Source: Bernardetia sp. ABR2-2B
Lineage (GTDB): Bacteria > Bacteroidota > Bacteroidia > Cytophagales > Bernardetiaceae
NCBI RefSeq assembly: GCF_037126435.1
Contig: NZ_CP147020.1
Location: forward strand, 2,345,293 to 2,409,292
DNA length: 64,000 bases
Reading direction: 5' to 3'
The position numbers were made by a program, and so were the translations under genes. Positions 1 through 64,000 of the stretch are shown piece after piece. The notes beneath the pieces are model-generated. The model was not told where the DNA came from. It saw only the letters and a program-made list of their open reading frames with translations, and did no database searches. The number at the start of each line of letters is the position of its first letter. The stretch's first letter is position 1.

Positions 1-550
1 CTTTCTCTTTCATACGCTCAAGCATAGAAACCGTACCACTAGAATCAATTTGAGACATTTGTTTGTTGATTTTCTTTGTAGCCGAACTCACTTTCGAACG
101 AGCCTTCAAGGTACGAAGTTCGTTTTCATACGTTCCTACTTTCGATTTAAGTGTCTGAATATTTTGATTCATTTTAGAAACGTGCTGCTCGTGAGTTGTC
201 ATTTCTTTACCCGTACGTTCAGCTTGTTGTTGTGCTTCTTCTTTCTTACGAAGCATTTCAGAAGCCAAACGGTCAGCTTCTGCTGGGTCTAGCTCTCCAG
301 TTTGTGCTTTTTGAAGCAACAAAACTGCTTTCTGCTCATAGTTTTTAGACTGAGAAAGAAATTGTTGATGGTCACGCTTTGCACGAATAGCTAGTGCTTT
401 TAGTTCTGCTAACCCTTGAAGACTTTCGTTAAGGTTTCCTTTCAAATCACGGATTCCTTGTTCGGTCATCTTGATTGGGTCTTCTAATTTATCTATTGCA
501 TTATGAGCCTCTGCTTTGCCCATGCTAAAAAGACGTTTGAATATAGACAT
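1..550 (-). CDS. PspA/IM30 family protein, C-terminus cut by window edge
   Basis: The frame opens with ATG at 548-550 (MSIFKRLFSMGKAEAHNAID) and stays open to base 1, so about 183 N-terminal residues are visible. The protein is almost entirely charged alpha-helix and coiled coil, and its start (short amphipathic helix, then a DPIKMTEQ segment) is typical of the PspA/IM30/Vipp1 family. These are ESCRT-III-like peripheral proteins that bind the inner face of the cytoplasmic membrane and protect it under stress. The family is usually about 220-260 residues, so roughly 40-70 residues lie outside the window. A YbjN-like gene lies directly upstream on the same strand, 189 bp away. The family call is firm; a role in this organism is inferred. 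Confidence 0.9.
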   Translation of the reverse strand, partial: MSIFKRLFSMGKAEAHNAIDKLEDPIKMTEQGIRDLKGNLNESLQGLAELKALAIRAKRDHQQFLSQSKNYEQKAVLLLQKAQTGELDPAEADRLASEMLRKKEEAQQQAERTGKEMTTHEQHVSKMNQNIQTLKSKVGTYENELRTLKARSKVSSATKKINKQMSQIDSSGTVSMLERMKEK

Positions 551-739
551 ATTTATATTTCTTTAAGGTTCTGTTTAATTTTTAAATTCTTGTTTATTAC
601 TATCAAAGGTTTATTAATAATAATAAATTGGTAATCATGCGAGGTAAATATTTTGCTAAGTAATTTAGAATCACTCAACTAGATGTAAATACAAGTTTTT
701 GTTTTACCAAAAAGTTAAAAGTTTCATATTAGTTATGAA

Positions 740-1162
740 TTAATATGCTTCTTTTACTGCACTTGCATCTGCTTTTGCGAACTCTAAAAGATGTTCTGAA
801 TATTCTGCCATCAATAATTTGAGTGAATTAATAGAACCTTCAAGTTCGTTTAGGTCTAAGTTTTCGATTTGAAGTGTATCTCTAAAGAGTAATTTTTTAC
901 CTGTTTCGTCTAATGAAAAAGCCCCATGTACGATTTCTCTATTTTTTTGGAGCAAACGAGTAAGCGTTTTTTCGTCGACGTGTTTGAGTTCTAAGATATA
1001 CTGCTCAATAATTAGAATAGGATCTTCACAATCGACTACTAAATTACGAATGCCTTCTTCTTCGTCATTGATGATAAAAAGTTGTTCTTCAGCGTCTTCT
1101 GCTGTGATGTCGTAGCCGAGTTCTAGCAAGTAATCTTTTACAATCTGAAAGTGGTCTTTCAT
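740..1162 (-). CDS. YbjN / CesT-Tir chaperone-fold protein
   Basis: This acidic 140-residue protein has no signal peptide or membrane segment. It resembles the YbjN/CesT-like proteins that databases often call 'molecular chaperone Tir': an N-terminal helix, a sheet containing the IRNLVVDCEDPILIIEQYI segment (about 38-56), and a helical C-terminus. Such proteins share the fold of type III secretion chaperones, but their client is unknown in organisms without that system. It is encoded just upstream of the PspA-like gene on the same strand, and the 189 bp gap has no obvious terminator, so joint transcription is possible. A link to membrane-stress response is inference from this neighbour. The family call is moderately sure; the function is not known. 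Confidence 0.65.
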   Translation of the reverse strand: MKDHFQIVKDYLLELGYDITAEDAEEQLFIINDEEEGIRNLVVDCEDPILIIEQYILELKHVDEKTLTRLLQKNREIVHGAFSLDETGKKLLFRDTLQIENLDLNELEGSINSLKLLMAEYSEHLLEFAKADASAVKEAY

Positions 1163-1392
1163 ACAAGTTGATAGTTAAATTTGATTGAATGTTAAGTCTT
1201 TATAATGACTTTGTATAAGCCTTATGAAATAATCCTTTAAAATAAGATTTTTTTATCGAAAAAGTAGAATTAAATTAGAATTTTTCTAAAATTTTATTTT
1301 AAGTCGTTAGTGGAGACACCAAAAATGGCTTATCTATTCTGTATGTACGAAAAATAGGTGCTTTATGTTTTTAGTTTTTTCATACAAGGATT

Positions 1393-2142
1393 TTAGTCTA
1401 TATCAATGCTATTTTCTACTTCTACTATTTTTTCTCGTTTAGGTTTATCTTTTGAGGATTTTAGAATCTTGATTTTTATTTCTCTTTTTTCTTCACTCTC
1501 AAAATCGCCTTCTGAAAGCTCATTTTCAAGTTGTTCTGTTGTAAAGAAGTTTTCCCTTAAAATATTTACATAGCCATCTTTTACAAAAAATGTTTTTTGC
1601 TGATTATCAAAATAAGGAAAGTTACCCATTGGATGAAATTCAGTAACTATTTTATCATTCAGAAAAATCCACTTATCATAACCATGAAAAATTATATTTT
1701 CCTTATAATAAACACAAAAATCTGAATATCCTTCTCTCCTATCGTTACAACCAATATAATCATTATCAAAAGATATTATTTCAGGAGAAGGAACAATATA
1801 TTTCAAACTATCTTTATTATAACTTGCTATCAAATACGTAGTATCCTCTTTGTTGTAACTTTCTACTCTTATAATTTTTTCGTCTTGATAAACATATTTA
1901 TTTCTACTTCCTTCTTCATAATTTACTTGAATTAACTTTCCCTCTTCAAAAATCAAATATAAACTTTTTTGATATAGATGAAGCGTATCACTCCCACTTT
2001 CCAAAAGCAAAGAATAAGGATAATCACTTCCATAAATAATTACCTTAGCTTTTTCATTCGCAGACATTTTAGAATAGTCTTGAGAGAAAGCATTTTGAGA
2101 GAAAAATATAAGCAGAAAGAATAATAAGTAGGTTGGTTTCAT
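1393..2142 (-). CDS. Exported protein of unknown function
   Basis: I do not recognise this 249-residue protein. Residues 1-20 form a clear Sec signal peptide with cleavage expected after AFS-Q; no lipobox cysteine is present, so it should be periplasmic or surface-exposed rather than a lipoprotein. The body is rich in Tyr, Asp and Lys with many short beta-strands such as KYVYQDEKIIRVESY, as in proteins of the MORN/WG type that describe repeated strand-turn units, but no regular repeat is evident. The C-terminus (about 205-249) is strongly charged and probably disordered. It is read from the same strand as the photolyase gene upstream, but a palindromic repeat fills the gap between them. Confidence 0.6.
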   Translation of the reverse strand: MKPTYLLFFLLIFFSQNAFSQDYSKMSANEKAKVIIYGSDYPYSLLLESGSDTLHLYQKSLYLIFEEGKLIQVNYEEGSRNKYVYQDEKIIRVESYNKEDTTYLIASYNKDSLKYIVPSPEIISFDNDYIGCNDRREGYSDFCVYYKENIIFHGYDKWIFLNDKIVTEFHPMGNFPYFDNQQKTFFVKDGYVNILRENFFTTEQLENELSEGDFESEEKREIKIKILKSSKDKPKREKIVEVENSIDID

Positions 2143-2162
2143 AGTTTTATTTTATTGAAGAC

Positions 2163-2259
2163 AAAACTTTGACAGACCTTTCAGAAGGCTGTCCATAGTT
2201 GAATATGTAAACTATTGTCAGAGTTATTTTGGTTACAAAAAAACTACTAACAAAGTTTT
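2163..2259. repeat. Dispersed palindromic element, copy A
   Basis: This 97 bp element is bounded by perfect 9 bp inverted ends, AAAACTTTG (2163-2171) and CAAAGTTTT (2251-2259). It holds an internal hairpin core CCTTTCAGAAGG and a conserved block (TAAACTATTGTCAGAG, about 2208-2223). A second copy lies in the opposite orientation at 26214-26324. It sits between the photolyase stop and the start of the exported protein, so it could act as a terminator or mRNA-stability element. It has no coding capacity. Confidence 0.75.
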
Positions 2260-2267
2260 AACACTAC

Positions 2268-3761
2268 CTAAAGTTTCACAATCGGATACGGATAATTTCC
2301 ACCTAAAGAAACCTCATATTTTTCCAGTTCTTTGGGTGTCAGTTTGTAAAGTGTATGAACCAAATTATTCGGAACATCAGAAAGCTGTGGCAACCAATAT
2401 TTTACAAAATCGCCATTATTGTCGTAATCTCTAGCCTGTTTGATGATATTAAAATAACGATTTTCTCGTGGGTCGTTTCCTACACCTGCAACATATGCCC
2501 AGTTTGCCCAGTTGCTCGTAACATCATAATCTATCAGTTTTGTTTCAAAATAAGAAGCTCCCCAACGCCAATCTAGTTTTAAATCTTTGACTAAAAAAGA
2601 AGCTACATTTTGCCTTCCACGATTAGACATAAAACCCGTTTCATTTAGCTCTTTCATATTTGAATCAATAAACGGAATTCCTGTTTTGGCTGTTTTCCAT
2701 TTATTAAATAACTTTTTATTCTGCTCGTTTTGAAAATGCTTTTCCAAACTTTCTCTATTCTTTCCATAAATTCGCTCCAAATTTTCATCATCTTTCATTC
2801 CTTCCAAAAGAAAAATCTTGTTTCCATATTTGGCTGCAATAAATTTAAAGTACTCTCTCCACAAGAGTTCAAATTTTAGCCAGTAGGTTGATTTATTACT
2901 CTTTACTTCGTTTTCATAACGCTCTACTTCATGCCAAATTATTTTTGGAGAAATAGAACCGTTTGCCAACCACGCCGAAAATTTGGAAGAATAATCTCCT
3001 CCCAAAAGTCCATTACGTGTTTCTTTGTAGGTTTGAAGTAAATTAGATTCAAATGTATAATAATTCAGACGCTGTAAAGCTGCCGTTTCTCCCCCTTCAA
3101 ATTTCAAAACTGCTTTTGGGTTGTGTAACGACTTTATTTCTGATTCTGAAAAACCAAAATCTTTTAACGTGGGAGTTTCTGTCGATTCTAATTGATTCAG
3201 AAACTCATTTTTATTTGATTGTTTTAATTCCTCTAGTTCTTTAGAAATAGAAATAGGCTCTGAAACAGTTGATTCTTTTTCTACTTTCTTTCTAAAATGT
3301 GTAAAAATATTTGGTAAATCATTCAATGCAAAAGGCAAATCTTCAAAATTATAAAGCGTTTGTTGGAATGTTAAATCTAAACTGATATTTGATTTTGATA
3401 ACTCTTTATTTACTTTGTTTTTTAAATTTATTTCCTCAAAAGTTATTTCTTTTGAACTAAAAACAGTTTCTACTTCTAGCTTTTGAGCTAAGTTTGATAA
3501 AATATCTTCTGTCTTTCCTTTATAGATAAATAAATCTGAATTATAGCTTTTAAGCTGCTTTTTGAGGTCTTGAATAGATTCTAACAGAAAATTAGTTCTA
3601 AAAACTCCTGTTTTTGGCAAGTCTAATTCTGTTTTTTCAAAATTAGTTTCCTCGAAAATATAAACTATAATTACATTATTGCCTGTATCAAATGCTTTTT
3701 TTAAAACTGGATTATCTTTTAATCGTAAATCATTGCGAAGCCAAACTAATGTATTTTTCAT
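2268..3761 (-). CDS. Cryptochrome DASH / deoxyribodipyrimidine photolyase family
   Basis: This 497-residue flavoprotein belongs to the DNA photolyase/cryptochrome family. The N-terminal alpha/beta domain starts with LVWLRNDLRLKDNPVL (5-20), the usual antenna-domain opening. The C-terminal FAD domain shows SAWLANGSISP, WRWGASYFETKLIDYDVTSNW and WAYVAGVGNDPRENRYFN, the pattern of the DASH subgroup. DASH proteins repair cyclobutane pyrimidine dimers in single-stranded or looped DNA using blue light, with FAD and usually an MTHF antenna. Length is normal for the group. It stands alone, with a 425 bp gap upstream that leads to tRNA-Phe. DASH rather than classical CPD photolyase is the better fit, but substrate range cannot be read from the sequence. 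Confidence 0.92.
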   Translation of the reverse strand: MKNTLVWLRNDLRLKDNPVLKKAFDTGNNVIIVYIFEETNFEKTELDLPKTGVFRTNFLLESIQDLKKQLKSYNSDLFIYKGKTEDILSNLAQKLEVETVFSSKEITFEEINLKNKVNKELSKSNISLDLTFQQTLYNFEDLPFALNDLPNIFTHFRKKVEKESTVSEPISISKELEELKQSNKNEFLNQLESTETPTLKDFGFSESEIKSLHNPKAVLKFEGGETAALQRLNYYTFESNLLQTYKETRNGLLGGDYSSKFSAWLANGSISPKIIWHEVERYENEVKSNKSTYWLKFELLWREYFKFIAAKYGNKIFLLEGMKDDENLERIYGKNRESLEKHFQNEQNKKLFNKWKTAKTGIPFIDSNMKELNETGFMSNRGRQNVASFLVKDLKLDWRWGASYFETKLIDYDVTSNWANWAYVAGVGNDPRENRYFNIIKQARDYDNNGDFVKYWLPQLSDVPNNLVHTLYKLTPKELEKYEVSLGGNYPYPIVKL

Positions 3762-4186
3762 GTTTTTATTGGTGGTATCTTTTTTATAATTAGAGCTTAA
3801 TTAATAGTTTTCATTGTATTTTGATTTGAAAATAACCAAATATCCTAATATTTTTTCAACTCGCTTTAAAAGCTTTTCATTGTAGAGTTTAATAACCTCC
3901 TAACTTGATATAAGTTCATAACTACTTTTTTTCTAAACTTTAGAAAAAAAATTAAAAATTTATTTCAAACTATCTTTCTGAAAGTCAATTATTTAGTGGC
4001 TTGTGAATATATTTTGTTCATTTTTATTGAAAAATTTTTCAAATAGTATTTGGATATTAAGAAAAAGAACGTACCTTTGCATCGCACTAAGGGAAACAAA
4101 TAGAGCAAAAACAGAAATCATTTTTAATTTTTGAACTAAAACATTCTCAAAAGTGTAATTGATATAAGAATCAATTTTATAAATAC
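3762..4186. other. Gene-free gap with tRNA-Phe promoter
   Basis: I see no coding region in this 425 bp stretch. It contains the 5' side of the photolyase gene and, near its right end, the promoter and about 100 nt leader of tRNA-Phe. Confidence 0.6.
4049..4079 (+). promoter_or_regulatory. Promoter of tRNA-Phe (TTTG-N19-TACCTTTG)
   Basis: TTTG at 4049-4052 and TACCTTTG at 4072-4079 are separated by 19 bp, an exact match to the Bacteroidota housekeeping promoter (TTTG-N19/21-TAnnTTTG). Transcription would start near 4086, giving a leader of about 100 nt before the tRNA. Confidence 0.8.
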
Positions 4187-4259
4187 GGTGATGTAGCTCA
4201 GCTGGTAGAGCGTCGGACTGAAAATCCGTGTGTCGGTGGTTCGAGCCCACTCATCACCA
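4187..4259 (+). tRNA. tRNA-Phe (GAA)
   Basis: The sequence folds as a complete 73 nt tRNA: acceptor stem GGTGATG (4187-4193) with CATCACC (4252-4258), D-arm GCTC/GAGC, anticodon GAA at 4220-4222 within loop CTGAAAA, and the T-arm with TTCGAGC. The discriminator base is A4259. It is followed by CCG, so a full CCA end is not encoded. A Bacteroidota promoter lies upstream and a terminator downstream, so it is a single-gene unit. Confidence 0.97.
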
Positions 4260-4288
4260 CCGTAGCGTATTTTAACTAATACCAAAAG

Positions 4289-4327
4289 ACCCAAATTAAG
4301 TAATAACTTTTTTTGGGTTTTTTTTGT
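4289..4327 (+). terminator. Terminator of tRNA-Phe
   Basis: ACCCAAA (4289-4295) pairs with TTTGGGT (4312-4318), and a T-run continues to about 4327. The stem is short with a 16 nt loop, but the position directly after the tRNA supports a rho-independent terminator. Confidence 0.6.
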
Positions 4328-4368
4328 TGTCTTAGATTACTAACTATGAAGTTATTTAAGAATACTCA

Positions 4369-4412
4369 TTTTTCCTTAGAACTGGGTTTGCAAACCCAAT
4401 TCTAAGGAAAAA
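4369..4412. repeat. 44 bp near-perfect palindrome
   Basis: Two 22 bp arms (4369-4390 and 4391-4412) match at 21 of 22 positions with no spacer: the core is GGGTTTG-CAAACCC and the ends are TTTTTCCTTAG/CTAAGGAAAAA. A second, smaller hairpin (TTGGTGT 4427-4433 with ACACCAA 4446-4452) follows at once. No gene reads into it directly, so it is a repeat element or a strong structure rather than an ordinary terminator. Confidence 0.7.
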
Positions 4413-4531
4413 TAACACAGCCTTTTTTGGTGTTTTAGCGTAGCGACACCAACAAATATATCTACAAAGCCCATTCTTAAACAACTTTTATCAGTAGAAA
4501 TTAATTTATCACTAATCATTAATCACTCTTT

Positions 4532-5437
4532 ATGTCTGATTTCAATTCTTACCTTCCTTCTGACTTACCTGTTCCAGCTTTTCATGGTTTACTTTTGGGC
4601 GCAATTTCGCCTCGTCCGATTGCTTTTGCCAGTACGATAGATACAGATGGAAATGTTAATTTATCTCCTTTTAGTTTTTTCAATGTTTTTGGAGCAAACC
4701 CTCCGACCCTCATTTTCTCACCTGCTAGAAGGGTAAGAGACAATACCACAAAGCATACTTTAGAAAATGTAAAAGAGATAGGAGAAGTTGTTATTAATAT
4801 GGTTTCATATTCGATGGTAGAGCAAATGTCGCTTTCAAGTACAGAATATGATAAGGGAGTAAATGAATTTATGAAAGCAGGTTTTACGCCTATTGCTTCG
4901 CACAAAGTTACTCCTCCTCGGGTATTGGAATCTCCAGCACAATTTGAATGTGAGGTAACGCAGATTATAGAAACAGGACAAGAAGGAGGCGCAGGAAATT
5001 TGATTATCTGTGAAGTAAAGATGATGCATATCAATAAGGCTGTTTTGGACAAAGAAGGCAAAATAGACCCACATCTTATAGATTTGGTAGCTCGTATGGG
5101 AGGAAATTATTATGCTAGAGCAAGTGGAGATGCTGTTTTTGAAGTTGCCAAACCATTATCGACAAAAGGAATTGGTGTTGATGCGCTTCCTTATAGAATT
5201 AAAAGTAGTAAGTATTTGTCAGGAAATACGTTAGGAAAGCTCGGAAATGTAGAAAAACAGCCAACCATTGAAGAAATTGAAGCTGTAGAGTTTAAGGATT
5301 TCACAGAAGAAGAAAAAGAAATGGTTAGAAGCTCATTTCCAAATGAAGAAGCACAACACAAAACAGCAGAAAAATATGCTCAAAAAAATGAAATAATGAA
5401 AGCATGGAGAGTTCTTTTAGAACCTGTTCATTCTTAA
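4532..5437 (+). CDS. Flavin reductase family protein (FMN-binding split barrel)
   Basis: This 301-residue protein matches the flavin reductase-like, FMN-binding split-barrel family: LGAISPRPIAFASTID (23-38) is the signature start of the FMN-binding core, followed by NLSPFSFFNVFGANPPTL (43-60). Members bind FMN and reduce flavins or act as oxidoreductases with NAD(P)H. The core ends near residue 205, and the remaining C-terminal part is charged and poorly conserved, longer than the 150-200 residues of small flavin reductases. It has its own terminator, shared with convergent recJ. Partner monooxygenases are not present nearby, so the physiological substrate is unknown. Confidence 0.85.
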   Translation: MSDFNSYLPSDLPVPAFHGLLLGAISPRPIAFASTIDTDGNVNLSPFSFFNVFGANPPTLIFSPARRVRDNTTKHTLENVKEIGEVVINMVSYSMVEQMSLSSTEYDKGVNEFMKAGFTPIASHKVTPPRVLESPAQFECEVTQIIETGQEGGAGNLIICEVKMMHINKAVLDKEGKIDPHLIDLVARMGGNYYARASGDAVFEVAKPLSTKGIGVDALPYRIKSSKYLSGNTLGKLGNVEKQPTIEEIEAVEFKDFTEEEKEMVRSSFPNEEAQHKTAEKYAQKNEIMKAWRVLLEPVHS

Positions 5438-5446
5438 AAAAACAAA

Positions 5447-5476
5447 GCCCATGAGTAAATTCGTGGGCAATTTTTA
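5447..5476. terminator. Bidirectional terminator between flavin reductase and recJ
   Basis: GCCCATGA (5447-5454) pairs with TCGTGGGC (5461-5468) with one G-T wobble. A-rich sequence lies on the left and T-rich sequence on the right, so it can stop transcription from both convergent genes. Confidence 0.65.
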
Positions 5477-7210
5477 ATCTACTTTCAAAATATCTCTAAT
5501 CTCAAGTTGTAAATAGCTCTTATCTCTAAACTTATTTTCGGTTATTAAAAAGGCAATATCATATCTATTTTTGGTATTTATCTGATTAAAAAAATGAGCT
5601 TTTCCGAATGAAATAGCTGAAAAAAGAGAAGTTCCCTGCCTTACCTGTACTTTAAGATGAGTTTCTTTTATGATTTTGGGAGAAAAAAGCTGCACATTAC
5701 GAGCAACAAAAACAGGACGCATATTTTGAGGACCAAAAGGAGACATTTGTTTGATAATAGAAAACATTTTTTGACTAATCTGTGAAAAATCAACCTCCAT
5801 ATCTACACGAATAGGAGGAACAAGTTGTTCTTTTTCTAAAGAATCAGTAACTGTATTTTCAAAACGTTCTTGAAATTTTCTTACGTTTTCGATAGGCATA
5901 GACATTCCAGAAGCAAATTTATGTCCTCCAAACTGTGTTAGCAAATCCGAACAATTCTCAACAGCTTCATAAATATCAAAATCAGAAATCGAACGAGCAG
6001 AACCGACAGCCAACTCTCCACTTTCAGATTCAGAATTTGTCAAAACCACCGTTGGGCGATAGGTTTTTTCCACACATTTTGCTGCTGCAACTCCTACCAA
6101 GCCTTTATGCCAATTTTTACTAAAAAGAACATTTGTTTTACGTTCAGGATTTGATTTTTTTAGAATTTCATCAATTTCAAACATCATTTTATTTCCCATA
6201 TCACGACGTTCATCGTTTTTTTGATTGAGTATTCTAGCTAATTTATTTGCTTCACTTTCCGAAGAAGCCAAAAGTAAATTTAATGAATGATAGGCAGTAT
6301 CAATTCTTCCTGCTGCATTCAGACGAGGCGCAACCGAAAAAACAATATCACGAACTCCTATTTTTCGTCCATAACCATTGATCAAATTCAAGAGTGCTTT
6401 TACACCAGGAAGTGGGTCAATATTTATTTTTTCTAACCCAAAATAACTCAAGATTCTATTTTCTCCCACCATTGGAACTAAATCAGCAGCAATGCTCAAA
6501 GCTACCAAATCCAAATAATAATGCAGATTTCGTTCGGAAGTTCCTGTTCTGATACAAAATCCTTGCAGAAATTTGTAACCAATAGCACACGCAGAAAGCT
6601 CTTTAAATGGATAATCACAACCTTTTTGTTTTGGATTGAGCATCGCAAAACTGACAGGCAATTCTTCATCTGGTAAATGATGGTCGCATACTACAAAATC
6701 AATTCCCCAGTCTTTTGCTTTCTGAATCTCTTCGTTTGCTTTTACTCCACAATCCAAACAAATGATAAGTTTTATCTCTTCTTTTTTGGCAAAATCTAAT
6801 CCCTCTTTCGTAATTCCATAGCCTTCTGTATTTCGATTTGGAATATAAAATTGAAGTTTTTTCTCCTCTATTTCGTCTGCACTATCTATATAAATCTTTT
6901 TCAAAAAGCCATAAACAATAGCCACAGAAGTAACTCCATCAACATCATAATCTCCATAAACTAATATCCTCTCTTTATTCTCTATTGCTTTTTTTAGTCT
7001 ATTTATCGCCGTATCCATTCCTTTCATCAAAAAAGGAGAATGCAAATGAGAAAGAGAAGGGCGAAAAAATGACTTTGCACTTTCAAAATCATTTACACCA
7101 CGCTGTAATAGTAATGTTGCTGGAATGCTACTAACATTGACTTGCTTCGATAGGTTTGAGATTTTTTCATCAGAAGGTAAGGATTCGAAAAGCCAACGTT
7201 TGGGTTGCAT
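5474..7210 (-). CDS. recJ: Single-stranded-DNA-specific exonuclease RecJ
   Basis: RecJ is a 5'-3' exonuclease on single-stranded DNA, used in recombination and mismatch repair. The DHH-family motifs are present: DYDVDG (about 87-92), the DHH triad (about 176-178), LDCG, and the DHHA1-domain motif GGHKFASG in the C-terminal half. I chose the ATG at 7208-7210 (MQPKRWLFES), which matches the usual KRW start of the family and gives 578 residues, a normal length; a TTG 14 codons upstream would add an unlikely extension. It is convergent with the flavin reductase gene and has no operon partners. Confidence 0.95.
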   Translation of the reverse strand: MQPKRWLFESLPSDEKISNLSKQVNVSSIPATLLLQRGVNDFESAKSFFRPSLSHLHSPFLMKGMDTAINRLKKAIENKERILVYGDYDVDGVTSVAIVYGFLKKIYIDSADEIEEKKLQFYIPNRNTEGYGITKEGLDFAKKEEIKLIICLDCGVKANEEIQKAKDWGIDFVVCDHHLPDEELPVSFAMLNPKQKGCDYPFKELSACAIGYKFLQGFCIRTGTSERNLHYYLDLVALSIAADLVPMVGENRILSYFGLEKINIDPLPGVKALLNLINGYGRKIGVRDIVFSVAPRLNAAGRIDTAYHSLNLLLASSESEANKLARILNQKNDERRDMGNKMMFEIDEILKKSNPERKTNVLFSKNWHKGLVGVAAAKCVEKTYRPTVVLTNSESESGELAVGSARSISDFDIYEAVENCSDLLTQFGGHKFASGMSMPIENVRKFQERFENTVTDSLEKEQLVPPIRVDMEVDFSQISQKMFSIIKQMSPFGPQNMRPVFVARNVQLFSPKIIKETHLKVQVRQGTSLFSAISFGKAHFFNQINTKNRYDIAFLITENKFRDKSYLQLEIRDILKVD

Positions 7211-7319
7211 ATAAGAAGACGTAGAATGAAAACAAAAAATAGGTTTAATCAAAGATAGTTTTTACTTGATTAAACCTACTAAATAAAACTCATAGAATCA
7301 ATGTTTTGAATAATTTGAT

Positions 7320-7868
7320 TTACTCAAAATCAACTTCTCTAACATTTTTATTTGTACGTAGTCTTTCTACTTGATTTCTCAAATTATTCCGAAGCATATC
7401 GCCCTTTCGTATTCCAGACAGAGAAATAGCAGGATTACTTCTATCTGAAGAAGTTATTTCGATGACCGAGAGTCCTACTAGTCGTTGCAAAAAAGGTTCT
7501 ACTAAGCGAATATCTTTTACTCTATATAATTCTATTTCGTCAGTTGTGCGTGTCAAAATTCCTTTTTTTATGATAAGTCGTTCGCTAGTGAGCGTATAAA
7601 TAATGAAACGAGTATCAAAGATTTTAAAGAAAACAATTCCGAAGGGAATAACTATACTCGCTGACAAGAGTACCCAAAAGAACATATCTAATTTTGGATT
7701 CTCAACTCCTTTTGTCCATAAAAGAATAATTAAAGTAGGAAGAATAATTCCCAAAACTCCCCAAATAATAACTTTTCCAAGATGCAAAAGCCAAGAGGGC
7801 GAACCACTCCAAAGAGTTTGTTCAGCGTTCAAATTATTTATATTATCTAATGGATTTGTTGTATTCAT
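7320..7868 (-). CDS. PH (bPH2/YdbS-like) domain membrane protein
   Basis: This 182-residue protein has two membrane helices (about 27-50 and 61-82) followed by a cytoplasmic bacterial PH domain. The segment YTLTSERLIIKKGILTRTTDEIELYRVKDI (about 91-120) is the hallmark of the YdbS/YdbT-like bPH2 family. The function of these proteins is poorly known; some affect membrane or envelope stress. The gene lies 110 bp upstream of recJ on the same strand and is divergent from trmB. Confidence 0.85.
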   Translation of the reverse strand: MNTTNPLDNINNLNAEQTLWSGSPSWLLHLGKVIIWGVLGIILPTLIILLWTKGVENPKLDMFFWVLLSASIVIPFGIVFFKIFDTRFIIYTLTSERLIIKKGILTRTTDEIELYRVKDIRLVEPFLQRLVGLSVIEITSSDRSNPAISLSGIRKGDMLRNNLRNQVERLRTNKNVREVDFE

Positions 7869-8050
7869 TTCAAAAAAGGCTTTAAATTAATAGAATTATA
7901 GCTCACAATGAAGCAAGATAAGATAGAATGAAATATATTTGTATTCAGATTACTAGCTAGATTATAGTCTCAGCACAAAAATAAGAATATTTAAAAGATT
8001 AATCTCTTTCAAAAACAGTATTTAGATATACGTTTAAAACATATAAAAAG

Positions 8051-8707
8051 ATGGGCAGAAAAAAAATGGAGCGTTTTGAAGAAAATTTAGAACGTTATAA
8101 TGTATTACAAATGGAAGATGAAAGCTATACAAAGCTAAAAGGAAACTGGAATAAAATACATTTTCCAACACCTCAACCTATTGTTTTAGAACTTGCTTGT
8201 GGATATGGCGAATATAGTGTGGGTTTGGGCAAAGTCTATCCAAACAAAAATTTTGTTGGTGTTGATGTAAAAGGAGATAGATTGTGGCGAGGAAGTACGG
8301 ATGCTTTAGCAAATAATTCTTTTAATGTTGCTTTTTTACGTGCTGAAATACAAAAACTAGATGAGTTTTTTGAAGAAGACGAAGTAAGTGAAATTTGGGT
8401 AATTCATCCAGACCCACGCCCAAGAAAGAGAGATAGAAAACGCCGTCTGACAAACTCTCGCTTTTTGGATATGTATCAAAAAATATTAAAAAAAGGAGGA
8501 ACTGTTCATATCAAAACCGATGATGACCCACTTTATGATTATACGTTGGAAGAAGTATCAAAATACAACATCAAAAATCTACTCGTAACTAGAGATTTAC
8601 ACAATTCGCCTCTTTACCCTGAGCATCACGGCATACGTACACGTTATGAAAACAGAGCGCAAAAACAGGGCTTGAACATCAATTATTTGAAATTTGAATT
8701 TGAGTAA
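8051..8707 (+). CDS. trmB: tRNA (guanine-N7-)-methyltransferase
   Basis: TrmB makes m7G46 in tRNA variable loops using S-adenosylmethionine. Residues about 46-60 (LELACGYGEYSVGLG) are the SAM-binding loop of a class I methyltransferase, and IHPDPRPRKRDRKRRL (about 118-133) is the TrmB signature that is usually FPDPWPKKRHHKRRL. TDDDPLYDYTLE follows, again as in the family. The 218-residue length is normal. It is convergent with the DUF6427 gene only 30 bp away. Confidence 0.93.
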   Translation: MGRKKMERFEENLERYNVLQMEDESYTKLKGNWNKIHFPTPQPIVLELACGYGEYSVGLGKVYPNKNFVGVDVKGDRLWRGSTDALANNSFNVAFLRAEIQKLDEFFEEDEVSEIWVIHPDPRPRKRDRKRRLTNSRFLDMYQKILKKGGTVHIKTDDDPLYDYTLEEVSKYNIKNLLVTRDLHNSPLYPEHHGIRTRYENRAQKQGLNINYLKFEFE

Positions 8708-8737
8708 AGAAATGAATTTTACTAAATCAAACATATT

Positions 8738-10138
8738 TTACTCTTTTAATTCATAAACTAAAGAATCTTTTGTAGTATATTTTTGAGATAGCAGGGGAAT
8801 ACGCTCAAAAAGAGGAGGAAGTTGTTTCTCTTTATCAATAATAAATTGAGGCTTATCTTTTTCGATTTGATTGTAGAATAATAGAAGTGCTTGATAGTTA
8901 TCCAACTCTTCAATCCTATTTTGTGTCAGTTTCCAATCTAAATAGGGTGTAACAGGTTTGTTATTGATATAATAACTATGGTTTTCTCCAAAAACCCAGA
9001 TTTTTTCATTTTTCAAATCAAAGTCAGAGGGCTGTTGTATAATAGCTTCTGTATAATCTAATGGATAAAAAATAGTGGTACGAGTAGCCCAAAGTTGCAA
9101 ACCAATTCCACCCAAAACAGATATAAAAAGAAGCTCGGCAATCCACCTTCTTTGGATAGAAAATAAATAATACGTTCCAAAAAAAGCAAGGGGAGGTAAG
9201 AAAAAAGCAAACTGAAAAGGAAGCCAATATTTACATAAAAGCAGACTAAAAACAGAAGCAATAAGCCAAAAAACCATCATCTGACGGCAATAAGATTGAT
9301 AATTAGTAAGGCTACGACCAGAAAACATATTCAAGATAGCCAATACTAAAAATAAAGTTGGAAAAGCTAAAATGATAATAAAATCTTGAACAGACAGGTA
9401 AAACTTGGGTGCAAGAGAAACTGAATTTAGATATTGAACGACAAAATCAATTAGACTATCATTCCAAAAGAAATATAAAGAAAGAAGTAGGATAGGAAAT
9501 GCAAAACCAAACAAAACAAGCAAATGCTGACGGAACGAAGTAGAACGAAAAACACCCAATCCAACACTGACCCAAAAAAGAAAAATACTAGAAGGTAAAT
9601 GAAAAAGAGTGGCTATTCCCACATAAAAACCAATTGTAAAAAGAGTTTGGTCGTGTGTGTTTTCTGTAAGCGTAAATATTTCACGAACCACTAAGAGCAA
9701 AAAAGTAAGTGACAAAAGTACAGGAGAGACATTGAGATAATCAAAGCTAATCGAACCAAAAAACACATACAACATAGCAGGAACATAGCCTCTATCTAGT
9801 AAAAAATCTCTTCTTACAAGCAATGTATTAAAAATAATGGCCTGTAAAAATAAAAGTCCTGTCCCAATAATTGCATATCCAAAAGTAGAACGACCAAAAA
9901 GTATATCCAAACCTGCATAAAACCAAGCCGAAAAGGGCGCAATACCTGCAAATACCTCTTTATAAATAGTATTTCCTTCGGCAATGCGCTCACCTACCAA
10001 CATAAAATCCAACATTGGACTCAATAATGGAATATCAGCAAAAAAGGTATTCAAAAGCAAAGGCAAACGAAGCACTAACAAAAAAAGAAGTACCGTCAGA
10101 AGGCGAAAAGGATCGTAAGTACGAAAAAATTGAAGCAC
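8738..10138 (-). CDS. DUF6427 family polytopic membrane protein
   Basis: This 466-residue integral membrane protein has about 10-12 hydrophobic helices and a short soluble C-terminus (about 400-466). The opening LQFFRTYDPFRLL and the segment YKEVFAGIAPFSAWFYAGLD (59-78) match the DUF6427 family of Bacteroidota. Start is GTG at 10136-10138; the next ATG would remove the conserved first helix, so GTG is preferred. The function is unknown; the layout recalls polymerase or ligase-like membrane proteins, but I see no catalytic motif. The start lies next to a GGGAATT-type short repeat. Confidence 0.75.
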   Translation of the reverse strand: MLQFFRTYDPFRLLTVLLFLLVLRLPLLLNTFFADIPLLSPMLDFMLVGERIAEGNTIYKEVFAGIAPFSAWFYAGLDILFGRSTFGYAIIGTGLLFLQAIIFNTLLVRRDFLLDRGYVPAMLYVFFGSISFDYLNVSPVLLSLTFLLLVVREIFTLTENTHDQTLFTIGFYVGIATLFHLPSSIFLFWVSVGLGVFRSTSFRQHLLVLFGFAFPILLLSLYFFWNDSLIDFVVQYLNSVSLAPKFYLSVQDFIIILAFPTLFLVLAILNMFSGRSLTNYQSYCRQMMVFWLIASVFSLLLCKYWLPFQFAFFLPPLAFFGTYYLFSIQRRWIAELLFISVLGGIGLQLWATRTTIFYPLDYTEAIIQQPSDFDLKNEKIWVFGENHSYYINNKPVTPYLDWKLTQNRIEELDNYQALLLFYNQIEKDKPQFIIDKEKQLPPLFERIPLLSQKYTTKDSLVYELKE

Positions 10139-10235
10139 GGATTAGGGATTGGAAAATGGGAATTGGGAATTGGGAATCAAGTCTAGGAATTTGCACTTTA
10201 TTTCTAAAATCTTATTTCTACCTTCTAAGTTTATT

Positions 10236-10562
10236 TTATGCTTCTCCTACTGTTCCACCAAAATTCAGAGGAAACTGATTTGCCTCTTCTTGAACTGCAA
10301 TCTTGCCAACATTGGCTTCAAACTTATCAACACTATCTTTCAAAACGTGCAACAAACGTTTGGCGTGGTCGGGTGTAAGAATAATTCTTGACTGAACTTT
10401 AGCTTTTGGCGCACCTGGTACAAGCCTTACAAAATCTAAGAAAAATTCGCTTTGAGAGTGTGCTATCATAACCAAATTGGCATACGTTCCCTCTGCCATT
10501 TCTTCTGTTAGTTCTATATTTATTTGTTGTTCTTGGTTATTTTTATTTGTTGGGTTATCCAT
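10236..10562 (-). CDS. DUF3467 domain protein
   Basis: This small soluble protein (108 residues) matches DUF3467: INIELTEEMAEGTYANLVMIAHSQSEFFLDF (about 15-45) followed by a strand-rich section ending in KIAVQEEANQFPLNFGG. DUF3467 proteins are widespread in Bacteroidota and other phyla and have no firm function. It lies 97 bp upstream of the DUF6427 gene on the same strand. The gap carries GGGAATT-like repeats, so co-transcription is possible but uncertain. Confidence 0.85.
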   Translation of the reverse strand: MDNPTNKNNQEQQINIELTEEMAEGTYANLVMIAHSQSEFFLDFVRLVPGAPKAKVQSRIILTPDHAKRLLHVLKDSVDKFEANVGKIAVQEEANQFPLNFGGTVGEA

Positions 10563-11022
10563 AATTTTTGAGTTTATAGGTTAATTTTATCTGAACTTTG
10601 ATTACAATAAATCAAAGTAAATCTAAATCATTTTTTTGATAAAAATACTACTAAATATATCTAAATCAAAAGGCGATAAAAAAGTTAGTCATAAATAAGA
10701 GAAGAAAAGAGTTTAGCAAAGCATCAATAAAAAATAAAAACAAAGTACATACTCACAAAAAAATCCAATTTTTAGACTGAAAATTTAATTATTTATAGAA
10801 ACATTATAGTATATTGCAGTATTAAATTTTGAAAGCTACTTATTTATTTCTATTTTTACAGGGTAAAATACTATTTATTACTTCAAGAATTGGTTTAAAA
10901 TTACTTTGTAATAAGGCAGTTTTAACACAATTTTATATGTCGCTATTCAAATTATCTTTTTTATATACCTACGTTTAGTTTTATCACTTAATTAAACCTT
11001 TTTTTACAAACTACCTCTGCTT
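10563..11022. other. 460 bp gap with no recognisable feature
   Basis: I see no gene, RNA or strong hairpin here. A TACGTTTA sequence near 10968-10975 is one base off the Bacteroidota -7 element and could serve the AraC gene that follows. Confidence 0.4.
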
Positions 11023-11973
11023 ATGTTAATGGAAGATTATAATAAAATTATCGAATCGCTTAGTATTCGATATGTCCGAGCCAAAAAAACGGTTGCTACA
11101 ATTCCGATGCGTATCAAGCATTTTTATGATATTGATAATTCATTAATTTTCCTTCATAAAGGAATTATGCGTTTTGGAGCTAAAAATGAATTGGTAAAAG
11201 AGGGGGAAGTTCTTTTCTTACCAGCAGGTAATTATACAACCATTACGTTTGGAGAGGCTGAAAAATATGATATTATTTCTCCAGATGACCTGTTACAAAA
11301 AAATGCTGTTCATCTTCAAACCTACCACGACCAAGAGGGGGAAGCCATTTTTTCTCAAGTTGTTTTAGATGCTCGTGTTTTTGGTTCAGTAAGTTTTTTT
11401 ACTTCACTTGACTTACCTCCCTTTAGGTTTAAGAAGGCAACAAAAATTAATGACTTGATTAAAGAGATTGTAGAAGAAGAAGAAGAAGAGCAAATAGGTA
11501 GCTCAAGAATGCTTGTCTTAAATACAGAAAAATTAGTCGTAGAGATGATTCGTTTTGTTTTGACAGAACGTTTGTTTGTTGAAAAATTAGCTACAAATAG
11601 CACCTACTTCAAAGACCCTCGTCTTATCCATTTATTTACATATATCAGAGAAAATTTAGATACAGACCTTTCAAACAAAATTTTGGCAAGTATTGCTAAT
11701 GTATCAGAGGATTATGTTGGTCAATACTTCAAACTCTTGACAGGAATAAATCCTCAAGATTATATCGAATATCAACGTATGGATAAAGCTGTTGAGCTTC
11801 TTCGTACTTCTAAAAAGAGTGTTCGCAGTATTGGTGTTGAAGTGGGCTACAAAGATACAGCTTACTTTTGTCGTCGTTTCAAAATGATGTTTGGTATTCC
11901 TGCTGGTAAAATGCGTAAGCGTGATTCTCTATTGAATGTACAGCAACAAGAGCAGCAGCAAGAAGTTTCTTAA
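11023..11973 (+). CDS. AraC family transcriptional regulator
   Basis: The 316-residue protein has an N-terminal cupin-like sensing domain (about 1-180) and a C-terminal double helix-turn-helix DNA-binding domain. The latter shows NKILASIANVSEDYVGQYFKLLTGINPQDYIEYQRMDKAVELL and then SVRSIGVEVGYKDTAYFCRRFKMMFGIPAG, the AraC/XylS signature (about 225-300). The tail is glutamine-rich (QQQEQQQ). The inducer and targets are not evident because no metabolic genes adjoin. It ends at a good terminator. Confidence 0.9.
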   Translation: MLMEDYNKIIESLSIRYVRAKKTVATIPMRIKHFYDIDNSLIFLHKGIMRFGAKNELVKEGEVLFLPAGNYTTITFGEAEKYDIISPDDLLQKNAVHLQTYHDQEGEAIFSQVVLDARVFGSVSFFTSLDLPPFRFKKATKINDLIKEIVEEEEEEQIGSSRMLVLNTEKLVVEMIRFVLTERLFVEKLATNSTYFKDPRLIHLFTYIRENLDTDLSNKILASIANVSEDYVGQYFKLLTGINPQDYIEYQRMDKAVELLRTSKKSVRSIGVEVGYKDTAYFCRRFKMMFGIPAGKMRKRDSLLNVQQQEQQQEVS

Positions 11974-12000
11974 AAAAAAACCATAAGTTTTATCAGTCAA

Positions 12001-12038
12001 AACCAAGTAAAGTGTCACTAATTTTACTTGGTTTTTTG
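12001..12038 (+). terminator. Terminator after AraC gene
   Basis: AACCAAGTAAA (12001-12011) pairs perfectly with TTTACTTGGTT (12023-12033), and T-rich sequence follows to 12038. Confidence 0.85.
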
Positions 12039-12176
12039 TTTTATAATCTTGAAGCTAGTTTTATTTCTTTAACAAAGTAGCATCATCAAACGCTCAATCT
12101 ACTCTTAAGTAACTTCCCTTTTTATAAATCGTTCTACAAAATAGATAATAGAAATTTTTTTAGTCTAATTTTATGT

Positions 12177-12184
12177 TAATTTTG
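12177..12184 (+). promoter_or_regulatory. Candidate -7 element for coiled-coil lipoprotein
   Basis: TAATTTTG fits TAnnTTTG, 65 bp before the start codon. The -33 TTTG is only approximated by a T-run near 12155-12158. Confidence 0.4.
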
Positions 12185-12248
12185 TTATGATTTTTTTTTA
12201 TTGTTTATTTAAGATAGAACAATCATTAACCCTAAAAACCTTTGAATT

Positions 12249-13148
12249 ATGTTTACATCAAGTTTTAATAATGTAGTGCTTTGTACTGCACTCTTTTTTA
12301 GTGTTCTTTTTATCTCTTCGTGTGATAAAGGACCTAGTGAAAATGAGAAAAAATTAGCTATGGAAGTAGAAGACCTACGACGTGCTAGAGAAAAAGACAG
12401 TTTGTATCAAGCTGATTTACAACAAGAAATGAATGTTATTTATGTGCGTTTGGATTCTATGCGCCAAGTAGAAGACAAAATTCGTCGTCTAACTTCAGAT
12501 ATGCGTGGTGGTGATATTGACCCATCAACAGGTGGAATGAGCATTGACCAAGGAATGGAACAAATTGAGCGTCAGATGCAAGCCAACAGAGCTAAAGTAG
12601 CAGAATTAGAACGCAAACTAAAAGAATCTGGACAGCAAAACTCTGCTCTTGCAAATACAGTAGCGATGTTGAAACGTTCTATTGAAGATAAAGATGCTGA
12701 AATTACACAAATGAGAGGACGAATTGCAGAATTAGAAACAGAAGTAACAGGTTGGAAATCTCGCTATTCTGGCAAAATTGATGAGCTTGATTCTACTAAT
12801 GTAGTCTTGGAAGACACTCGTACGATGGCAAATACAGCATATTACGTAGTAGGTACAGAAAAAGAACTCAAGGATAAAGATATTATTATCAATGATAAAA
12901 AAGGTTTTGAGCCAGACGGACGTACCAAAAGTAAGTTTACAGCCATTGATATTCGTACTACAAGCTCTATCGTAATAGGAAGTACAAGTGATGTAAAAGC
13001 TAAAAAAGTAAAATTAGTACCTTCTCGTCCTTCAGGTTCTTTCAAAATTGAAGAAAGAGGTGGAAATGTATATCTAGAGATTACTAATTCTGAAAAATTT
13101 TGGGAAACTAAATATTTGGCTATTCTTTCTAAGACAAGTTTCTTCTAA
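12249..13148 (+). CDS. Coiled-coil lipoprotein
   Basis: The first 25 residues are a lipoprotein signal with lipobox FISSC (Cys25). Residues about 30-185 are a heptad-rich coiled coil (KLAMEVEDLRRAREKD onward). A conserved C-terminal domain follows, beginning TAYYVVGTEKELKDKDIII (about 196-214), which recurs in Bacteroidota proteins that databases sometimes call Cbp1-family adhesin or ZapB-like. The adhesin name is not supported by anything here, so I treat it as an envelope coiled-coil lipoprotein of unknown role. It lies alone, between an AraC gene and a long hairpin. Confidence 0.75.
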   Translation: MFTSSFNNVVLCTALFFSVLFISSCDKGPSENEKKLAMEVEDLRRAREKDSLYQADLQQEMNVIYVRLDSMRQVEDKIRRLTSDMRGGDIDPSTGGMSIDQGMEQIERQMQANRAKVAELERKLKESGQQNSALANTVAMLKRSIEDKDAEITQMRGRIAELETEVTGWKSRYSGKIDELDSTNVVLEDTRTMANTAYYVVGTEKELKDKDIIINDKKGFEPDGRTKSKFTAIDIRTTSSIVIGSTSDVKAKKVKLVPSRPSGSFKIEERGGNVYLEITNSEKFWETKYLAILSKTSFF

Positions 13149-13151
13149 CGA

Positions 13152-13222
13152 AATTATGAATTGTGAATTATGAATTGTGAAAGAATAAAGTTCACAATTC
13201 ATAATTCACAGTTCACAATTCA
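13152..13222. terminator. Long AATTGTGA-repeat hairpin between convergent genes
   Basis: GAATTATGAATTGTGAA (13166-13182) pairs perfectly with its complement at 13192-13208, and the match extends outward with few mismatches to about 31 bp arms. Both arms consist of AATTGTGA/AATTATGA tandem units. It overlaps the 3' end of the CMD-family gene by a few bases and separates convergent genes, so it probably works as a bidirectional stop. Confidence 0.65.
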
Positions 13223-13819
13223 ATACTTATGTTTTCCTACATTCCAGCCATCACTTTTTAGATACTGCTCTCCTGATTCTACTGCTGGACTTTCCATTTC
13301 TGTTCCCATAGAATCATTCCAACGATTGAGATAACCAAAAAGAGCAACTACACCCAACATCTCTACAATTTCGCCTTCCTTCCAATATTTTCTCAAGTTT
13401 TCAGCTACCTCATCAGTTACAGCATTCGGAATTTGCGAACTTGCCAAAGCAAAATCTAAGGCTGCTCTTTCAGCTTCTGAAAAGGCTTCATGCGTTCTAT
13501 AACTCCAAATATTTTCTAGTTGTTTTTGTTCTGCACCATATCTTTCAGCTGCACGAATCGTATGCGCCTGACAATATCGGCAACCTGCTGCATGACTACT
13601 AATATAACCAATAAGCCGTTTTAAAGCACTCGTAACTCTGCCTTGATTTTCCATTACAGCTTTATTCATTTCTATAAAAGCATAGGCAATTCGTGGTCTT
13701 ATGTGCATTGTCTTGACACTATTGGGGCAAAAACCTAATGTTTCTTCATAAAATTCGATGAGTTCTTGAAGTTGTGAATCACCTTCTGAAGACTTTGGAT
13801 GAACTAAGGGTTGTTTCAT
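13220..13819 (-). CDS. Carboxymuconolactone decarboxylase (AhpD-like) family protein
   Basis: The helical protein carries the AhpD/CMD motif SHAAGCRYCQAHTIRAAERYG (CxxC with a following His), the redox-active site of alkylhydroperoxidase-like enzymes. Members reduce peroxides or act on ring-opening intermediates; the paired cysteines favour a peroxidase-type role here. I start it at ATG 13817-13819 (MKQPLVHPKS), 20 codons inside the longest frame, giving 199 residues, because the extra N-terminus is Asn- and Leu-rich and not family-like. It is divergent from the DUF1697 gene. Confidence 0.85.
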   Translation of the reverse strand: MKQPLVHPKSSEGDSQLQELIEFYEETLGFCPNSVKTMHIRPRIAYAFIEMNKAVMENQGRVTSALKRLIGYISSHAAGCRYCQAHTIRAAERYGAEQKQLENIWSYRTHEAFSEAERAALDFALASSQIPNAVTDEVAENLRKYWKEGEIVEMLGVVALFGYLNRWNDSMGTEMESPAVESGEQYLKSDGWNVGKHKY

Positions 13820-13923
13820 TTTAAAATTGTTTTGAGAATTATATTTTGATAAATTGAGTTCCAATATAACCAAAAACACTTTTAAAAAACCATAGTTTTA
13901 GTCTATTTTTAACACAAATAAAG

Positions 13924-14484
13924 ATGCAGAAATATATTTCTATTTTGAGAGGAATAAATGTAGGAGGGAAGCGAAAAATTCTGATGAAAGATTTGAAAGT
14001 GTTATATCAAAATTTGGGGTTTGAGCATGTTGAAACCTATATTCAGAGTGGAAATGTAATCTTTAATTCAAGTTTGGACAAAAATAAAATTTCTACACAA
14101 ATCGAAAAAGCTATTTTTGAGAAATATAATTTTGAAGTTCCCGTAATTATCCGAACGAAAGAAGAATTAATCAATATTCGGTCTTCAAATCCATTTATTG
14201 AATCAGAAAGTAAAAAACAAGAAATCATTAACAGCCTTCATCTGACTTTTTTGGAGGAAATCCCAACTATTCAAAATATAGAAAAAGCAAAGGAAATTGA
14301 ATCAAAAACAGATGATAAATTTGAGATTGTGGGAAATACTATCTTTGTTTTTTGTGAAGGGAAATATCATACTTCAAAACTGACAAATAACTTCTTTGAG
14401 AAAAAATTAAAAACAAAAGCTACGACAAGAAACTGGAAAACAATAGAGAAATTAACTGAATTAATGATTAGTGATAAATTGTAA
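13924..14484 (+). CDS. DUF1697 domain protein
   Basis: This 186-residue protein matches DUF1697: it starts YISILRGINVGGKRKILMKDL (4-24) and continues VETYIQSGNVIFNS (39-52), both characteristic. The fold is alpha/beta and the protein is cytosolic; no biochemical function is established for the family. It ends one base before a truncated gene remnant, with no terminator between them. Confidence 0.92.
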   Translation: MQKYISILRGINVGGKRKILMKDLKVLYQNLGFEHVETYIQSGNVIFNSSLDKNKISTQIEKAIFEKYNFEVPVIIRTKEELINIRSSNPFIESESKKQEIINSLHLTFLEEIPTIQNIEKAKEIESKTDDKFEIVGNTIFVFCEGKYHTSKLTNNFFEKKLKTKATTRNWKTIEKLTELMISDKL

Positions 14485-14715
14485 GTGGACTCAAATACAA
14501 AATCAATCCTAGCAAATGTAAAAGCTCAAAATTGTACTACGCCAGATGCTACGCTAGAAGAAATGCAGCAACTGCCGTGGTTTGCCAACCCAGATTATTT
14601 ACCCTCTTTTATGGATAGCTTACGCAGAGTGAGTAATATCCGTACTTCTAGGATAGAAAATGATATTATTTGGCGTATTCCTATCCGTTTTTGGATTCTG
14701 ACACAAGGCATCTAG
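14485..14715 (+). pseudogene. Truncated remnant of a secreted-protein gene, copy 1
   Basis: A 76-codon frame (GTG start, directly after the DUF1697 stop) contains CTTPD and LPWFANPDYLPSFMDS, clearly paralogous to the N-terminus of the frame at 15306 (CDTPD, YPWFGNPEYLPSFMDS). The signal peptide has been lost and all sequence after MDS differs and stops within 32 codons. The following DNA (GCCTTATTTTTTTGTCTA and an ATAGAATAAAA block) also matches that after copy 2. I read it as a gene fragment, probably of a much longer exported protein, not a functional small gene. Confidence 0.6.
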
Positions 14716-14790
14716 CCTTATTTTTTTGTCTATATTATAATAAATTCAATAAATTTTATCATAAAATTATTTTCATATAGAATAAAACTC

Positions 14791-14798
14791 TACATTTG
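14791..14798 (+). promoter_or_regulatory. Candidate -7 element for small lipoprotein
   Basis: TACATTTG matches TAnnTTTG, about 45 bp upstream of the lipoprotein start. The homologous position downstream of copy 2 (about 15641) has decayed to TACATCTA. Confidence 0.5.
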
Positions 14799-14842
14799 CA
14801 TCTTATTTTATTTACATATCTTAATAAACAATTATTCATCAA

Positions 14843-15328
14843 ATGAAAAAAATACAATTATTAGCTTTCTGGATGGCTATTCTATTTATATCTAGTTGTA
14901 GTATAAACTGCGATGAAGAAATAGGAACATATGGAAACGAAGAAAAACGGCAAAACTTCAAAGTTATATATGAAAAAGAACCTGATAACTGGCAACCTAT
15001 TATTGGGTTATTTGGCAGATATCCAGCAGATAGCATTCAACTCTACGATGAAAATTACGAGCCTGTAGAAAGCTTTGGTAAAAGTGTAACTGGAGATTGT
15101 AATTTTGTATATGTAGATATAGACACACCCAAAGAAGAAGATATAATCAGAACTTACTATTTATATCTCTCTTACCTAGATACAGATACCATACGTCACG
15201 AATATAGAGTAAATAAGAACACTTGTAAGTATTTACTTGATTATGGACGTTTTTTTTATAACAATCAATTAATTACATCAACAACTAAAGATACTGGAAT
15301 TTCTTATGCATCAATTAATAAAAACTAA
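14843..15328 (+). CDS. Small lipoprotein of unknown function
   Basis: I do not recognise this 161-residue protein. It has a lipoprotein signal with lipobox FISSC (Cys19), so it should be anchored in the envelope. The mature part is Tyr- and Asp-rich with beta-strand character and four further cysteines (positions about 23, 103, 142 and others) that could form disulfides in the periplasm. The last 23 bp overlap the next frame, the truncated secreted-protein copy 2, which suggests that the two were once translated together. Confidence 0.65.
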   Translation: MKKIQLLAFWMAILFISSCSINCDEEIGTYGNEEKRQNFKVIYEKEPDNWQPIIGLFGRYPADSIQLYDENYEPVESFGKSVTGDCNFVYVDIDTPKEEDIIRTYYLYLSYLDTDTIRHEYRVNKNTCKYLLDYGRFFYNNQLITSTTKDTGISYASINKN

Positions 15329-15494
15329 AATCATCATTATATTTTTAATGATTTTGTCCTATTCTTTTGCAAATGCTCAAGAATGCGACACACCAGACAT
15401 ACTTCCCCAAGAAGCAATGAATTATCCATGGTTTGGGAATCCAGAATATCTACCTTCTTTTATGGATAGCCCCCTGCCCTTTCTCGGCTTCTAA
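15306..15494 (+). pseudogene. Truncated secreted-protein gene, copy 2 (N-terminus)
   Basis: The frame keeps a good Sec signal peptide (IIIFLMILSYSFANA-Q) and the conserved start CDTPD...YPWFGNPEYLPSFMDS, then departs into PLPFLGF and stops. The 62-codon product is too short to be the original protein. The DNA after it carries a block with short hairpins (TTGGTTCTGCCAA near 15510; CGGCTTCCAGCCG near 15534) that looks like an inserted repeat. A possible C-terminal sorting-signal remnant lies 170 bp further on. Together this suggests internal deletion or replacement of a large exported protein. Confidence 0.6.
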
Positions 15495-15633
15495 ATAGCC
15501 GTTGCTTGGTTCTGCCAAGTAACCTATATGTATTCGGCTTCCAGCCGTGAATTTGTATTTTAATTCATAACTTAAACCAAAGGCTACTAAGCCTTATTTT
15601 TTTGTCTACATTCAAATTTTATATTCATAGAAT

Positions 15634-15735
15634 AAAAACATACATCTAAACTTATCAAAATTACCATTTGGAAATTATGTCTTGAAAGTGGTAATAAAAG
15701 AAGAGGTGTTTTTTACGCATCTTATTAAAGAATAA
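15634..15735 (+). pseudogene. Possible C-terminal remnant of a type IX secretion substrate
   Basis: Frame 15661-15735 reads LPFGNYVLKVVIKEEVFFTH then LIKE and a stop. The pattern LPxGxYxLKV...KxxxxxxxLIKE-stop is that of type A sorting domains, which end type IX-secreted proteins of Bacteroidota. No start codon or upstream frame survives. It lies downstream of truncated copy 2, in the same direction, so it may be the other end of that gene. The call rests on pattern similarity over 24 residues only. Confidence 0.45.
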
Positions 15736-15764
15736 ATTCAGAGTGATAATTTTAGAACAACAAA

Positions 15765-15795
15765 AAAGCACAGAATATAAGTTCTGTGCTTTTTT
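15765..15795 (+). terminator. Terminator after the decayed gene cluster
   Basis: AAAGCACAGAA (15765-15775) pairs with TTCTGTGCTTT (15782-15792) and is followed by T's. This would be the natural end of the original copy 2 gene, 30 bp after its presumed stop codon. Confidence 0.8.
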
Positions 15796-15927
15796 TATTG
15801 GCTTTATACTAAATTGAAAGTGATTTGGATACAAGGTTTTTCAAAAATACAGAAAAACAGTAACTTACCTCAAATTTAGAAACTCATTTAGCTTAAACAA
15901 GCTAAAATCAACTAACCTTTATTGAAA

Positions 15928-18105
15928 ATGAATTCAGTTCAATTAAAATCAAAAATTACCTATTACGGACTTTTGGCAGCCTTTTGTACAGGCGTGGTAT
16001 TCTTACCTGCTTGTGGCGATAAAAAACCAACAGATAATACAAACACAGAAGTAAAAGCAGATTCTGTTGTAACAACTACCGAAAAAGAAGAAATTCCTCC
16101 TTATGACGGCGAACGTTTTGCTGATATAAAAATCTTGCGCTACGAAGTAAAAGGCTTTGATGAGTTACCTCTTTCTCAAAAGAAACTTCTCTACTATTTG
16201 TCAGAAGCTGGGCGTAGTGGACGTGATATTACGTATGACCAAAACTATAAACACAATCTTTTGGTCAGAAAAACACTAGAAAATATCTACAAAACCTACA
16301 ACGGAGATAAATCTGGCGAAGAGTGGCAACAATTCGAAACCTATTTGAAAAGAGTTTGGTTTTCGAATGGCATTCATCATCATTATTCAGAAAAGAAAAT
16401 AATGCCTGAATTTTCGTATGATTATTTCGAAAACTTACTCGTTAATTCTGATAAGAATGGTTTTCCTATGATTGAAGATACAAATGAAGGAGAAGATATA
16501 AAAGCATTTTTAGCAAAACTAAATCCTGTTATTTTTGATGCTGATGTTGATGGGAAGAAAGTAAACAAAACGAAAGGACAAGATTTAGTCAAAACTTCGG
16601 CAGCTAATTTCTATGAAAACCTTTCTCAAAAAGAAGTAGAAAGTTTTTATAAAAGTTTTGCTAACCCGAATGATGAAACGCCTATTTCGTACGGTCTGAA
16701 CTCTCAACTGATAAAAGGAACTGCTCCTGACAATATTCTTGTGGGACTTCAAAAAGACGGTGTTTATGAATACAAATATGGCATCGGAAATGCTGAAAAA
16801 CGAGGGCAATACGCAGCAGCATTAGAAAAAATGGTCTATTGGCTAGAAAAAGCAGCTACCGTAGCCGAATCAGCTAATCAAAAGAAAGTAATTGATTTGC
16901 TTGTTCAGTATTACAAAACAGGCGATTTAAAGACGTTTGATGAAATGTCGATAGCTTGGGTAGGAACGACTGATACAAATGTTGATTTTATCAATGGGTT
17001 TATTGAAGTCTATGGCGACCCACTTGGCTACCGTGCAAACTACGAATCTGTAATTTTTATGGATGATAAAGAGGCTTCAAAACGTATGGCTGTTTTGTCA
17101 GAAAATGCACAGTATTTTGAAGATAATTCTTCCATTATGGACGAACATAAAAAGAAAGAAGTAAAAGGAGTTACATATAGAATCATTACAGTTGTCAATG
17201 AAGCTGGTGATGCTGCCCCTTCTACGCCTATCGGAATCAACTTACCAAATGCAAACTGGATTAGGAAGCAGTATGGTTCGAAGTCTGTTTCTTTGGGAAA
17301 TATCGAAGATGCCTATAATCACGCTTCAGGAGGAAAAACAACTGCCGAATTTTATCCAACCGAAGAGTTACAAAACCGTCAGAAAGAATATGGAGATGTA
17401 GGTGGAAAAATGCACACAGCACTTCACGAAGTAATCGGACACGCTTCTGGGCAAATCAATAAAGGAGTAGGAACACCAAAAGAAACACTCAAAAATTACT
17501 CTTCGACCTTAGAAGAAGCTCGTGCTGATTTGGTGGCTTTGTATTACCTTTTAGATCCAAAATTAGTAGATTTAGGTCTTTTGCCTTCCGTAGAAGCTGG
17601 AAAAGCAGAATATGATTCTTATATTATGAATGGAATGATGTTACAACTTCGCCGTCTGGATGAAGGTGCAGATATTGAAGAAGACCACATGCGTAACCGT
17701 CAATTAGTTGCAAAATGGGCGTATGAAAAAGGACAAGCCGAAAACGTAATTGAGAAAAAAATAATCGATGGAAAAACCTATTTCTTAGTTAATGATTATG
17801 ACAAATTACGTGTTATTTTTGGTGAGCTTTTGAGAGAAATTCAGCGTTTGAAGTCAGAAGGAGATTATGCAGCAGCCGAAAAATTAGTGGAAGGCTATGG
17901 CGTAAAAGTAGATGCAGAAATGCTCAAGGAAGTAAAAGAACGCTATGCTCAATTTGACCTTGCTCCGTATTCTGGGTTTTTGCAGCCTGTTCTTGAACCA
18001 GTAATGGAGGGCGATGAAATCAAAGATGTAAAAATTCGTTATGCGACTTCTTTTGTAGAGCAGATGATGAATTTTAGTGAGAATTATAGCTTTTTGAAGC
18101 CTTAA
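15928..18105 (+). CDS. Dipeptidyl-peptidase III-like (M49) lipoprotein
   Basis: This 725-residue zinc metallopeptidase carries HEVIGH (about residues 500-505), the HExxGH motif unique to family M49, followed by EEARAD (about 529-534), whose first Glu supplies the third zinc ligand. M49 enzymes remove dipeptides from the N-terminus of oligopeptides. The N-terminus is a lipoprotein signal with lipobox LPAC (Cys29), so it is envelope-anchored, unlike cytosolic eukaryotic DPP III. I start at ATG 15928, two codons inside a TTG. Homologues in Bacteroidota have been misnamed dihydrofolate reductase in databases; nothing here supports that. Monocistronic, with its own terminator. Confidence 0.9.
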   Translation: MNSVQLKSKITYYGLLAAFCTGVVFLPACGDKKPTDNTNTEVKADSVVTTTEKEEIPPYDGERFADIKILRYEVKGFDELPLSQKKLLYYLSEAGRSGRDITYDQNYKHNLLVRKTLENIYKTYNGDKSGEEWQQFETYLKRVWFSNGIHHHYSEKKIMPEFSYDYFENLLVNSDKNGFPMIEDTNEGEDIKAFLAKLNPVIFDADVDGKKVNKTKGQDLVKTSAANFYENLSQKEVESFYKSFANPNDETPISYGLNSQLIKGTAPDNILVGLQKDGVYEYKYGIGNAEKRGQYAAALEKMVYWLEKAATVAESANQKKVIDLLVQYYKTGDLKTFDEMSIAWVGTTDTNVDFINGFIEVYGDPLGYRANYESVIFMDDKEASKRMAVLSENAQYFEDNSSIMDEHKKKEVKGVTYRIITVVNEAGDAAPSTPIGINLPNANWIRKQYGSKSVSLGNIEDAYNHASGGKTTAEFYPTEELQNRQKEYGDVGGKMHTALHEVIGHASGQINKGVGTPKETLKNYSSTLEEARADLVALYYLLDPKLVDLGLLPSVEAGKAEYDSYIMNGMMLQLRRLDEGADIEEDHMRNRQLVAKWAYEKGQAENVIEKKIIDGKTYFLVNDYDKLRVIFGELLREIQRLKSEGDYAAAEKLVEGYGVKVDAEMLKEVKERYAQFDLAPYSGFLQPVLEPVMEGDEIKDVKIRYATSFVEQMMNFSENYSFLKP

Positions 18106-18156
18106 AAATGATTTTAACACTTTAGCGTGAGATTTTATATTCCAATAAAAATCAAA

Positions 18157-18194
18157 AATGCCTATTTAATTTAGTTTGAATAGGCATTTTTTTT
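18157..18194 (+). terminator. Terminator after M49 peptidase gene
   Basis: AATGCCTATT (18157-18166) pairs perfectly with AATAGGCATT (18179-18188), and a T-run follows to 18194. Confidence 0.9.
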
Positions 18195-18210
18195 AATAAA
18201 GATTTAACAA

Positions 18211-18627
18211 ATGAAACCTATTTTATTAGATACCGACACACTCTCCTTTTTTTTGAGAAATGAAAAAATGAGCGAGAGAAAGGTAACCCAAAAAGTAAAC
18301 GATTATCTCAAAGAGCATCAAAAAATCAATATCAGCATCATTACCTATTATGAGCTTTTGAATGGTCTTTATTATGGAGACACAGAGGAAAGAACACAAG
18401 AAATTGAGCTATTTCTGAATCATCATACTATTTTGCCTCTTAGTAAAGAAATTGCTAGAAAAGCAGCAGGAATTTATACAAAACTAAAAAAGGAAGGAAA
18501 CAGTATTGCCCACAACGATATTCTGATTGCTGCAACAGCAATTGTAGAAAATCTTGTTCTTGTTACAAATAATGAAAAACACTTTTATAGAATAGAAGAG
18601 CTGAAAACAGAAAATTGGACAAAGTAG
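18211..18627 (+). CDS. PIN-domain protein, VapC-like toxin
   Basis: This 138-residue protein is a PIN-domain ribonuclease of the VapC type. The acidic active-site residues are visible: LLDTDTL at the start (Asp7/Asp9 region), ITYYELLNG (Glu near 49), and HNDILIAATAI (Asp near 98). VapC toxins cleave RNA, often tRNA. No antitoxin gene lies upstream: the 105 bp before it hold only the M49 terminator, and nothing follows on the same strand. It may be an orphan toxin, a solitary PIN nuclease, or one whose antitoxin is elsewhere. Confidence 0.85.
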   Translation: MKPILLDTDTLSFFLRNEKMSERKVTQKVNDYLKEHQKINISIITYYELLNGLYYGDTEERTQEIELFLNHHTILPLSKEIARKAAGIYTKLKKEGNSIAHNDILIAATAIVENLVLVTNNEKHFYRIEELKTENWTK

Positions 18628-18693
18628 AAACTGGAAAATAGGTGATAGGAACTGGGAATGAGAAATTATATTTTCCGTAATCCGTAATTCTTG

Positions 18694-19029
18694 CTACGCT
18701 TTCTTTACAAATTCAGATTTTAGAGCCATACTTCCAAAACCATTAATTTTGCAGTCGATATTATGGTCGCCATCTGTGATTCTGATGTTTTTGACTTTCG
18801 TACCTGCTTTTATCGGTTTGGGTGCGCCTTTTACAGGCAAATCTTTTACAATCACAACATCATCACCATCTTGCAACGGATTTCCATTTGCATCTTTTAC
18901 TGTTTCTTCTTGGCTCTCTTCTTTTTTTATTTCATTCGGATTCCATTCAAAAGCACATTCGGGGCAATTATAAACTTCTTCACTTACGGCATATCCATAC
19001 GGACAAGCACAACTAGGGCATTTTTGCAT
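18694..19029 (-). CDS. yjdM: Zinc-ribbon protein YjdM (PhnA family)
   Basis: The 111-residue protein begins with two CxxC pairs (CPSC at 4-7, CPEC at about 22-25) forming a zinc ribbon, then a conserved beta domain with [21 protein letters not shown] and [20 protein letters not shown]. This is the YjdM/PhnA family; the old name phnA came from its position beside phosphonate genes in E. coli, but it is not a phosphonoacetate hydrolase. The function is unproven. ATTACG-type repeat sequence adjoins the 3' side. Confidence 0.92.
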
Positions 19030-19115
19030 TGTTTGAGTTTTTTAGAATTTCAATAGACTTTATTTAGCTCAAATTTACGAGATTTTTTATTCTTATATCT
19101 TATCCTTCAAAGTAT

Positions 19116-20180
19116 CTACATATTTATTTGGTTATACTGATTTCTATATTTAATAAGACCGAACACACCATACAAAGCAAGACCAAACCCTATCAAATAG
19201 CCTACCCACTTATATTTTATATCTTTTTTTGACTCTTTGTTCAAATTATCTAAAGCAAGATACTTCTTATTATTCGCTTGGATTCTGTAAACATTAATAA
19301 CCTTGTAGTTTATATATTTGTCCCAAAACTCTAATGACTTTGTTTTAGTAAATTTTTTAAGGTATTCATCGTTTAGTATTCCCAAAGTTATGACATCCCC
19401 TTTCTTTAAACCTGTCTCCACTTTTGAGGAAGTGGCTGCGATAGATGCAACAGAAAAACTGAATTTAGGATACTCTTGTAGTAATATTTTAATGGATTCA
19501 TTACCATTAGCATCAGAGTCTATTTCAATATCTTCAACTAATGTTCCCTTTATGTTTGTAATCTGTTCATTCAAAATAGGCTCACCTGTCCAGTTTGTCA
19601 TTACTACATAACATAGTCCTAAACCTATTATCATCATTAAAGCACCTCCAATGAGATGTACATATGCAGTAAATTTCTTTTGTGGATTATCCACTACTCT
19701 TTTTTGAGCTTCGCTATCATCTTTCGCATTTTGAGTGAGAATATGCTTGAATTGCTCATAGTTAGACATTTGAGTAGTGAGAAAGCATTTTTTTGTTTTT
19801 GTATAAATTGTGAGTACAAAAACTCTATCTTTATCATCTTCCTGATTCTGTTCTAATTCTGCATAACGAACAATATCCTCTAACAGAATTATCTTCTTTG
19901 AATAACCAAAAATAGATTTGACCACTAATTTTTCATTGTCCAGTTCTAACTCTTCTAATGATAAAATAGGAACTACAATACAAAGGACACCCATTATTGC
20001 AAAAAAGCCTCCCAAAACTATGCTTGGTATATCTGCATATTCTGATGCTAAAGAAAATGAAAATATATAGTAGCCAATGGAAAGAAAACCAATACCTCCT
20101 AGTATCAAAAAGCCAAATACCAATAAAATTTCTGTCCAACTATTCTCTTCTTTAGATTTTATTATCTGATTTGTATTCAT
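19116..20180 (-). CDS. Membrane protein of unknown function
   Basis: I do not recognise this 354-residue protein with confidence. Two helices near the N-terminus (about 17-40 and 50-73) precede a PH-like strand-rich segment (LELDNEKLVVKSIFGYSKKIILLEDI, about 77-102). A third helix lies near 177-194, a periplasmic-type beta region with LKKGDVITLGILNDEYLKKF follows, and a last helix lies near 326-343. The middle resembles a bacterial PH domain and the later part resembles DUF3592-like proteins, but both are weak. It stands alone between yjdM and maf. Confidence 0.6.
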   Translation of the reverse strand: MNTNQIIKSKEENSWTEILLVFGFLILGGIGFLSIGYYIFSFSLASEYADIPSIVLGGFFAIMGVLCIVVPILSLEELELDNEKLVVKSIFGYSKKIILLEDIVRYAELEQNQEDDKDRVFVLTIYTKTKKCFLTTQMSNYEQFKHILTQNAKDDSEAQKRVVDNPQKKFTAYVHLIGGALMMIIGLGLCYVVMTNWTGEPILNEQITNIKGTLVEDIEIDSDANGNESIKILLQEYPKFSFSVASIAATSSKVETGLKKGDVITLGILNDEYLKKFTKTKSLEFWDKYINYKVINVYRIQANNKKYLALDNLNKESKKDIKYKWVGYLIGFGLALYGVFGLIKYRNQYNQINM

Positions 20181-20405
20181 AAATATTAGGAAATTATAAT
20201 AAAAAAAACATCAAACTTTTATGAAGAATGAAATATCATTATTTTTTAGAATTTCAAAGACTGTTGTTTAGCTCAAATTTATATCATTTTAAGTATAAAG
20301 ATAACAAATCACTCAACAATTTGCTTTATCAAATTTTTAATATCACTAAAATTTATTTCCTTTGAATTGATTAATTCATTACTAATATTTCTATTCCCAA
20401 AAACT

Positions 20406-21014
20406 ATGCTTCTAAACCATCTTTTACATCATTATAAGGTAATTCTAGGGTCTGGGTCGCCACGTCGCAAAGAGCTTCTATCTTCTATGGATATAGAGTT
20501 CGAACAGCGTATCAGAGACGTAAACGAAGATATTTTATCCGATTGGAAAACAAAAGAAGTTGCTCAAAAACTAGCTGAACGAAAAGCCTTAGCACAACAG
20601 AACGAACTAAAAGAAAAAGAGGTGGATTTTCTGAATGAAGTTTTGATTACCTCAGATACAATTGTAGTCATTGGAGACAAAATTTTGAACAAGCCTCAAA
20701 ATCGTTTTGAAGCTAAAGAGATGCTAAACCTTCTTTCTGGAAAAAAGCATTTAGTGATTACAGGAGTTTGTATTTGTACGAAATCCAAATTACATAGCTT
20801 CTCTGATGAAACAGAAGTGTTCTTTAAAGAACTGACTCAAAATGAGATTGATTATTATATCCAAAAATATAAACCTTTTGATAAGGCAGGTTCGTATGGA
20901 GCGCAAGAATGGCTCGGAATGATAGCAGTAGAAAAAATAAATGGAAGTTATTTCAATGTAATGGGATTGCCTGTGCAGAAGTTATACAAAGAGTGGGTGG
21001 AGTTTCTAACTTAG
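20406..21014 (+). CDS. maf: Maf family nucleotide pyrophosphatase
   Basis: Maf/YhdE proteins hydrolyse dTTP, UTP or modified nucleotides to the monophosphate and are thought to police the nucleotide pool. The diagnostic start VILGSGSPRRKELL and the later TSDTIV and DKAGSYGAQEWLG motifs are all present. I start at ATG 20406 (MLLNHLLHHYKVI), giving 202 residues; the TTG 13 codons upstream adds a hydrophobic run not typical of the family. No operon partners. Confidence 0.93.
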   Translation: MLLNHLLHHYKVILGSGSPRRKELLSSMDIEFEQRIRDVNEDILSDWKTKEVAQKLAERKALAQQNELKEKEVDFLNEVLITSDTIVVIGDKILNKPQNRFEAKEMLNLLSGKKHLVITGVCICTKSKLHSFSDETEVFFKELTQNEIDYYIQKYKPFDKAGSYGAQEWLGMIAVEKINGSYFNVMGLPVQKLYKEWVEFLT

Positions 21015-21088
21015 AGAGACAAACATTTTTATTTTCTCTGAACCATTATTTTATTATAAAGATTGATAGTTAAGACACTTTATTATTT

Positions 21089-21096
21089 TACATTTG
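21089..21096 (+). promoter_or_regulatory. Candidate -7 element for TPR protein gene
   Basis: TACATTTG fits TAnnTTTG, 225 bp upstream of the TPR gene; the -33 position is only weakly T-rich. The rest of the 306 bp gap 21015-21320 is featureless AT-rich DNA. Confidence 0.4.
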
Positions 21097-21320
21097 CAAC
21101 TAAATTTTAACGTAAAAAAAATATTTTAGATAGTAAAAAACAAATAAACTTTTTTTATGGTAAATAAAAAAATCTTATAATCGGTATTTTATCTACATCA
21201 AAATAAATAAATAAGATTTGCAAAAATTAATAAAATAAGCGAATTTGCAGAAGAAAGAAGTGTCTTAAATTCGACACTCTTAAAAAAATCCTATTCCCGT
21301 TACTTATTAATAATTAAAAT

Positions 21321-24287
21321 ATGCCTTTCCAAAACCTACTAAAAAGTGTGGTAGGAATGTGTGTGTGTCTTTTTCTAGTATTTTTTTTACCATCTTCATA
21401 TGCCTTTTCCCAACATCATATAAGTATTGGTTCGAATCCACCAGAAAACACCTTCCAAAACGCACTTGACCTTTTTGAACAGCAACATTATGAAGCTGCT
21501 CAAAAAATATTTTCTTCTTACATAACCTCTGAAACCCCTTCTTTTTCACTTCAAAATAAGCTTACTAAAAGAGTTGAAGCTATTTATTATCTTCGATTGT
21601 GCGAACTCTACCTCAAAAAAACGTATGCAGAAGCAAATAGTATTGAATTTATTAATCAATATGAGCAGACACTTTATGCTGATAATCTCAAACTCGCTTT
21701 AGCAAATTCTTTTTATGAAGAAGCAAACTATCGCCGAGCAGCTTATTATTTTGCGCCTTTAGAAAAATCTCGCCCCACTACAAAGGAAGAACTAGAAATT
21801 AATTTTCGCTTGGCATATTCTTATTTCAAAATAAAGAGAAAAAGAGAAGCATTACAGACATTTTCATCTCTACAATCTAAGAATAATGAATATTACGCAC
21901 AAGCTAGTTATTATATAGGCTTTATCAATTATGAATTAGGAAGCTTTCAAGAAGCCATAAAATATCTCAATCAAGCAAAGTCAGATACAAAATATACTGA
22001 AAGTGCAAACAAGCTTATAGCTAAATCGTATTACAGCTTAGAAGACTGTCAGAGTTTGAGTGATTTTGTTTCCTCTATCGCAAACGAAAAACATGATATA
22101 GAACTTTTTTATTACGCTGCTCAATGTGCCTATCTTAATGAAGAGTTTGACTTGGCGTATGAATGGTTTGGACGTTATAAGCGAAATAGCAAACAGCTTT
22201 CAGATTCCGTTGCTTATCAATACCTTAATACGCTTTATGTAACAGAAAGATACGACGAGTTTTTGGACTACCAAACATCATTTCTTGCTGGTGGTACTTT
22301 TTATTCGCCTATTTTGCTTATGAAAGCAAGTATTTACGAAAAACAAAGTAATTATAAAAAAGCAGCTTCTACCTACGACGAATTAGCAGCCTACAACCCT
22401 TCTGATGCTGAAAAAGTATATTTTTCTAAACTAAAAAATCTGTATTTATCCGAAGAGTATGATTTTTTGATTACAGAAAGTAAAGCATTTGAAAGTAAAT
22501 TTCCTCAGAGTATTTATTTATCAGAAATAACTTTATTTACAGCAAATGCACTAGCCGTACGTCAAGGTTCTAAAATAGCTATGTCATATTTGAAAGCTAG
22601 AAATGCTACTACGAATCAAGAAAAAATCAAAGAAACGTATGTTCATTTGGCTCTACAATCTATCAAAGAGCTTTTCAATCAGTCTTCTTATGATGAGATG
22701 AGCGAAATGATTAGCCAGTTCAAAAATGAAATACAACTCAATGATTCTCTTCAAAATTTTGTCAATTTTTATACAGCCGAAGCTCTTTTACAGACTCAAA
22801 AAGTAGGTAAAGCAGAATCTTATTATAAAAAAATACCAGCTTCTAGTCGTTTTTATGCTGATGCTAAATACGGAATGGGAGTTATTAACTTTAATAAAGC
22901 GAGTTATAGTAGTGCAGCCAAACAACAATCACTTATTCTGTTGGAAGAATATTTATCTACTCCAACAGGAATTGTAAGAGAAAAAGCTGTTGATGCACTT
23001 ACTCGTGTAGCAACTATTTATGCTGCAAATAAGCATTATGAAGAGGCAGAAGTTAATTTTATGAAAGCCTTAAATTTGGGAGATTCTGAAACTGAATATA
23101 TCAATTTTGCTTTAGGACAAGTTTATTTTGTTCAGACTAACTATTCAAAAGCTATATATCAGTTTGATAAGGTTATGCGAATGCCTAACTCTCTCTACAC
23201 CCAATATTCGCAACTAATGAAAATAGCAATTTATGAAAATCAAGCCAATCGCAAACAAGTAATAGCTCTTTCAAATGACTTTATCAAACGTTATCCACAA
23301 AGTGAAAAGTTGAGTGAGGCTTTACTCAGTCGTGGAAATGCAAAGGCTGAACTTAAACAATACAAGAGTGCAATTAATGATTATACAGCATTGATTATGA
23401 ATTACCCTACTTCTAAAGATGCAGTTTCTGCTTTGAATGCTTTAGGAAATTTCCCAGACCTTTATAACATAGAAGTCGAAAATTTAGAAGAGCTTAGAGG
23501 TATTTATGCAAGTCATAATTCAAACTATAACCCCAATAATAAAAATAATATTGCTACTACTACAAACTCAAATCCTGCTGCTATGGCAGTTATTCAGAAA
23601 GAATTTGATGTAGGATTCAATCTTTATAAAAGTAACGATATTTCGGCTGCAATAATTAAGTTTAGAGATATTGTCAGTAAGAATGAAATTGCAGGAACTA
23701 TCTATTATGACCAAATTCATTATTATTTAGGCAAAAGTTATGAGAAATACGGTGATAATTTTCAAGCAATAAAAAACTTGCAACGAGTAGGAGGAAAACT
23801 CCAAACCAGTGCGCTTTCAGATATAGGAGATATTGAGTTTAATAGAGAAAACTACAATAGTGCTATCACAAGCTATGAGGGTTTGGCAAAGATAGCTCCT
23901 AATGATGCAATACGTGTAATGGCGTGGGAAAAACTTACCAAAACATACTACATGCAAGAAGATTATGAAACAGCAAATGACTACTTAGCTATCATTCGTA
24001 ATAAAAAAGCAAATGCAAATAATGATTTTGTTCGTTTGTATGAAAGTAAGATTTTAGCAGGGCTACAACAAATAGACGAAGCAATTGAGGGCTTTTCAAA
24101 ATTAGGAAATGACAGACAAGCAAATCCGAAATATGCCTCTGAAGCACTCTATGAATTAGCAGAACTTATGCACTCTATTGGAGATAATCAGAGCGCAAAA
24201 TCTATCTTACAAGATTTGAGAAATCAATTTGCAGAACAGAAAGAAACACAACAGAAAGCAAATAAATTAGCTTTAAAAATTGACTAA
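21321..24287 (+). CDS. Large exported tetratricopeptide-repeat protein
   Basis: This 988-residue protein has a signal peptide (hydrophobic 13-30, cleavage near YAFSQ) and then many TPR units, for example ALDLFEQQHYEAAQKIFSSYI, AIKYLNQAKSDTKY, AIYQFDKVMRMPNS and AIKNLQRVGGKLQT. It is a solenoid over nearly its full length, interrupted by an Asn-rich linker (about 733-755). Such long TPR proteins are typically periplasmic scaffolds in Bacteroidota. The next gene, 151 bp downstream in the same direction, encodes an outer-membrane barrel, a pairing seen repeatedly in this phylum, which suggests joint action in the envelope. The specific role is unknown. Confidence 0.85.
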   Translation: MPFQNLLKSVVGMCVCLFLVFFLPSSYAFSQHHISIGSNPPENTFQNALDLFEQQHYEAAQKIFSSYITSETPSFSLQNKLTKRVEAIYYLRLCELYLKKTYAEANSIEFINQYEQTLYADNLKLALANSFYEEANYRRAAYYFAPLEKSRPTTKEELEINFRLAYSYFKIKRKREALQTFSSLQSKNNEYYAQASYYIGFINYELGSFQEAIKYLNQAKSDTKYTESANKLIAKSYYSLEDCQSLSDFVSSIANEKHDIELFYYAAQCAYLNEEFDLAYEWFGRYKRNSKQLSDSVAYQYLNTLYVTERYDEFLDYQTSFLAGGTFYSPILLMKASIYEKQSNYKKAASTYDELAAYNPSDAEKVYFSKLKNLYLSEEYDFLITESKAFESKFPQSIYLSEITLFTANALAVRQGSKIAMSYLKARNATTNQEKIKETYVHLALQSIKELFNQSSYDEMSEMISQFKNEIQLNDSLQNFVNFYTAEALLQTQKVGKAESYYKKIPASSRFYADAKYGMGVINFNKASYSSAAKQQSLILLEEYLSTPTGIVREKAVDALTRVATIYAANKHYEEAEVNFMKALNLGDSETEYINFALGQVYFVQTNYSKAIYQFDKVMRMPNSLYTQYSQLMKIAIYENQANRKQVIALSNDFIKRYPQSEKLSEALLSRGNAKAELKQYKSAINDYTALIMNYPTSKDAVSALNALGNFPDLYNIEVENLEELRGIYASHNSNYNPNNKNNIATTTNSNPAAMAVIQKEFDVGFNLYKSNDISAAIIKFRDIVSKNEIAGTIYYDQIHYYLGKSYEKYGDNFQAIKNLQRVGGKLQTSALSDIGDIEFNRENYNSAITSYEGLAKIAPNDAIRVMAWEKLTKTYYMQEDYETANDYLAIIRNKKANANNDFVRLYESKILAGLQQIDEAIEGFSKLGNDRQANPKYASEALYELAELMHSIGDNQSAKSILQDLRNQFAEQKETQQKANKLALKID

Positions 24288-24294
24288 GTAGTTC

Positions 24295-24327
24295 AAACCC
24301 TAAGGGTCTTGAAGACCCTTAGGGTTT
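24295..24327. repeat. Perfect palindrome between TPR and barrel genes
   Basis: AAACCCTAAGGGTCT (24295-24309) pairs perfectly with AGACCCTTAGGGTTT (24313-24327) over a 3 nt loop. No clear T-run follows, so it resembles a repetitive extragenic palindrome or processing site more than a terminator. It begins 7 bp after the TPR stop codon and could reduce read-through to the barrel gene. Confidence 0.75.
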
Positions 24328-24438
24328 CGAAAAATTGTAACAGAACTTTTACTAGTGTGTTATCGCAACGACATCAACAAAGACAAATAAATTCACTTGA
24401 AATTCTATCCCAACCTAACAAAATAGCTTACTTCCATT

Positions 24439-26172
24439 ATGAAAAAAATAGCTACAAAAATACTTACTATTTATTTTTTTATTCATTTACTGACATTCTT
24501 TTCATCAGACTTTGGACAAAATGTTTTTGCTCAAGGACAAGCAGAGCTAGAACAAGATAATTTGAATTATGATAAAATAAATGAATTTGAACTGATAGCC
24601 AAACCTCCTATCAAAACAAACGCTGAAATTACTCCTCTTCCAACACTACAAGTTTCGAAAGATGCAGAGATTGATTTTAGTAAAACAGTTGCTTTCAATA
24701 GGCTGACTTTTAGAGAAATTCCGAACGAACTTGCTCCAACAATTCCGAAAGAAACCTTTGGAAATTATGTAAAAGCTGGTTTTGGAAATTATATAACACC
24801 TTATTTTGAGGGTTTTTATAGTCGTGATATAAATGAAAGAAATAAATTAGGTGTTTTTGCTCATCATCTTTCATCAATGAATGGCGTTGTTGATGGTCAG
24901 AATTCAGGATACGGGAATACGAATGTATTGCTTTTTTCAGAGCATAAGAAAGAGAATTTTGTTTTGGCTTCTTCTATCAATTATAATTTAGAGAGAGTTC
25001 ATTATTATGGTTATAATCAAGATGTAGAAACTCCAGCTAAAGAAGATATTAGACAAACTTATCATAGGTTAGAAACTAAAATTGATTTGTCTTCCTTGCC
25101 CAAAAAAGATGAATTTGGAGATGCTAGTGCTGATAAATTAGCATATAAAGTTTCAGTAGGCTTTAATTATTTTGCTGCTAGAAATGATGTAAGTGAATGG
25201 CAAATACCTCTTATTGGTAGAATTTCTTATTCTCTTTCTACAAAATCAAAACTAAATTTTGAGTCAGAATTTCATCAGACACAACAAAACAGTATTTTTA
25301 TTGATACAGATAATCAAAATGTAGAAGTAACCAATGATAGAATGTTGGCTAGTTTTTCTCCTTCCTACAATTTCTCTACTGAAAAACTGACACTAAATAT
25401 AGGAGCTGGAATAGCATATAGTTCGGATTCTTTATTAGAAAACTCAACAGGAAACAGTCTTTTTTTCTATCCAAATATTGATTTCTCTTATCAACTCGCT
25501 AAGGACAAATTTTGGGTTTTAGGAGAAATAAGTGGAGGCGTGAAACCTCAATTTTTGAGAATGCTGACTGTTCAGAATCCTTTTCTAGCTTCTCTCCAAC
25601 CACTTAGTCATACTTTTTCGCAAGTGGACGCAAACTTAGCTCTTCAAGCAAAAATTAATAAAAACCTAAAAGCAAATGCAGAAATAGGATTTGCTATGTA
25701 TGATAATATGCCATTTTTTGCGTCTTCTGTATCAGATTCTTCACAATTTAGTTTATTGTACGATAAAGTGAATGTTATGCGTTTGGGAATTTCGTCTTCT
25801 TATCAAAAAAATAATTTGAATGCTCGTCTGTCAGCTAATTATTTTGATTATTCCCTCACAGACTTGGAAGTTGCTCATCATCGCCCTACTTTTCAAACAA
25901 GTTTGAGCGTGGGTTATACATTTATAGAAAAACTCAAAACAGAACTTACGTTACAACAGCTTTTTGGAATCAAAACTCAAAACCCTGTTTCTGAAACAGT
26001 GTATGACTTGAAACCAATCAATGATTTGAGTGTTGCAGTTTCTTATAAGTTTAATGACCGAATTTCTGCCTTTGCAAATGGATATAATCTAATTGGACAG
26101 AATTACCAACGCTTTGTTTATTATCCAAATAATGGAATTACAGTTATCGTAGGGGGAAAATATATCTTTTAG
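24439..26172 (+). CDS. Outer-membrane beta-barrel (TonB-dependent receptor-like) protein
   Basis: This 577-residue protein has a signal peptide (about 1-32, ending NVFAQ) and then alternating amphipathic strands with many Tyr/Phe-bounded segments, ending in a strand of the outer-membrane type (VIVGGKYIF with terminal Phe). It lacks a visible plug domain or TonB box, so it is a barrel-like protein in the TonB-dependent receptor fold space rather than a proven receptor. The N-terminal KPPIKTNAEITPLPTLQV linker is Pro-rich. It follows the TPR gene and probably works with it. The substrate is unknown. Confidence 0.75.
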   Translation: MKKIATKILTIYFFIHLLTFFSSDFGQNVFAQGQAELEQDNLNYDKINEFELIAKPPIKTNAEITPLPTLQVSKDAEIDFSKTVAFNRLTFREIPNELAPTIPKETFGNYVKAGFGNYITPYFEGFYSRDINERNKLGVFAHHLSSMNGVVDGQNSGYGNTNVLLFSEHKKENFVLASSINYNLERVHYYGYNQDVETPAKEDIRQTYHRLETKIDLSSLPKKDEFGDASADKLAYKVSVGFNYFAARNDVSEWQIPLIGRISYSLSTKSKLNFESEFHQTQQNSIFIDTDNQNVEVTNDRMLASFSPSYNFSTEKLTLNIGAGIAYSSDSLLENSTGNSLFFYPNIDFSYQLAKDKFWVLGEISGGVKPQFLRMLTVQNPFLASLQPLSHTFSQVDANLALQAKINKNLKANAEIGFAMYDNMPFFASSVSDSSQFSLLYDKVNVMRLGISSSYQKNNLNARLSANYFDYSLTDLEVAHHRPTFQTSLSVGYTFIEKLKTELTLQQLFGIKTQNPVSETVYDLKPINDLSVAVSYKFNDRISAFANGYNLIGQNYQRFVYYPNNGITVIVGGKYIF

Positions 26173-26174
26173 AA

Positions 26175-26420
26175 ATAAATTGAACGGTTTGTCCTAAACA
26201 GGGCATGTTCATAAAAACTTTGTCAGTAGTTTTTGGTAATCCAAAATAACTCTGACAATAGTTTAGGTACAGACGAGCTTATTTTTCCAACTACTGACAG
26301 CCTTCTGAAAGGACTGTCAAAGTTAAAAAAATACTATAACTTATTTGATTAAACATATTCACAAGCTCAATTATTTTTTATGAACATGCCCTGTTGCCCT
26401 AAACTAACCGTTCAATTTAT
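26175..26420. repeat. 246 bp inverted-repeat element with nested repeat
   Basis: The ends are perfect inverted repeats: ATAAATTGAACGGTT (26175-26189) with AACCGTTCAATTTAT (26406-26420). Inside them is a second pair, 26197-26217 with 26375-26395 (AACAGGGCATGTTCATAAAAA). Between the inner arms lies copy B of the dispersed element found at 2163-2259. It starts 3 bp after the barrel gene stop and ends 24 bp before the convergent gene. No coding capacity; MITE-like by structure. Confidence 0.75.
26214..26324. repeat. Dispersed palindromic element, copy B
   Basis: This copy is inverted relative to copy A and aligns with it across its length, apart from an extra stretch of about 15 bp in the middle. 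Its left end AAAACTTTG (26214-26222) is intact and its right end (CAAAGTT) is slightly eroded. The conserved core includes CCTTCTGAAAGG and CTCTGACAATAGTTTA. Confidence 0.75.
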
Positions 26421-26443
26421 TATATTCGTAATTGTTACTTGAC

Positions 26444-26860
26444 TTAGTCTTTCTTAATTTTAGAATTGGCACGAACACGAAAGAAAACATAAACAGGAAC
26501 TAACAAAAGAATTGTATAAACCTGCCACCCTAAATCTTTTCCTCCACTGCCTAAATTAGCAAAAATATAAGCTGCACCACCTAATAAAGCAACTAAAACG
26601 ACCACAGACATATTGCCAAAAAGTGTTTTGCGTTTTTCTTTTGCTCTTCCAAACGAACCTCTCAAAATAGAATTCTCTTGATTGTAATCGCTTAATTCTT
26701 TTACTTCTTGCTCTGCCTCTTCTTTCTCTAACTTCTTCAATCTTTCTTCTGCCTCTGTCCAGCGTTTGCGTTTCTCAAAATCTTCTTTATCTGGATTGTA
26801 AAAGCGAGGTTGAAATTCAAATTTCTTGTGTTTGGGAAGACGTGCTGATTTTTTGAACAT
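26444..26860 (-). CDS. Small membrane protein of unknown function
   Basis: I do not recognise this 138-residue protein as a named family. The first 80 residues are strongly charged and helical (EEAEQEVKEL and neighbours), followed by two membrane helices (about 84-101 and 113-129) and a basic tail. The order suggests a cytoplasmic coiled-coil region anchored by a hairpin of two helices. It is convergent with the barrel gene and has DUF3276 in the same direction about 260 bp upstream. Similar charged-then-two-helix proteins are common in Cytophagales, which supports a real gene. Confidence 0.6.
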   Translation of the reverse strand: MFKKSARLPKHKKFEFQPRFYNPDKEDFEKRKRWTEAEERLKKLEKEEAEQEVKELSDYNQENSILRGSFGRAKEKRKTLFGNMSVVVLVALLGGAAYIFANLGSGGKDLGWQVYTILLLVPVYVFFRVRANSKIKKD

Positions 26861-27070
26861 AAGATTATCGTTTTTTTAATGAATCACTCTACTATAAAAA
26901 TACTTTAAAGACCAAAAAGTAACGGAATACTGTAAAATTAGTAGATTTTTGATAAAACTAAAAAAAGATGACTCACCTATAATTTATCATTCATCAAGTG
27001 TTATCACAGTTATTTTTGTATTTTGAGTGGTTAGAGTTTACTAAAAACTAATTTACGAAAGTCATAAAAA

Positions 27071-27106
27071 AAACGCTTTATCCTATTCAGAATAAAGCGT
27101 TTTTGA
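27071..27106. terminator. Terminator after DUF3276 gene
   Basis: AAACGCTTTAT (27071-27081) pairs perfectly with ATAAAGCGTTT (27092-27102). Runs of A on the left and T on the right allow function in both directions; its natural user is the DUF3276 gene on the minus strand. Confidence 0.8.
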
Positions 27107-27117
27107 ATTTGTTTTTA

Positions 27118-27525
27118 TTAATCCCATTTCAAATGACTTCTCACTTCGTCATCTTCTGGGTTCGTTTTTTTGATAGAACTTTCCTCATCATATTCTCTAT
27201 CAAACTGTGTAAAGTCATAATTTGGCATCAGTTCAGTTTTTACATGATCGACTACCTCTGTAAGTCCTGCTATAATTTTGTTGAAATCTTCTTTATACAA
27301 AAAGACTTTGTGCTTTTCAAAAAAATGACTTCCATTATTACGAAATACTTTCTTACTCTCTGTTAGCGTAATATAATAATCTTCTTCCCAACGTGTAGGC
27401 TTCACATCTATAAAATAGGTACGTTTTCCTGCACGTACTTTTTTTGAAAAAACAGTTTCGTTGTGATAATTAGGTTTAGAATAATCGTTGTTTTTTTCTT
27501 GCTCATCGTCAAAATACTCACTCAT
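27118..27525 (-). CDS. DUF3276 / PUR-domain nucleic-acid-binding protein
   Basis: This 135-residue protein matches DUF3276, the bacterial PUR-alpha-like family: VFSKKVRAGKRTYFIDVKPT (25-44) and DYYITLTESKK (49-59) form the first beta sheet, and KHKVFLYKEDFNKIIAGL (71-88) the characteristic helix. PUR repeats bind single-stranded DNA or RNA. The C-terminal 25 residues are acidic and probably disordered. The family is almost universal in Bacteroidota; its precise role is not settled. It has its own terminator and no operon partners. Confidence 0.9.
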   Translation of the reverse strand: MSEYFDDEQEKNNDYSKPNYHNETVFSKKVRAGKRTYFIDVKPTRWEEDYYITLTESKKVFRNNGSHFFEKHKVFLYKEDFNKIIAGLTEVVDHVKTELMPNYDFTQFDREYDEESSIKKTNPEDDEVRSHLKWD

Positions 27526-27967
27526 CTTTAGTTATTTTTTTAAATGGTTATAAAACTAGTATTTAGTTAAATACTGATTAAATTTTTGAAATAGAAATAT
27601 ATGTTAAGACTCCAAATATATTAAAAACTATTTCTTTTTGAAAAATAAAGACTTGAAAAACTAGATATTTGAGAATAGGTCTTATTAAAACTATATACTA
27701 AACCTTATCACGGTTTGTATTAAGGTAGTTCAGACATCTTGTCTGAACATAAAAAGTAGTATTTTGTCCTATCCAGCAGTCTGAAAGACTGTTATACAAA
27801 AATAACCGTGATAACCTTTGCTACTATGCACTTTTTTTGAGATTAAACTTTTTTGATAAACAATAGCTAATCTACAATATGGATGTTTTGATGCTTACAA
27901 GATGACTGAATTATTTTTTAAAATAAAAAGCTTCTACGATTAATTTGAATAACTTAAACTCTCAAAA
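27526..27967. other. 442 bp gap holding a hairpin repeat element
   Basis: No gene is visible here. The central part is the inverted-repeat element at 27701-27818. The rest is AT-rich flank of the DUF3276 and oxygenase genes. Confidence 0.6.
27701..27818. repeat. 118 bp element with inverted ends and two inner hairpins
   Basis: TTATCACGGTT (27705-27715) is inverted as AACCGTGATAA (27804-27814). Inside are GTTCAGAC/GTCTGAAC (27728-27735 and 27741-27748) and CAGTC/GACTG (27777-27781 and 27787-27791). The layout (terminal inverted repeats with internal hairpins, no ORF) is that of a short non-coding mobile element or structured repeat. Confidence 0.65.
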
Positions 27968-29005
27968 ATGCAAACTCTGACACAAATAGACTGGGACAAT
28001 TATAGACTAAAAGGCGATAAAATAGCTGATGAAATAGTAGCGAAAACACAAGAGCTAAATGAATGGAAACACCTACGAAAAGTAATTACGATTCAATGGG
28101 GAGACAACCAAGACCTACCTGATGATTTGCCTGATTTTATACAGAGTTATTTTACAGAAAATGCTATTCTTCCTCCAAATGCTAATCAAGAAAAAATAGC
28201 GAAGGGACAAGAGTTTTTTCAAAAAAATGCAGAAGATTGTTTGAGCCTTTTAGGTACAATGTCATTGCCGTATTGTTATGCTGCTGCTGATGGAGCGCAA
28301 GTATTGTATTTTTCAGAAAGAATGCGAAATGATGCACAAAAAAGACTTTTAGAGACGGCTCGTTTTGTTTTTGAAGTCAATCAAACAGATAGTTTGAAGC
28401 CAAACGGACTTGCTTTTATTACTATTTTGAAAGTTAGGTTATTACATGCCACCATTCGTTTTCATGTCAAAAATCATAAAGATTGGAATATGAAATGGGG
28501 TTTACCTATCAATCAAGAAGATTTAATGGGAACAAATATTGCTTTTTCATCTATTGTTTTGCGTGGACTTAGAAAGTTAGGTAATAAATATACAAACCAA
28601 GATGCAGAAGATTATTTACACCTTTGGTATGTGGTGGGGCAGCTTTTAGGCATTGATAAAAAAATACTTCCTCAAACGATGAAAGAAGCCGTTTTTCTTT
28701 CTCAGAATACAGAAATACGCCACTTTAAATCTTCTCATGAAGGAAAAGTATTGACCCAAACTCTACTTTCCCATTTTGATGATATTCTGCCTCCTATTGT
28801 TCCTAGAAGTTATATCAACAGTTATATGCGTTTTCTTTTAGGAGATAGAGTTTGTGATTTGTTAGGCGTTCCTGCTGCAAACTGGACAAAATATATGGTA
28901 CAAGCAATGCCAATTATTGCAACTATGAAAGCTAGTTTTGGAAAAGCTCCTCATGCTGTTCGTTCGTATTGGGAAGCACGTAATATGATTGCACAACAAA
29001 AGTAA
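27968..29005 (+). CDS. MpaB-like oxygenase (DUF2236)
   Basis: The 345-residue all-helical protein fits the DUF2236/MpaB family, which includes haem-containing latex-clearing oxygenases. Recognisable segments are LLGTMSLPYCYAAADGAQVL (93-112), KVRLLHATIRFHVK (about 155-168; the His in this helix is the usual axial haem ligand region) and WGLPINQEDLMGTNIAFS (about 178-195). Family members oxidise varied substrates; which one is used here is unknown. No signal peptide is apparent. The gene is convergent with the Lrp regulator 7 bp away. Confidence 0.8.
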   Translation: MQTLTQIDWDNYRLKGDKIADEIVAKTQELNEWKHLRKVITIQWGDNQDLPDDLPDFIQSYFTENAILPPNANQEKIAKGQEFFQKNAEDCLSLLGTMSLPYCYAAADGAQVLYFSERMRNDAQKRLLETARFVFEVNQTDSLKPNGLAFITILKVRLLHATIRFHVKNHKDWNMKWGLPINQEDLMGTNIAFSSIVLRGLRKLGNKYTNQDAEDYLHLWYVVGQLLGIDKKILPQTMKEAVFLSQNTEIRHFKSSHEGKVLTQTLLSHFDDILPPIVPRSYINSYMRFLLGDRVCDLLGVPAANWTKYMVQAMPIIATMKASFGKAPHAVRSYWEARNMIAQQK

Positions 29006-29012
29006 AAAAACT

Positions 29013-29513
29013 CTATCCCTCTTCAGCTTTTTTACTTTCTTCGGCAAGTTGCTTCAAAAGTGGCGCACGTTCTACTCTTTCTTCTAATGAAATAAATGTT
29101 TCTGTTCTGACAATACCAGCAACCTTTTGGATTTTGTCGTGCAAAACTTCTCTCAAATGCTTGGTATCTTTACAAATAATTTTTGCAAAAATACTATAAG
29201 CACCTGTTGTATAATGCAGACTCAAAATTTCTGGAATTTTAGATAACTGCTCAACAGCTTCATCATACATAGAACTTCTTTCCAAATAAATACCCAAAAA
29301 AGCTGTAACATCATATCCTAATTTGGCATAATCAATCGTAAGGGCAGCTCCTTTTACAATACCCAAATCTTGCATTTTTTTCATTCTGACGTGTACTGTT
29401 CCACCAGAAACAAATACTCTATCAGCAACTTCTGTATAAGGCAATTTGGCATCATCTGTAAGCTCAGACAAGATGCGAAGGTCGCAACTATCGATTTGAG
29501 AATTTTTACTCAT
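29013..29513 (-). CDS. Lrp/AsnC family transcriptional regulator
   Basis: The protein (166 residues from ATG 29511-29513, MSKNSQIDSCD) has the Lrp/AsnC layout: an N-terminal winged helix-turn-helix (DLRILSELTDDAKLPYTEVADRVFVSGGTVHVRMKKM) and a C-terminal RAM ligand-binding domain (AFLGIYLE, LHYTTGAYSIFAKIICKD, TETFISLEERVER). An upstream GTG/TTG frame adds 13 codons that are not family-like. Lrp proteins often repress their own gene and sense amino acids. A 16 bp palindrome 65 bp upstream is a likely operator, and a candidate small RNA diverges from the same region. Confidence 0.9.
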   Translation of the reverse strand: MSKNSQIDSCDLRILSELTDDAKLPYTEVADRVFVSGGTVHVRMKKMQDLGIVKGAALTIDYAKLGYDVTAFLGIYLERSSMYDEAVEQLSKIPEILSLHYTTGAYSIFAKIICKDTKHLREVLHDKIQKVAGIVRTETFISLEERVERAPLLKQLAEESKKAEEG

Positions 29514-29578
29514 TTTTTTATTATGTTGTTGTAATTTTCCTAAAAAATACAAGAAATATTGCGAATTGCCTAAATATC

Positions 29579-29594
29579 TGCAAAATATTTTGCA
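29579..29594. promoter_or_regulatory. 16 bp palindrome, candidate Lrp operator
   Basis: TGCAAAATATTTTGCA is a perfect 16 bp palindrome with an A/T-rich centre, the usual form of Lrp/AsnC-family sites. It lies between the Lrp gene and the divergent candidate small RNA, so one site could control both. Confidence 0.5.
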
Positions 29595-29598
29595 AAAG

Positions 29599-29629
29599 TT
29601 TTAGAATACAAAAAAAAATAGTATGTTTG
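29599..29629 (+). promoter_or_regulatory. Promoter of candidate small RNA
   Basis: TATGTTTG (29622-29629) matches TAnnTTTG exactly. The -33 TTTG is represented by TTTT at 29599-29602, 19 bp upstream. Transcription would begin about 29635-29638. Confidence 0.55.
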
Positions 29630-29636
29630 CATAACG

Positions 29637-29756
29637 AATTAAGAATTTTAGTTCATCTAAAAACTTAATTTAGACCCTATATAGTAGGGCGTGTGTTTTA
29701 TGTGTTGTTTATTGGTTAAGGTCAAAAAGGCATTGCTACTGGCAGTGCCTTTTTTG
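29637..29756 (+). ncRNA. Candidate small RNA of about 120 nt
   Basis: A promoter-like element at 29599-29629 and a strong intrinsic terminator at 29725-29756 define a transcript of about 120 nt with no start-stop frame of useful length. An internal hairpin CCCTA/TAGGG (29675-29679 and 29685-29689) lies in the middle. It diverges from the Lrp gene and ends about 150 bp before the next gene, so it is not simply that gene's leader. I do not recognise it as 6S, tmRNA, SRP or RNase P RNA. A terminated leader of the downstream gene is the main alternative. Confidence 0.5.
29725..29756 (+). terminator. Terminator of candidate small RNA
   Basis: AAAAGGCATTGC pairs with GCAGTGCCTTTT (one G-T wobble) over loop TACTG (29737-29741), with a T-run to 29756. 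Confidence 0.85.
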
Positions 29757-29903
29757 TTGTGCCTTATTTTGGATACAGCTTCAAAGGTACGAATTAAGTC
29801 TTATTACGATTTTAAATTTGATAAATAAAGAATTTGAGTTTTGAGAGTATTTTTCTATTTTTATAAAAAACCAAAATAGAGAATATATAATCATCACCAA
29901 ATT

Positions 29904-31196
29904 ATGCCAGATTTACCAGAAGACTCTCCTCGTAACCCTGATGGAGAAACACCTGACTTAAACGCTAAAGCAAAAGATTTAAACTGTAAAGATTGTGGAG
30001 CAACTCTTACTTATGCTCCCGGAACTACTGTTTTGAAATGTCAATACTGTGGTGCAGAAAATGAAATTGCTCCAGAAGAAGAAGTTGCTATTATAGAAAA
30101 CGATTTTTATCAAGCACTTCAAGATACTGCCAATAAAGAAGAGCTACAAACATTACAAACTGTTCAGTGCGACGGTTGTGGGGCAAGAACAACGCTCAAA
30201 CCAAATATAGTTTCTGATGAATGTGCTTTTTGTGGAACTCCTCTAGTAACCTCATCTCCTGAAACAGTAGAAGTATTTCAGCCCAAATCATTATTACCTT
30301 TTAATATTGAGCAAAAAGCAGCAGGAACACTTTTTCAAGAGTGGGTTTCTAGTCTTTGGTTTGCTCCAAATGATTTGAAAAAAAGAGCCGAACTTACCGA
30401 AAAGTTAAAAGGAATGTATATTCCTTATTGGACATTTGATAGCGATACAGATTCTCGTTATCACGGAATGCGAGGCGATTATTATTATACAACTGAAAAT
30501 TATACAGACAGTGATGGCAACTCTCAAACTAGGCAAGTGCGTCATACTCGTTGGACGAATGTATCTGGACGAATAGACCATTTCTTTGATGATACATTAG
30601 TTTTGGCTAGTAATTCTTTGCCAGAGAAATATGTAGATAAACTTGAACCTTGGGATTTGGAAAAGTTAGCTGGGTATGACGAACGCTATTTGTCTGGTTT
30701 TCAAACAGAAACATATCAAGTAGATTTGAAAAGTGGATTTGAAGTTGCGAAAGGTAAAATGGAAACACAAATTCGAACGATGGTTTCGAATGATATTGGA
30801 GGAGACGAGCAGCGTGTTGAAAGTATTCAAACCAACCATAATGATATTACTTTTAAGCACATTTTACTCCCTCTTTGGATTAGTGCCTATCGATATAATG
30901 ACAAAGTATATCGTTTTTTAGTCAATGCTCGTACGGGAGAAGTACAGGGAGAGCGTCCATATAGTGCCATCAAGATAGCATTAACTGTAATTGCTGTGTT
31001 GGCTATTCTTGCACTCGTTTTCTTTTTTGCAAGTGGAAAGAAAAGAGCCGATTTATTTGATGGAACTGACTTTGGAAATCTAGCTTACACAGATTCGTAC
31101 TCTCATTTATTTCAAAATACGTTTCAAAATATTTATTTGAAGGTAGATTTAATAAATCAGTTTATAATGAATGTTGATTTTCTAAACTGGATATAA
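29904..31196 (+). CDS. Zinc-ribbon, single-helix membrane protein
   Basis: This 430-residue protein starts with two zinc ribbons: CKDCGATLTYAPGTTVLKCQYCG (32-54; four Cys) and CDGCGARTTLKPNIVSDECAFCG (90-112; four Cys). A large beta-rich domain follows that contains KLKGMYIPYWTFDSD (about 168-182). A single membrane helix lies near 358-376 (ALTVIAVLAILALVFFFAS). The TFIIB-type ribbons with a tail-anchored membrane helix are found in widespread bacterial proteins of unknown role, often called 'primosomal protein N'-like zinc-binding'. The 50 residues after the helix (KKRADLFDGTDFG onward) look unlike the rest. Confidence 0.75.
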   Translation: MPDLPEDSPRNPDGETPDLNAKAKDLNCKDCGATLTYAPGTTVLKCQYCGAENEIAPEEEVAIIENDFYQALQDTANKEELQTLQTVQCDGCGARTTLKPNIVSDECAFCGTPLVTSSPETVEVFQPKSLLPFNIEQKAAGTLFQEWVSSLWFAPNDLKKRAELTEKLKGMYIPYWTFDSDTDSRYHGMRGDYYYTTENYTDSDGNSQTRQVRHTRWTNVSGRIDHFFDDTLVLASNSLPEKYVDKLEPWDLEKLAGYDERYLSGFQTETYQVDLKSGFEVAKGKMETQIRTMVSNDIGGDEQRVESIQTNHNDITFKHILLPLWISAYRYNDKVYRFLVNARTGEVQGERPYSAIKIALTVIAVLAILALVFFFASGKKRADLFDGTDFGNLAYTDSYSHLFQNTFQNIYLKVDLINQFIMNVDFLNWI

Positions 31197-31201
31197 GAGT
31201 A

Positions 31202-31242
31202 AAATCTGTAAAGCTCATTTATTGGCTTTACAGATTTTTTTA
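31202..31242. terminator. Terminator after zinc-ribbon gene
   Basis: AAATCTGTAAAGC (31202-31214) pairs perfectly with GCTTTACAGATTT (31225-31237), and T's follow. It can also serve the convergent membrane-protein gene. Confidence 0.85.
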
Positions 31243-31254
31243 GCTCACTTTATT

Positions 31255-33096
31255 TTATCTCAATCTCAAAAAAACTTCCCCACTTTTGCTATCCTGCACT
31301 TGAAACTGAATTTTAGATTGAATTTCTGAAGGAATAGACACATTTTTTCCAATAACTACAAAATCTAGTTTTTTTTCTTTTACAAAAAGCCATTTCAATG
31401 AATCATCACAAATCATTTTTTCATTCAGAATTTGATTTTGTAACTTCTTGTTGAGCCAAACAGCAAAAATATCAGTTTCAGAAAATGAAGAAGTAGCTCT
31501 GTTTTGATAGTCTATACAAACCATATCTAAGTTGTAAAAACCTTCTAAACTTGTTTTAAACGCTAGATAACGTCCTTCTATTTCGAAATTTTCGTTTTGA
31601 TTGAATAACAATTTATCATCATAATAATCAGAAGTGTGTAAAATAGCTCCCCGTTTTAACTCCTTTTTTTGTATTAATTTATTCTCAATGCTATTCAAAT
31701 AAGTTTGTGAATAAACTTGATTTGGCTGCGTTTCCTTCCAAAACCAGTGCAGCGTAAAACCAAATCCGTACAAGAGCAAAAATGAAAACAAAATTTTTAC
31801 TTTGCTATTCAGATAATTTTGTTTTGTTATGAAAAAATAAATTATACTCACTTGTATAAATGGCAAGATAAAATTTCTTAAAAACTGGAATCGCTCTTGA
31901 TGAAATGGAAGCAGAATATAAAAAAGCACTCCTCCCAAAACTCCTCCTATAAAAAATAATATCGCAGATTTCTTCTGAAATGTCCTAAAAAAAAAAATTA
32001 TTTCTGAATAAAATAGAATAAGAAAGAGAATATAAATCACAAAAAAACCGAATAAATAGAGGGTTAGTTCTTTCAAAATCCCTAACAAACTGATATTACT
32101 TTCTGATAATACTAAAATTGAAATATCTATATTAACTACGCTTTGAAAAGACTTAGTAAAGTAATAAAATAGAAAATAGCACAGAGGAATCAAGAAAAAA
32201 GCTATGATTTCTAATTTGTATGTTTTTAGAAAAACTAATTTTTGTTGGTGTAATAAAAGAATTCCAATAAAAAAAAGCCCTGTCCAACACGCAGCCCAAA
32301 GCGTAGGAGAAACAATCGGAATCATAAAAATTACCCAACTACAAGCTCTATAGTTTTGATTTTGAAAGCATAAAAAAACGGCTATCCAAAAAAAATAATG
32401 TTCTGAAAGTCCTGTAAAAATAGAGTTTGTAAGCCAATAAGTAGATTGAAAGCCTTTTATTTCTGTATAAAAAGGAAAATAGATTCCAGCAAGAAAAAGT
32501 AATCCAACAGAGTAAAGAAAAACCTTAAAACCTAATTTAAAGTAATTTTTCTGTTCATAAATAGCCAAAATTCCTATCCAAGTACAGATTTGTAATAATG
32601 GAATTGTAAAAAGTGAATAGGCAATATATCCAGAAACAGAAAAAATTTTGACAAAAAAAGCAGAAAGCCACAATTCAAAATAATGATAGGGAGTTGTTCC
32701 CAAGGCAGCCTTTGAATCTTCATGAAATGCAAAAACAGTTTCATACTTGGAACTCAATAACTGTTCGGACAAACGACCATAAAAAAAAGAATCTTTTGAA
32801 GGAATTAGAAAAGTAAAATTATTTCCACCTTCAAAAATAGCAGAAATATCAAAAACAAAAGCAGCATTAAAAAGCCAAATTAAGCTACTTCCAAAAATTA
32901 AAATAAAAACTTTATTCTTATCTCTAAAAAAGTAGTTTCGTTTTATGTTCTTTTTACTTTGAAAAACAAAATACACTAAAAAAAATATTGCTGGAAGTAG
33001 AACAATTTGAATAGTTTGTCCATTTTTGAAGAAGATTGAAGTTAAGACACTCAGAAAAGAAACAATAAAAAAGAGAAACCAAAAAAGAAAAGTCAT
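31255..33096 (-). CDS. Large polytopic membrane protein of unknown function
   Basis: I do not recognise a named family. The 613 residues form about 12-14 hydrophobic helices up to about residue 445, then a soluble C-terminal domain (about 450-613). A first extracytoplasmic loop with GGNNFTFLIPSKDSFFYGRLSEQLL (about 90-114) and a DSFFYG motif after helix 3 recalls GT-C-fold glycosyltransferases, which place an acidic residue in that loop, but this is only a resemblance. It diverges from the DUF4271 gene 48 bp away. Codon use is strongly AT-rich like its neighbours. Confidence 0.65.
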   Translation of the reverse strand: MTFLFWFLFFIVSFLSVLTSIFFKNGQTIQIVLLPAIFFLVYFVFQSKKNIKRNYFFRDKNKVFILIFGSSLIWLFNAAFVFDISAIFEGGNNFTFLIPSKDSFFYGRLSEQLLSSKYETVFAFHEDSKAALGTTPYHYFELWLSAFFVKIFSVSGYIAYSLFTIPLLQICTWIGILAIYEQKNYFKLGFKVFLYSVGLLFLAGIYFPFYTEIKGFQSTYWLTNSIFTGLSEHYFFWIAVFLCFQNQNYRACSWVIFMIPIVSPTLWAACWTGLFFIGILLLHQQKLVFLKTYKLEIIAFFLIPLCYFLFYYFTKSFQSVVNIDISILVLSESNISLLGILKELTLYLFGFFVIYILFLILFYSEIIFFFRTFQKKSAILFFIGGVLGGVLFYILLPFHQERFQFLRNFILPFIQVSIIYFFITKQNYLNSKVKILFSFLLLYGFGFTLHWFWKETQPNQVYSQTYLNSIENKLIQKKELKRGAILHTSDYYDDKLLFNQNENFEIEGRYLAFKTSLEGFYNLDMVCIDYQNRATSSFSETDIFAVWLNKKLQNQILNEKMICDDSLKWLFVKEKKLDFVVIGKNVSIPSEIQSKIQFQVQDSKSGEVFLRLR

Positions 33097-33115
33097 ATTT
33101 TAGAAAGAAATTAGC

Positions 33116-33123
33116 TAGTTTTG
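33116..33123 (+). promoter_or_regulatory. Candidate -7 element for DUF4271 gene
   Basis: TAGTTTTG fits TAnnTTTG, 21 bp before the start codon, giving a very short leader. No good -33 element is seen. Confidence 0.35.
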
Positions 33124-33144
33124 TAGTATAGCATACCCTTTAGG

Positions 33145-34464
33145 ATGCGAAATAAAAAAAATTCTGAAATTAGTGTGAAAAGTCTTAGTCATTCTCTAAT
33201 AACTTCTATTTCTTCCTTTATCTTATTTTTCACGGTATTTTTGAGTGTTCAAAACTCTGTGATGGCTTTGCCTGTCTTACCTACTGTTGAATCTAGTTCA
33301 ATTTATCAAACTTTGAGTGAAAAATGGTTGGTTTATGATGAAGATTTGGGAAATTATGTTCCTTACTTACCAACAGTTCATAGCCAATACAGAGCCTTAC
33401 ATTTAATTTTTGATTTCAATAAAAATCTAAGTGATTATGAGAATAATTATTTAGGGATTGCATTACCACAAGGTGCAAAGCTATTTTGGAACACTCGCTT
33501 TTCGTCTATTGTTACAAAAAAAGAATACATAGAGATTTCATTTGATAGTCTGATAAATTTATATTCTGATAAAAAAAAACATAAAGATTTTAATGGCTTT
33601 TTGATGCTTACTGTTTATCAAGAAAAACCTCAAAATCAAATTCTTGAGTCTTATCCTGCTTATATTCTCACTAAAAGAGATAGTTTTAAAAAAGAAAAAA
33701 TAGTTGATAAAATAAATATAAATCCGATAACAGTAAAAAAGCCAAATTCACCTATTCCTGATTGGATTTTGATGATAAATTGGTTTATGGTCGGAATTAT
33801 TGTTGTTTTTTCGGTAGTTGTCCATCCAATTATAGGAACAGAAGCCTTTGGAGAATCATGGAGTTATTTTTTTAGACCTGCCAAAACATTCAAAAGAACA
33901 GAACTATTACCTCAAATTGGTTATGTAGTCTATTTTAGTTTAGTAATGGGTTTTGTATGGATTTTTTATAGTTATGTAGAACTTTACGGAACGACTACAA
34001 ATAGTTATTTTATCATCAAAAATAGTCTTTTGTCTTTTATCTTGAATTGGCTTTATGCTGCTTTTTGGTGTTTGTGTATTGCTGCTTTTAGATTGTTTTG
34101 GATTCAGTTAATGGGTAAGCTTTTTTTCAAAAGTAGTCAAATTAGTGAACAACACATACAAGCTTTAACCTTAGGAAATTCATTTGTGATGAGTGTAATC
34201 TTTGTAGCAACAATATTATTTTCCTTCCTAATTAGTTCCTTTTATAGTCCTTCTTCAGATACACTACTCGCCACTACAAATAGTTCTTTTCTCTATTATT
34301 TTGTTTTATTAGTTACTATTTCTATCCTAACTCACACTTTATTAGTTAGTTATTATTTGTTTACACGAACAAATGCTGGTAAGTTGTATCTTTTTTCGTA
34401 CCTTTGCGCCACCGAAATAATTCCTCTTTTGATTGCCTCAAAATGGATTATCTCAGTTTCTTAG
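33145..34464 (+). CDS. DUF4271 domain membrane protein
   Basis: The 439-residue protein has an N-terminal signal or first helix (about 20-42), an extracytoplasmic domain (about 43-205), and about six membrane helices in the C-terminal half, the DUF4271 region. The opening of that region, YFFRPAKTFKRTELLPQIGYVVYFSLVMG, is typical. In Bacteroidota DUF4271 genes commonly sit just upstream of hemD, as here, but a link to haem synthesis is not demonstrated. The 278 bp gap to hemD contains no clear terminator. Confidence 0.85.
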   Translation: MRNKKNSEISVKSLSHSLITSISSFILFFTVFLSVQNSVMALPVLPTVESSSIYQTLSEKWLVYDEDLGNYVPYLPTVHSQYRALHLIFDFNKNLSDYENNYLGIALPQGAKLFWNTRFSSIVTKKEYIEISFDSLINLYSDKKKHKDFNGFLMLTVYQEKPQNQILESYPAYILTKRDSFKKEKIVDKININPITVKKPNSPIPDWILMINWFMVGIIVVFSVVVHPIIGTEAFGESWSYFFRPAKTFKRTELLPQIGYVVYFSLVMGFVWIFYSYVELYGTTTNSYFIIKNSLLSFILNWLYAAFWCLCIAAFRLFWIQLMGKLFFKSSQISEQHIQALTLGNSFVMSVIFVATILFSFLISSFYSPSSDTLLATTNSSFLYYFVLLVTISILTHTLLVSYYLFTRTNAGKLYLFSYLCATEIIPLLIASKWIISVS

Positions 34465-34742
34465 TTTATTCTCAATTAATTCAGTCAATTTTATTTTTTT
34501 TAGTTAAATACAATTTTTAGTTAAAAAAATAAAATTACTTACATTACAAAGTTTTGATGGGAATAAATAAATTTTTACAGATTTTAGACTCGTTTCTAAT
34601 TCTGTGTTTATAGTTTGCGTAAATATAAATTATTTTCTGAATAAATTGCTATTTAATTACTGATTTATTGATGAGATAGATACGTTTAGTTTATACAAAC
34701 AGTTTTAGTCGTAGTTTTTAACAAACCAATTTTTGCAACGAT

Positions 34743-35543
34743 ATGGCAAACGAAGCGAATGCCTCACACCCAACACCTGCACCTAAGCAAATTCGTAGTG
34801 TATTGATTTCTCAACCTGCTCCTTTGACTGACAAATCTCCTTATCACGACCTTTCACAAAGGTATGATGTAAAGGTTGATTTCAGACAGTTTATTGAAGT
34901 GCAGCCTGTCTCTTTACGTGAGTTTAGAAAGCAACGAGTAGATATTTTAGACCATACAGCAGTAATTTTCACAAGTAGAAATGCTGTGGATCATTTTTTT
35001 ACACTTTGTAAAGGGTTAAAGATTACTATTCCTGATGACATGAAATATTTTTGTGTCTCAGAACAAACTGCTATTTATCTCCCTAAATATATAAATCTTC
35101 GTAAGCGCAAACTTTTTGTAGGGGAGCGCACAGCAGCAGACTTGAACAAAGTCATTGCAAAACATAAAAAGGAAAAATTCTTATTTCCTTGTTCTGATAT
35201 TCGTAGAGATGATATTCCTTCTTTTTTAAGAGAAAACGAAATTGAACATTCAGAAGCTGTCATTTATGCTACTGTTTCTAGTGATTTGTCAGACTTGGAG
35301 AATGTAAATTATGATGTAATTGCATTTTTTAGTCCTTCGGGAATAAAATCTTTATTTGATAATTTTCCTAAATTCAAGCAAAAAACTACTCGTATTGCAG
35401 CTTTTGGCCCTACAACTGCACAAGCAGTAAGAGATCACAACCTGCGTTTGGATATTGAAGCACCTCTTCCGAATGCGCCTTCTATGACAGGAGCAATCGA
35501 ACAATATATTCGTAAAATGAAAGAAGAATTAGGAATTGAGTAG
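34743..35543 (+). CDS. hemD: Uroporphyrinogen-III synthase
   Basis: HemD cyclises hydroxymethylbilane to uroporphyrinogen III in haem and sirohaem synthesis. The 266-residue length and bilobed alpha/beta pattern fit. Family landmarks are VLISQPAP (20-27), AVIFTSRNAVDHFF (about 73-86), DVIAFFSPSGIKSLF (about 194-208) and RIAAFGPTTAQAVRDHNL (about 219-236). HemD is poorly conserved, but these segments and the DUF4271 neighbour make the call secure. Other haem genes are not in the window. Confidence 0.9.
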   Translation: MANEANASHPTPAPKQIRSVLISQPAPLTDKSPYHDLSQRYDVKVDFRQFIEVQPVSLREFRKQRVDILDHTAVIFTSRNAVDHFFTLCKGLKITIPDDMKYFCVSEQTAIYLPKYINLRKRKLFVGERTAADLNKVIAKHKKEKFLFPCSDIRRDDIPSFLRENEIEHSEAVIYATVSSDLSDLENVNYDVIAFFSPSGIKSLFDNFPKFKQKTTRIAAFGPTTAQAVRDHNLRLDIEAPLPNAPSMTGAIEQYIRKMKEELGIE

Positions 35544-35555
35544 ATTCAATTAAAA

Positions 35556-35585
35556 ATTACGGATTACGGATTACGGATTACGGAA
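35556..35585. repeat. ATTACGG tandem repeat (4 units)
   Basis: Four consecutive ATTACGG units, the last imperfect, lie 12 bp after the hemD stop. Related ATTACG repeats occur at 18671-18690, 58081-58100 and 58795-58880. Confidence 0.8.
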
Positions 35586-35598
35586 TCTCACTAATTCT

Positions 35599-35655
35599 AA
35601 AAACTCCCTTTTCAAAATTTCAATTTATTTGACTTTTGAGAAGGGAGTTTTTGTA
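35599..35655 (+). terminator. Terminator after hemD
   Basis: AAAAACTCCCTT (35599-35610) pairs with AAGGGAGTTTTT (35641-35652); the loop is 30 nt and contains further partial pairing (TTCAAAA with TTTTGAG). Confidence 0.75.
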
Positions 35656-35745
35656 TTAGATTATTTTGAAAATTGTTTTGAAAAATTAGAGAAGTTGTGT
35701 TCTATTCTTAAAAACAATTTCATTGATTAAAAATAGTTGATTAAA

Positions 35746-36549
35746 ATGATTTTAGAAAACCACTTTCCAACAACAGAAATTTCAAATTTGATTAAAGAGT
35801 TTTATTTTGCTCATATTCCTGCTGATTCAGAGGTAAAATATAAACCTATTATTGATGATGGGTGCTATGATTTTATTTTCTTCAAGGAAAAACAAACAGA
35901 ATTCGAATGTGGAATCAAAAAACAAATTATTCCTGTTGAGTTTGATACGTTTACAATCAGCTTGTCTAATCCTCCTTACAAGCTCAAATTTGATAATTCT
36001 ATCACTTTTTTTACGATAAAAGTTCAACCGTGGCTCAACGCTTCATTTTTTCCTATTCAATCTCAAAAAGGAATTATTGATTTAAAAACAATTTATGGAA
36101 ATGAAATTATTGAGCTGCACAAGAAATTATTCAAAATCAATAATTTTGAAAAGCAGAAAAAATTAGCTACTTCATTTATTAAAAAACACACACCCATACC
36201 AACTCCAACTATTCATTTTGTAAAAAATATTTGTCAAGAAGTGTATAAGAAAAAAGGTGTTACATCAGTTCAAAAGTTAGCCGAAAAGTTTGAAGTTAGC
36301 AGACAGGAAATCAATAAATTATTTAAAGATGAAGTTACTTATACACTCAAAAAATTTATTGTCATTGTGCGAATAGTGGCAGTTATCAAACACAAAATAA
36401 AGCATCCAAAGCTTTCTTATACAGCCTTGAGTTATGAATTTGGTTATTTTGACCAAGCTCATTTCAATAATGATTTCAAGAGGATTTGTGGCGTCTCGCC
36501 TTCGAAGTTTTTTAAAGAATTGCCTCCTTTTTTGGATAGACATAAATAA
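35746..36549 (+). CDS. AraC family transcriptional regulator
   Basis: This 267-residue regulator (start ATG 35746, three codons inside a TTG) has an N-terminal DUF6597-like or cupin-type domain and a C-terminal AraC helix-turn-helix pair: SVQKLAEKFEVSRQEINKLF, then LSYTALSYEFGYFDQAHFNNDFKRICGVSPSKF (about 225-257). The FGYFDQAHFNNDFKR segment is the classic AraC second helix-turn-helix. It precedes a serine hydrolase lipoprotein gene by 84 bp in the same direction, an arrangement repeated at 42485-44462, so it may regulate that gene. Confidence 0.9.
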   Translation: MILENHFPTTEISNLIKEFYFAHIPADSEVKYKPIIDDGCYDFIFFKEKQTEFECGIKKQIIPVEFDTFTISLSNPPYKLKFDNSITFFTIKVQPWLNASFFPIQSQKGIIDLKTIYGNEIIELHKKLFKINNFEKQKKLATSFIKKHTPIPTPTIHFVKNICQEVYKKKGVTSVQKLAEKFEVSRQEINKLFKDEVTYTLKKFIVIVRIVAVIKHKIKHPKLSYTALSYEFGYFDQAHFNNDFKRICGVSPSKFFKELPPFLDRHK

Positions 36550-36633
36550 ATTTTACCATTTTTACAATTTTTTGTCTAGGTAATCTTGTTTTTTTGTGAT
36601 TTAATTCTAATCACGTAAAAATCAAATTCGACT

Positions 36634-37974
36634 ATGCAATCAATACTTTTTCAATCCAAAAAGGTTAGTTTATTTCTTATCTTTTTTATTCTTTGCTCCT
36701 GTCAGAAAACTCAATATTCTTCTAGTTATAAAAATACTGAAACTAGTTCATTTTCTAAAAATGCTGATGAATATATGACTGCTCTGACAAATTTAGGGCA
36801 ATTTAATGGTGTTGTTTTGTTAGAAAAAAATGGAAAAGAAGTTTTAAAGAAAGCCTATAACCTTTCAGAAAAACCTGTTGATTCGTTGTCTTCTCTTTGG
36901 ATAACTTCTCAAAGTCAGTTTGATTTGCGTTCTATTGCCAAACTGTTTGCTAAGGCAAGTATAATCAAGTTAGAAAGTGAAGGAAAACTGAAACAAAGTG
37001 ATTTTTTGAATAAATATATTTCTGATTTTCCTAATGGAAACAAAATTACACTTGAACATTTAATGCACAATCGTTCGGGTTTGCCACGAGAATTGACTAC
37101 CAATAATAATAACTGCTTCGACCTTGGTTCAGAAGAAATTATAGCACTAGCAAAAAAAGAAAAATTAGAATTTGAGCCTAATACAGATGAACGTTATTCG
37201 AATGTGGGTTTTCAGATTTTGTATTATGTTATTTCACAAATTAGTCAAAAATCATATCATAATTATTTGAAAGAAGCCTTTTTTGAACCTTTGGAAATGA
37301 CAAATTCAGGAGCGCATTTTGATTTTGATACTTCAAATCTAAAAAAATATGTTTACGGACATTACAAAAAAGACGAACAATTAATTTCTGTTTTAGAATT
37401 CCCAAAAGAAGATTGTAAAACAGGTCATTTGTATTCTACTGTTGAGGATTTGAGTAAATTTATTAATTATTTAGGAAACGAACCTTATTTTTCGGATTTA
37501 AATGAGGAAAATCAAATCGGACATGCAGGAGGAACACAAGGCAAAAGAGCTTATACTTTCAAAAATTATGAGCAAAATTATAGCTTAACTTTTTTATCGA
37601 ATTATGATGAAATACCTTTTCAACAAATTGTAGAAGATTTGAAAAAGATTTTGGAAGGAAAACCATATCAGATTCCTAAAGAAATCAATAGAATAGAAAT
37701 TAAACTTCCTACGACTGTGCTTTCTCGTTACGAAGGAACTTATGATTTTGCAGAAATAGAACATCTACAATTAGAATTTATTTTAGAAGATGGGTATTTA
37801 ATGGCTTATCAAAATGAAAAACTTAATGGAAAACTCTTTGCTGAAAATGATAGCACCTTTTTTTGGGATAAAAAATCTAAAGAATCTGTAGTTTTTCGTA
37901 AAAAAGAGAATGAAGAGTATAAAGCATTATTAGATTTCAAGGGCGTAAGATGGGAAGGGTTGAAAGTAGAGTAA
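36634..37974 (+). CDS. Serine hydrolase (beta-lactamase/class C-like) lipoprotein
   Basis: The 446-residue protein has a lipoprotein signal (lipobox LCSC, Cys23) and a beta-lactamase/D-Ala-D-Ala peptidase-like domain. The catalytic pattern is visible: SIAK (S100-K103) as SxxK, YSN (188-190) as YxN, and HAGG (297-300) as the third element. Such proteins include esterases, peptidases and beta-lactamase-like enzymes; resistance cannot be assumed. A C-terminal lipocalin-like domain (about 355-446) follows, as in many of these proteins. It lies 84 bp after an AraC gene. Confidence 0.85.
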   Translation: MQSILFQSKKVSLFLIFFILCSCQKTQYSSSYKNTETSSFSKNADEYMTALTNLGQFNGVVLLEKNGKEVLKKAYNLSEKPVDSLSSLWITSQSQFDLRSIAKLFAKASIIKLESEGKLKQSDFLNKYISDFPNGNKITLEHLMHNRSGLPRELTTNNNNCFDLGSEEIIALAKKEKLEFEPNTDERYSNVGFQILYYVISQISQKSYHNYLKEAFFEPLEMTNSGAHFDFDTSNLKKYVYGHYKKDEQLISVLEFPKEDCKTGHLYSTVEDLSKFINYLGNEPYFSDLNEENQIGHAGGTQGKRAYTFKNYEQNYSLTFLSNYDEIPFQQIVEDLKKILEGKPYQIPKEINRIEIKLPTTVLSRYEGTYDFAEIEHLQLEFILEDGYLMAYQNEKLNGKLFAENDSTFFWDKKSKESVVFRKKENEEYKALLDFKGVRWEGLKVE

Positions 37975-37981
37975 ACAAAAA

Positions 37982-38016
37982 AAACTTGATAAATCAGAAT
38001 CTGATTTATCAAGTTT
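37982..38016. terminator. Bidirectional terminator between serine hydrolase and next gene
   Basis: AAACTTGATAAATCAG (37982-37997) pairs perfectly over 16 bp with its complement at 38001-38016, with an AAT loop. An A-run precedes it, suiting minus-strand termination best. Confidence 0.8.
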
Positions 38017-38064
38017 CATACCTTCTTCTTCTGTTGTCAGTATCCTTTCCGACGACAAACAAAC

Positions 38065-38475
38065 CTAAGCCGAAGGATTCATAACCACACTGTAAACCGT
38101 AATAGAGTTAAGCTCTCTGCCAAAATAAAGCTTGTCTAGTGCTTCGTACATATTTCTTGCTCTAAAATAAGACGTTTGAAGTTCTCGCTGCCCTTCTTTC
38201 TCTTTCGAAACCCATTGAATAGTATAAGAACTATCACGTTCACGGTAATTTTTCACATACTCAAACATTTTTTTGAGGGCATCTAATTTGTCTGTTCCGT
38301 GCTCGGTATGAAACAAAAAAGATTGATTGTGACGAGGATTGACCGTAATTAAATTAAGTTTGATAGTTGTTCCTTCTTGTGAATAATCAAAAATAAGGCT
38401 TCCATCAATTCCTAGATGGTCTTCAATTCCTTTCTGAATACGTGCAGACTCTACGTGTATGTCGTTTGGTGTCAT
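38065..38475 (-). CDS. Conserved protein of unknown function
   Basis: I do not recognise a named domain in this 136-residue cytosolic protein. It has regular alpha/beta content, with strands such as TIKLNLITVNP and YTIQWVSKE and a helix LDALKKMFEYVKNY. A tidy composition and lack of low complexity support a real gene. It has a 140 bp gap to the TPR gene upstream on the same strand, so the two may be co-transcribed. Confidence 0.55.
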   Translation of the reverse strand: MTPNDIHVESARIQKGIEDHLGIDGSLIFDYSQEGTTIKLNLITVNPRHNQSFLFHTEHGTDKLDALKKMFEYVKNYRERDSSYTIQWVSKEKEGQRELQTSYFRARNMYEALDKLYFGRELNSITVYSVVMNPSA

Positions 38476-38615
38476 TTTCTCATGTTTTTTGGTTTCTTAA
38501 TTTTTTGTAGTAGTAAAATTAGTAAAAAATAAAGAGAGATAGTAAACAAAAAGTTTTCTATCTCTCTAAATTAATTGTCTTTAGATTTTGCATAAAAGAT
38601 TTTTTTCAGACGTTT

Positions 38616-39095
38616 TTAATTTAATCTTGAACGAAGCTCTTCAATTTGGTCTTTTAGTTTAGGTTGAAAAGGATGTATTTGATAGAGTTTTTCAAGTGTA
38701 TCTAATACGCCATGTTCGTCTCCAATTTCAGAATAGATGGTTGCCAGTCCTGCCAACGCTCCAAAATGACGGTTTTCCAAATTTAAAGTTTGATGAATAT
38801 CATCAATGGCTGCCTTATAATTTCCTCGTAAATAAAAAGCTGTTGCTCGTTTGTTCCACCCTTCTGCAAAATTTGGGTTTTGCTCTACTACTTGTGTAAA
38901 CGTATTGATAGCATCTGTATAATCTCCTTTTGAAAGATTTTGAGTTCCTTGTCTAACTAAGGTATTCATCTCTACATTACCTGTATTGAGCCAAATATTC
39001 CAAATTTGAGTTAGGATAGCTTCTATACGAGCCGTAGAACGTGCTGTTTGGAGTTGAGTAAAAAGTCGGTCTAGTATTTTATTATCTTGTTTCAT
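38616..39095 (-). CDS. Tetratricopeptide-repeat protein
   Basis: This 159-residue cytosolic protein contains three TPR units: LVRQGTQNLSKGDYTDAINTF, FAEGWNKRATAFYLRGNYKAAIDDI and FGALAGLATIYSEIGDEHGVLDTL (about 46-140). There is no signal peptide. TPRs mediate protein-protein contact; the partner is unknown. Such short TPR proteins are frequent in Bacteroidota and other phyla. Confidence 0.8.
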   Translation of the reverse strand: MKQDNKILDRLFTQLQTARSTARIEAILTQIWNIWLNTGNVEMNTLVRQGTQNLSKGDYTDAINTFTQVVEQNPNFAEGWNKRATAFYLRGNYKAAIDDIHQTLNLENRHFGALAGLATIYSEIGDEHGVLDTLEKLYQIHPFQPKLKDQIEELRSRLN

Positions 39096-39446
39096 AATTG
39101 GTTTTATTTATGTTCTTTTTAATAGATTATTCTTATAATTCTCAATTTTACAGAATTACATGTCTATTTTTTATTATTAAACCAAATTTTTAACCAAAAA
39201 GTTGTGTTTATTAAAAATATCAAACTTTATATATTAAAAATACAATCAAAAAAGCTTATTTTGATTAATTTATTAGATTTTGTTCTAGCAAAATGTTCTG
39301 AAAAAAACATAAAGAAAGGCTATAATTTGTAGCCTAAAAAAGATTTACGTTATCTTTGCATTGTTATCAAAACTAATAGTTTCCAACTTTTAGTTCTAAA
39401 AATATTTTCGACAGTTTGGAAACTGTCGGCTACCTATTTCAAAAAC
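39096..39446. other. 351 bp divergent gap with lgt promoter
   Basis: No gene is seen. The right side contains the lgt promoter (39326-39358); the left side is the AT-rich upstream region of the TPR gene. Confidence 0.6.
39326..39358 (+). promoter_or_regulatory. Promoter of lgt (TTTG-N21-TATCTTTG)
   Basis: TTTG at 39326-39329 and TATCTTTG at 39351-39358 are separated by 21 bp, an exact Bacteroidota promoter. Transcription would start near 39365, giving a leader of about 80 nt. Confidence 0.8.
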
Positions 39447-40334
39447 ATGTTAGACTTTCTCACTCTCATTTCAGCCATTTCTTGGGACGTAAGCCCAGAA
39501 ATTTGGCAATGGAAATTTATTAACCTTCGTTGGTACGGACTTTTATTCGCTACTGGTTTCATTGTTGGTTATTTTATTTTTTCTAAGATTTATCAAATAG
39601 AAGGCAAACCACAAGAAGACTTAGAGACGCTTCTTACTTATATGGTTATTGCCACCGTTGTGGGTTCTCGTTTGGGACATTGTTTGTTTTATGACCCTGT
39701 CTATTATTTATCGAATCCTTTAGAAATTCTCAAAATTTGGAAAGGTGGTTTGGCTTCTCATGGTGGAACTATCGGACTTTTGGTAGCCTTATTTTTATAT
39801 GCTAAAAACCATCCCGACCAACCTTATTTGTGGCTTTTGGATAGAATTGTAATTCCGATTGCACTTGCTGGTGCTTTTATTCGTTTAGGAAATCTAATGA
39901 ATTCTGAGATTTATGGAGGAGTTACTGATTTGCCTTGGGGATTTATTTATCTTCAAAATGGAGAAACACTTGCCAAACACCCTACTCAACTCTATGAAGC
40001 AGGGGCTTATGTTTTAATTTTTCTCTACTTGATGTTTTCTTATCTCAAAATGAAACGTTATGTTCCTAGAGGTCGTATTTTTGGACAATTTTTAATGCTT
40101 CTTTTTGGCGCACGTTTCTTGATTGAGTTTGTAAAAAACACACAGGAAAACTGGGAAGTTGAGATGATAGCAACTTATGGTATTAATATGGGACAGCTTT
40201 TAAGCATTCCCTTTATTCTTGTAGGAACATACTTTTTTGTGCGTTCGTTTTCAAGCAATGCAAGACAAGAAGCAGTTGATTTTGCTGAAAAGGGTAATAA
40301 AAATGTTGTGGGTAGTAAGAATGACAAGAAATAA
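39447..40334 (+). CDS. lgt: Prolipoprotein diacylglyceryl transferase
   Basis: Lgt transfers a diacylglyceryl group from phosphatidylglycerol to the lipobox cysteine of prolipoproteins, the first step in maturing the lipoproteins of this window. This 295-residue protein has about seven membrane helices. The signature LASHGGTIG (His-Gly motif, about 105-113) and RLGNLMNSEIYG (about 146-157; family form GRxGNFxNxE) are both present, as is the typical YRGxx-like start RWYGLLFATGF. It has a strong promoter and a cluster of hairpins downstream. Confidence 0.95.
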   Translation: MLDFLTLISAISWDVSPEIWQWKFINLRWYGLLFATGFIVGYFIFSKIYQIEGKPQEDLETLLTYMVIATVVGSRLGHCLFYDPVYYLSNPLEILKIWKGGLASHGGTIGLLVALFLYAKNHPDQPYLWLLDRIVIPIALAGAFIRLGNLMNSEIYGGVTDLPWGFIYLQNGETLAKHPTQLYEAGAYVLIFLYLMFSYLKMKRYVPRGRIFGQFLMLLFGARFLIEFVKNTQENWEVEMIATYGINMGQLLSIPFILVGTYFFVRSFSSNARQEAVDFAEKGNKNVVGSKNDKK

Positions 40335-40458
40335 TACACACAAACTTCTTGATTAATATTACGCATTCGAAAATTTCCCCACGATTAAAATCATGGGTTT
40401 CATTTATGTATGCAAGAAATTTTTATCCTTGCGTAACATAAATTGATTATTGGAATAA

Positions 40459-40594
40459 CCATTTTCGTGAGGTCACGAAAATGGTCTATCCAAAAAATAC
40501 CAATAAGAAGCCATAAAACAAACGTTTTCGTAAACTCACGAAAACGATATAAAATACATTAAACCATTTTGTTGAACTCAACAAAATGGTTTAA
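40459..40594. repeat. Cluster of three hairpins downstream of lgt
   Basis: Three hairpins follow one another: CCATTTTCGTGA/TCACGAAAATGG (40459-40484), CGTTTTCGT/ACGAAAACG (40523-40546), and TTAAACCATTTTGTTGA with its exact complement (40559-40594). The first and third share the CCATTTT outer stem, and the first two share the TTTTCGT inner stem. The region 40335-40458 before them shows nothing clear. They may terminate lgt or form a repeat island. Confidence 0.7.
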
Positions 40595-40629
40595 ATAGTT
40601 AATAACGTAGTGTAGAATTTTCACTAATT

Positions 40630-40995
40630 ATGAAATGGAACGAAGACAAAGACATAGAAACTGAATGGTTTAGATTATGCCGAAAATTACAATCTCATTT
40701 TGATAAAAAACCAGACTTAAATGGTATTTTATTTTTGATGGGAATACAAGAACTAGGACAAGGAATCCGAGCTTTTAGCAAAGATGAAAAACAAGATTTG
40801 ATGCACATGGCAACTTGCAAGGCACTTAGTTATGCAGAGTATTATCAGCTAGAAGGAAAAGATGAAGACGGCTGGGTGCATTGGAAACTCATCAAACCAC
40901 TACCTATTCTGAAAATAGAAGAACAAGAAAAACTCCTCAAAATGAATATTATTACTTATTTTAAGGAGGAAGTTTTTAAGGATGAGGAATATTGA
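40630..40995 (+). CDS. Conserved small protein of unknown function
   Basis: This 121-residue cytosolic protein is not one I can name. It is helical (WFRLCRKLQSHFDK, LNGILFLMGIQELGQGIRAFSKDEKQDLMHMATCKALS) with a conserved-looking WVHWKLIKPLP segment. Similar short proteins occur across Bacteroidota, which supports a real gene. It begins 36 bp after the hairpin cluster and is convergent with purM. Confidence 0.6.
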   Translation: MKWNEDKDIETEWFRLCRKLQSHFDKKPDLNGILFLMGIQELGQGIRAFSKDEKQDLMHMATCKALSYAEYYQLEGKDEDGWVHWKLIKPLPILKIEEQEKLLKMNIITYFKEEVFKDEEY

Positions 40996-41097
40996 AATAA
41001 ATTTAGAAGTTAGATTTCAGAAGTAAGAAGTAATTACGAATACTTTGAATTAGTGAAATTAATTCTAATTTCTAATTTCTAAAATCTAAATTCAAAC

Positions 41098-42288
41098 TTA
41101 GTATATAAACTCTCCGTGAGCAGAAGAAATAGTCAGCTTTTTACCTTCGCCGTCATTCTTTTCTACTCTACCAATTACTTTTGCATCAATTCCAAACGAT
41201 TTTGAAATATCAATAACCGTTTGAGCATGTTCTTTTGGAAGATAAATCTCTAAACGGTGTCCCATATTGAAGACTTGATACATTTCTTTCCAATCTGTTT
41301 TGCTTTCTGATTGAATCAACTCAAAAAGTGGTGGTGTTTCGAATAAAGAATCTTTTATAATATGTAAATTCTGAGAATTATTAACAAAATGAAGAATTTT
41401 GGTTTGCGCTCCTCCCGAACAATGAATCATTCCATGTATATGTTCTCTAATTTTATTCAAAATCTCTTTCACTACTGGCGCATACGTGCGTGTAGGCGAT
41501 AAAATCAATTTTCCAATATCTGTTTTGATGTCCTTTGGAAGCTTTTCATAAATATCTGTCAAACTCCTAGAACCACTATAAACAAGTTCGCTAGGGACGG
41601 AGTTATCAAAACTTTCTGGGTACTTCTCGGCATATTTTTTAGTCAAAACGTCGTGTCTTGCAGAGGTTAAGCCATTGCTTCCCATTCCTCCGTTGTATTC
41701 TGATTCGTAAGTCGCTTGTCCAAACGATTCTAAACCTACAATCACGTCGCCTTCGCTTATTTTGTCTGTGCTGATAACATCGTTTCGTTTCATTCGTGCT
41801 GTTACGGTGCTATCGACGATGATTGTACGGACAAGATCACCTACATCTGCTGTTTCTCCTCCTGTACTGAAAATGGTAATTCCTTGTTCTCTAAGATTTT
41901 CTAATAATTCTTCTGTTCCGTTGATTATTTTGGCGATAACTTCGCCTGTAATTAGATTTTTGTTGCGACCAATGGTAGAAGAAAGCAAAATATTATCGGT
42001 TGCTCCCACACAAATCAAATCATCAATATTCATAATGACAGCATCTTGTGCAATTCCTTTCCAAACCGACAAATCTCCCGTTTCTTTCCAATACAAATAA
42101 GCCAAAGATGATTTTGTACCTGCACCGTCTGCGTGCATTATATTGCAGTATTCTTCATCTCCTCCCAAAATATCTGGGATTATCTTACAAAATGCTTTCG
42201 GAAAAATTCCTTTATCGACAGATTTGATGGCTGCGTGTACATCTTCTTTTTGTGAAGAAACACCACGTTGTGAATAACGAGAAGTCAT
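41098..42288 (-). CDS. purM: Phosphoribosylformylglycinamidine cyclo-ligase
   Basis: PurM (AIR synthetase) closes the imidazole ring in purine synthesis, using ATP. The start RYSQRGVSSQKEDVHAAI and the motif MHADGAGTKSSLAYLYW (about 53-69; family D-G-x-G-T-K) are diagnostic, together with SIFMNIDDLICVGA and the GGETAD segment near the middle. I start at ATG 42286-42288 (MTSRYSQRG), giving 396 residues; a longer frame adds 16 unlikely residues. This is longer than E. coli PurM (about 345) and fits the Bacteroidota form. Other pur genes are absent from the window. Confidence 0.9.
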   Translation of the reverse strand: MTSRYSQRGVSSQKEDVHAAIKSVDKGIFPKAFCKIIPDILGGDEEYCNIMHADGAGTKSSLAYLYWKETGDLSVWKGIAQDAVIMNIDDLICVGATDNILLSSTIGRNKNLITGEVIAKIINGTEELLENLREQGITIFSTGGETADVGDLVRTIIVDSTVTARMKRNDVISTDKISEGDVIVGLESFGQATYESEYNGGMGSNGLTSARHDVLTKKYAEKYPESFDNSVPSELVYSGSRSLTDIYEKLPKDIKTDIGKLILSPTRTYAPVVKEILNKIREHIHGMIHCSGGAQTKILHFVNNSQNLHIIKDSLFETPPLFELIQSESKTDWKEMYQVFNMGHRLEIYLPKEHAQTVIDISKSFGIDAKVIGRVEKNDGEGKKLTISSAHGEFIY

Positions 42289-42484
42289 AATTAGTAATTT
42301 GTTTTGTCGGTATTGTTGTGCTAAAATACCAAACAAAGGCGAAGAAAATATTTTTTGAAATTTCTTATTACAAAAGTCTGAAAATATTGGGGCTTGTGCA
42401 AAATGTAAAGGACTTTAATTTTATTTCTTCTAACCAAACAAATTCAATATATTTATAAAACAGAGTACAAACTAAACCTTAGCT

Positions 42485-43288
42485 ATGAAAATTCTGACAT
42501 CAGGTAAATATTATGGTAGAAAAGAGTCTGAAGTTAATGTTGATAAACTGATTTTGTCTGAATATGATTATCGTTCGGCTCGTACAGATTGGCATTATCA
42601 CGAAAACCCATACTTTATGTACTTGCTTCAAGGTAATGTATATGATACAAATAAGAAAGTAACGACACATTGTACTTCTGGTAGTTTGATTTTCCACAAC
42701 TGGCAAGAAACTCATTACAACGAAAAAGCGACTACACAAGCAAGAGGTTTTCATTTAGAATTTCCTAGAAGTTGGTTTGAACAAAAAAAGTTAGATAGTA
42801 ATCTTTGGGAAGGCAGCCAACTTATCAACAATCCTACATCACACTATCTACTGGCAAAACTTTACTTTGAGTTTCGGTGTCAAGATATATATTCAGATAT
42901 TTCTATTGAATTATTGACGCTTCAACTGTGTGAAACGATAGAAAAAAATGAATTTTATGAAAAGGAAAAACAGCCTATTTGGATTAATTCGCTACGACAA
43001 ATACTTAATGAAGATTCAGAAAACTTGAATTTAAAGTTGCTTTCTAATCAGTTAGGCGTTCATCCTGTACATATTTCAAGAGCAGTTCCTAAGTATTTTG
43101 GAAGTTCATTAGGAGATTATATTCGCCAACAAAAAATCAAAAAAGCATTAAGTTATATTTTTTCAAAAAATTATTCCCTAACAGAAATTGCTCATTTGTG
43201 TGGTTTTTCAGACCAAAGTCATTTTACACGCACTTTCAAAATCTATCTCAACAAAACTCCTAGTCAGTTTTCTAAACAGGTGTTTTAA
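42485..43288 (+). CDS. AraC family transcriptional regulator
   Basis: The 267-residue regulator has an N-terminal AraC-type cupin domain (WHYHENPYFMYLLQGN, about 37-52; SLIFHNWQETHYNE) and C-terminal helix-turn-helix pair: NLKLLSNQLGVHPVHISRAVPKYFG, then YSLTEIAHLCGFSDQSHFTRTFKIYLNKTPSQF (about 229-261). It precedes an exported serine hydrolase gene by 100 bp in the same direction, matching the pair at 35746-37974, and may control it. Confidence 0.92.
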   Translation: MKILTSGKYYGRKESEVNVDKLILSEYDYRSARTDWHYHENPYFMYLLQGNVYDTNKKVTTHCTSGSLIFHNWQETHYNEKATTQARGFHLEFPRSWFEQKKLDSNLWEGSQLINNPTSHYLLAKLYFEFRCQDIYSDISIELLTLQLCETIEKNEFYEKEKQPIWINSLRQILNEDSENLNLKLLSNQLGVHPVHISRAVPKYFGSSLGDYIRQQKIKKALSYIFSKNYSLTEIAHLCGFSDQSHFTRTFKIYLNKTPSQFSKQVF

Positions 43289-43388
43289 GTCAGAAAAAGC
43301 TTGATGTTAATTTGGTTCTATTTTATCCATAAAAGAAACTTTAATTTTATGTCTTTAAATAAATTTTTATCAAACTATTATTGTTTCA

Positions 43389-44462
43389 ATGTATAAAATT
43401 ATCTTCACTTTCTTCTGCTATTTTTTAGCAAGTCAAATTTCATTTGCTCAATTAGATTTTTCTAAAGAAAACATAAGCAAAAACCCTCTATTTTCAAAAC
43501 TAGATAGTACAATAAAGGCAGGAAAATATGAACAAATAACAAGCGTTTTGGTCGCTCACAATGGCAATTTGATTTTTGAAAAATATTATAATGATACAGA
43601 TTCAAACTCAATGCACAATACTCGTTCGGCAACAAAAACAATGGCGAGTTTACTGACAGGAATTGCTATAAAAAAAGGGTATATCAATTCTGAAAAAGAT
43701 AAAATATTCAAGTATTTACAGCACAAACTACCTACGCAAAATGCTGATAAAAGAAAAGAGGAAGTTACGATAGAAGACTTACTCACTATGAGTTCTGTAA
43801 TGGAATGTGATGACTACAACAGTTTTTCTAGGGGAAATGAAGAAAGAATGTACTTGATAGAAGACTGGACAAGTTTTTTTATTGATTTGCCTATACGAGC
43901 TTATACATTTGAGCCAAAACCAGAAAATCAGCCTTATGGACGTTCTTTTCGTTATTGTTCGGCTGGAGCTGCAACTATGGCAGAGATTTTAGAGCGAAGT
44001 ATAAATATGAAATTAGATTCTTTTGCTTATCATAACCTTTTCAAACCTCTTGGTATTAAAGATTACAAATTAGATTATAATCCAGAAGGAATTTTGAATA
44101 CAGCAGGAGGAAGTGAATATAGAAGTAGAGATTTTTTGAAACTGATTCAGATGTGTTTGAATGACGGAAAGTGGAATAACCAAGAAATTTTAGAAAAATC
44201 TTGGTTAGAAAAAGCAACTACACCAAAAGTAAAAGTTTATGAAGGACTTGAATATGGATATTTATTTTGGCTAAAAAGTTTTGGGCAAGAAAAAATGTAT
44301 AAAGCATTTTGTATGGCTGGAAACGGTGGACAGAAAATACTAGCAATACCAGAATTAGGCGTAAGTGTCGTAATAACAACAACTAATTATGGAAATGGAA
44401 ACGGACATAATTATACAGATGAAATAATGAATGCGTTTGTTATTCCTGTAATAGAAAATTAA
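43389..44462 (+). CDS. Exported serine hydrolase (beta-lactamase-like)
   Basis: This 357-residue protein has a signal peptide cleaved near FAQ (residue 21) and a beta-lactamase/class C-like domain: SATK (S80-K83) as SxxK and YCS (189-191) in the YxS/YxN position. The third motif, usually HxG, appears as GNGGQ (311-315), which occurs in esterase-type members. It should act in the periplasm on ester or amide bonds. It follows an AraC gene, ends at its own terminator, and is not closely similar to the lipoprotein hydrolase at 36634. Confidence 0.85.
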   Translation: MYKIIFTFFCYFLASQISFAQLDFSKENISKNPLFSKLDSTIKAGKYEQITSVLVAHNGNLIFEKYYNDTDSNSMHNTRSATKTMASLLTGIAIKKGYINSEKDKIFKYLQHKLPTQNADKRKEEVTIEDLLTMSSVMECDDYNSFSRGNEERMYLIEDWTSFFIDLPIRAYTFEPKPENQPYGRSFRYCSAGAATMAEILERSINMKLDSFAYHNLFKPLGIKDYKLDYNPEGILNTAGGSEYRSRDFLKLIQMCLNDGKWNNQEILEKSWLEKATTPKVKVYEGLEYGYLFWLKSFGQEKMYKAFCMAGNGGQKILAIPELGVSVVITTTNYGNGNGHNYTDEIMNAFVIPVIEN

Positions 44463-44512
44463 AAACAATATTGGTTGTTTCAAAGGAACTCCACAGTAAT
44501 TTTTTCTTAAAG

Positions 44513-44553
44513 AATACTCCTACTTTGGTTCTGCTGAGTTAGGAGTATTTTTT
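44513..44553 (+). terminator. Terminator after exported serine hydrolase
   Basis: AATACTCCTA (44513-44522) pairs with TAGGAGTATT (44540-44549), followed by T's to about 44553. Confidence 0.85.
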
Positions 44554-44649
44554 TGTTTAGTAATTTCTATTTACAAGCTGTTATGCAAAACAAACGAATG
44601 TTGTATATTAGTGTCCTTATAAAAAAAGACTAAGACAAACTACTATAAA

Positions 44650-46107
44650 ATGAAACATTCGTTAAGCCTATTTCTACTATTTTTTATCGTTCAATTTACT
44701 TTTGCACAAAACACAAATCAAGAAACAACACAAAGAATTGATACCTATTTGGATAGTATCCGAAATGATGAAGCAAAACTCAGACAATTTCTGACAAAAC
44801 TTCCCAAAGGAGCAGATATTCATCATCATTATAGTGGTTCTGTTTATGCAGAAACGTATTTGGAATATGTAGAAAAGAATAATTTATGGATTAATAGAAA
44901 TACTTTTGCTATTTCTGATAGCGAAGTTTCAAGAAGCGAACGAAGCGAATGGTCAAGGGTAAATTCACTAAAAGCAGATGGCTATTGGTCAGATATAAAA
45001 ATAAAAATCATAGAATCTTGGTCGAAGCTCTATTTCAATTATGTTTCAAAACCCAATGACGAACACTTTTTTTCTACCTTCGATAAATTCAGTATTCCAG
45101 AAAACGCTACTTTTAATGAAGGAATTAGAGAGATAAAACAAAGAGCCATTTCTGAAAATGTAAGTTACATAGAAACGATGTTTACAAGCACAGGTTTTTA
45201 TAATACATTTGAAAAAGATGAAGATTTTGCTACTGAATTATTGAAGTTACAAGAAACAAAAGATAAATCTATTCAGTCAAAATTAGCAGAACTTTATAAA
45301 TATTATACAGCAGTAGAAAATAAGATATTTCTTTCAAAAGTAAACGACCACAACGAACTAATACAAACCCTTCACACAGAAAATAAAATAGACGACGACA
45401 AATTTATGATGCGTTATCAAAACTATTTTATACGTGTTCTTGACCCAGCCACTACTTTCAAATCGTTTCTAATTTCGTTTCATTCTGCCCATACATCAGA
45501 TTTGGTGGTGGGAGTAAATATTGTTGCGCCAGAAAACAATACCGTTGCGATGAGAGATTACTGGCTTCATATGCAAATGTTTAAGTATTTTAAATCTGTT
45601 TATCCAAACGTAAAAACAGCAATGCACGCAGGAGAACTAACACTGGGGCTAGTAAAACCAGAAGATTTGACTTTTCATATAAACGATGCTGTATTGGTGG
45701 CAGGTGCAGAGCGAATCGGACACGGCGTTGATATTGCGTATGAGAAAAATTCAGAAGAGCTTTTAAAATATATGACACAAAATGAAATCGCCATAGAAAT
45801 TAGTTTTTCTAGCAATGATTTTATTTTGGGTGTGAGTGGAAACAGACATCCTATACTTTTGTATAAATCGTATAACGTACCGATAGTGATTTCGACAGAC
45901 GATGCAGGTGTACTTCGAACAGATTTGACGCAGCAATTTTTGATACTGATAAGAGATTATCCTTCCATAAACTATCAAGATATCAAAAAAATGGTTTTTA
46001 ATAGCATCAATTATTCATTCTTAACTGAATCAGAAAAGGAAAAAATAAGGAAGGATTTGGAGGGGCGTTTTTTGGAGTTTGAGGTGGGGTTTTTGGAACA
46101 ACACTAA
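44650..46107 (+). CDS. Exported adenosine deaminase-like protein (ADGF-type)
   Basis: This 485-residue metal-dependent hydrolase has an adenosine deaminase fold. The metal and catalytic landmarks are present: HHH (58-60, HxH), HAGE (326-329), RIGHGVD (about 355-361) and STDDAG (415-420). A Sec signal peptide (about 1-19, FTFAQ) shows export, as in secreted ADGF/CECR1-type deaminases, so it likely acts on purine nucleosides in the periplasm or outside the cell. The segment before the second His is longer than in cytosolic Add. It overlaps the convergent DUF3368 gene by 4 bp at the stops. Confidence 0.87.
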   Translation: MKHSLSLFLLFFIVQFTFAQNTNQETTQRIDTYLDSIRNDEAKLRQFLTKLPKGADIHHHYSGSVYAETYLEYVEKNNLWINRNTFAISDSEVSRSERSEWSRVNSLKADGYWSDIKIKIIESWSKLYFNYVSKPNDEHFFSTFDKFSIPENATFNEGIREIKQRAISENVSYIETMFTSTGFYNTFEKDEDFATELLKLQETKDKSIQSKLAELYKYYTAVENKIFLSKVNDHNELIQTLHTENKIDDDKFMMRYQNYFIRVLDPATTFKSFLISFHSAHTSDLVVGVNIVAPENNTVAMRDYWLHMQMFKYFKSVYPNVKTAMHAGELTLGLVKPEDLTFHINDAVLVAGAERIGHGVDIAYEKNSEELLKYMTQNEIAIEISFSSNDFILGVSGNRHPILLYKSYNVPIVISTDDAGVLRTDLTQQFLILIRDYPSINYQDIKKMVFNSINYSFLTESEKEKIRKDLEGRFLEFEVGFLEQH

Positions 46108-46592
46108 AACTCATTGGCTTCTCGTAAAATAATTTCAATAAGATTTTTGCTTAGTCGTATTCCATTTGATTGAGCAATTTCTAGCAATGGTTTTATTTCA
46201 GCAACAAACCCTTTTTCCTTTGCTTTCAATAATACACCAAACGAACCAGAACAAGTATATCCTTTCAACTTAGCATAATTTCTAGCCGTTTTTTCATCAA
46301 GAAGTAATAAATCAGCTTGTAGTTCTTCTACTAATACGATAGCCTCTGCTTCTCCTTTGTCTAAAAATGTAGTCAAATGTTCTACTAATTCTTTGTTTTT
46401 GACTTTTTCTATTTTAATCCAATCTATCTTTTTTAAGTCCGTATAAAATGGCTTGTCTTTTCCTGCTTCTATTTCCAAATAAACTTCATAAGGAACAACT
46501 ATACTCTCATACATTTTTTCGAATAAATCTAACTTACCAATTCCTAAAAAGGTAATAATAGGAGTTGTATTTGAAATTATTAGTCTAGGCAT
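46104..46592 (-). CDS. DUF3368 PIN-like toxin
   Basis: The 162-residue protein belongs to DUF3368, a PIN-like nuclease family that acts as the toxin of UPF0175-type toxin-antitoxin modules. It starts LIISNTTPIITFLGIGKLDLF (3-23), and the acidic sites include LDEKTARNYAKLKGY and the GEAEAI segment near 100. The upstream UPF0175 gene overlaps its start by 8 bp, so the two are co-translated. Expected role: RNA cleavage when the antitoxin is lost. Confidence 0.85.
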   Translation of the reverse strand: MPRLIISNTTPIITFLGIGKLDLFEKMYESIVVPYEVYLEIEAGKDKPFYTDLKKIDWIKIEKVKNKELVEHLTTFLDKGEAEAIVLVEELQADLLLLDEKTARNYAKLKGYTCSGSFGVLLKAKEKGFVAEIKPLLEIAQSNGIRLSKNLIEIILREANEF

Positions 46593-46842
46593 TATTTATA
46601 TCTTCTTTTAAAGATTCTTTATTACTATCATTATAAATATCTACGCCATATTTAGCCAAAACATCAAAAAATGCTATACGTGTAATTCCTAAAATCTGCG
46701 CTGCTTTCCCTGATGATATTTTACCAAGTTCGAAGAGTTTTACTAAAGCTAATCGTTTTATTTCTTCTCCAAACTCGCCTTCTTGCATACGCAAAACAAC
46801 GGCTAGTTCTACTGGAAAATCTACTTGCAAATGAGTATTCAT
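46585..46842 (-). CDS. UPF0175 antitoxin
   Basis: This 85-residue protein matches UPF0175: FPVELAVVLRM (9-19), FGEEIKRLALVKLFELGKISSGKAAQILGITRIAFFDVLAKYGV. The later part is a helix-turn-helix that probably binds the module's own promoter, and the protein should neutralise the DUF3368 toxin. Stop and start codons of the pair overlap by 8 bp. A further 79-residue gene lies 40 bp upstream on the same strand. Confidence 0.87.
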   Translation of the reverse strand: MNTHLQVDFPVELAVVLRMQEGEFGEEIKRLALVKLFELGKISSGKAAQILGITRIAFFDVLAKYGVDIYNDSNKESLKEDINNA

Positions 46843-46882
46843 AGTATTTTTAATATTTGATTTATAGTTTATACAAAAAGAT

Positions 46883-47122
46883 TTATTTCTTTCTCCATTG
46901 ATTGAATTGTTTACGATTTTCTAAAAATTCTTCATATTGTTGTTCGCTCATTCTTGGTGCAGACAACAAAAAATCATTATCAAATGAAGGCGTATTTTTT
47001 TGGACTTTCTTTTTTTCTAATACATTTTGTGCATCTATTACCAGTTTTTGCACTTGACTAGCAGGAAATTGTTTTATTATCTCTAGTAGTTGCTGATAAG
47101 CCAAATTTACTTTTATTTCCAT
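46883..47122 (-). CDS. Small protein, antitoxin-like, upstream of UPF0175
   Basis: I do not recognise this 79-residue protein by name. It starts with a beta-strand and amphipathic helix (MEIKVNLAYQQLLEIIKQFP), then a helix SQVQKLVIDAQNVLEKKK, a linker, and a basic tail RMSEQQYEEFLENRKQFNQW. That layout resembles small antitoxins that pair with PIN toxins. It sits 40 bp upstream of the UPF0175 gene in the same direction, so it may belong to the same unit or be an orphan antitoxin. Confidence 0.5.
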   Translation of the reverse strand: MEIKVNLAYQQLLEIIKQFPASQVQKLVIDAQNVLEKKKVQKNTPSFDNDFLLSAPRMSEQQYEEFLENRKQFNQWRKK

Positions 47123-47204
47123 AATCGAAATAATTTAGTTTTTAAATAATGAATATACTTTCTTAACGCTGAAATAACTTTTTAAGTTGAGAACTGAAAT
47201 TATT

Positions 47205-49496
47205 TTATACAAATTTTCTAAAGGAACGTACTGTTTCAAAAATACCTATTGAAATAAAAATTCTTCCCATAAAATCAAAAAACACAAAAAAAGGATTCTC
47301 AGAAAAATTTGGATTAACCTCTTTCATAAAATCTACTCTATGAACAGGATTTATATATTGAATCCAATAAGCTACTAAGTTATCACAAAAATACTTTGTG
47401 CCAGTTGTATTTAGTTCTAGAGTGTAACCAATATTATATAACATAAGACTAAAAAACATGAAACTGATTACTACTGTAATGATTGTAGCTTGTAAAAAGT
47501 TAGTACCAAAACTACTATATCCTTCAGATATTAATAGACTGATTAAAGAGGAATAATCTGAAGCAGATTTTTCTTTATCATATAAATACTTACGCAAATT
47601 ATTTTTAGATGCTTTATAATAGTCTAATTCTTCAGTTTTATCATTTTTATTTTTAGAAGATGTATATAAATCATTAAATATTTCATACAATTCTTTATGC
47701 TCTCCCTTTATTATCTGACCTTTTATTGGAAATGTGGAATTAAAAGTTTTCAAAGATGATAAGTCTACTTTCTTTATCTCTATACTACTAAATTTAGATA
47801 AATCAATATTTTTAAAAGTCGCATTTCCCAATGTCGAATTTAGTATTTTTAATGCTGTTTTTTCTTTAAAAGAAACTTGAAGAGCATTTACGATACTCTC
47901 TACTATTGCTATTATTGTTTCTGCACTCAGTTCTATATCTATTTCTTCTGTTTCTAACATTTCTGCTGCTCTTGCTGCTGTTTTATTTAGTTTTGTAGTT
48001 ATTTCTAGTGTCTCTACTGCTTTTATTGCTTTTGTCTTTAAGGTTTCTACTATTATTTTTTCTTTTTCTATGATTGTCTTGTTTATTTCTGTTAATGCTA
48101 TTACTGTTATTGCTGCTACTTCATCTATATCATCTAAGTCATCTGCTTCTTTAAACTGCATTTCTAAACCTTTTATTTTCACATTCAATTCTTTCAGTTT
48201 TGTTTCTGCTAAATTTACTTCCTGTCTTGTTTGTTGCACTTCCTTTTTTGCAGTTTCTATTAGTTTTTTTGCTTCAATAGCTGCTCTTGGTATTGCAACT
48301 TTTGCTTCTTTCATTGCTATTACGGCTGCTTTTATTGCTATTTCTTTTGCAGCTTTTTTTGTTTTCCTTTCTGTTTCTATACTTTTTCTCTTTATTTTTT
48401 CTAAATCACTATTTATTTCAACACTTCCTTTTGATCTATTACCTTTTGTTTCTTTTAATTTTTCTTTTAATTCATTTATTTTTTCTATACGTTCTGTTAG
48501 TATCCGTTTTAGTTTTTCAGTGTCTCTTTCTGCATCTTTTATTTTATCTGCATCTAAGTGTGTTTTAAATTCTATTTTTATATACTTATATAGGTTATCA
48601 ATTTTTAATATTTCTTTTTTTGTTTTTTTTTCTTGTTCTATTAACTCTTCTTCTCGTTCTGCTATTGCTTGTTCATACTCTAATATTATCTGTCCTTTTT
48701 CTTTTTGTGTTTTTGCTATCCTTGCTTCTGTTTTTTCTGCTATTTCTATTGTTGCTTGTATTAATCTTGTTCGTATTATAGCCTCCATCATTGCTACTGT
48801 TGCTGTTGTTGTGATATGAAACTCTTGTATTATATTAGTATCAGATAAATCAATAGTACCTCCATTATAAAATCTGGATATTTCTAGTGTATGTAGACTA
48901 ACATTGTTTATGGATATTCTAACACCTGCATTATTATTCCCTTTTAAAGTTAAATGATTCAACTTTAAGTCTTTAATATCTACGTCTCTGTCATTTATAT
49001 TTAACTGAAAATCATTAAAAAAACTATCTTGTCCTTTAATATTAATAGAACGTTTATGAACAGACTTGCTATCATCTAACAAAAATTTACCAAGATTGCA
49101 ATCTTCTATATTTATAACCTCTAATTTACTTCCAGCTAAAAGCATATTATGAGATGATACTTTCTCAAAAGATACTTTTTTGAAAGATTCTCTAACAACT
49201 ATTATATCTTGTTTTTGAGATGATATAAATTTTATATTGAAGTCACATTCACACTCTATCAAATGGATTATTGGAGTTTTCAGAATAAAAGATAATTCAA
49301 TATTATTACTATCCTTACAAGTAAATGTACATTCTGAAAATGTAATTGATTCACTTGCATATAATTCGATTTCATGAAAAAGCATCTGAGAAGAAAAATC
49401 AATGTTAATTTTTTTAAATAAAACTACTCCTTGATTGCTGTGTTTTTTTCTTCTAATCTCCTGAATTAATTGGTAAGAAGTCATTGTATTGGGCAT
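47205..49496 (-). CDS. Beta-solenoid/coiled-coil/membrane protein, solenoid interrupted by about 315 coil residues
   Basis: Residues about 25-229 form short repeating strands of the pentapeptide or right-handed beta-helix type (NIKGQDSFFNDFQLNINDRD, IKDLKLNHLTLKG). Residues about 231-545 are a long Ala/Lys/Glu/Ile-rich coiled coil (KAAKEIAIKAAVIAMKEAKV). The solenoid resumes at about 546-590 (ILNSTLGNATFKNIDLSKFS). Then come a helix (LYEIFNDLYTSSKNK, about 603-617), two membrane helices (about 664-686 and 736-755) and FETVRSFRKFV at the end. The C-terminal half matches a Bacteroidota family of pentapeptide-repeat membrane proteins that lack the coil, so the coil looks inserted. The coil region is simple in sequence and T-rich on the plus strand. 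No function is known. Confidence 0.7.
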   Translation of the reverse strand: MPNTMTSYQLIQEIRRKKHSNQGVVLFKKINIDFSSQMLFHEIELYASESITFSECTFTCKDSNNIELSFILKTPIIHLIECECDFNIKFISSQKQDIIVVRESFKKVSFEKVSSHNMLLAGSKLEVINIEDCNLGKFLLDDSKSVHKRSINIKGQDSFFNDFQLNINDRDVDIKDLKLNHLTLKGNNNAGVRISINNVSLHTLEISRFYNGGTIDLSDTNIIQEFHITTTATVAMMEAIIRTRLIQATIEIAEKTEARIAKTQKEKGQIILEYEQAIAEREEELIEQEKKTKKEILKIDNLYKYIKIEFKTHLDADKIKDAERDTEKLKRILTERIEKINELKEKLKETKGNRSKGSVEINSDLEKIKRKSIETERKTKKAAKEIAIKAAVIAMKEAKVAIPRAAIEAKKLIETAKKEVQQTRQEVNLAETKLKELNVKIKGLEMQFKEADDLDDIDEVAAITVIALTEINKTIIEKEKIIVETLKTKAIKAVETLEITTKLNKTAARAAEMLETEEIDIELSAETIIAIVESIVNALQVSFKEKTALKILNSTLGNATFKNIDLSKFSSIEIKKVDLSSLKTFNSTFPIKGQIIKGEHKELYEIFNDLYTSSKNKNDKTEELDYYKASKNNLRKYLYDKEKSASDYSSLISLLISEGYSSFGTNFLQATIITVVISFMFFSLMLYNIGYTLELNTTGTKYFCDNLVAYWIQYINPVHRVDFMKEVNPNFSENPFFVFFDFMGRIFISIGIFETVRSFRKFV

Positions 49497-49647
49497 AAAG
49501 ATATTGCAAAAAAAGCCAATTTACTTTAGCTTTTATTTATATTCTAAATATACAGATTCATTTTTTTTAAACCTCACAAAACTGGCTTTTTTATAAAAAA
49601 ACAAAATAGAGAAGTGAACCTCATTCACGATAAAAAAACCAATATCA

Positions 49648-49655
49648 TATCTTTG
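49648..49655 (+). promoter_or_regulatory. Candidate -7 element for 149-residue protein
   Basis: TATCTTTG fits TAnnTTTG; the sequence TATCTTTGAGTT and a CACTAACCAA downstream are shared with the next promoter at 50178. Confidence 0.5.
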
Positions 49656-49710
49656 AGTTCATTTGATACAACAAATAAAATATCGTACATTTTTGAATAT
49701 GCACTAACCA

Positions 49711-50160
49711 ATGAAAGACATTCTAATCTCTAGTAAAACACACACGTTAAAACTAACTTTTGCAGAGGCATTCCACCCTTCCAAATTGAATATCAGAGCA
49801 GACCATTGGTATTTTACATACAAACTTCGTCTATTAGATGATTCTTTGGAGTTTGGAAAATGGTTTACTGGGAGATTTTGGAAGCTGACAGATGATATAA
49901 TTGTATTTGAAGAATATACCAATAAAAATCTTGATGAAGAATCCATAAAATATGATAGTGATGTTTCGCTGCGACTTTTTCTTATTGATTTTCAAAAAAA
50001 TGCTACTGCAAGATTTTCTCACTTTCAAGGAGGACAGTTTGATATAATAGAATTGACTGAAGATGGCAGAATAGTTTTTCAGAAGAAAGCGTACTCTCAA
50101 ACAAGAGAATTTGAGATTAATCTTGATGATTTGAAATTTGAATCATTTGATAAAATTTAG
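49711..50160 (+). CDS. Protein of unknown function
   Basis: I do not recognise this 149-residue cytosolic protein. It is strand-rich with many aromatic residues (LNIRADHWYFTYKLRLL, LEFGKWFTGRFWKLT) and may form a small beta-barrel or lipocalin-like fold. It has a Bacteroidota-type promoter and no signal peptide. The gene to its right, a PLP enzyme, has its own promoter, so the two are probably separate units. Confidence 0.55.
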   Translation: MKDILISSKTHTLKLTFAEAFHPSKLNIRADHWYFTYKLRLLDDSLEFGKWFTGRFWKLTDDIIVFEEYTNKNLDEESIKYDSDVSLRLFLIDFQKNATARFSHFQGGQFDIIELTEDGRIVFQKKAYSQTREFEINLDDLKFESFDKI

Positions 50161-50177
50161 AAAATAAACGATTATCG

Positions 50178-50185
50178 TATCTTTG
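50178..50185 (+). promoter_or_regulatory. Candidate -7 element for PLP enzyme gene
   Basis: TATCTTTG fits TAnnTTTG, 48 bp before the start codon; a TTTG at 50146 is too far (28 bp) to be a standard -33. Confidence 0.5.
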
Positions 50186-50232
50186 AGTTAAATTCAAAAA
50201 CACTAACCAAATCATTCAACACTCAAAGAAAT

Positions 50233-52086
50233 ATGATTATTGCAGAAGATAAAACCATCAACTATATAAAAGAAGTTCTAGAAAATATGCCAAGCGATTG
50301 GATAGGACTTACTACACACCGATTAGATATTTATAACGAATCTCTCGCCAAAACTCAATTTTTAGAGCAATTTGAAACTTTATTTGAGGCAAACAACACT
50401 AAAAAATCAGCATTAGAAATTCTACCTACGGCGTATGATTATATTCGTTTGGGACATCCGTTATCGTCTGTTTTGGAATGGGGAATTGCTAATCTAAATA
50501 ATCTTCCTTCAAAAAACATTATTAGCTTTTCATCTAAGACTGCGCCTATTTTGGCTGTTTTGAGAAAGAATTTGTTTGAGAAAAAGAAAACGCAAATTCT
50601 TTACACAGATGAGCTACCAACTTGTTTTGATGCTAAAGTAGTGAAAGAAGTTTACGGTTATGATTTTGAAGTAAAAAAGATTGGAAGCACAGAAGAAATA
50701 AAAGAATTTAATGGAAGCACAGTTCTTGTTTCAGAACAAAAAGAAATTGGTAAAGCAACTCTGAACTCAAACATAGATTTCTTTATTTCTATTCACGATG
50801 AGCTTGGAAGTATTATTTTCATTAATAATTCTGATACTAATGACGAGTATATTTCAGAAATTCAGCACGTCAGAAGAAGAGAAACGATTGCCATGACTCC
50901 TGCTGATTGTTACACAGCATTACAGTCTTTGGTAGGAAATACTTCTTTTGAGCCTACAAAGTTTGATACTAAAAAAGACAAAATTTCTGTTTTAGAATCC
51001 ATCAAAAAAATCACAAAAGCAGATGCAAAAGCTGTTGTAGGTTCTAGTGGCTTGTCGGTTCAGTACGCCATTATGATGGGACTTGTAAATGAAGCACAAG
51101 AAAAACACAAAGGAAAAGCTATCAAGTTTATTGTTCCTCCAAACTGTTATGGTGGCACAAATGACCAAGCAAGGCGTGTAGCTGCGTGTTTGGATAATGT
51201 AGAAGTAATGGATTTGCCTGTCGATGGCGATAACGATATGGTAAGCAGTACAGATTCGGTTTTGGATAAAGTGGCTGAACTAGATGCTGTTCCGTATATC
51301 ATTGCCGAAATTCCGACCAACCCAAGAGTAGAAGTTCCAAATCTTGAAAATTTAGAAAAGGCATTGAGCAAAAAACGTAAAACTCCGAATGGAGAAGAAG
51401 CTATCGAACCTGTCTTCATTCTTGACCAAACTTTTTGCCCAAATGTAAACTTTTTAGGCGAAAATCAAATACTCTCTACTGTCAAGACGATTTCGTATGT
51501 GAGTGGCTCAAAGTTCCCAAGTGGAGGAAAAGTAACGGCTGGTTATGCCACGGCAAATGAGAAAGCAGCAACACTAATGGAAAATATAGAAAAACATATT
51601 ATTCTTTGTGATAACGAAGCTACAGACTTTCAAATGTCTATTCTAGCAGAACAGCTACCTTCAATGAATCAGAGAATCGAAGGTGCATATAAAAACACTA
51701 GAAAGTTTGTCAATTTCATTGAAGAAAAACTTCCCACAGCAAAGATTAATTTTGTTTCGGAAGAGTTGGCAGCACAAGGATTTACGCCTTCTGTTTTTTC
51801 ATTAGACCTTCCCACAAAAGGCAATACAGCAGAAGAAAAAGAAGCTTACAAGAGAGAATTAAACGATAAATTAATCACGATGATGATTAAAAAAATTCCT
51901 AATGAAAGCAAATATTGTGTGAGTTATGGACAGCTAAAAGGCGTTTATTGGACAATTCCTGCTACTTCTACACAAGGCACAACCAAAGAATCTGACAAAG
52001 ATTATATTGCTCGTGTGTCGCTTTCTTCGAATATGGATTTGGAGCATCACAAAGAAGTATTTTTAGAATTTGTAGAACAGATTTAA
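50233..52086 (+). CDS. Cys/Met-type PLP-dependent enzyme with long N-terminal part
   Basis: This 617-residue enzyme carries the Cys/Met metabolism PLP fold in its C-terminal part (about 245-617): PPNCYGGTNDQARRVA (about 302-317), EIPTNPRVEVPNLENL (359-374), and SGSKFPSGG with the probable PLP lysine at K427. Usual members (cystathionine gamma-synthase, methionine gamma-lyase) are about 380-430 residues, so this one has about 200 extra N-terminal residues (LPTAYDYIRLGHPLSSVLEWG and following) without a domain I can name. The reaction cannot be assigned. It is followed by a terminator. Confidence 0.8.
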   Translation: MIIAEDKTINYIKEVLENMPSDWIGLTTHRLDIYNESLAKTQFLEQFETLFEANNTKKSALEILPTAYDYIRLGHPLSSVLEWGIANLNNLPSKNIISFSSKTAPILAVLRKNLFEKKKTQILYTDELPTCFDAKVVKEVYGYDFEVKKIGSTEEIKEFNGSTVLVSEQKEIGKATLNSNIDFFISIHDELGSIIFINNSDTNDEYISEIQHVRRRETIAMTPADCYTALQSLVGNTSFEPTKFDTKKDKISVLESIKKITKADAKAVVGSSGLSVQYAIMMGLVNEAQEKHKGKAIKFIVPPNCYGGTNDQARRVAACLDNVEVMDLPVDGDNDMVSSTDSVLDKVAELDAVPYIIAEIPTNPRVEVPNLENLEKALSKKRKTPNGEEAIEPVFILDQTFCPNVNFLGENQILSTVKTISYVSGSKFPSGGKVTAGYATANEKAATLMENIEKHIILCDNEATDFQMSILAEQLPSMNQRIEGAYKNTRKFVNFIEEKLPTAKINFVSEELAAQGFTPSVFSLDLPTKGNTAEEKEAYKRELNDKLITMMIKKIPNESKYCVSYGQLKGVYWTIPATSTQGTTKESDKDYIARVSLSSNMDLEHHKEVFLEFVEQI

Positions 52087-52093
52087 GAAGTAA

Positions 52094-52127
52094 AAAAGCC
52101 AAGTTATGAGAGTAATTTGGCTTTTAT
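52094..52127 (+). terminator. Terminator after PLP enzyme gene
   Basis: AAAAGCCAA (52094-52102) pairs perfectly with TTGGCTTTT (52117-52125). The T-run is short. Confidence 0.65.
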
Positions 52128-52180
52128 ACAAAAAATGAATTGACATAGATTTTTATTAAAAAACAAAAAGTAATTTACAA

Positions 52181-53380
52181 GTGGCTAGAGATGACTTTAA
52201 TGCTGATACCAAGAACAGACTTGCTAAGAGAGCAGGATATCAATGTTCGATATGCAAAAAACTTACAATTAGTGCATCAGAAGAATCTAATAAATCCGTT
52301 AATTCAACTGGAGTAGCAGCACACATTAGTGGAGCGTCAGATGGAAGAGGTAGCAGAAGATATGACCCTCAAATAAGTCATGAGGAGAGAAAAAGTATAG
52401 AAAATGGTATTTGGCTATGTTCAGAACATGCTAACTATATTGACAGAGATGAATTTAAATACTCTACAGAAAAGCTATTAAGTATTAAAAAGGAACATGA
52501 GAAACAAATAAGTTTAAAACATGAAGGGCTCGACATAAAGAACGGTTCTTTGTATGAAATAGAAGTAAATAATATATGTCTATTTAATTCAAATATTAAG
52601 ATTAGACTCAAAAAAAACAATGTATTTATTGGAAATAATGGTACAGGTAAATCAACACTTTGTCAAATAATTTCTTCATTAGAGAATAGTAAATATCTTA
52701 ATCTAATTAAATTAAAGTCAAAAGGACAAAATGGATATTTCAAGCTAAAATTTATTAAGTCCGTAAGTTCAAAGTACAGAGTGATTGTAAATTCTAATAG
52801 TAGAATTGAGTATGAGGTTGATGAAGTTGAAACACCTATTTTAGACTCTCCAGTAAAAACACTTTACTTAGAAGAAAAATTTATGGCTTATGTCAATAAT
52901 TCATATGATTTTAAAAGCATAACTACGGCTAAAAAAATTTCTAAGTTTTTTAATCTCAAAAAGAGTGAACTGATAAGTCTGTTATACTCTATTAGAAATA
53001 AAAGAAAGTATTTCATTCATGACTTGGAAATCACAAATAGTAAAGAGTTAGAGTTTAAAATAAAAAATTCTGCACCTTTTCTACCTCTAGCAAACCTTTC
53101 TGGTGGAGAATCAGTAAAAGTATGCCTTGAAATTATTTTACAATTAGCAATATATTTTTCTAAATTTCGTCCTACTATTCTTCTAATTGAAAAAGGTGTC
53201 ATACATTCTCTAGATACTGATGGAATAAAATATCTAATGAAAATTATCGTAGAAGAAAATTTTTTATTTCAGTTCATCTTTGTAGATTATGACAAGGAGA
53301 TGGATTACATCTATCCAGATATGAATGTCTTAAAGTTTATAAATGAGAATGGAGTGAGTAGTGTCAAAACAATAAATTGA
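52181..53380 (+). CDS. HNH-like nuclease fused to ABC/SMC-type ATPase
   Basis: The 399-residue protein (GTG start) joins two modules. N-terminal (about 1-105) is a treble-clef HNH-like domain: CSIC (22-25), VAAHISGAS (45-53; His48), ERKSIENGIWLC (69-80; Asn75, Cys80) and SEH with IDRD. C-terminal (about 125-399) is an ABC/RecF-type ATPase with Walker A GNNGTGKST (151-159) and signature LSGGES (306-311). The Walker B position reads TILLIEKG (332-339), with Glu337 and Lys338 where Asp-Glu is usual, so hydrolysis may be altered. Such nuclease-ATPase combinations occur in anti-phage systems such as Septu, where they are two genes. It is flanked by unrelated genes, as a single-gene unit. The defence role is inferred. 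Confidence 0.8.
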   Translation: MARDDFNADTKNRLAKRAGYQCSICKKLTISASEESNKSVNSTGVAAHISGASDGRGSRRYDPQISHEERKSIENGIWLCSEHANYIDRDEFKYSTEKLLSIKKEHEKQISLKHEGLDIKNGSLYEIEVNNICLFNSNIKIRLKKNNVFIGNNGTGKSTLCQIISSLENSKYLNLIKLKSKGQNGYFKLKFIKSVSSKYRVIVNSNSRIEYEVDEVETPILDSPVKTLYLEEKFMAYVNNSYDFKSITTAKKISKFFNLKKSELISLLYSIRNKRKYFIHDLEITNSKELEFKIKNSAPFLPLANLSGGESVKVCLEIILQLAIYFSKFRPTILLIEKGVIHSLDTDGIKYLMKIIVEENFLFQFIFVDYDKEMDYIYPDMNVLKFINENGVSSVKTIN

Positions 53381-53443
53381 TAAAGCTCCAAAACTATTAT
53401 CTATCTCACTTTTATATTTAATCTCTCTAACCAAGAAAATCAA

Positions 53444-54058
53444 ATGAAAATTTACTTACCACTAGCTCTATTATTACTAGCTTCATGTTCTTCAAAAGAG
53501 CAAAAAAACGATATTACTTCAGAAAATCAAGATAGTGTAACTGTTTTGGCAGAAAATATAGAAGTTACTACTGAAAACAATACTCCTAACGAAAAGAGTA
53601 TGGAAGTAACTGAAATAAAAGCATTGATAAATCAAGACTTTAAAAACCTAGATAAATTAATCCTCAAAAACGAATTTGGGGGAGGCGACTGTTTCGGAAC
53701 GTATCAGCAAAATAATATAAAAGAGAAAGGCTCTATTGCAACGATTTATAAAATGGATTGTAATGACTACGGTTTTACAAACTATCGTCTTATTTCATCA
53801 GAAGAAAATACACCTTTGTTTTTAGAAAAAGTGAAATATGAAAACGACATGTCAGGAGAGCAACAATTATTAGAAGAATGGGTTATCAACTTTCAAGATA
53901 CTTCTAAAGTGTATTACAGAAAAGCCGAAAAAGTAGATTATGAAATGACAACCATTGCAGATGATGTGAAATTTCAACTTTATGAAGGCAGCTCTTTAAA
54001 TATTAATGAAGGATTATCAGAAATAGAAGCTGGAAAGACAGAAGAGTTATATGAATAA
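53444..54058 (+). CDS. Lipoprotein of unknown function
   Basis: The 204-residue protein has a lipoprotein signal (LLASC, Cys15) and a Ser/Glu/Asn-rich linker (about 16-55), then a strand-rich domain with GGDCFGTYQQ and KMDCNDYGFTNY, two cysteines that could be disulfide-bonded. I cannot name the family. Its last 8 bp overlap the start of the next gene, so the two are translationally coupled. Confidence 0.65.
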   Translation: MKIYLPLALLLLASCSSKEQKNDITSENQDSVTVLAENIEVTTENNTPNEKSMEVTEIKALINQDFKNLDKLILKNEFGGGDCFGTYQQNNIKEKGSIATIYKMDCNDYGFTNYRLISSEENTPLFLEKVKYENDMSGEQQLLEEWVINFQDTSKVYYRKAEKVDYEMTTIADDVKFQLYEGSSLNINEGLSEIEAGKTEELYE

Positions 54059-54659
54059 AGAAATAATAAGTAGAATCAGAGAACTTGGAGGAACTACCAA
54101 GTCAGCCAGTTCATTACAAGAGTTTTTGCAAGGTATAGAATTTAATCATCCATTATATCCAAAAGAAAATTGGGGAAACGAATTGTATGGTGTAGATGAT
54201 TTCTATGATGATAATAAAAAACTCTACAAACAGAATAAAGACAAATTTTATGAACGTTTGATGGAACATTTTTTCTCTGACCACGAAATACCCTGTGGGC
54301 AAATGTTTTACAGAAAAAGATTGTTTACTCCTCTCACAAAAGGAACAACTGATTTTGAGGAGTGGGGAGATGATTTTGAAGATGAGGAAATGACTAATCT
54401 CAGCGAAGTCAAAAAAGTAGTTGGAAGTGGTAGTTTAGAATTTATGGAAATAGCTTATTCGTATGGCTTTCCTGATGGCTATTATATCTGTTTGTCAGAC
54501 CCTAACCCACAAAACCCAACTGTTTTTGGAACTGACCATGAAGTTTTTTTTGAAGAAATAACAAATGAAGGAGCATTTGAAGAGTTTTTAAAACGATTTT
54601 ATGCTCCATCAGAATTTCTTGAGGTAGTCAAAGATTACATTGAAGAAGAGAAACGATAA
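54051..54659 (+). CDS. SMI1/KNR4-like acidic protein
   Basis: This 202-residue acidic protein has no signal peptide. The C-terminal part (LEFMEIAYSYGFPDGYYICLSDPN, then VFGTDHEVFFEEITNEGAFEEFLKRF) resembles the end of SMI1/KNR4 (SUKH) family proteins, which in bacteria often act as immunity proteins against polymorphic toxins. The N-terminal part is not typical, so the family call is tentative. It overlaps the preceding lipoprotein gene by 8 bp. No toxin gene is visible nearby. Confidence 0.5.
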   Translation: MNKEIISRIRELGGTTKSASSLQEFLQGIEFNHPLYPKENWGNELYGVDDFYDDNKKLYKQNKDKFYERLMEHFFSDHEIPCGQMFYRKRLFTPLTKGTTDFEEWGDDFEDEEMTNLSEVKKVVGSGSLEFMEIAYSYGFPDGYYICLSDPNPQNPTVFGTDHEVFFEEITNEGAFEEFLKRFYAPSEFLEVVKDYIEEEKR

Positions 54660-54680
54660 AACACATATATATCGTCTAAA

Positions 54681-55109
54681 TTAATTCAATTCTACAGGAT
54701 AATTTTTACACATATAATTAAATGATTTTGTAATGATTTCCTTCAAAATATTCTTATCAATTTTATCTAACTTGGTAATATAAAGACAAGAAACGCTTGT
54801 TTTATGTTTCCCCAGTTTTTCTAGAAGTTCTTCATATTTTCCAAATCCATCAATAATATAGATAGACAAGTTTGCTTTTCGTGGTGCAAGTCCTGTAATA
54901 AAATAATCGCCTTCTCTTCCACTTTCATACTTATAATGATACGAACCAAAGCCAACCATACTATCTCCCCACATTTTGGGTTCAAGTCCAGTTATAGATT
55001 TCATTAATTCCAATACTTCAAAAGCATCTTTTTTGCGCTGCTCATTTTCTATACTGTTGAGGAAATTTTCAACGCTATTTTCGTTTTGTTTGATTTTGTT
55101 TTCTGACAT
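54681..55109 (-). CDS. DUF1801 domain protein
   Basis: The 142-residue protein matches DUF1801 (YdhG-like): VLELMKSITGLEPKMWGDSMVGFGSYHYKYESGREGDYFITGLAPRKANLSIYII is the family core (about 32-85). These small proteins are related in fold to iron-chaperone (frataxin-like) YdhG, but their role is unproven. It is convergent with the SMI1-like gene and lies 52 bp downstream of a frameshifted gene. Confidence 0.85.
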   Translation of the reverse strand: MSENKIKQNENSVENFLNSIENEQRKKDAFEVLELMKSITGLEPKMWGDSMVGFGSYHYKYESGREGDYFITGLAPRKANLSIYIIDGFGKYEELLEKLGKHKTSVSCLYITKLDKIDKNILKEIITKSFNYMCKNYPVELN

Positions 55110-55160
55110 TTTTTTGTGGGTTTTAGATAAAATAGTTGTGCCAAAGACACAAAAAACACC

Positions 55161-55635
55161 TCATTCTTCATTTAACCTAAACCTCTCAAAATTAATCCGA
55201 TTAGGCTTTCCAAACTTCCATTCTTTCAATAATTTCTCTTCATTAAATTGCTTTTGATTTTCTAAAAGAATAGAACCTAGAAATTTTTCATTGTTGTAAT
55301 ATTCAGCTACAATTAACCTTCCGTCTCTTATTTTTTCAAAAGATGAAACTGCATTTGTTATATCTTCTTCAAATTCACTTTCATACCAACCTCCAAAATG
55401 ACAATGGTAATTAGAAAATCCAATAGTTATCTTTTCATCTTGAGTATCTAAAGTTAGAAATGGATTTTTATTTTTACTAAAAGATTTGATTTTTATTTCT
55501 AAAAAAATCGTTTCTGTATCATCATTTTGATGAAAACTAATTTGATAAGGGGATTCTAAAATAGAAGGATAATTTTTTTTTTATAAAATCATTTACTTTT
55601 TGAGAGTAATTATCTAGTTTATTCTGTTTATCCAT
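55161..55635 (-). pseudogene. Gene interrupted by a +1 shift at an A10 run
   Basis: An ATG at 55633-55635 opens MDKQNKLDNYSQKVNDFIKK, and then a run of ten A's (coding strand; T's at 55573-55582) leads to a stop 6 codons on. If the run were nine A's the frame would continue IKKNYPSILESPYQISFHQN and on to a stop at 55161-55163, giving about 157 residues. The continuing frame has good codon texture and no stops over about 420 bp. I do not recognise the product. It could be a sequencing error, a real lesion, a phase-variable switch, or a gene restored by polymerase slippage on the A-run. Confidence 0.7.
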
Positions 55636-55753
55636 TAGAAATTAATATTATTCAATAATTATAAATTGGGATTAAAGGAACTACAAAGTCAAACATCAAG
55701 TTAAGAATTTAAAACCAAATAAAAAGTGTACTAAGAAGCCGTATTATTTTTTG

Positions 55754-55761
55754 TAAATTTG
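55754..55761 (+). promoter_or_regulatory. Candidate -7 element for gltX
   Basis: TAAATTTG fits TAnnTTTG, 59 bp before the start codon. No good -33 TTTG is seen at the expected distance. Confidence 0.45.
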
Positions 55762-55819
55762 TGCTTTAAATCAGAAATAAAATAGCAATACATCAAAAAA
55801 ACTATATAGAATCAATCTT

Positions 55820-57364
55820 ATGAGTAAAGATACTAATGTAAGAGTACGTTTTGCGCCATCTCCAACAGGTGCATTGCATATCGGAGGAGTCCGTACTGCC
55901 CTTTTTAATTATTTATTTGCCAAAAAACATGGTGGCGAATTTATCATTCGTATAGAAGATACTGACCAAACTCGTTTTGTAGAAGGAGCAGAAGAATATA
56001 TTTTGGAAGCCTTAGAGTGGATTGGAATTACGCCTACTGAAAGCCCAAAACATGGAGGAGAGTATGCGCCCTATCGCCAGTCTGAGCGAAAAGATATGTA
56101 TAAAGATTATGCGATGCAGCTTATCGAAAACGGACATGCCTATTATGCTTTTGATACTTCAGAAGATTTAGAGGCAATGAAAGAACGTTTGAAAAATGCT
56201 GGTGTTGCTTCTCCTCAATACAACAGTATCACTCGTACACAAATGCGTAATTCTTTGACTTTACCAGAAGATGAAACAAAACGACTTTTGGAGAGTGGAG
56301 AAAAGTATGTTATTCGTTTGAAAGTTCCACGTAAGGAAGAAGTTCGTCTCAATGATATGATTCGTAATTGGGTGGTTGTTCATTCGTCTGCTATTGACGA
56401 TAAAGTTTTATTAAAATCTGACGGAATGCCTACCTATCATTTGGCTAATGTTGTGGATGACCATTTGATGAAAATTACTCACGTTATTCGTGGCGAAGAG
56501 TGGCTTCCATCTGCTCCTTTGCACGTTCTTTTGTATCGTTATTTGGGTTGGGAAGACACGATGCCAAAATTTGCTCACTTGCCTTTGATTTTGAAACCAG
56601 ACGGAAACGGAAAACTATCAAAACGTGATGGTGCAAAATTCAATATGCCTGTTTTTCCATTAGAATGGAACGGAAAAGGAACAGGAGATGAGAAATTTGA
56701 AGGTTTTAGAGAGTGGGGTTTTGAACCTGCTGCTGTCGTAAACTTTTTAGCTCTTTTGGGTTGGAATCCAGGGAATAATGAAGAGCTTTTCTCTATGGAA
56801 GAATTAATCGAAGCCTTTGATATTGCTAGAGTAAATAAAGCAGGTGCAAGATTTGATTTTGATAAAGCAAAATGGTTTAATCAGCAGTATCTACGCAACA
56901 AACCAAATAGTGAAATTGCAGAATACTTGGCTTCAAAAATGGTCATGAACTCCTTAGCTGATACTTCTTATTTGGAAAAATTAGCCGAAATATTGAAAGA
57001 ACGTGCTGTCTTTTTGAGTGATTTTTGGGAAGGTTCTAAAGTTTTCTTACAAGCTCCATCTGAGTATGATGAGAAATTAGTTGCCAAAAAATGGAATGCT
57101 GATGCTGTAAAAGGATTAAACTCTTTTGTAGAACTTTTGAAAAATACAGAATCATTAGAGGACGAAGCACAAACAAAACAACTTGTTTATGATGCTGCTA
57201 CAAATGCAGGTGTTAAAATGGGTGTTGTTATGTTACCTCTAAGACTTGCTCTGACGGGTGCAGGTTCAGGTCCCGATTTGATGGAAGTAGCTGTTCTTTT
57301 AGGAAAAGAAGAGGTTACTCTTAGAATTGAAAAGGCAATTAATGAATTGGAAGTAAAGGCTTAA
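55820..57364 (+). CDS. gltX: Glutamate--tRNA ligase
   Basis: GltX charges tRNA-Glu (and in many bacteria tRNA-Gln). The class I synthetase signature is present: FAPSPTGALHIGGVRT with HIGG at 20-23, and KLSKR (265-269) in place of the KMSKS loop. RIEDTDQTRFVEGAEEYILEAL and HVIRGEEWLPSAPLHVLLY are typical. Length 514 is normal. A candidate promoter lies 59 bp upstream and a terminator follows. Confidence 0.96.
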   Translation: MSKDTNVRVRFAPSPTGALHIGGVRTALFNYLFAKKHGGEFIIRIEDTDQTRFVEGAEEYILEALEWIGITPTESPKHGGEYAPYRQSERKDMYKDYAMQLIENGHAYYAFDTSEDLEAMKERLKNAGVASPQYNSITRTQMRNSLTLPEDETKRLLESGEKYVIRLKVPRKEEVRLNDMIRNWVVVHSSAIDDKVLLKSDGMPTYHLANVVDDHLMKITHVIRGEEWLPSAPLHVLLYRYLGWEDTMPKFAHLPLILKPDGNGKLSKRDGAKFNMPVFPLEWNGKGTGDEKFEGFREWGFEPAAVVNFLALLGWNPGNNEELFSMEELIEAFDIARVNKAGARFDFDKAKWFNQQYLRNKPNSEIAEYLASKMVMNSLADTSYLEKLAEILKERAVFLSDFWEGSKVFLQAPSEYDEKLVAKKWNADAVKGLNSFVELLKNTESLEDEAQTKQLVYDAATNAGVKMGVVMLPLRLALTGAGSGPDLMEVAVLLGKEEVTLRIEKAINELEVKA

Positions 57365-57377
57365 TTGAAAATATATC

Positions 57378-57395
57378 GTTTGTGGGGACACAAAC
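57378..57395. repeat. GGGA-loop hairpin repeat, copy 1
   Basis: GTTTGTG-GGGA-CACAAAC is followed by AATG. The same loop and flanks with a different but compensated stem occur at 59966-59983 (GCTCGTG-GGGA-CACGAGC, then AATG). It lies just after the gltX stop. Confidence 0.65.
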
Positions 57396-57421
57396 AATGA
57401 CAAGATAAACCTTATAAAAAG

Positions 57422-57452
57422 TCTAATCTCATTTTTGAGGTTAGATTTTTTT
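57422..57452 (+). terminator. Terminator after gltX
   Basis: TCTAATCTCA (57422-57431) pairs with TGAGGTTAGA (57436-57445), one G-T wobble, followed by T7. A second hairpin (AAGTTAGA/TCTAACTT, 57481-57510) nearby suits the opposite gene. Confidence 0.85.
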
Positions 57453-57546
57453 ATAGGAGCTATTTTAAGAAAAACAAAGAAAGTTAGACAGCTTTTAAAC
57501 TATCTAACTTCTATTTGACACATCTACAAGTATTTAATTGTATTTG

Positions 57547-58068
57547 TTATGCTCCAAATTCTTCCAATTTGAATGTATATTCTTTTGGGTCTAATTTGAA
57601 AGTTCCTTTATTAAAGCTAGAAATAAACTTAGCAACTGTTTCATCAGTTACTTCTTTTACTTTCAAACAAACATCTAAGCCTACACCGTATTCTACAGCT
57701 TCGTCAAAATCAATATATTCGCTTACTTGTATTTCTTGATTTTCTTCTATTTCAGCTACTTTTTCATCAAAGTATTCCATTGATTCAGATTCTTCGTTTT
57801 CCATTTCAACTTCCAAATTAAAATCTGGAAAAGTATCTTCTACACGTTCTTCTGCTAATGCAAAAACTTGCATTTCGTGTTCTACACGTAAGGCAAACAG
57901 ACACGCATCAAATACAACAGCATTGCCTTTGTATTCTCCAGTAAAATAAAAACAAACTGATTCGGGCGTACGTTCAATGTCTTCGTTGATGACAAAATCA
58001 CGTCCTTCTTTTAGAGCTTTATCTCTAATAATTTTGATAGCTTCTGCTGAATATCCTTCGTTTTGCAT
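57547..58068 (-). CDS. Acidic protein of unknown function
   Basis: I do not recognise this 173-residue cytosolic protein. It is strongly acidic (DFNLEVEMENEESESMEYFDEK in the middle) and has regular strands early on (ESVCFYFTGEYKGNAVVFDACLFALRVEHEM). A hairpin at 57481-57510 downstream is a likely terminator. It lies 177 bp downstream of dcd on the same strand, with ATTACG-type repeat DNA between, so it is probably separate. Confidence 0.6.
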   Translation of the reverse strand: MQNEGYSAEAIKIIRDKALKEGRDFVINEDIERTPESVCFYFTGEYKGNAVVFDACLFALRVEHEMQVFALAEERVEDTFPDFNLEVEMENEESESMEYFDEKVAEIEENQEIQVSEYIDFDEAVEYGVGLDVCLKVKEVTDETVAKFISSFNKGTFKLDPKEYTFKLEEFGA

Positions 58069-58245
58069 AGGTATTGATTAATTACGTATTACGAATTATG
58101 AAATAATCAGTGTAGCTAATTAAAAACTACGAATGTAATTCAGAATTACAGTAAAACGTTGGGTTTATGTTTTGTATATTTTTTCTAAAAAATGATTTTA
58201 AATTTTTCTACCAAACGCAAGAAGCCTTTGATTTGTTGTTGAAAA

Positions 58246-58782
58246 TTAAAATTTATTTTTCCACATCATAGATTCTACTGGTTTTTCGCTTCTCTGATTG
58301 TATTTTGCAGAATTTTTCTTGTTATAAGGTCTTTCAATCTGTCCATCTACTTTAAAATAAATAAGCTGACCAATTGGCATTCCAGCATAAATACGAACAG
58401 CTTGTGTAACCGAAATTTCTAATGTCCAAGCATTACAAAAACCTACATCGCCTTTTCCTGCCGTTGCATGAATATCAATTCCTAGTCTTCCTACGCTAGA
58501 TTTTCCTTCTAAAAATGGAACGTGGGCAAGTGTTTCGGTATATTCTTCTGTTACTCCCAAATAAAGTGTATTCGGTTGAAGCACAAAGCCCTCTTCTGGA
58601 ATCTCAAAAGTAGTGATTTTGTTGTGTGCCTTAGCATCTAAAACTTCGTCATTATAGGTAGCCAAAAACTTCCCTAAATGAACATCATAGGAGTTTGTAC
58701 CCAAACATTCTCTATCAAAGGGCTCAACTAAGATAGTTCCCTTTTCAATTTCGGTTAGTATTTCTTTATCTGATAAAATCAT
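58246..58782 (-). CDS. dcd: dCTP deaminase
   Basis: Dcd deaminates dCTP to dUTP, supplying dTTP synthesis. Family motifs are clear: the start MILSDKEI, EPFDRECLGTNSYDVHLG (about 20-37), LEGKSSVGRLGIDIHATAG (about 91-109) with the Ser-Val-Gly-Arg nucleotide site, and CNAWTLEIS (about 116-124) with the catalytic Glu. Length 178 is normal. It is preceded by ATTACG repeats and ribD. Confidence 0.93.
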   Translation of the reverse strand: MILSDKEILTEIEKGTILVEPFDRECLGTNSYDVHLGKFLATYNDEVLDAKAHNKITTFEIPEEGFVLQPNTLYLGVTEEYTETLAHVPFLEGKSSVGRLGIDIHATAGKGDVGFCNAWTLEISVTQAVRIYAGMPIGQLIYFKVDGQIERPYNKKNSAKYNQRSEKPVESMMWKNKF

Positions 58783-58792
58783 ATCTATTCGA

Positions 58793-58880
58793 TTACGGAT
58801 TACGGATTACGAATTACGCTGAATAAACTGCAATGAATTTAAATTATTCATTCGTAATCTTTAATCCGTAATTCGTAATT
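58793..58880. repeat. ATTACG repeat cluster overlapping the ribD 3' end
   Basis: ATTACGGATTACGGATTACG units at about 58793-58818 face a complementary CGTAATCTTTAATCCGTAATTCGTAATT block at about 58853-58880, so the region can fold into a hairpin. The right block lies inside ribD and encodes its last residues. Confidence 0.75.
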
Positions 58881-59950
58881 AATTCAAACTTGTTGTCTTC
58901 AATTATCTCTGTTTTAATAGGCGCAATAGCTATTTTTGGGGCTTCAAAGCCTTCGTTAAAAAAGACATTTGGAGCTATAAAACGACGGATTTCATCATAA
59001 AACCCATTTTCTATCAAGGAATGAAGAATTTTACTTCCTCCTTCTATAAAAACAGAATGAATATTTTTACGGTGCAAATCTTCAAAGAGTGTTTGCCAAA
59101 AATTATCTTGACTAAGCTCTATAAGTTCAGTTTGTAAAAATTTATCTACAAAAGTAGTCTTTTTTGAGTTATCAGCCTTATCATTATCAGAATAAGAATA
59201 AAAAATTGTAGGCTGCGAATCATCAAAAACCGAAAAACTAGAATTTAATTCTTCAAAACCATTTCCTGCTAAGATAATTCTTGTTGGGTTTTTGCCTGTC
59301 CATTCTCTTACATTTAGTTTTGGATTGTCTTGTAAAACGGTGTTTTTTCCTACCAAAATTCCGTCTTCTTCGCTTCTCCATTTATGCACTAATTTCCTAG
59401 AAACAGCATTACTAATCCATTTTGAAGTACCATCTTTTCTAGCTATAAATCCGTCTGCTGTTTGCGCCCATTTCAAGATAATATACGGACGTTTTTTTAT
59501 AAAAGCAGTCATAAAACGTCTATTTTGGTATTTTGCTTCCTGCTCACACATTCCTACAATTACCTCAATTCCTGCATCTTTTAGCTTTTGGATTCCTCTT
59601 CCTGCATCGTTTTGAGCTACCAACGGATTTGGGTCAAGTGTAGCAATAACTACTTTTTTGACATTTGCTTTAATGAGCGCATCAGCACAAGGAGGCGTTT
59701 TTCCAAAATGACTACAAGGCTCTAAAGTAACATAAACCGTCGCTTGAGAAAGTAGATTTTTATCATCTTCTGAAATACTATTGAGTGCATTTACTTCTGC
59801 GTGTGCTTCTCCATATGTTGCGTGATAGCCTTCTCCAATAATTTTGTTTTCGGCTACAATTACACAACCGACTAACGGATTCGGACTTACAGCACCTTTG
59901 CCTTTTTCAGCAAGTTGTAAGGCACGTTGCATGTATAGTTCTTCGTTCAT
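58844..59950 (-). CDS. ribD: Bifunctional riboflavin biosynthesis deaminase/reductase
   Basis: RibD first deaminates and then reduces the riboflavin precursor. The N-terminal deaminase carries HAEVNAL (His50, Glu52) and EPCSHFGKTPPC with zinc cysteines 79 and 88. The C-terminal reductase begins RPYIILKWAQTADGFIA and has FIEGGSKILHSLIENGFYDEIRRF. Length 368 is normal. The last about 12 residues (NYGLKITNE and preceding) are encoded by an ATTACG repeat and are unlikely to be ancestral. No FMN riboswitch is seen upstream. Confidence 0.95.
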   Translation of the reverse strand: MNEELYMQRALQLAEKGKGAVSPNPLVGCVIVAENKIIGEGYHATYGEAHAEVNALNSISEDDKNLLSQATVYVTLEPCSHFGKTPPCADALIKANVKKVVIATLDPNPLVAQNDAGRGIQKLKDAGIEVIVGMCEQEAKYQNRRFMTAFIKKRPYIILKWAQTADGFIARKDGTSKWISNAVSRKLVHKWRSEEDGILVGKNTVLQDNPKLNVREWTGKNPTRIILAGNGFEELNSSFSVFDDSQPTIFYSYSDNDKADNSKKTTFVDKFLQTELIELSQDNFWQTLFEDLHRKNIHSVFIEGGSKILHSLIENGFYDEIRRFIAPNVFFNEGFEAPKIAIAPIKTEIIEDNKFELITNYGLKITNE

Positions 59951-59965
59951 TTTATTTATTTTATC

Positions 59966-59983
59966 GCTCGTGGGGACACGAGC
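59966..59983. repeat. GGGA-loop hairpin repeat, copy 2
   Basis: GCTCGTG-GGGA-CACGAGC followed by AATGG lies between ribD and the next lipoprotein gene. Compared with copy 1 at 57378-57395 the stem differs at two base pairs, both compensated. Confidence 0.65.
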
Positions 59984-59995
59984 AATGGTGGGATT

Positions 59996-61276
59996 TTACT
60001 TATCGCAATATAATTTTAAATGTAGAGGCACAAATTGTTCTCCATTCCATTGTAAAATATATTTCTTTGTAATACTAAAGTTTAAGCTATCTTCTACCAA
60101 AGGATTAAAAGTAAATGAGATTTGTTGTTTATTTTTATCAAATGAGATAAGTGAACCTGATTTAGGGTTGTTTGGATAAGGATATAAAGCTATGTTTGTT
60201 TTTTCCTTTATACAACTCTTACAATAAGATAATTTATCATCTATTATTTCTATAGGTTGAATAGAAGTATAATGTTCTAGTTTTTTATAGTTAAACTCAG
60301 AGATTAACAAATATACTGCACTTCCATTTTTTTCTACTTGAAATATACCTCTGAGATTATCTGAATAACAGTATCCGTAATCATATCCGTATCCCCCACC
60401 ACAATCTATCTTTTGAGCAGTAGCTTCATTATTCTTATGACTTTTAAATTGAATATATGTATCCATTTTATTATTTGCAGTATAGACAATGCCATCATAA
60501 AAGTTTAAATCTAAATATTTATAATAAAAAACTCTGAGCTTTTTATCTGAAGAGCATAAAATCTGCACTTCCTTAGCTAATTTGGGGAATGTATAATCAA
60601 GAGAACCTTTTTCATTGAGAAGTTGGAATAGTTTTTTAGATGCTTTCTCTATGCTCCCCTTAGTTTTTTTATCCATTTCATTCTTATATCCTTCTCCTCT
60701 TGTATATTTTTCGTTTTGTAATTTCTCAGCATATTTGATTAATGTTACAACTTCACTTTCCATTCTCAGTATTTTGTTTGAAGGTTTATTCTCATCTAAT
60801 TCTATATCTTGATTTGTAATAGTATCTTTTTCAAACTTCTCAAGTGAATAAGGTTTCTCAAAAAAATATATAAAAGTAGTATCTACAATAGCATTTAATG
60901 CAGCTTTCAAAACAGCAGTATCTTTTTCATACAAAGTAAATAAAGGAGTAAGGTACTTTATATTTGGGTCTAGCATATTCATCCCCCCTTTATAATATTT
61001 TTCTTCCCAATTTTTAAAAATCCGAATATCTCTAGTTTCATCGTACAATTCACAATTAGCAAACTTCACTTGCATTTCTGACAAACTATCCTTTTCCAAA
61101 ACAGAATAAGCCGTAGAAGTATGTATTTTTTCAAGAACATCAGTAGTTCTTTTTTTGGCTTCTTCATTTTTGATTTGAGAAAGCCATTCTTTTGGAGGGA
61201 TTAGTGCTTTTTCTTCTTTTTGCTTACAGGCTGTACAAAAAACTAAGAGTAGAAATAAGAAAGCTAGATTTTTCAT
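59996..61276 (-). CDS. Lipoprotein, tandem paralogue 2
   Basis: I do not recognise this 426-residue protein by domain. It has a lipoprotein signal (lipobox CTAC, Cys17) and shares its first about 70 residues almost exactly with the 396-residue neighbour upstream (MKNLAFLFLLLV, KQKEEK, WLSQIKNEEAKKRT, DVLEKI, STAYSV, EKDSLS), then diverges. Both end similarly (LKWNGQQF-like, here LQWNGEQFVPLHLKLYC). The middle differs, with a Gly/Tyr-rich CGGGYGYDYGYCYSD segment here. An 11 bp gap to its paralogue on the same strand suggests an operon. Role unknown. Confidence 0.7.
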   Translation of the reverse strand: MKNLAFLFLLLVFCTACKQKEEKALIPPKEWLSQIKNEEAKKRTTDVLEKIHTSTAYSVLEKDSLSEMQVKFANCELYDETRDIRIFKNWEEKYYKGGMNMLDPNIKYLTPLFTLYEKDTAVLKAALNAIVDTTFIYFFEKPYSLEKFEKDTITNQDIELDENKPSNKILRMESEVVTLIKYAEKLQNEKYTRGEGYKNEMDKKTKGSIEKASKKLFQLLNEKGSLDYTFPKLAKEVQILCSSDKKLRVFYYKYLDLNFYDGIVYTANNKMDTYIQFKSHKNNEATAQKIDCGGGYGYDYGYCYSDNLRGIFQVEKNGSAVYLLISEFNYKKLEHYTSIQPIEIIDDKLSYCKSCIKEKTNIALYPYPNNPKSGSLISFDKNKQQISFTFNPLVEDSLNFSITKKYILQWNGEQFVPLHLKLYCDK

Positions 61277-61287
61277 TTTTGATAAGT

Positions 61288-62478
61288 TTATTCTTCACAA
61301 TATAATTTTAGAGGAATAGAAATAAATTGTTGTCCGTTCCATTTTAAGGTCATTCTTGACATTACTTCTCCACTTCCTCTTTTTTGGTTTCTGATTTCTT
61401 GTTTCTCTTGAGAATCTATCTCTTTTACGTGTCCATAATATAATTTCCTATAATTAAATGTAATCTCATTTTTCATAGAATCAAAAACAGGAAATGTACT
61501 TCCCCAACTTGATTTTATGTAGTATTTTGTATCTTCTCCTTCTACACAATCTTCACATAAAGCGATTTCATTGTTTTTCATTTCATAAACTTGTAGCAGA
61601 ACGTGATAATCCATTCCTCCAGTACCATCATCGTAAAATATTCCGTATTTATTTTCCTCCAGCTGAAAAACAAGTTTTGGTATTGCCTCTGTATATTCTA
61701 AATATTTGAGTATACTTTTTGAACTGTCAGAAGCACGATAATGAATATATGAATATGCACTAGCAGAATTTCCGTGACTGACCTTATACGAATACACTCT
61801 AAACTTTTGATTTTCCGAAGCTAAAATACCATTCTCTTTTACAAACTTAGGTAATCCATATTCAAAAGCCTTATCTTGTTGAAGTGCTTTTTTCAATAAA
61901 ACATAAATTTTATTTATTGAATCTGCCCTTTCATCGCTATTGTAACGAGGATAAACTTTTAAGTAAGACATAAGTTCTTGCTCTATTTTTTTAAGTTCTT
62001 TTGATGGTTGTTTTTCTGTTTTTACAGAATATTGAATCTTATTTTTATAAAAACTATGGTATCTACCAAAATCTATTTTTGTTGTGTCCATCATACTACC
62101 TAATGCAGCTTTACTGACTAAAGGGTCTTTTTGATACAAATCAGAAACATATTTCATTGAGGCATTGCTTCTACCTCCCATTGACCTATTATTTGTGTAA
62201 CTCTCTAGGTAGCGAAAAACATAGACAAAATGTTCGACAGAAGGTGGAGTCTGACAGTTAGCAATTTGTACTTGAAATTTTGAAAGACTATCCTTTTCAA
62301 CCACCGAATAAGCCGTAGAAATATATATTTTTTCAAGAACATCATTAGTTCGTTTTTTGGCTTCTTCATTTTTGATTTGAGAAAGCCATTGGTTTGGAGG
62401 AATTGGAGTTTTTTCTTCTTTTTGCTTACAGGCTGTACACAAAACTAAGAGTAGAAATAAGAAAGCTAGATTTTTCAT
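61288..62478 (-). CDS. Lipoprotein, tandem paralogue 1
   Basis: The 396-residue protein has a lipoprotein signal (CTAC lipobox, Cys17) and the same conserved N-terminal block as the gene downstream (WLSQIKNEEAKKRTNDVLEKI). The C-terminus LKWNGQQFISIPLKLYCEE also matches that gene. The middle part is different. The pair looks like a tandem duplication in which the ends are kept alike. It lies 35 bp downstream of another lipoprotein gene on the same strand, so three lipoproteins may be transcribed together. Function unknown. Confidence 0.7.
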   Translation of the reverse strand: MKNLAFLFLLLVLCTACKQKEEKTPIPPNQWLSQIKNEEAKKRTNDVLEKIYISTAYSVVEKDSLSKFQVQIANCQTPPSVEHFVYVFRYLESYTNNRSMGGRSNASMKYVSDLYQKDPLVSKAALGSMMDTTKIDFGRYHSFYKNKIQYSVKTEKQPSKELKKIEQELMSYLKVYPRYNSDERADSINKIYVLLKKALQQDKAFEYGLPKFVKENGILASENQKFRVYSYKVSHGNSASAYSYIHYRASDSSKSILKYLEYTEAIPKLVFQLEENKYGIFYDDGTGGMDYHVLLQVYEMKNNEIALCEDCVEGEDTKYYIKSSWGSTFPVFDSMKNEITFNYRKLYYGHVKEIDSQEKQEIRNQKRGSGEVMSRMTLKWNGQQFISIPLKLYCEE

Positions 62479-62513
62479 TTTTCCATTTGTTATAGTAAAT
62501 TTTCACTTGTCAG

Positions 62514-63218
62514 TTAATTTTCCATTTCTAGTATTCCAATTTCTTTTATGCTTCCATTATCTTGTATTTTATAGATTGTTCCTAGTTTTGGTATCATTCC
62601 TTGACTGCTTTCTTTATAGTCGATACATCTTATTGTATTGTCTGGATGATAATAAAATGTTGTTTTTCCTTCTTGTGCTAGTCTATCTTTAGAGCCTTTT
62701 ATGTGGTATTGTACATTTTTGTGTGCTATCGGATTTCCTAGTTCATCAAAAGTAATGAGTTTGGTAAATTGAATATTTGTTCCTTCAAAAGCATAAAATA
62801 AAAGAGCCGTAATTCCGTTTGGCATGTTATCTAATTTTCCAATTAAATAAAGTCTATTATTATTTTTTGGTGCTAATAATATAGTTTCATTTATTCCGTT
62901 CGTAATATCAAAATAAGAATTATAGGTATCTATAAAAAGGCGAGAGTATAAACTCAAATTTAGATTCTCGTCTATGAAAAAGGGACTTTCAATACTTTTG
63001 GTAGTGCGTACAAATTCTGAAAAATTTTGATTGACAACCCCATTTCTCAAAAATAAATTTCTACGTTTTATGTCTTTACTTTCATCATAAATATTTGACT
63101 CATCTACATTAACTCTTCTGTCCCTTTTTTGGTAGGAGTTCATATTTCCTATTACGCACGAAGAGAGGATAACAGAAAAGAATAAAAATATGAAGGAAGA
63201 AATTTTGAAGATTTTCAT
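62514..63218 (-). CDS. Lipoprotein of unknown function
   Basis: The 234-residue protein has a lipoprotein signal (ILSSC, Cys21). The mature part is strand-rich with repeated short beta-turn units (FDELGNPIAHKNVQYHIKGS, KTTFYYHPDNTIRCIDYKE), as in proteins that carry MORN-like or RHS-like antiparallel strands, but no repeat is regular enough to name. It is followed 35 bp downstream by the tandem lipoprotein pair and preceded by a BamA-type barrel gene, suggesting an envelope-related gene block. Confidence 0.65.
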   Translation of the reverse strand: MKIFKISSFIFLFFSVILSSCVIGNMNSYQKRDRRVNVDESNIYDESKDIKRRNLFLRNGVVNQNFSEFVRTTKSIESPFFIDENLNLSLYSRLFIDTYNSYFDITNGINETILLAPKNNNRLYLIGKLDNMPNGITALLFYAFEGTNIQFTKLITFDELGNPIAHKNVQYHIKGSKDRLAQEGKTTFYYHPDNTIRCIDYKESSQGMIPKLGTIYKIQDNGSIKEIGILEMEN

Positions 63219-63267
63219 TTGTGGAAATTTGAGTAATCAGAAGAGTATAAATAGCTAAAAAACACAA

Positions 63268-64000
63268 TCAAAAAGCCTCTGCAATGCCAAAATAAAAGTT
63301 CCATTTCTCACCTCTTGCTACATCAAAACGAATATTGAGGTTTTCAGATTTTACAATTTTGAGACGCAAACCAGCTCCATAACCTACTTTTAAATTATCA
63401 AAACTCAAATCTGAAGTGGTATGATAAACATCTCCTGCACCAGCAAACAAAACCATTCCGATAGGCTCATAAATAGGAAAGCGATATTCCATTTGAGCAG
63501 CTATCATATTATTATCTAAAAAACGACCTTTGTAATATCCACGCATCAAATCACTACCACCCAAAGGAGCTAACTCTCCTAAAGGTGTACTTCCATCAGT
63601 AAAATATCCATAGCCTTGAAAAGCTAGAATGTCGTTGCGATGAGAAAGTTTGAAATACTGTCGTAAATCTACTCTCGTTACTTGGAAGGGTACACCTCCC
63701 AAAGCTTGTCCATGGAAGGCGTGTCTAAATTCATAGAAAGAACCATCCAAAGCATTCAGTACATTATCTCTAGAATCATATGTAGCAGCCAGTTCGATAC
63801 CAGCCGAAACAGAACCATTAAACCCAAGAGGTTGTTCTTGAATCAGTAATCCATCTTTTTCTAGCTCCATATCCCAAATATTGTTGTAACGAATACCTGC
63901 ACCAATAAAGAGTTTGCCTACTACTCTTTTCATTAAGAGAGGACTAATTAGAAGGGTCTGATATTCAAATAACTCTTCATTCTTTAAAGAGCTTTTATTA
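63268..64000 (-). CDS. BamA/TamA-type outer-membrane barrel, N-terminus cut by window edge
   Basis: The reading frame is open from the right window edge to a stop at 63268, so the true start lies outside. About 240 C-terminal residues are visible. The region FNGSVSAGIELAATYDSRDNVLNALDGSFYEFRH is the typical start of the Omp85 barrel strands, and GGSDLMRGYYKGRFLDNNMIAAQMEYRFPIY contains the conserved RGY-type loop 6 motif. It ends in a C-terminal strand with terminal Phe. Omp85 proteins insert outer-membrane proteins or translocate substrates; a short surface-antigen type without POTRA domains is also possible, and the missing N-terminus would decide. Confidence 0.9.
   Translation of the reverse strand, partial: NKSSLKNEELFEYQTLLISPLLMKRVVGKLFIGAGIRYNNIWDMELEKDGLLIQEQPLGFNGSVSAGIELAATYDSRDNVLNALDGSFYEFRHAFHGQALGGVPFQVTRVDLRQYFKLSHRNDILAFQGYGYFTDGSTPLGELAPLGGSDLMRGYYKGRFLDNNMIAAQMEYRFPIYEPIGMVLFAGAGDVYHTTSDLSFDNLKVGYGAGLRLKIVKSENLNIRFDVARGEKWNFYFGIAEAF

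Follow-up and report, generated by a model that had tools for sequence, protein, structure and literature searches.

In CBASS, the effector Cap5 is a homodimer held together through its HNH domains, and switching has been proposed to occur when the sensor domains close around their ligand (PMC8568899). ABC heads close pairwise around ATP, and NTPs as well as AMP-PNP inhibit the nuclease of Gabija, with depletion proposed as its activator; the effect of AMP-PNP implies that nucleotide binding is enough (PMC10822852). Cleavage of DNA by Retron-Eco8 has been found to be independent of ATP hydrolysis (PMC12887533). For Septu EcB88, defence needs both the Walker A Lys and the Walker B Asp of PtuA, and tRNA has been reported as a Septu substrate (PMC13096335). 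In BREX neighbourhoods, genes for HNH nucleases are linked to genes for OLD-ABC ATPases as dyads (PMC12839542). Septu and these BREX HNH–OLD dyads thus already provide examples of defence by an HNH nuclease paired with an ABC ATPase.

A single gene that joins the two activities lies at positions 52181–53380 of the forward strand in the window, by which we mean the whole 64,000-nucleotide stretch of Bernardetia sp. ABR2-2B DNA analysed here. A preliminary description, made from the sequence alone, had proposed a one-chain nuclease–ATPase fusion, and this is borne out by profiles and by an AlphaFold model. The open reading frame encodes 399 amino acids from a GTG start codon, which is supported by the homologues, as their M-x-R-D-x-F opening falls at the same point. 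Full-length homologues in Flavobacterium and Pedobacter share 36–39% identity with the window protein, and homologue pairs with measurable divergence give dN/dS values of 0.05–0.28, the constraint on both halves indicating purifying selection. A chance open reading frame, an artefact and a decaying pseudogene were rejected on these grounds. Between this gene and the upstream PLP-enzyme gene stands a terminator-like hairpin (52090–52129, forward strand; −18.5 kcal/mol, z −7.4) that carries a T run on its 3′ side, suggesting that the fusion gene forms a transcription unit of its own. A simple scan did not report this hairpin, and a promoter scan was uninformative (12 sites against 8.7 expected).

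The N-terminal 113 residues (52181–52519; all features of the gene are on the forward strand) constitute the HNH half. For this region, the sole Pfam hit, HNH_2, is weak and falls short of the cut-off; residues 1–118 match the PADLOC models for the CBASS endonuclease effector, SAVED_HNH and PDC-M68A at about 1e-14 to 1e-21. When the PDB was searched with a profile of 38 such HNH domains, only Cap5/SAVED-type chains and chains described as ‘HNH endonuclease’ were recovered, and His48 of the window protein was placed on Cap5 His56, the residue changed to alanine in the Cap5 mutant structure 9nlg. An AlphaFold model of the domain alone reached a pLDDT of 87, and its top Foldseek matches were Cap5 structures. 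VIA-align comparison of the model with the best of these gave Z scores of 14–16, the highest for an activated Cap5 tetramer; the retron Ec78 effector chain 9u9y_H gave a Z score of 5.0 (Cap5: 16). Profile, model and structural alignment agree that the domain is of the CBASS Cap5 type and thus probably not of the Septu PtuB type. The absence of a nuclease fold upon modelling, which had been named as grounds for abandoning the idea, was found to be untrue, and the earlier description of the protein as related to Septu in reverse order seems to name the wrong family, as the nuclease relates to Cap5 and probably not to PtuB.

The residues expected of such a nuclease are in place. Cys22 and Cys25 (52244–52255) form the first half of a predicted zinc site, His48 (52322–52324) is the predicted catalytic histidine, and Asn75, Cys80 and His83 (52403–52429) supply the N of HNH together with the other half of that zinc site; His83 and Asp88 complete the HNH pattern of the window protein. 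The positions given in the preliminary description for Cys22, Cys25, His48, Asn75 and Cys80 were all correct. Ten residues are identical in all 22 rows of the family alignment (Cys22, Cys25, His48, Asn75, Cys80, Asp88, His106, Gly156, Lys157 and Gln364), and position 83 is either His or Cys. No second HNH domain of the same type was found elsewhere in the genome.

Residues 121–399 (52541–53377) make up a compact SMC/Rad50/RecF-like ABC ATPase head. ABC_tran scores above the Pfam cut-off in the window protein, and Pfam gives no Toprim match. The AlphaFold model of the full protein (pLDDT 86, pTM 0.82, with a 17-row alignment as input) contains no coiled coil. Aligned with VIA-align, residues 121–398 fit SMC, Rad50 and RecF heads with Z scores of about 18.5–21.5 and an rmsd of 2.5–4 over about 240–270 residues, as illustrated by the SMC head 5xei (Z 21.5, rmsd 3.8, 265 residues) and RecF 5z67 (Z 19.2). 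In the sequence-profile search, AriA, Rad50, SMC, OLD and PtuA were the closest ATPases of solved structure.

Within this head, the Walker A motif GNNGTGKST (residues 151–159; 52631–52657) is intact, and its GK pair is invariant in all 22 rows. The ABC signature LSGGES (residues 306–311; 53096–53113) is intact in the window copy and degraded in many homologues, and the D-loop HSLD (residues 342–345; 53204–53215) is kept, with Asp345 present in 15 of 22 rows. The Walker B motif ILLIEK (residues 333–338; 53177–53194) is degenerate, Glu337 standing in for the Asp and Lys338 for the catalytic Glu. The switch region QFIFVDYD (residues 364–371; 53270–53293) opens with the invariant Gln364 and carries Tyr370 where the His is expected, and the protein has no clear Q-loop Gln. 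Of the features of SMC/Rad50/RecF-like ATPases, the head fold and Walker A are thus present, and the Walker B Asp-Glu pair and the switch His are absent. These readings confirm what had been noted at the outset, namely an intact Walker A and signature, a Walker B pair replaced by Glu337-Lys338 and a missing switch His. Judged from its motifs, the ATPase is probably hydrolysis-impaired, in support of the slow-hydrolysis enzyme suggested earlier; a lost catalytic Glu is by itself no proof of absent hydrolysis.

Set against the described systems, the window protein shares with Cap5 its HNH type (the zinc-site cysteines, His48 at the place of Cap5 His56 and a trailing long helix) and its domain order, with the effector first and the sensor second. 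It differs in having an SMC-like ABC head as its sensor instead of SAVED, and no cyclase gene stands alongside. Membership of CBASS was rejected because SAVED is missing, residues 121–398 being an SMC/RecF head (Z 19–21), and because there is no cyclase nearby: Pfam found no CD-NTase gene among the neighbours, and the genome's sole SMODS match is about 1.5 Mb distant. With the PtuA–PtuB systems of Septu and type I-A retrons, it shares the pairing of an ABC ATPase with an HNH nuclease, and PtuA chains are among the hits of the family profile (about 1e-6 to 1e-4). However, the window protein is one chain in reversed order with a degenerate Walker B and a compact head, and a sequence search of it found no PtuB-type HNH. 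Septu was accordingly set aside, given the single open reading frame without separate PtuA and PtuB genes, the missing Walker B Asp and an HNH domain that seems to be of another type.

GajA of Gabija, OLD and AriA of PARIS likewise have a Rad50/OLD-like ABC head controlling a nuclease, which in Gabija is nucleotide-inhibited (PMC10822852), and AriA and OLD are among the matches of the family profile. Here, in contrast, the nuclease is HNH rather than Toprim and the catalytic Glu is lost; the lack of a Toprim match and the N-terminal HNH domain in its stead led to the rejection of OLD/Gabija membership. In the BREX dyads, too, an HNH nuclease functions together with an ABC ATPase as part of a defence locus (PMC12839542), but the two are genomically linked there, whereas the window protein unites them in one polypeptide with a head that is probably hydrolysis-impaired. 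Proteins of the PADLOC PDC-M68A type and Shedu (SduA) variants carry the N-terminal HNH module as well; the match stops at about residue 118, and their C-terminal domains are unlike that of the window protein. A literature search found no description of a single-chain family of Cap5-type HNH and SMC head or of its loss of catalytic residues; an earlier description is possible.

The same HNH domain was also observed in other settings. At eight loci (L095, L099, L111, L112, L114, L125, L134 and L142), it heads proteins of about 1450–1570 residues with an APPGTGKT-type P-loop, which are probable HNH–STAND fusions. In two further genes (L011:488–1594 and L012:2989–4065), it is followed by a different C-terminal domain. 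One of this pair is a P2-EC46 lysogenic-conversion gene; the other comes immediately after a reverse transcriptase gene on a plasmid of Aureispira and is a possible retron or DRT effector.

Homologues of the whole fusion were collected by searching plasmids, viral contigs and GTDB genomes and extracting open reading frames; a search of viral contigs with the single protein had given no match. Besides the window copy, 21 untruncated full-length homologues were found, one of which (L014) is a near-copy of another (L013), and one further homologue (L078) is truncated. They are carried on chromosomes, plasmids and viral contigs in six phyla: Bacteroidota, Bacillota, Verrucomicrobiota, Pseudomonadota, Myxococcota and Actinomycetota. 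Five of the 22 rows retain the catalytic Glu; in the other 17, its place is taken by Ser (seven), Thr (three), His (two) or else Lys, Asn, Tyr, Met or Gln. The rows bearing the Glu cluster together on the tree as a single group (support 83/72; recovered in 82% of bootstrap trees), the Actinomycetota/Sorangium group, which keeps Asp-Glu. A switch His, read six positions after Gln364 in the alignment, is present in about one third of rows. As the HNH residues and Walker A are kept while the predicted hydrolysis residues drift, the loss of the latter, on the alignment, characterizes most of the family and is not peculiar to the window copy. The family is nevertheless not uniform, since Asp-Glu persists in one group.

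The neighbourhoods of the homologues offer further insight into their role. At two loci (L068 and L069), the gene lies directly downstream of GajA–GajB. At another (L067), it belongs to a type I R-M operon, where it is preceded by a specificity gene and one of the Schlafen/AlbA_2 type and overlaps HsdR at the latter's start. Elsewhere, it comes after a TIR gene of the CAP12/Pycsar type (L065), lies about 4 kb from HsdR (L086), has an OLD-Toprim gene nearby (L070), shares a Priestia plasmid with nearby R-M genes and an integrase (L006) or follows phage tail-fibre genes (L017). The copy at L110 adjoins an AAA_13 gene, AAA_13 being the PrrC/RloC family. At L066, no defence neighbour was evident from open reading frame sizes, the sole basis for that judgement. 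Given the defence neighbours at several loci and the copies on phage contigs, a defence role is likely for the family. The role first put forward from the sequence thereby gains support from homologues that adjoin Gabija, type I R-M and TIR genes, and the contrary expectation that homologues would consistently occupy core, non-defence contexts turned out to be untrue when looked at. The isolated position that had been described holds for the window, where the gene is solitary, but not for several homologues, whose genes lie within other defence operons or immediately after them.

In an alphaproteobacterial group, a conserved partner gene overlaps the 3′ end of the fusion gene (L077:11203–12378, L084:11200–12375 and L008:9223–10368). 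The L077 and L008 partner genes show 75% identity; they have no Pfam or PADLOC match, and a PDW...AIGEAKGSH stretch resembles the motif of PD-(D/E)xK nucleases. The copy at L084, labelled Bacillus sp. 2B10, is 95% identical to that of Brevundimonas (L077), and its partner gene agrees in size and position; the Bacillus label of that assembly may therefore be wrong or the assembly contaminated.

No defence genes stand beside the window copy. PADLOC matched the 52 other open reading frames of the window only to the models PDC-S70, mad2 and CARF_ADA, and with so few matches the window is unlike a defence island. The PDC-S70 match (best E 6e-47) and the mad2 match belong to two different open reading frames, neither among the ten that were scanned singly. 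A 763-residue open reading frame on the reverse strand (47205–49496) was matched by neither Pfam nor PADLOC; its long middle part is rich in Lys and Glu and coiled-coil-like, and its C-terminal part has hydrophobic segments. Also located between the PLP-enzyme gene and gltX (52090–54730) are a gene for a 204-residue lipoprotein-like product and one for a 202-residue protein, of which a relative occurs in one of six congeners, at a different place.

Full-length matches to the fusion gene are absent from the six Bernardetia congeners searched and from the other 394 of the 395 Bacteroidota genomes sampled. All seven genomes of the genus carry the upstream PLP gene, and two congeners have gltX in a syntenic position. 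The interval differs in these two: both have a beta-lactamase-like gene there, the one that was scanned also has a cNMP-binding gene, and none of the other genes found in this slot is a defence gene. The variability of the interval and the absence of the gene from congeners fit a gain by horizontal transfer into a variable slot. The family as a whole is rare yet widely scattered, with a sporadic distribution.

Taken together, we consider it fairly probable that the window protein acts in immunity as an HNH nuclease under the control of a head that binds nucleotide but is impaired in hydrolysis. Two chains would pair both through their Cap5-like HNH domains and through their ABC heads, and the paired heads would close around bound nucleotide. 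With the catalytic Glu, the switch His and a clear Q-loop Gln gone, this nucleotide would be held without turnover. The head dimer would then serve as a ligand-controlled latch in place of the cyclic-nucleotide-sensing SAVED domain of Cap5; since Cap5 dimerizes through HNH and ABC heads close in pairs, an exchange of SAVED for such a head makes an ATP-latched HNH pair plausible. At normal cellular ATP, the heads would be closed and the HNH pair kept inactive. During infection, falling NTP or dNTP levels, or the binding of a phage nucleic acid or protein to the heads, would change the head state, upon which the HNH active site would become ordered and cut DNA or another nucleic acid. The substrate might be DNA, or tRNA as with Septu, and the infected cell would probably be killed or arrested.

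The direction of this gating, from a nucleotide-occupied resting state to release by infection, is proposed tentatively. The inhibition of Gabija and the hydrolysis independence of Retron-Eco8, weighed with the contrary case of Septu EcB88, favour such a resting state only slightly over its converse, in which ATP acts as an activating glue. According to that alternative, which we regard as possible though doubtful, nucleotide-bound closed heads set off by a phage ligand would be the active state, as with engaged Rad50/SMC heads. It agrees with the proposal that Cap5 is activated upon sensor closure around its ligand (PMC8568899) and with the need of Septu defence for the Lys of Walker A and the Asp of Walker B in PtuA (PMC13096335), but ATP is constantly millimolar, so a non-hydrolysing, ATP-activated nuclease would presumably need another brake against self-toxicity. 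By analogy, the Walker B need of Septu also argues against assuming that hydrolysis is dispensable in HNH/ABC defence. It is improbable that the head still hydrolyses ATP through Glu337 or a substitute and drives an ordinary DNA-scanning restriction nuclease like SMC/OLD-type systems: the window copy has an intact LSGGES and D-loop and one branch keeps Asp-Glu, yet the catalytic Glu is replaced in 17 of 22 rows, most rows lack the switch His and the window protein lacks a clear Q-loop Gln.

Adjacency to GajAB (L068 and L069), overlap with HsdR (L067) and the overlapping partner gene of the alphaproteobacterial group would also suit an accessory subunit of an adjoining system such as Gabija or type I R-M. 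A subunit role of this kind seems unlikely, as neighbours vary by locus with no constant partner across the family, and in the window the gene lacks a neighbour of that sort and is preceded by a terminator-like hairpin of its own. HNH domains are also found in homing endonucleases, and Rad50 and RecF heads work in repair. The alignment of the ATPase half with Rad50 and RecF would thus accord with a selfish, homing-type nuclease or an end-processing repair nuclease without an immune role; the HNH subtype, which is that of Cap5 and of PADLOC defence-candidate effectors, together with the sporadic distribution, defence neighbours and phage-borne copies, makes this very unlikely. The DNA-end gating of the preliminary description found no direct support. 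Returning to the nucleotide-latched nuclease, its fullest version is speculative: a distinct family in which a non-hydrolysing head dimer senses nucleotide occupancy directly, clamping the HNH pair shut when ATP is bound and letting it go upon nucleotide loss during infection or through phage nucleotide analogues, with no cyclase, second protein or turnover needed.

ABC ATPases govern many defence nucleases, including those of PtuA, GajA, OLD, AriA and PrrC, and may need ATP hydrolysis or only ATP binding to do so. With Walker A fixed and the catalytic Glu lost and free to vary, the HNH–ABC family provides a natural experiment that isolates the ATP-binding step in one small protein. The Cap5 HNH module, for its part, emerges as a portable effector joined to several sensors: SAVED, SMC-like heads, probable STAND-type NTPases and unknown domains. 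Used as a handle, this N-terminal module may help to find further single-gene defence candidates.
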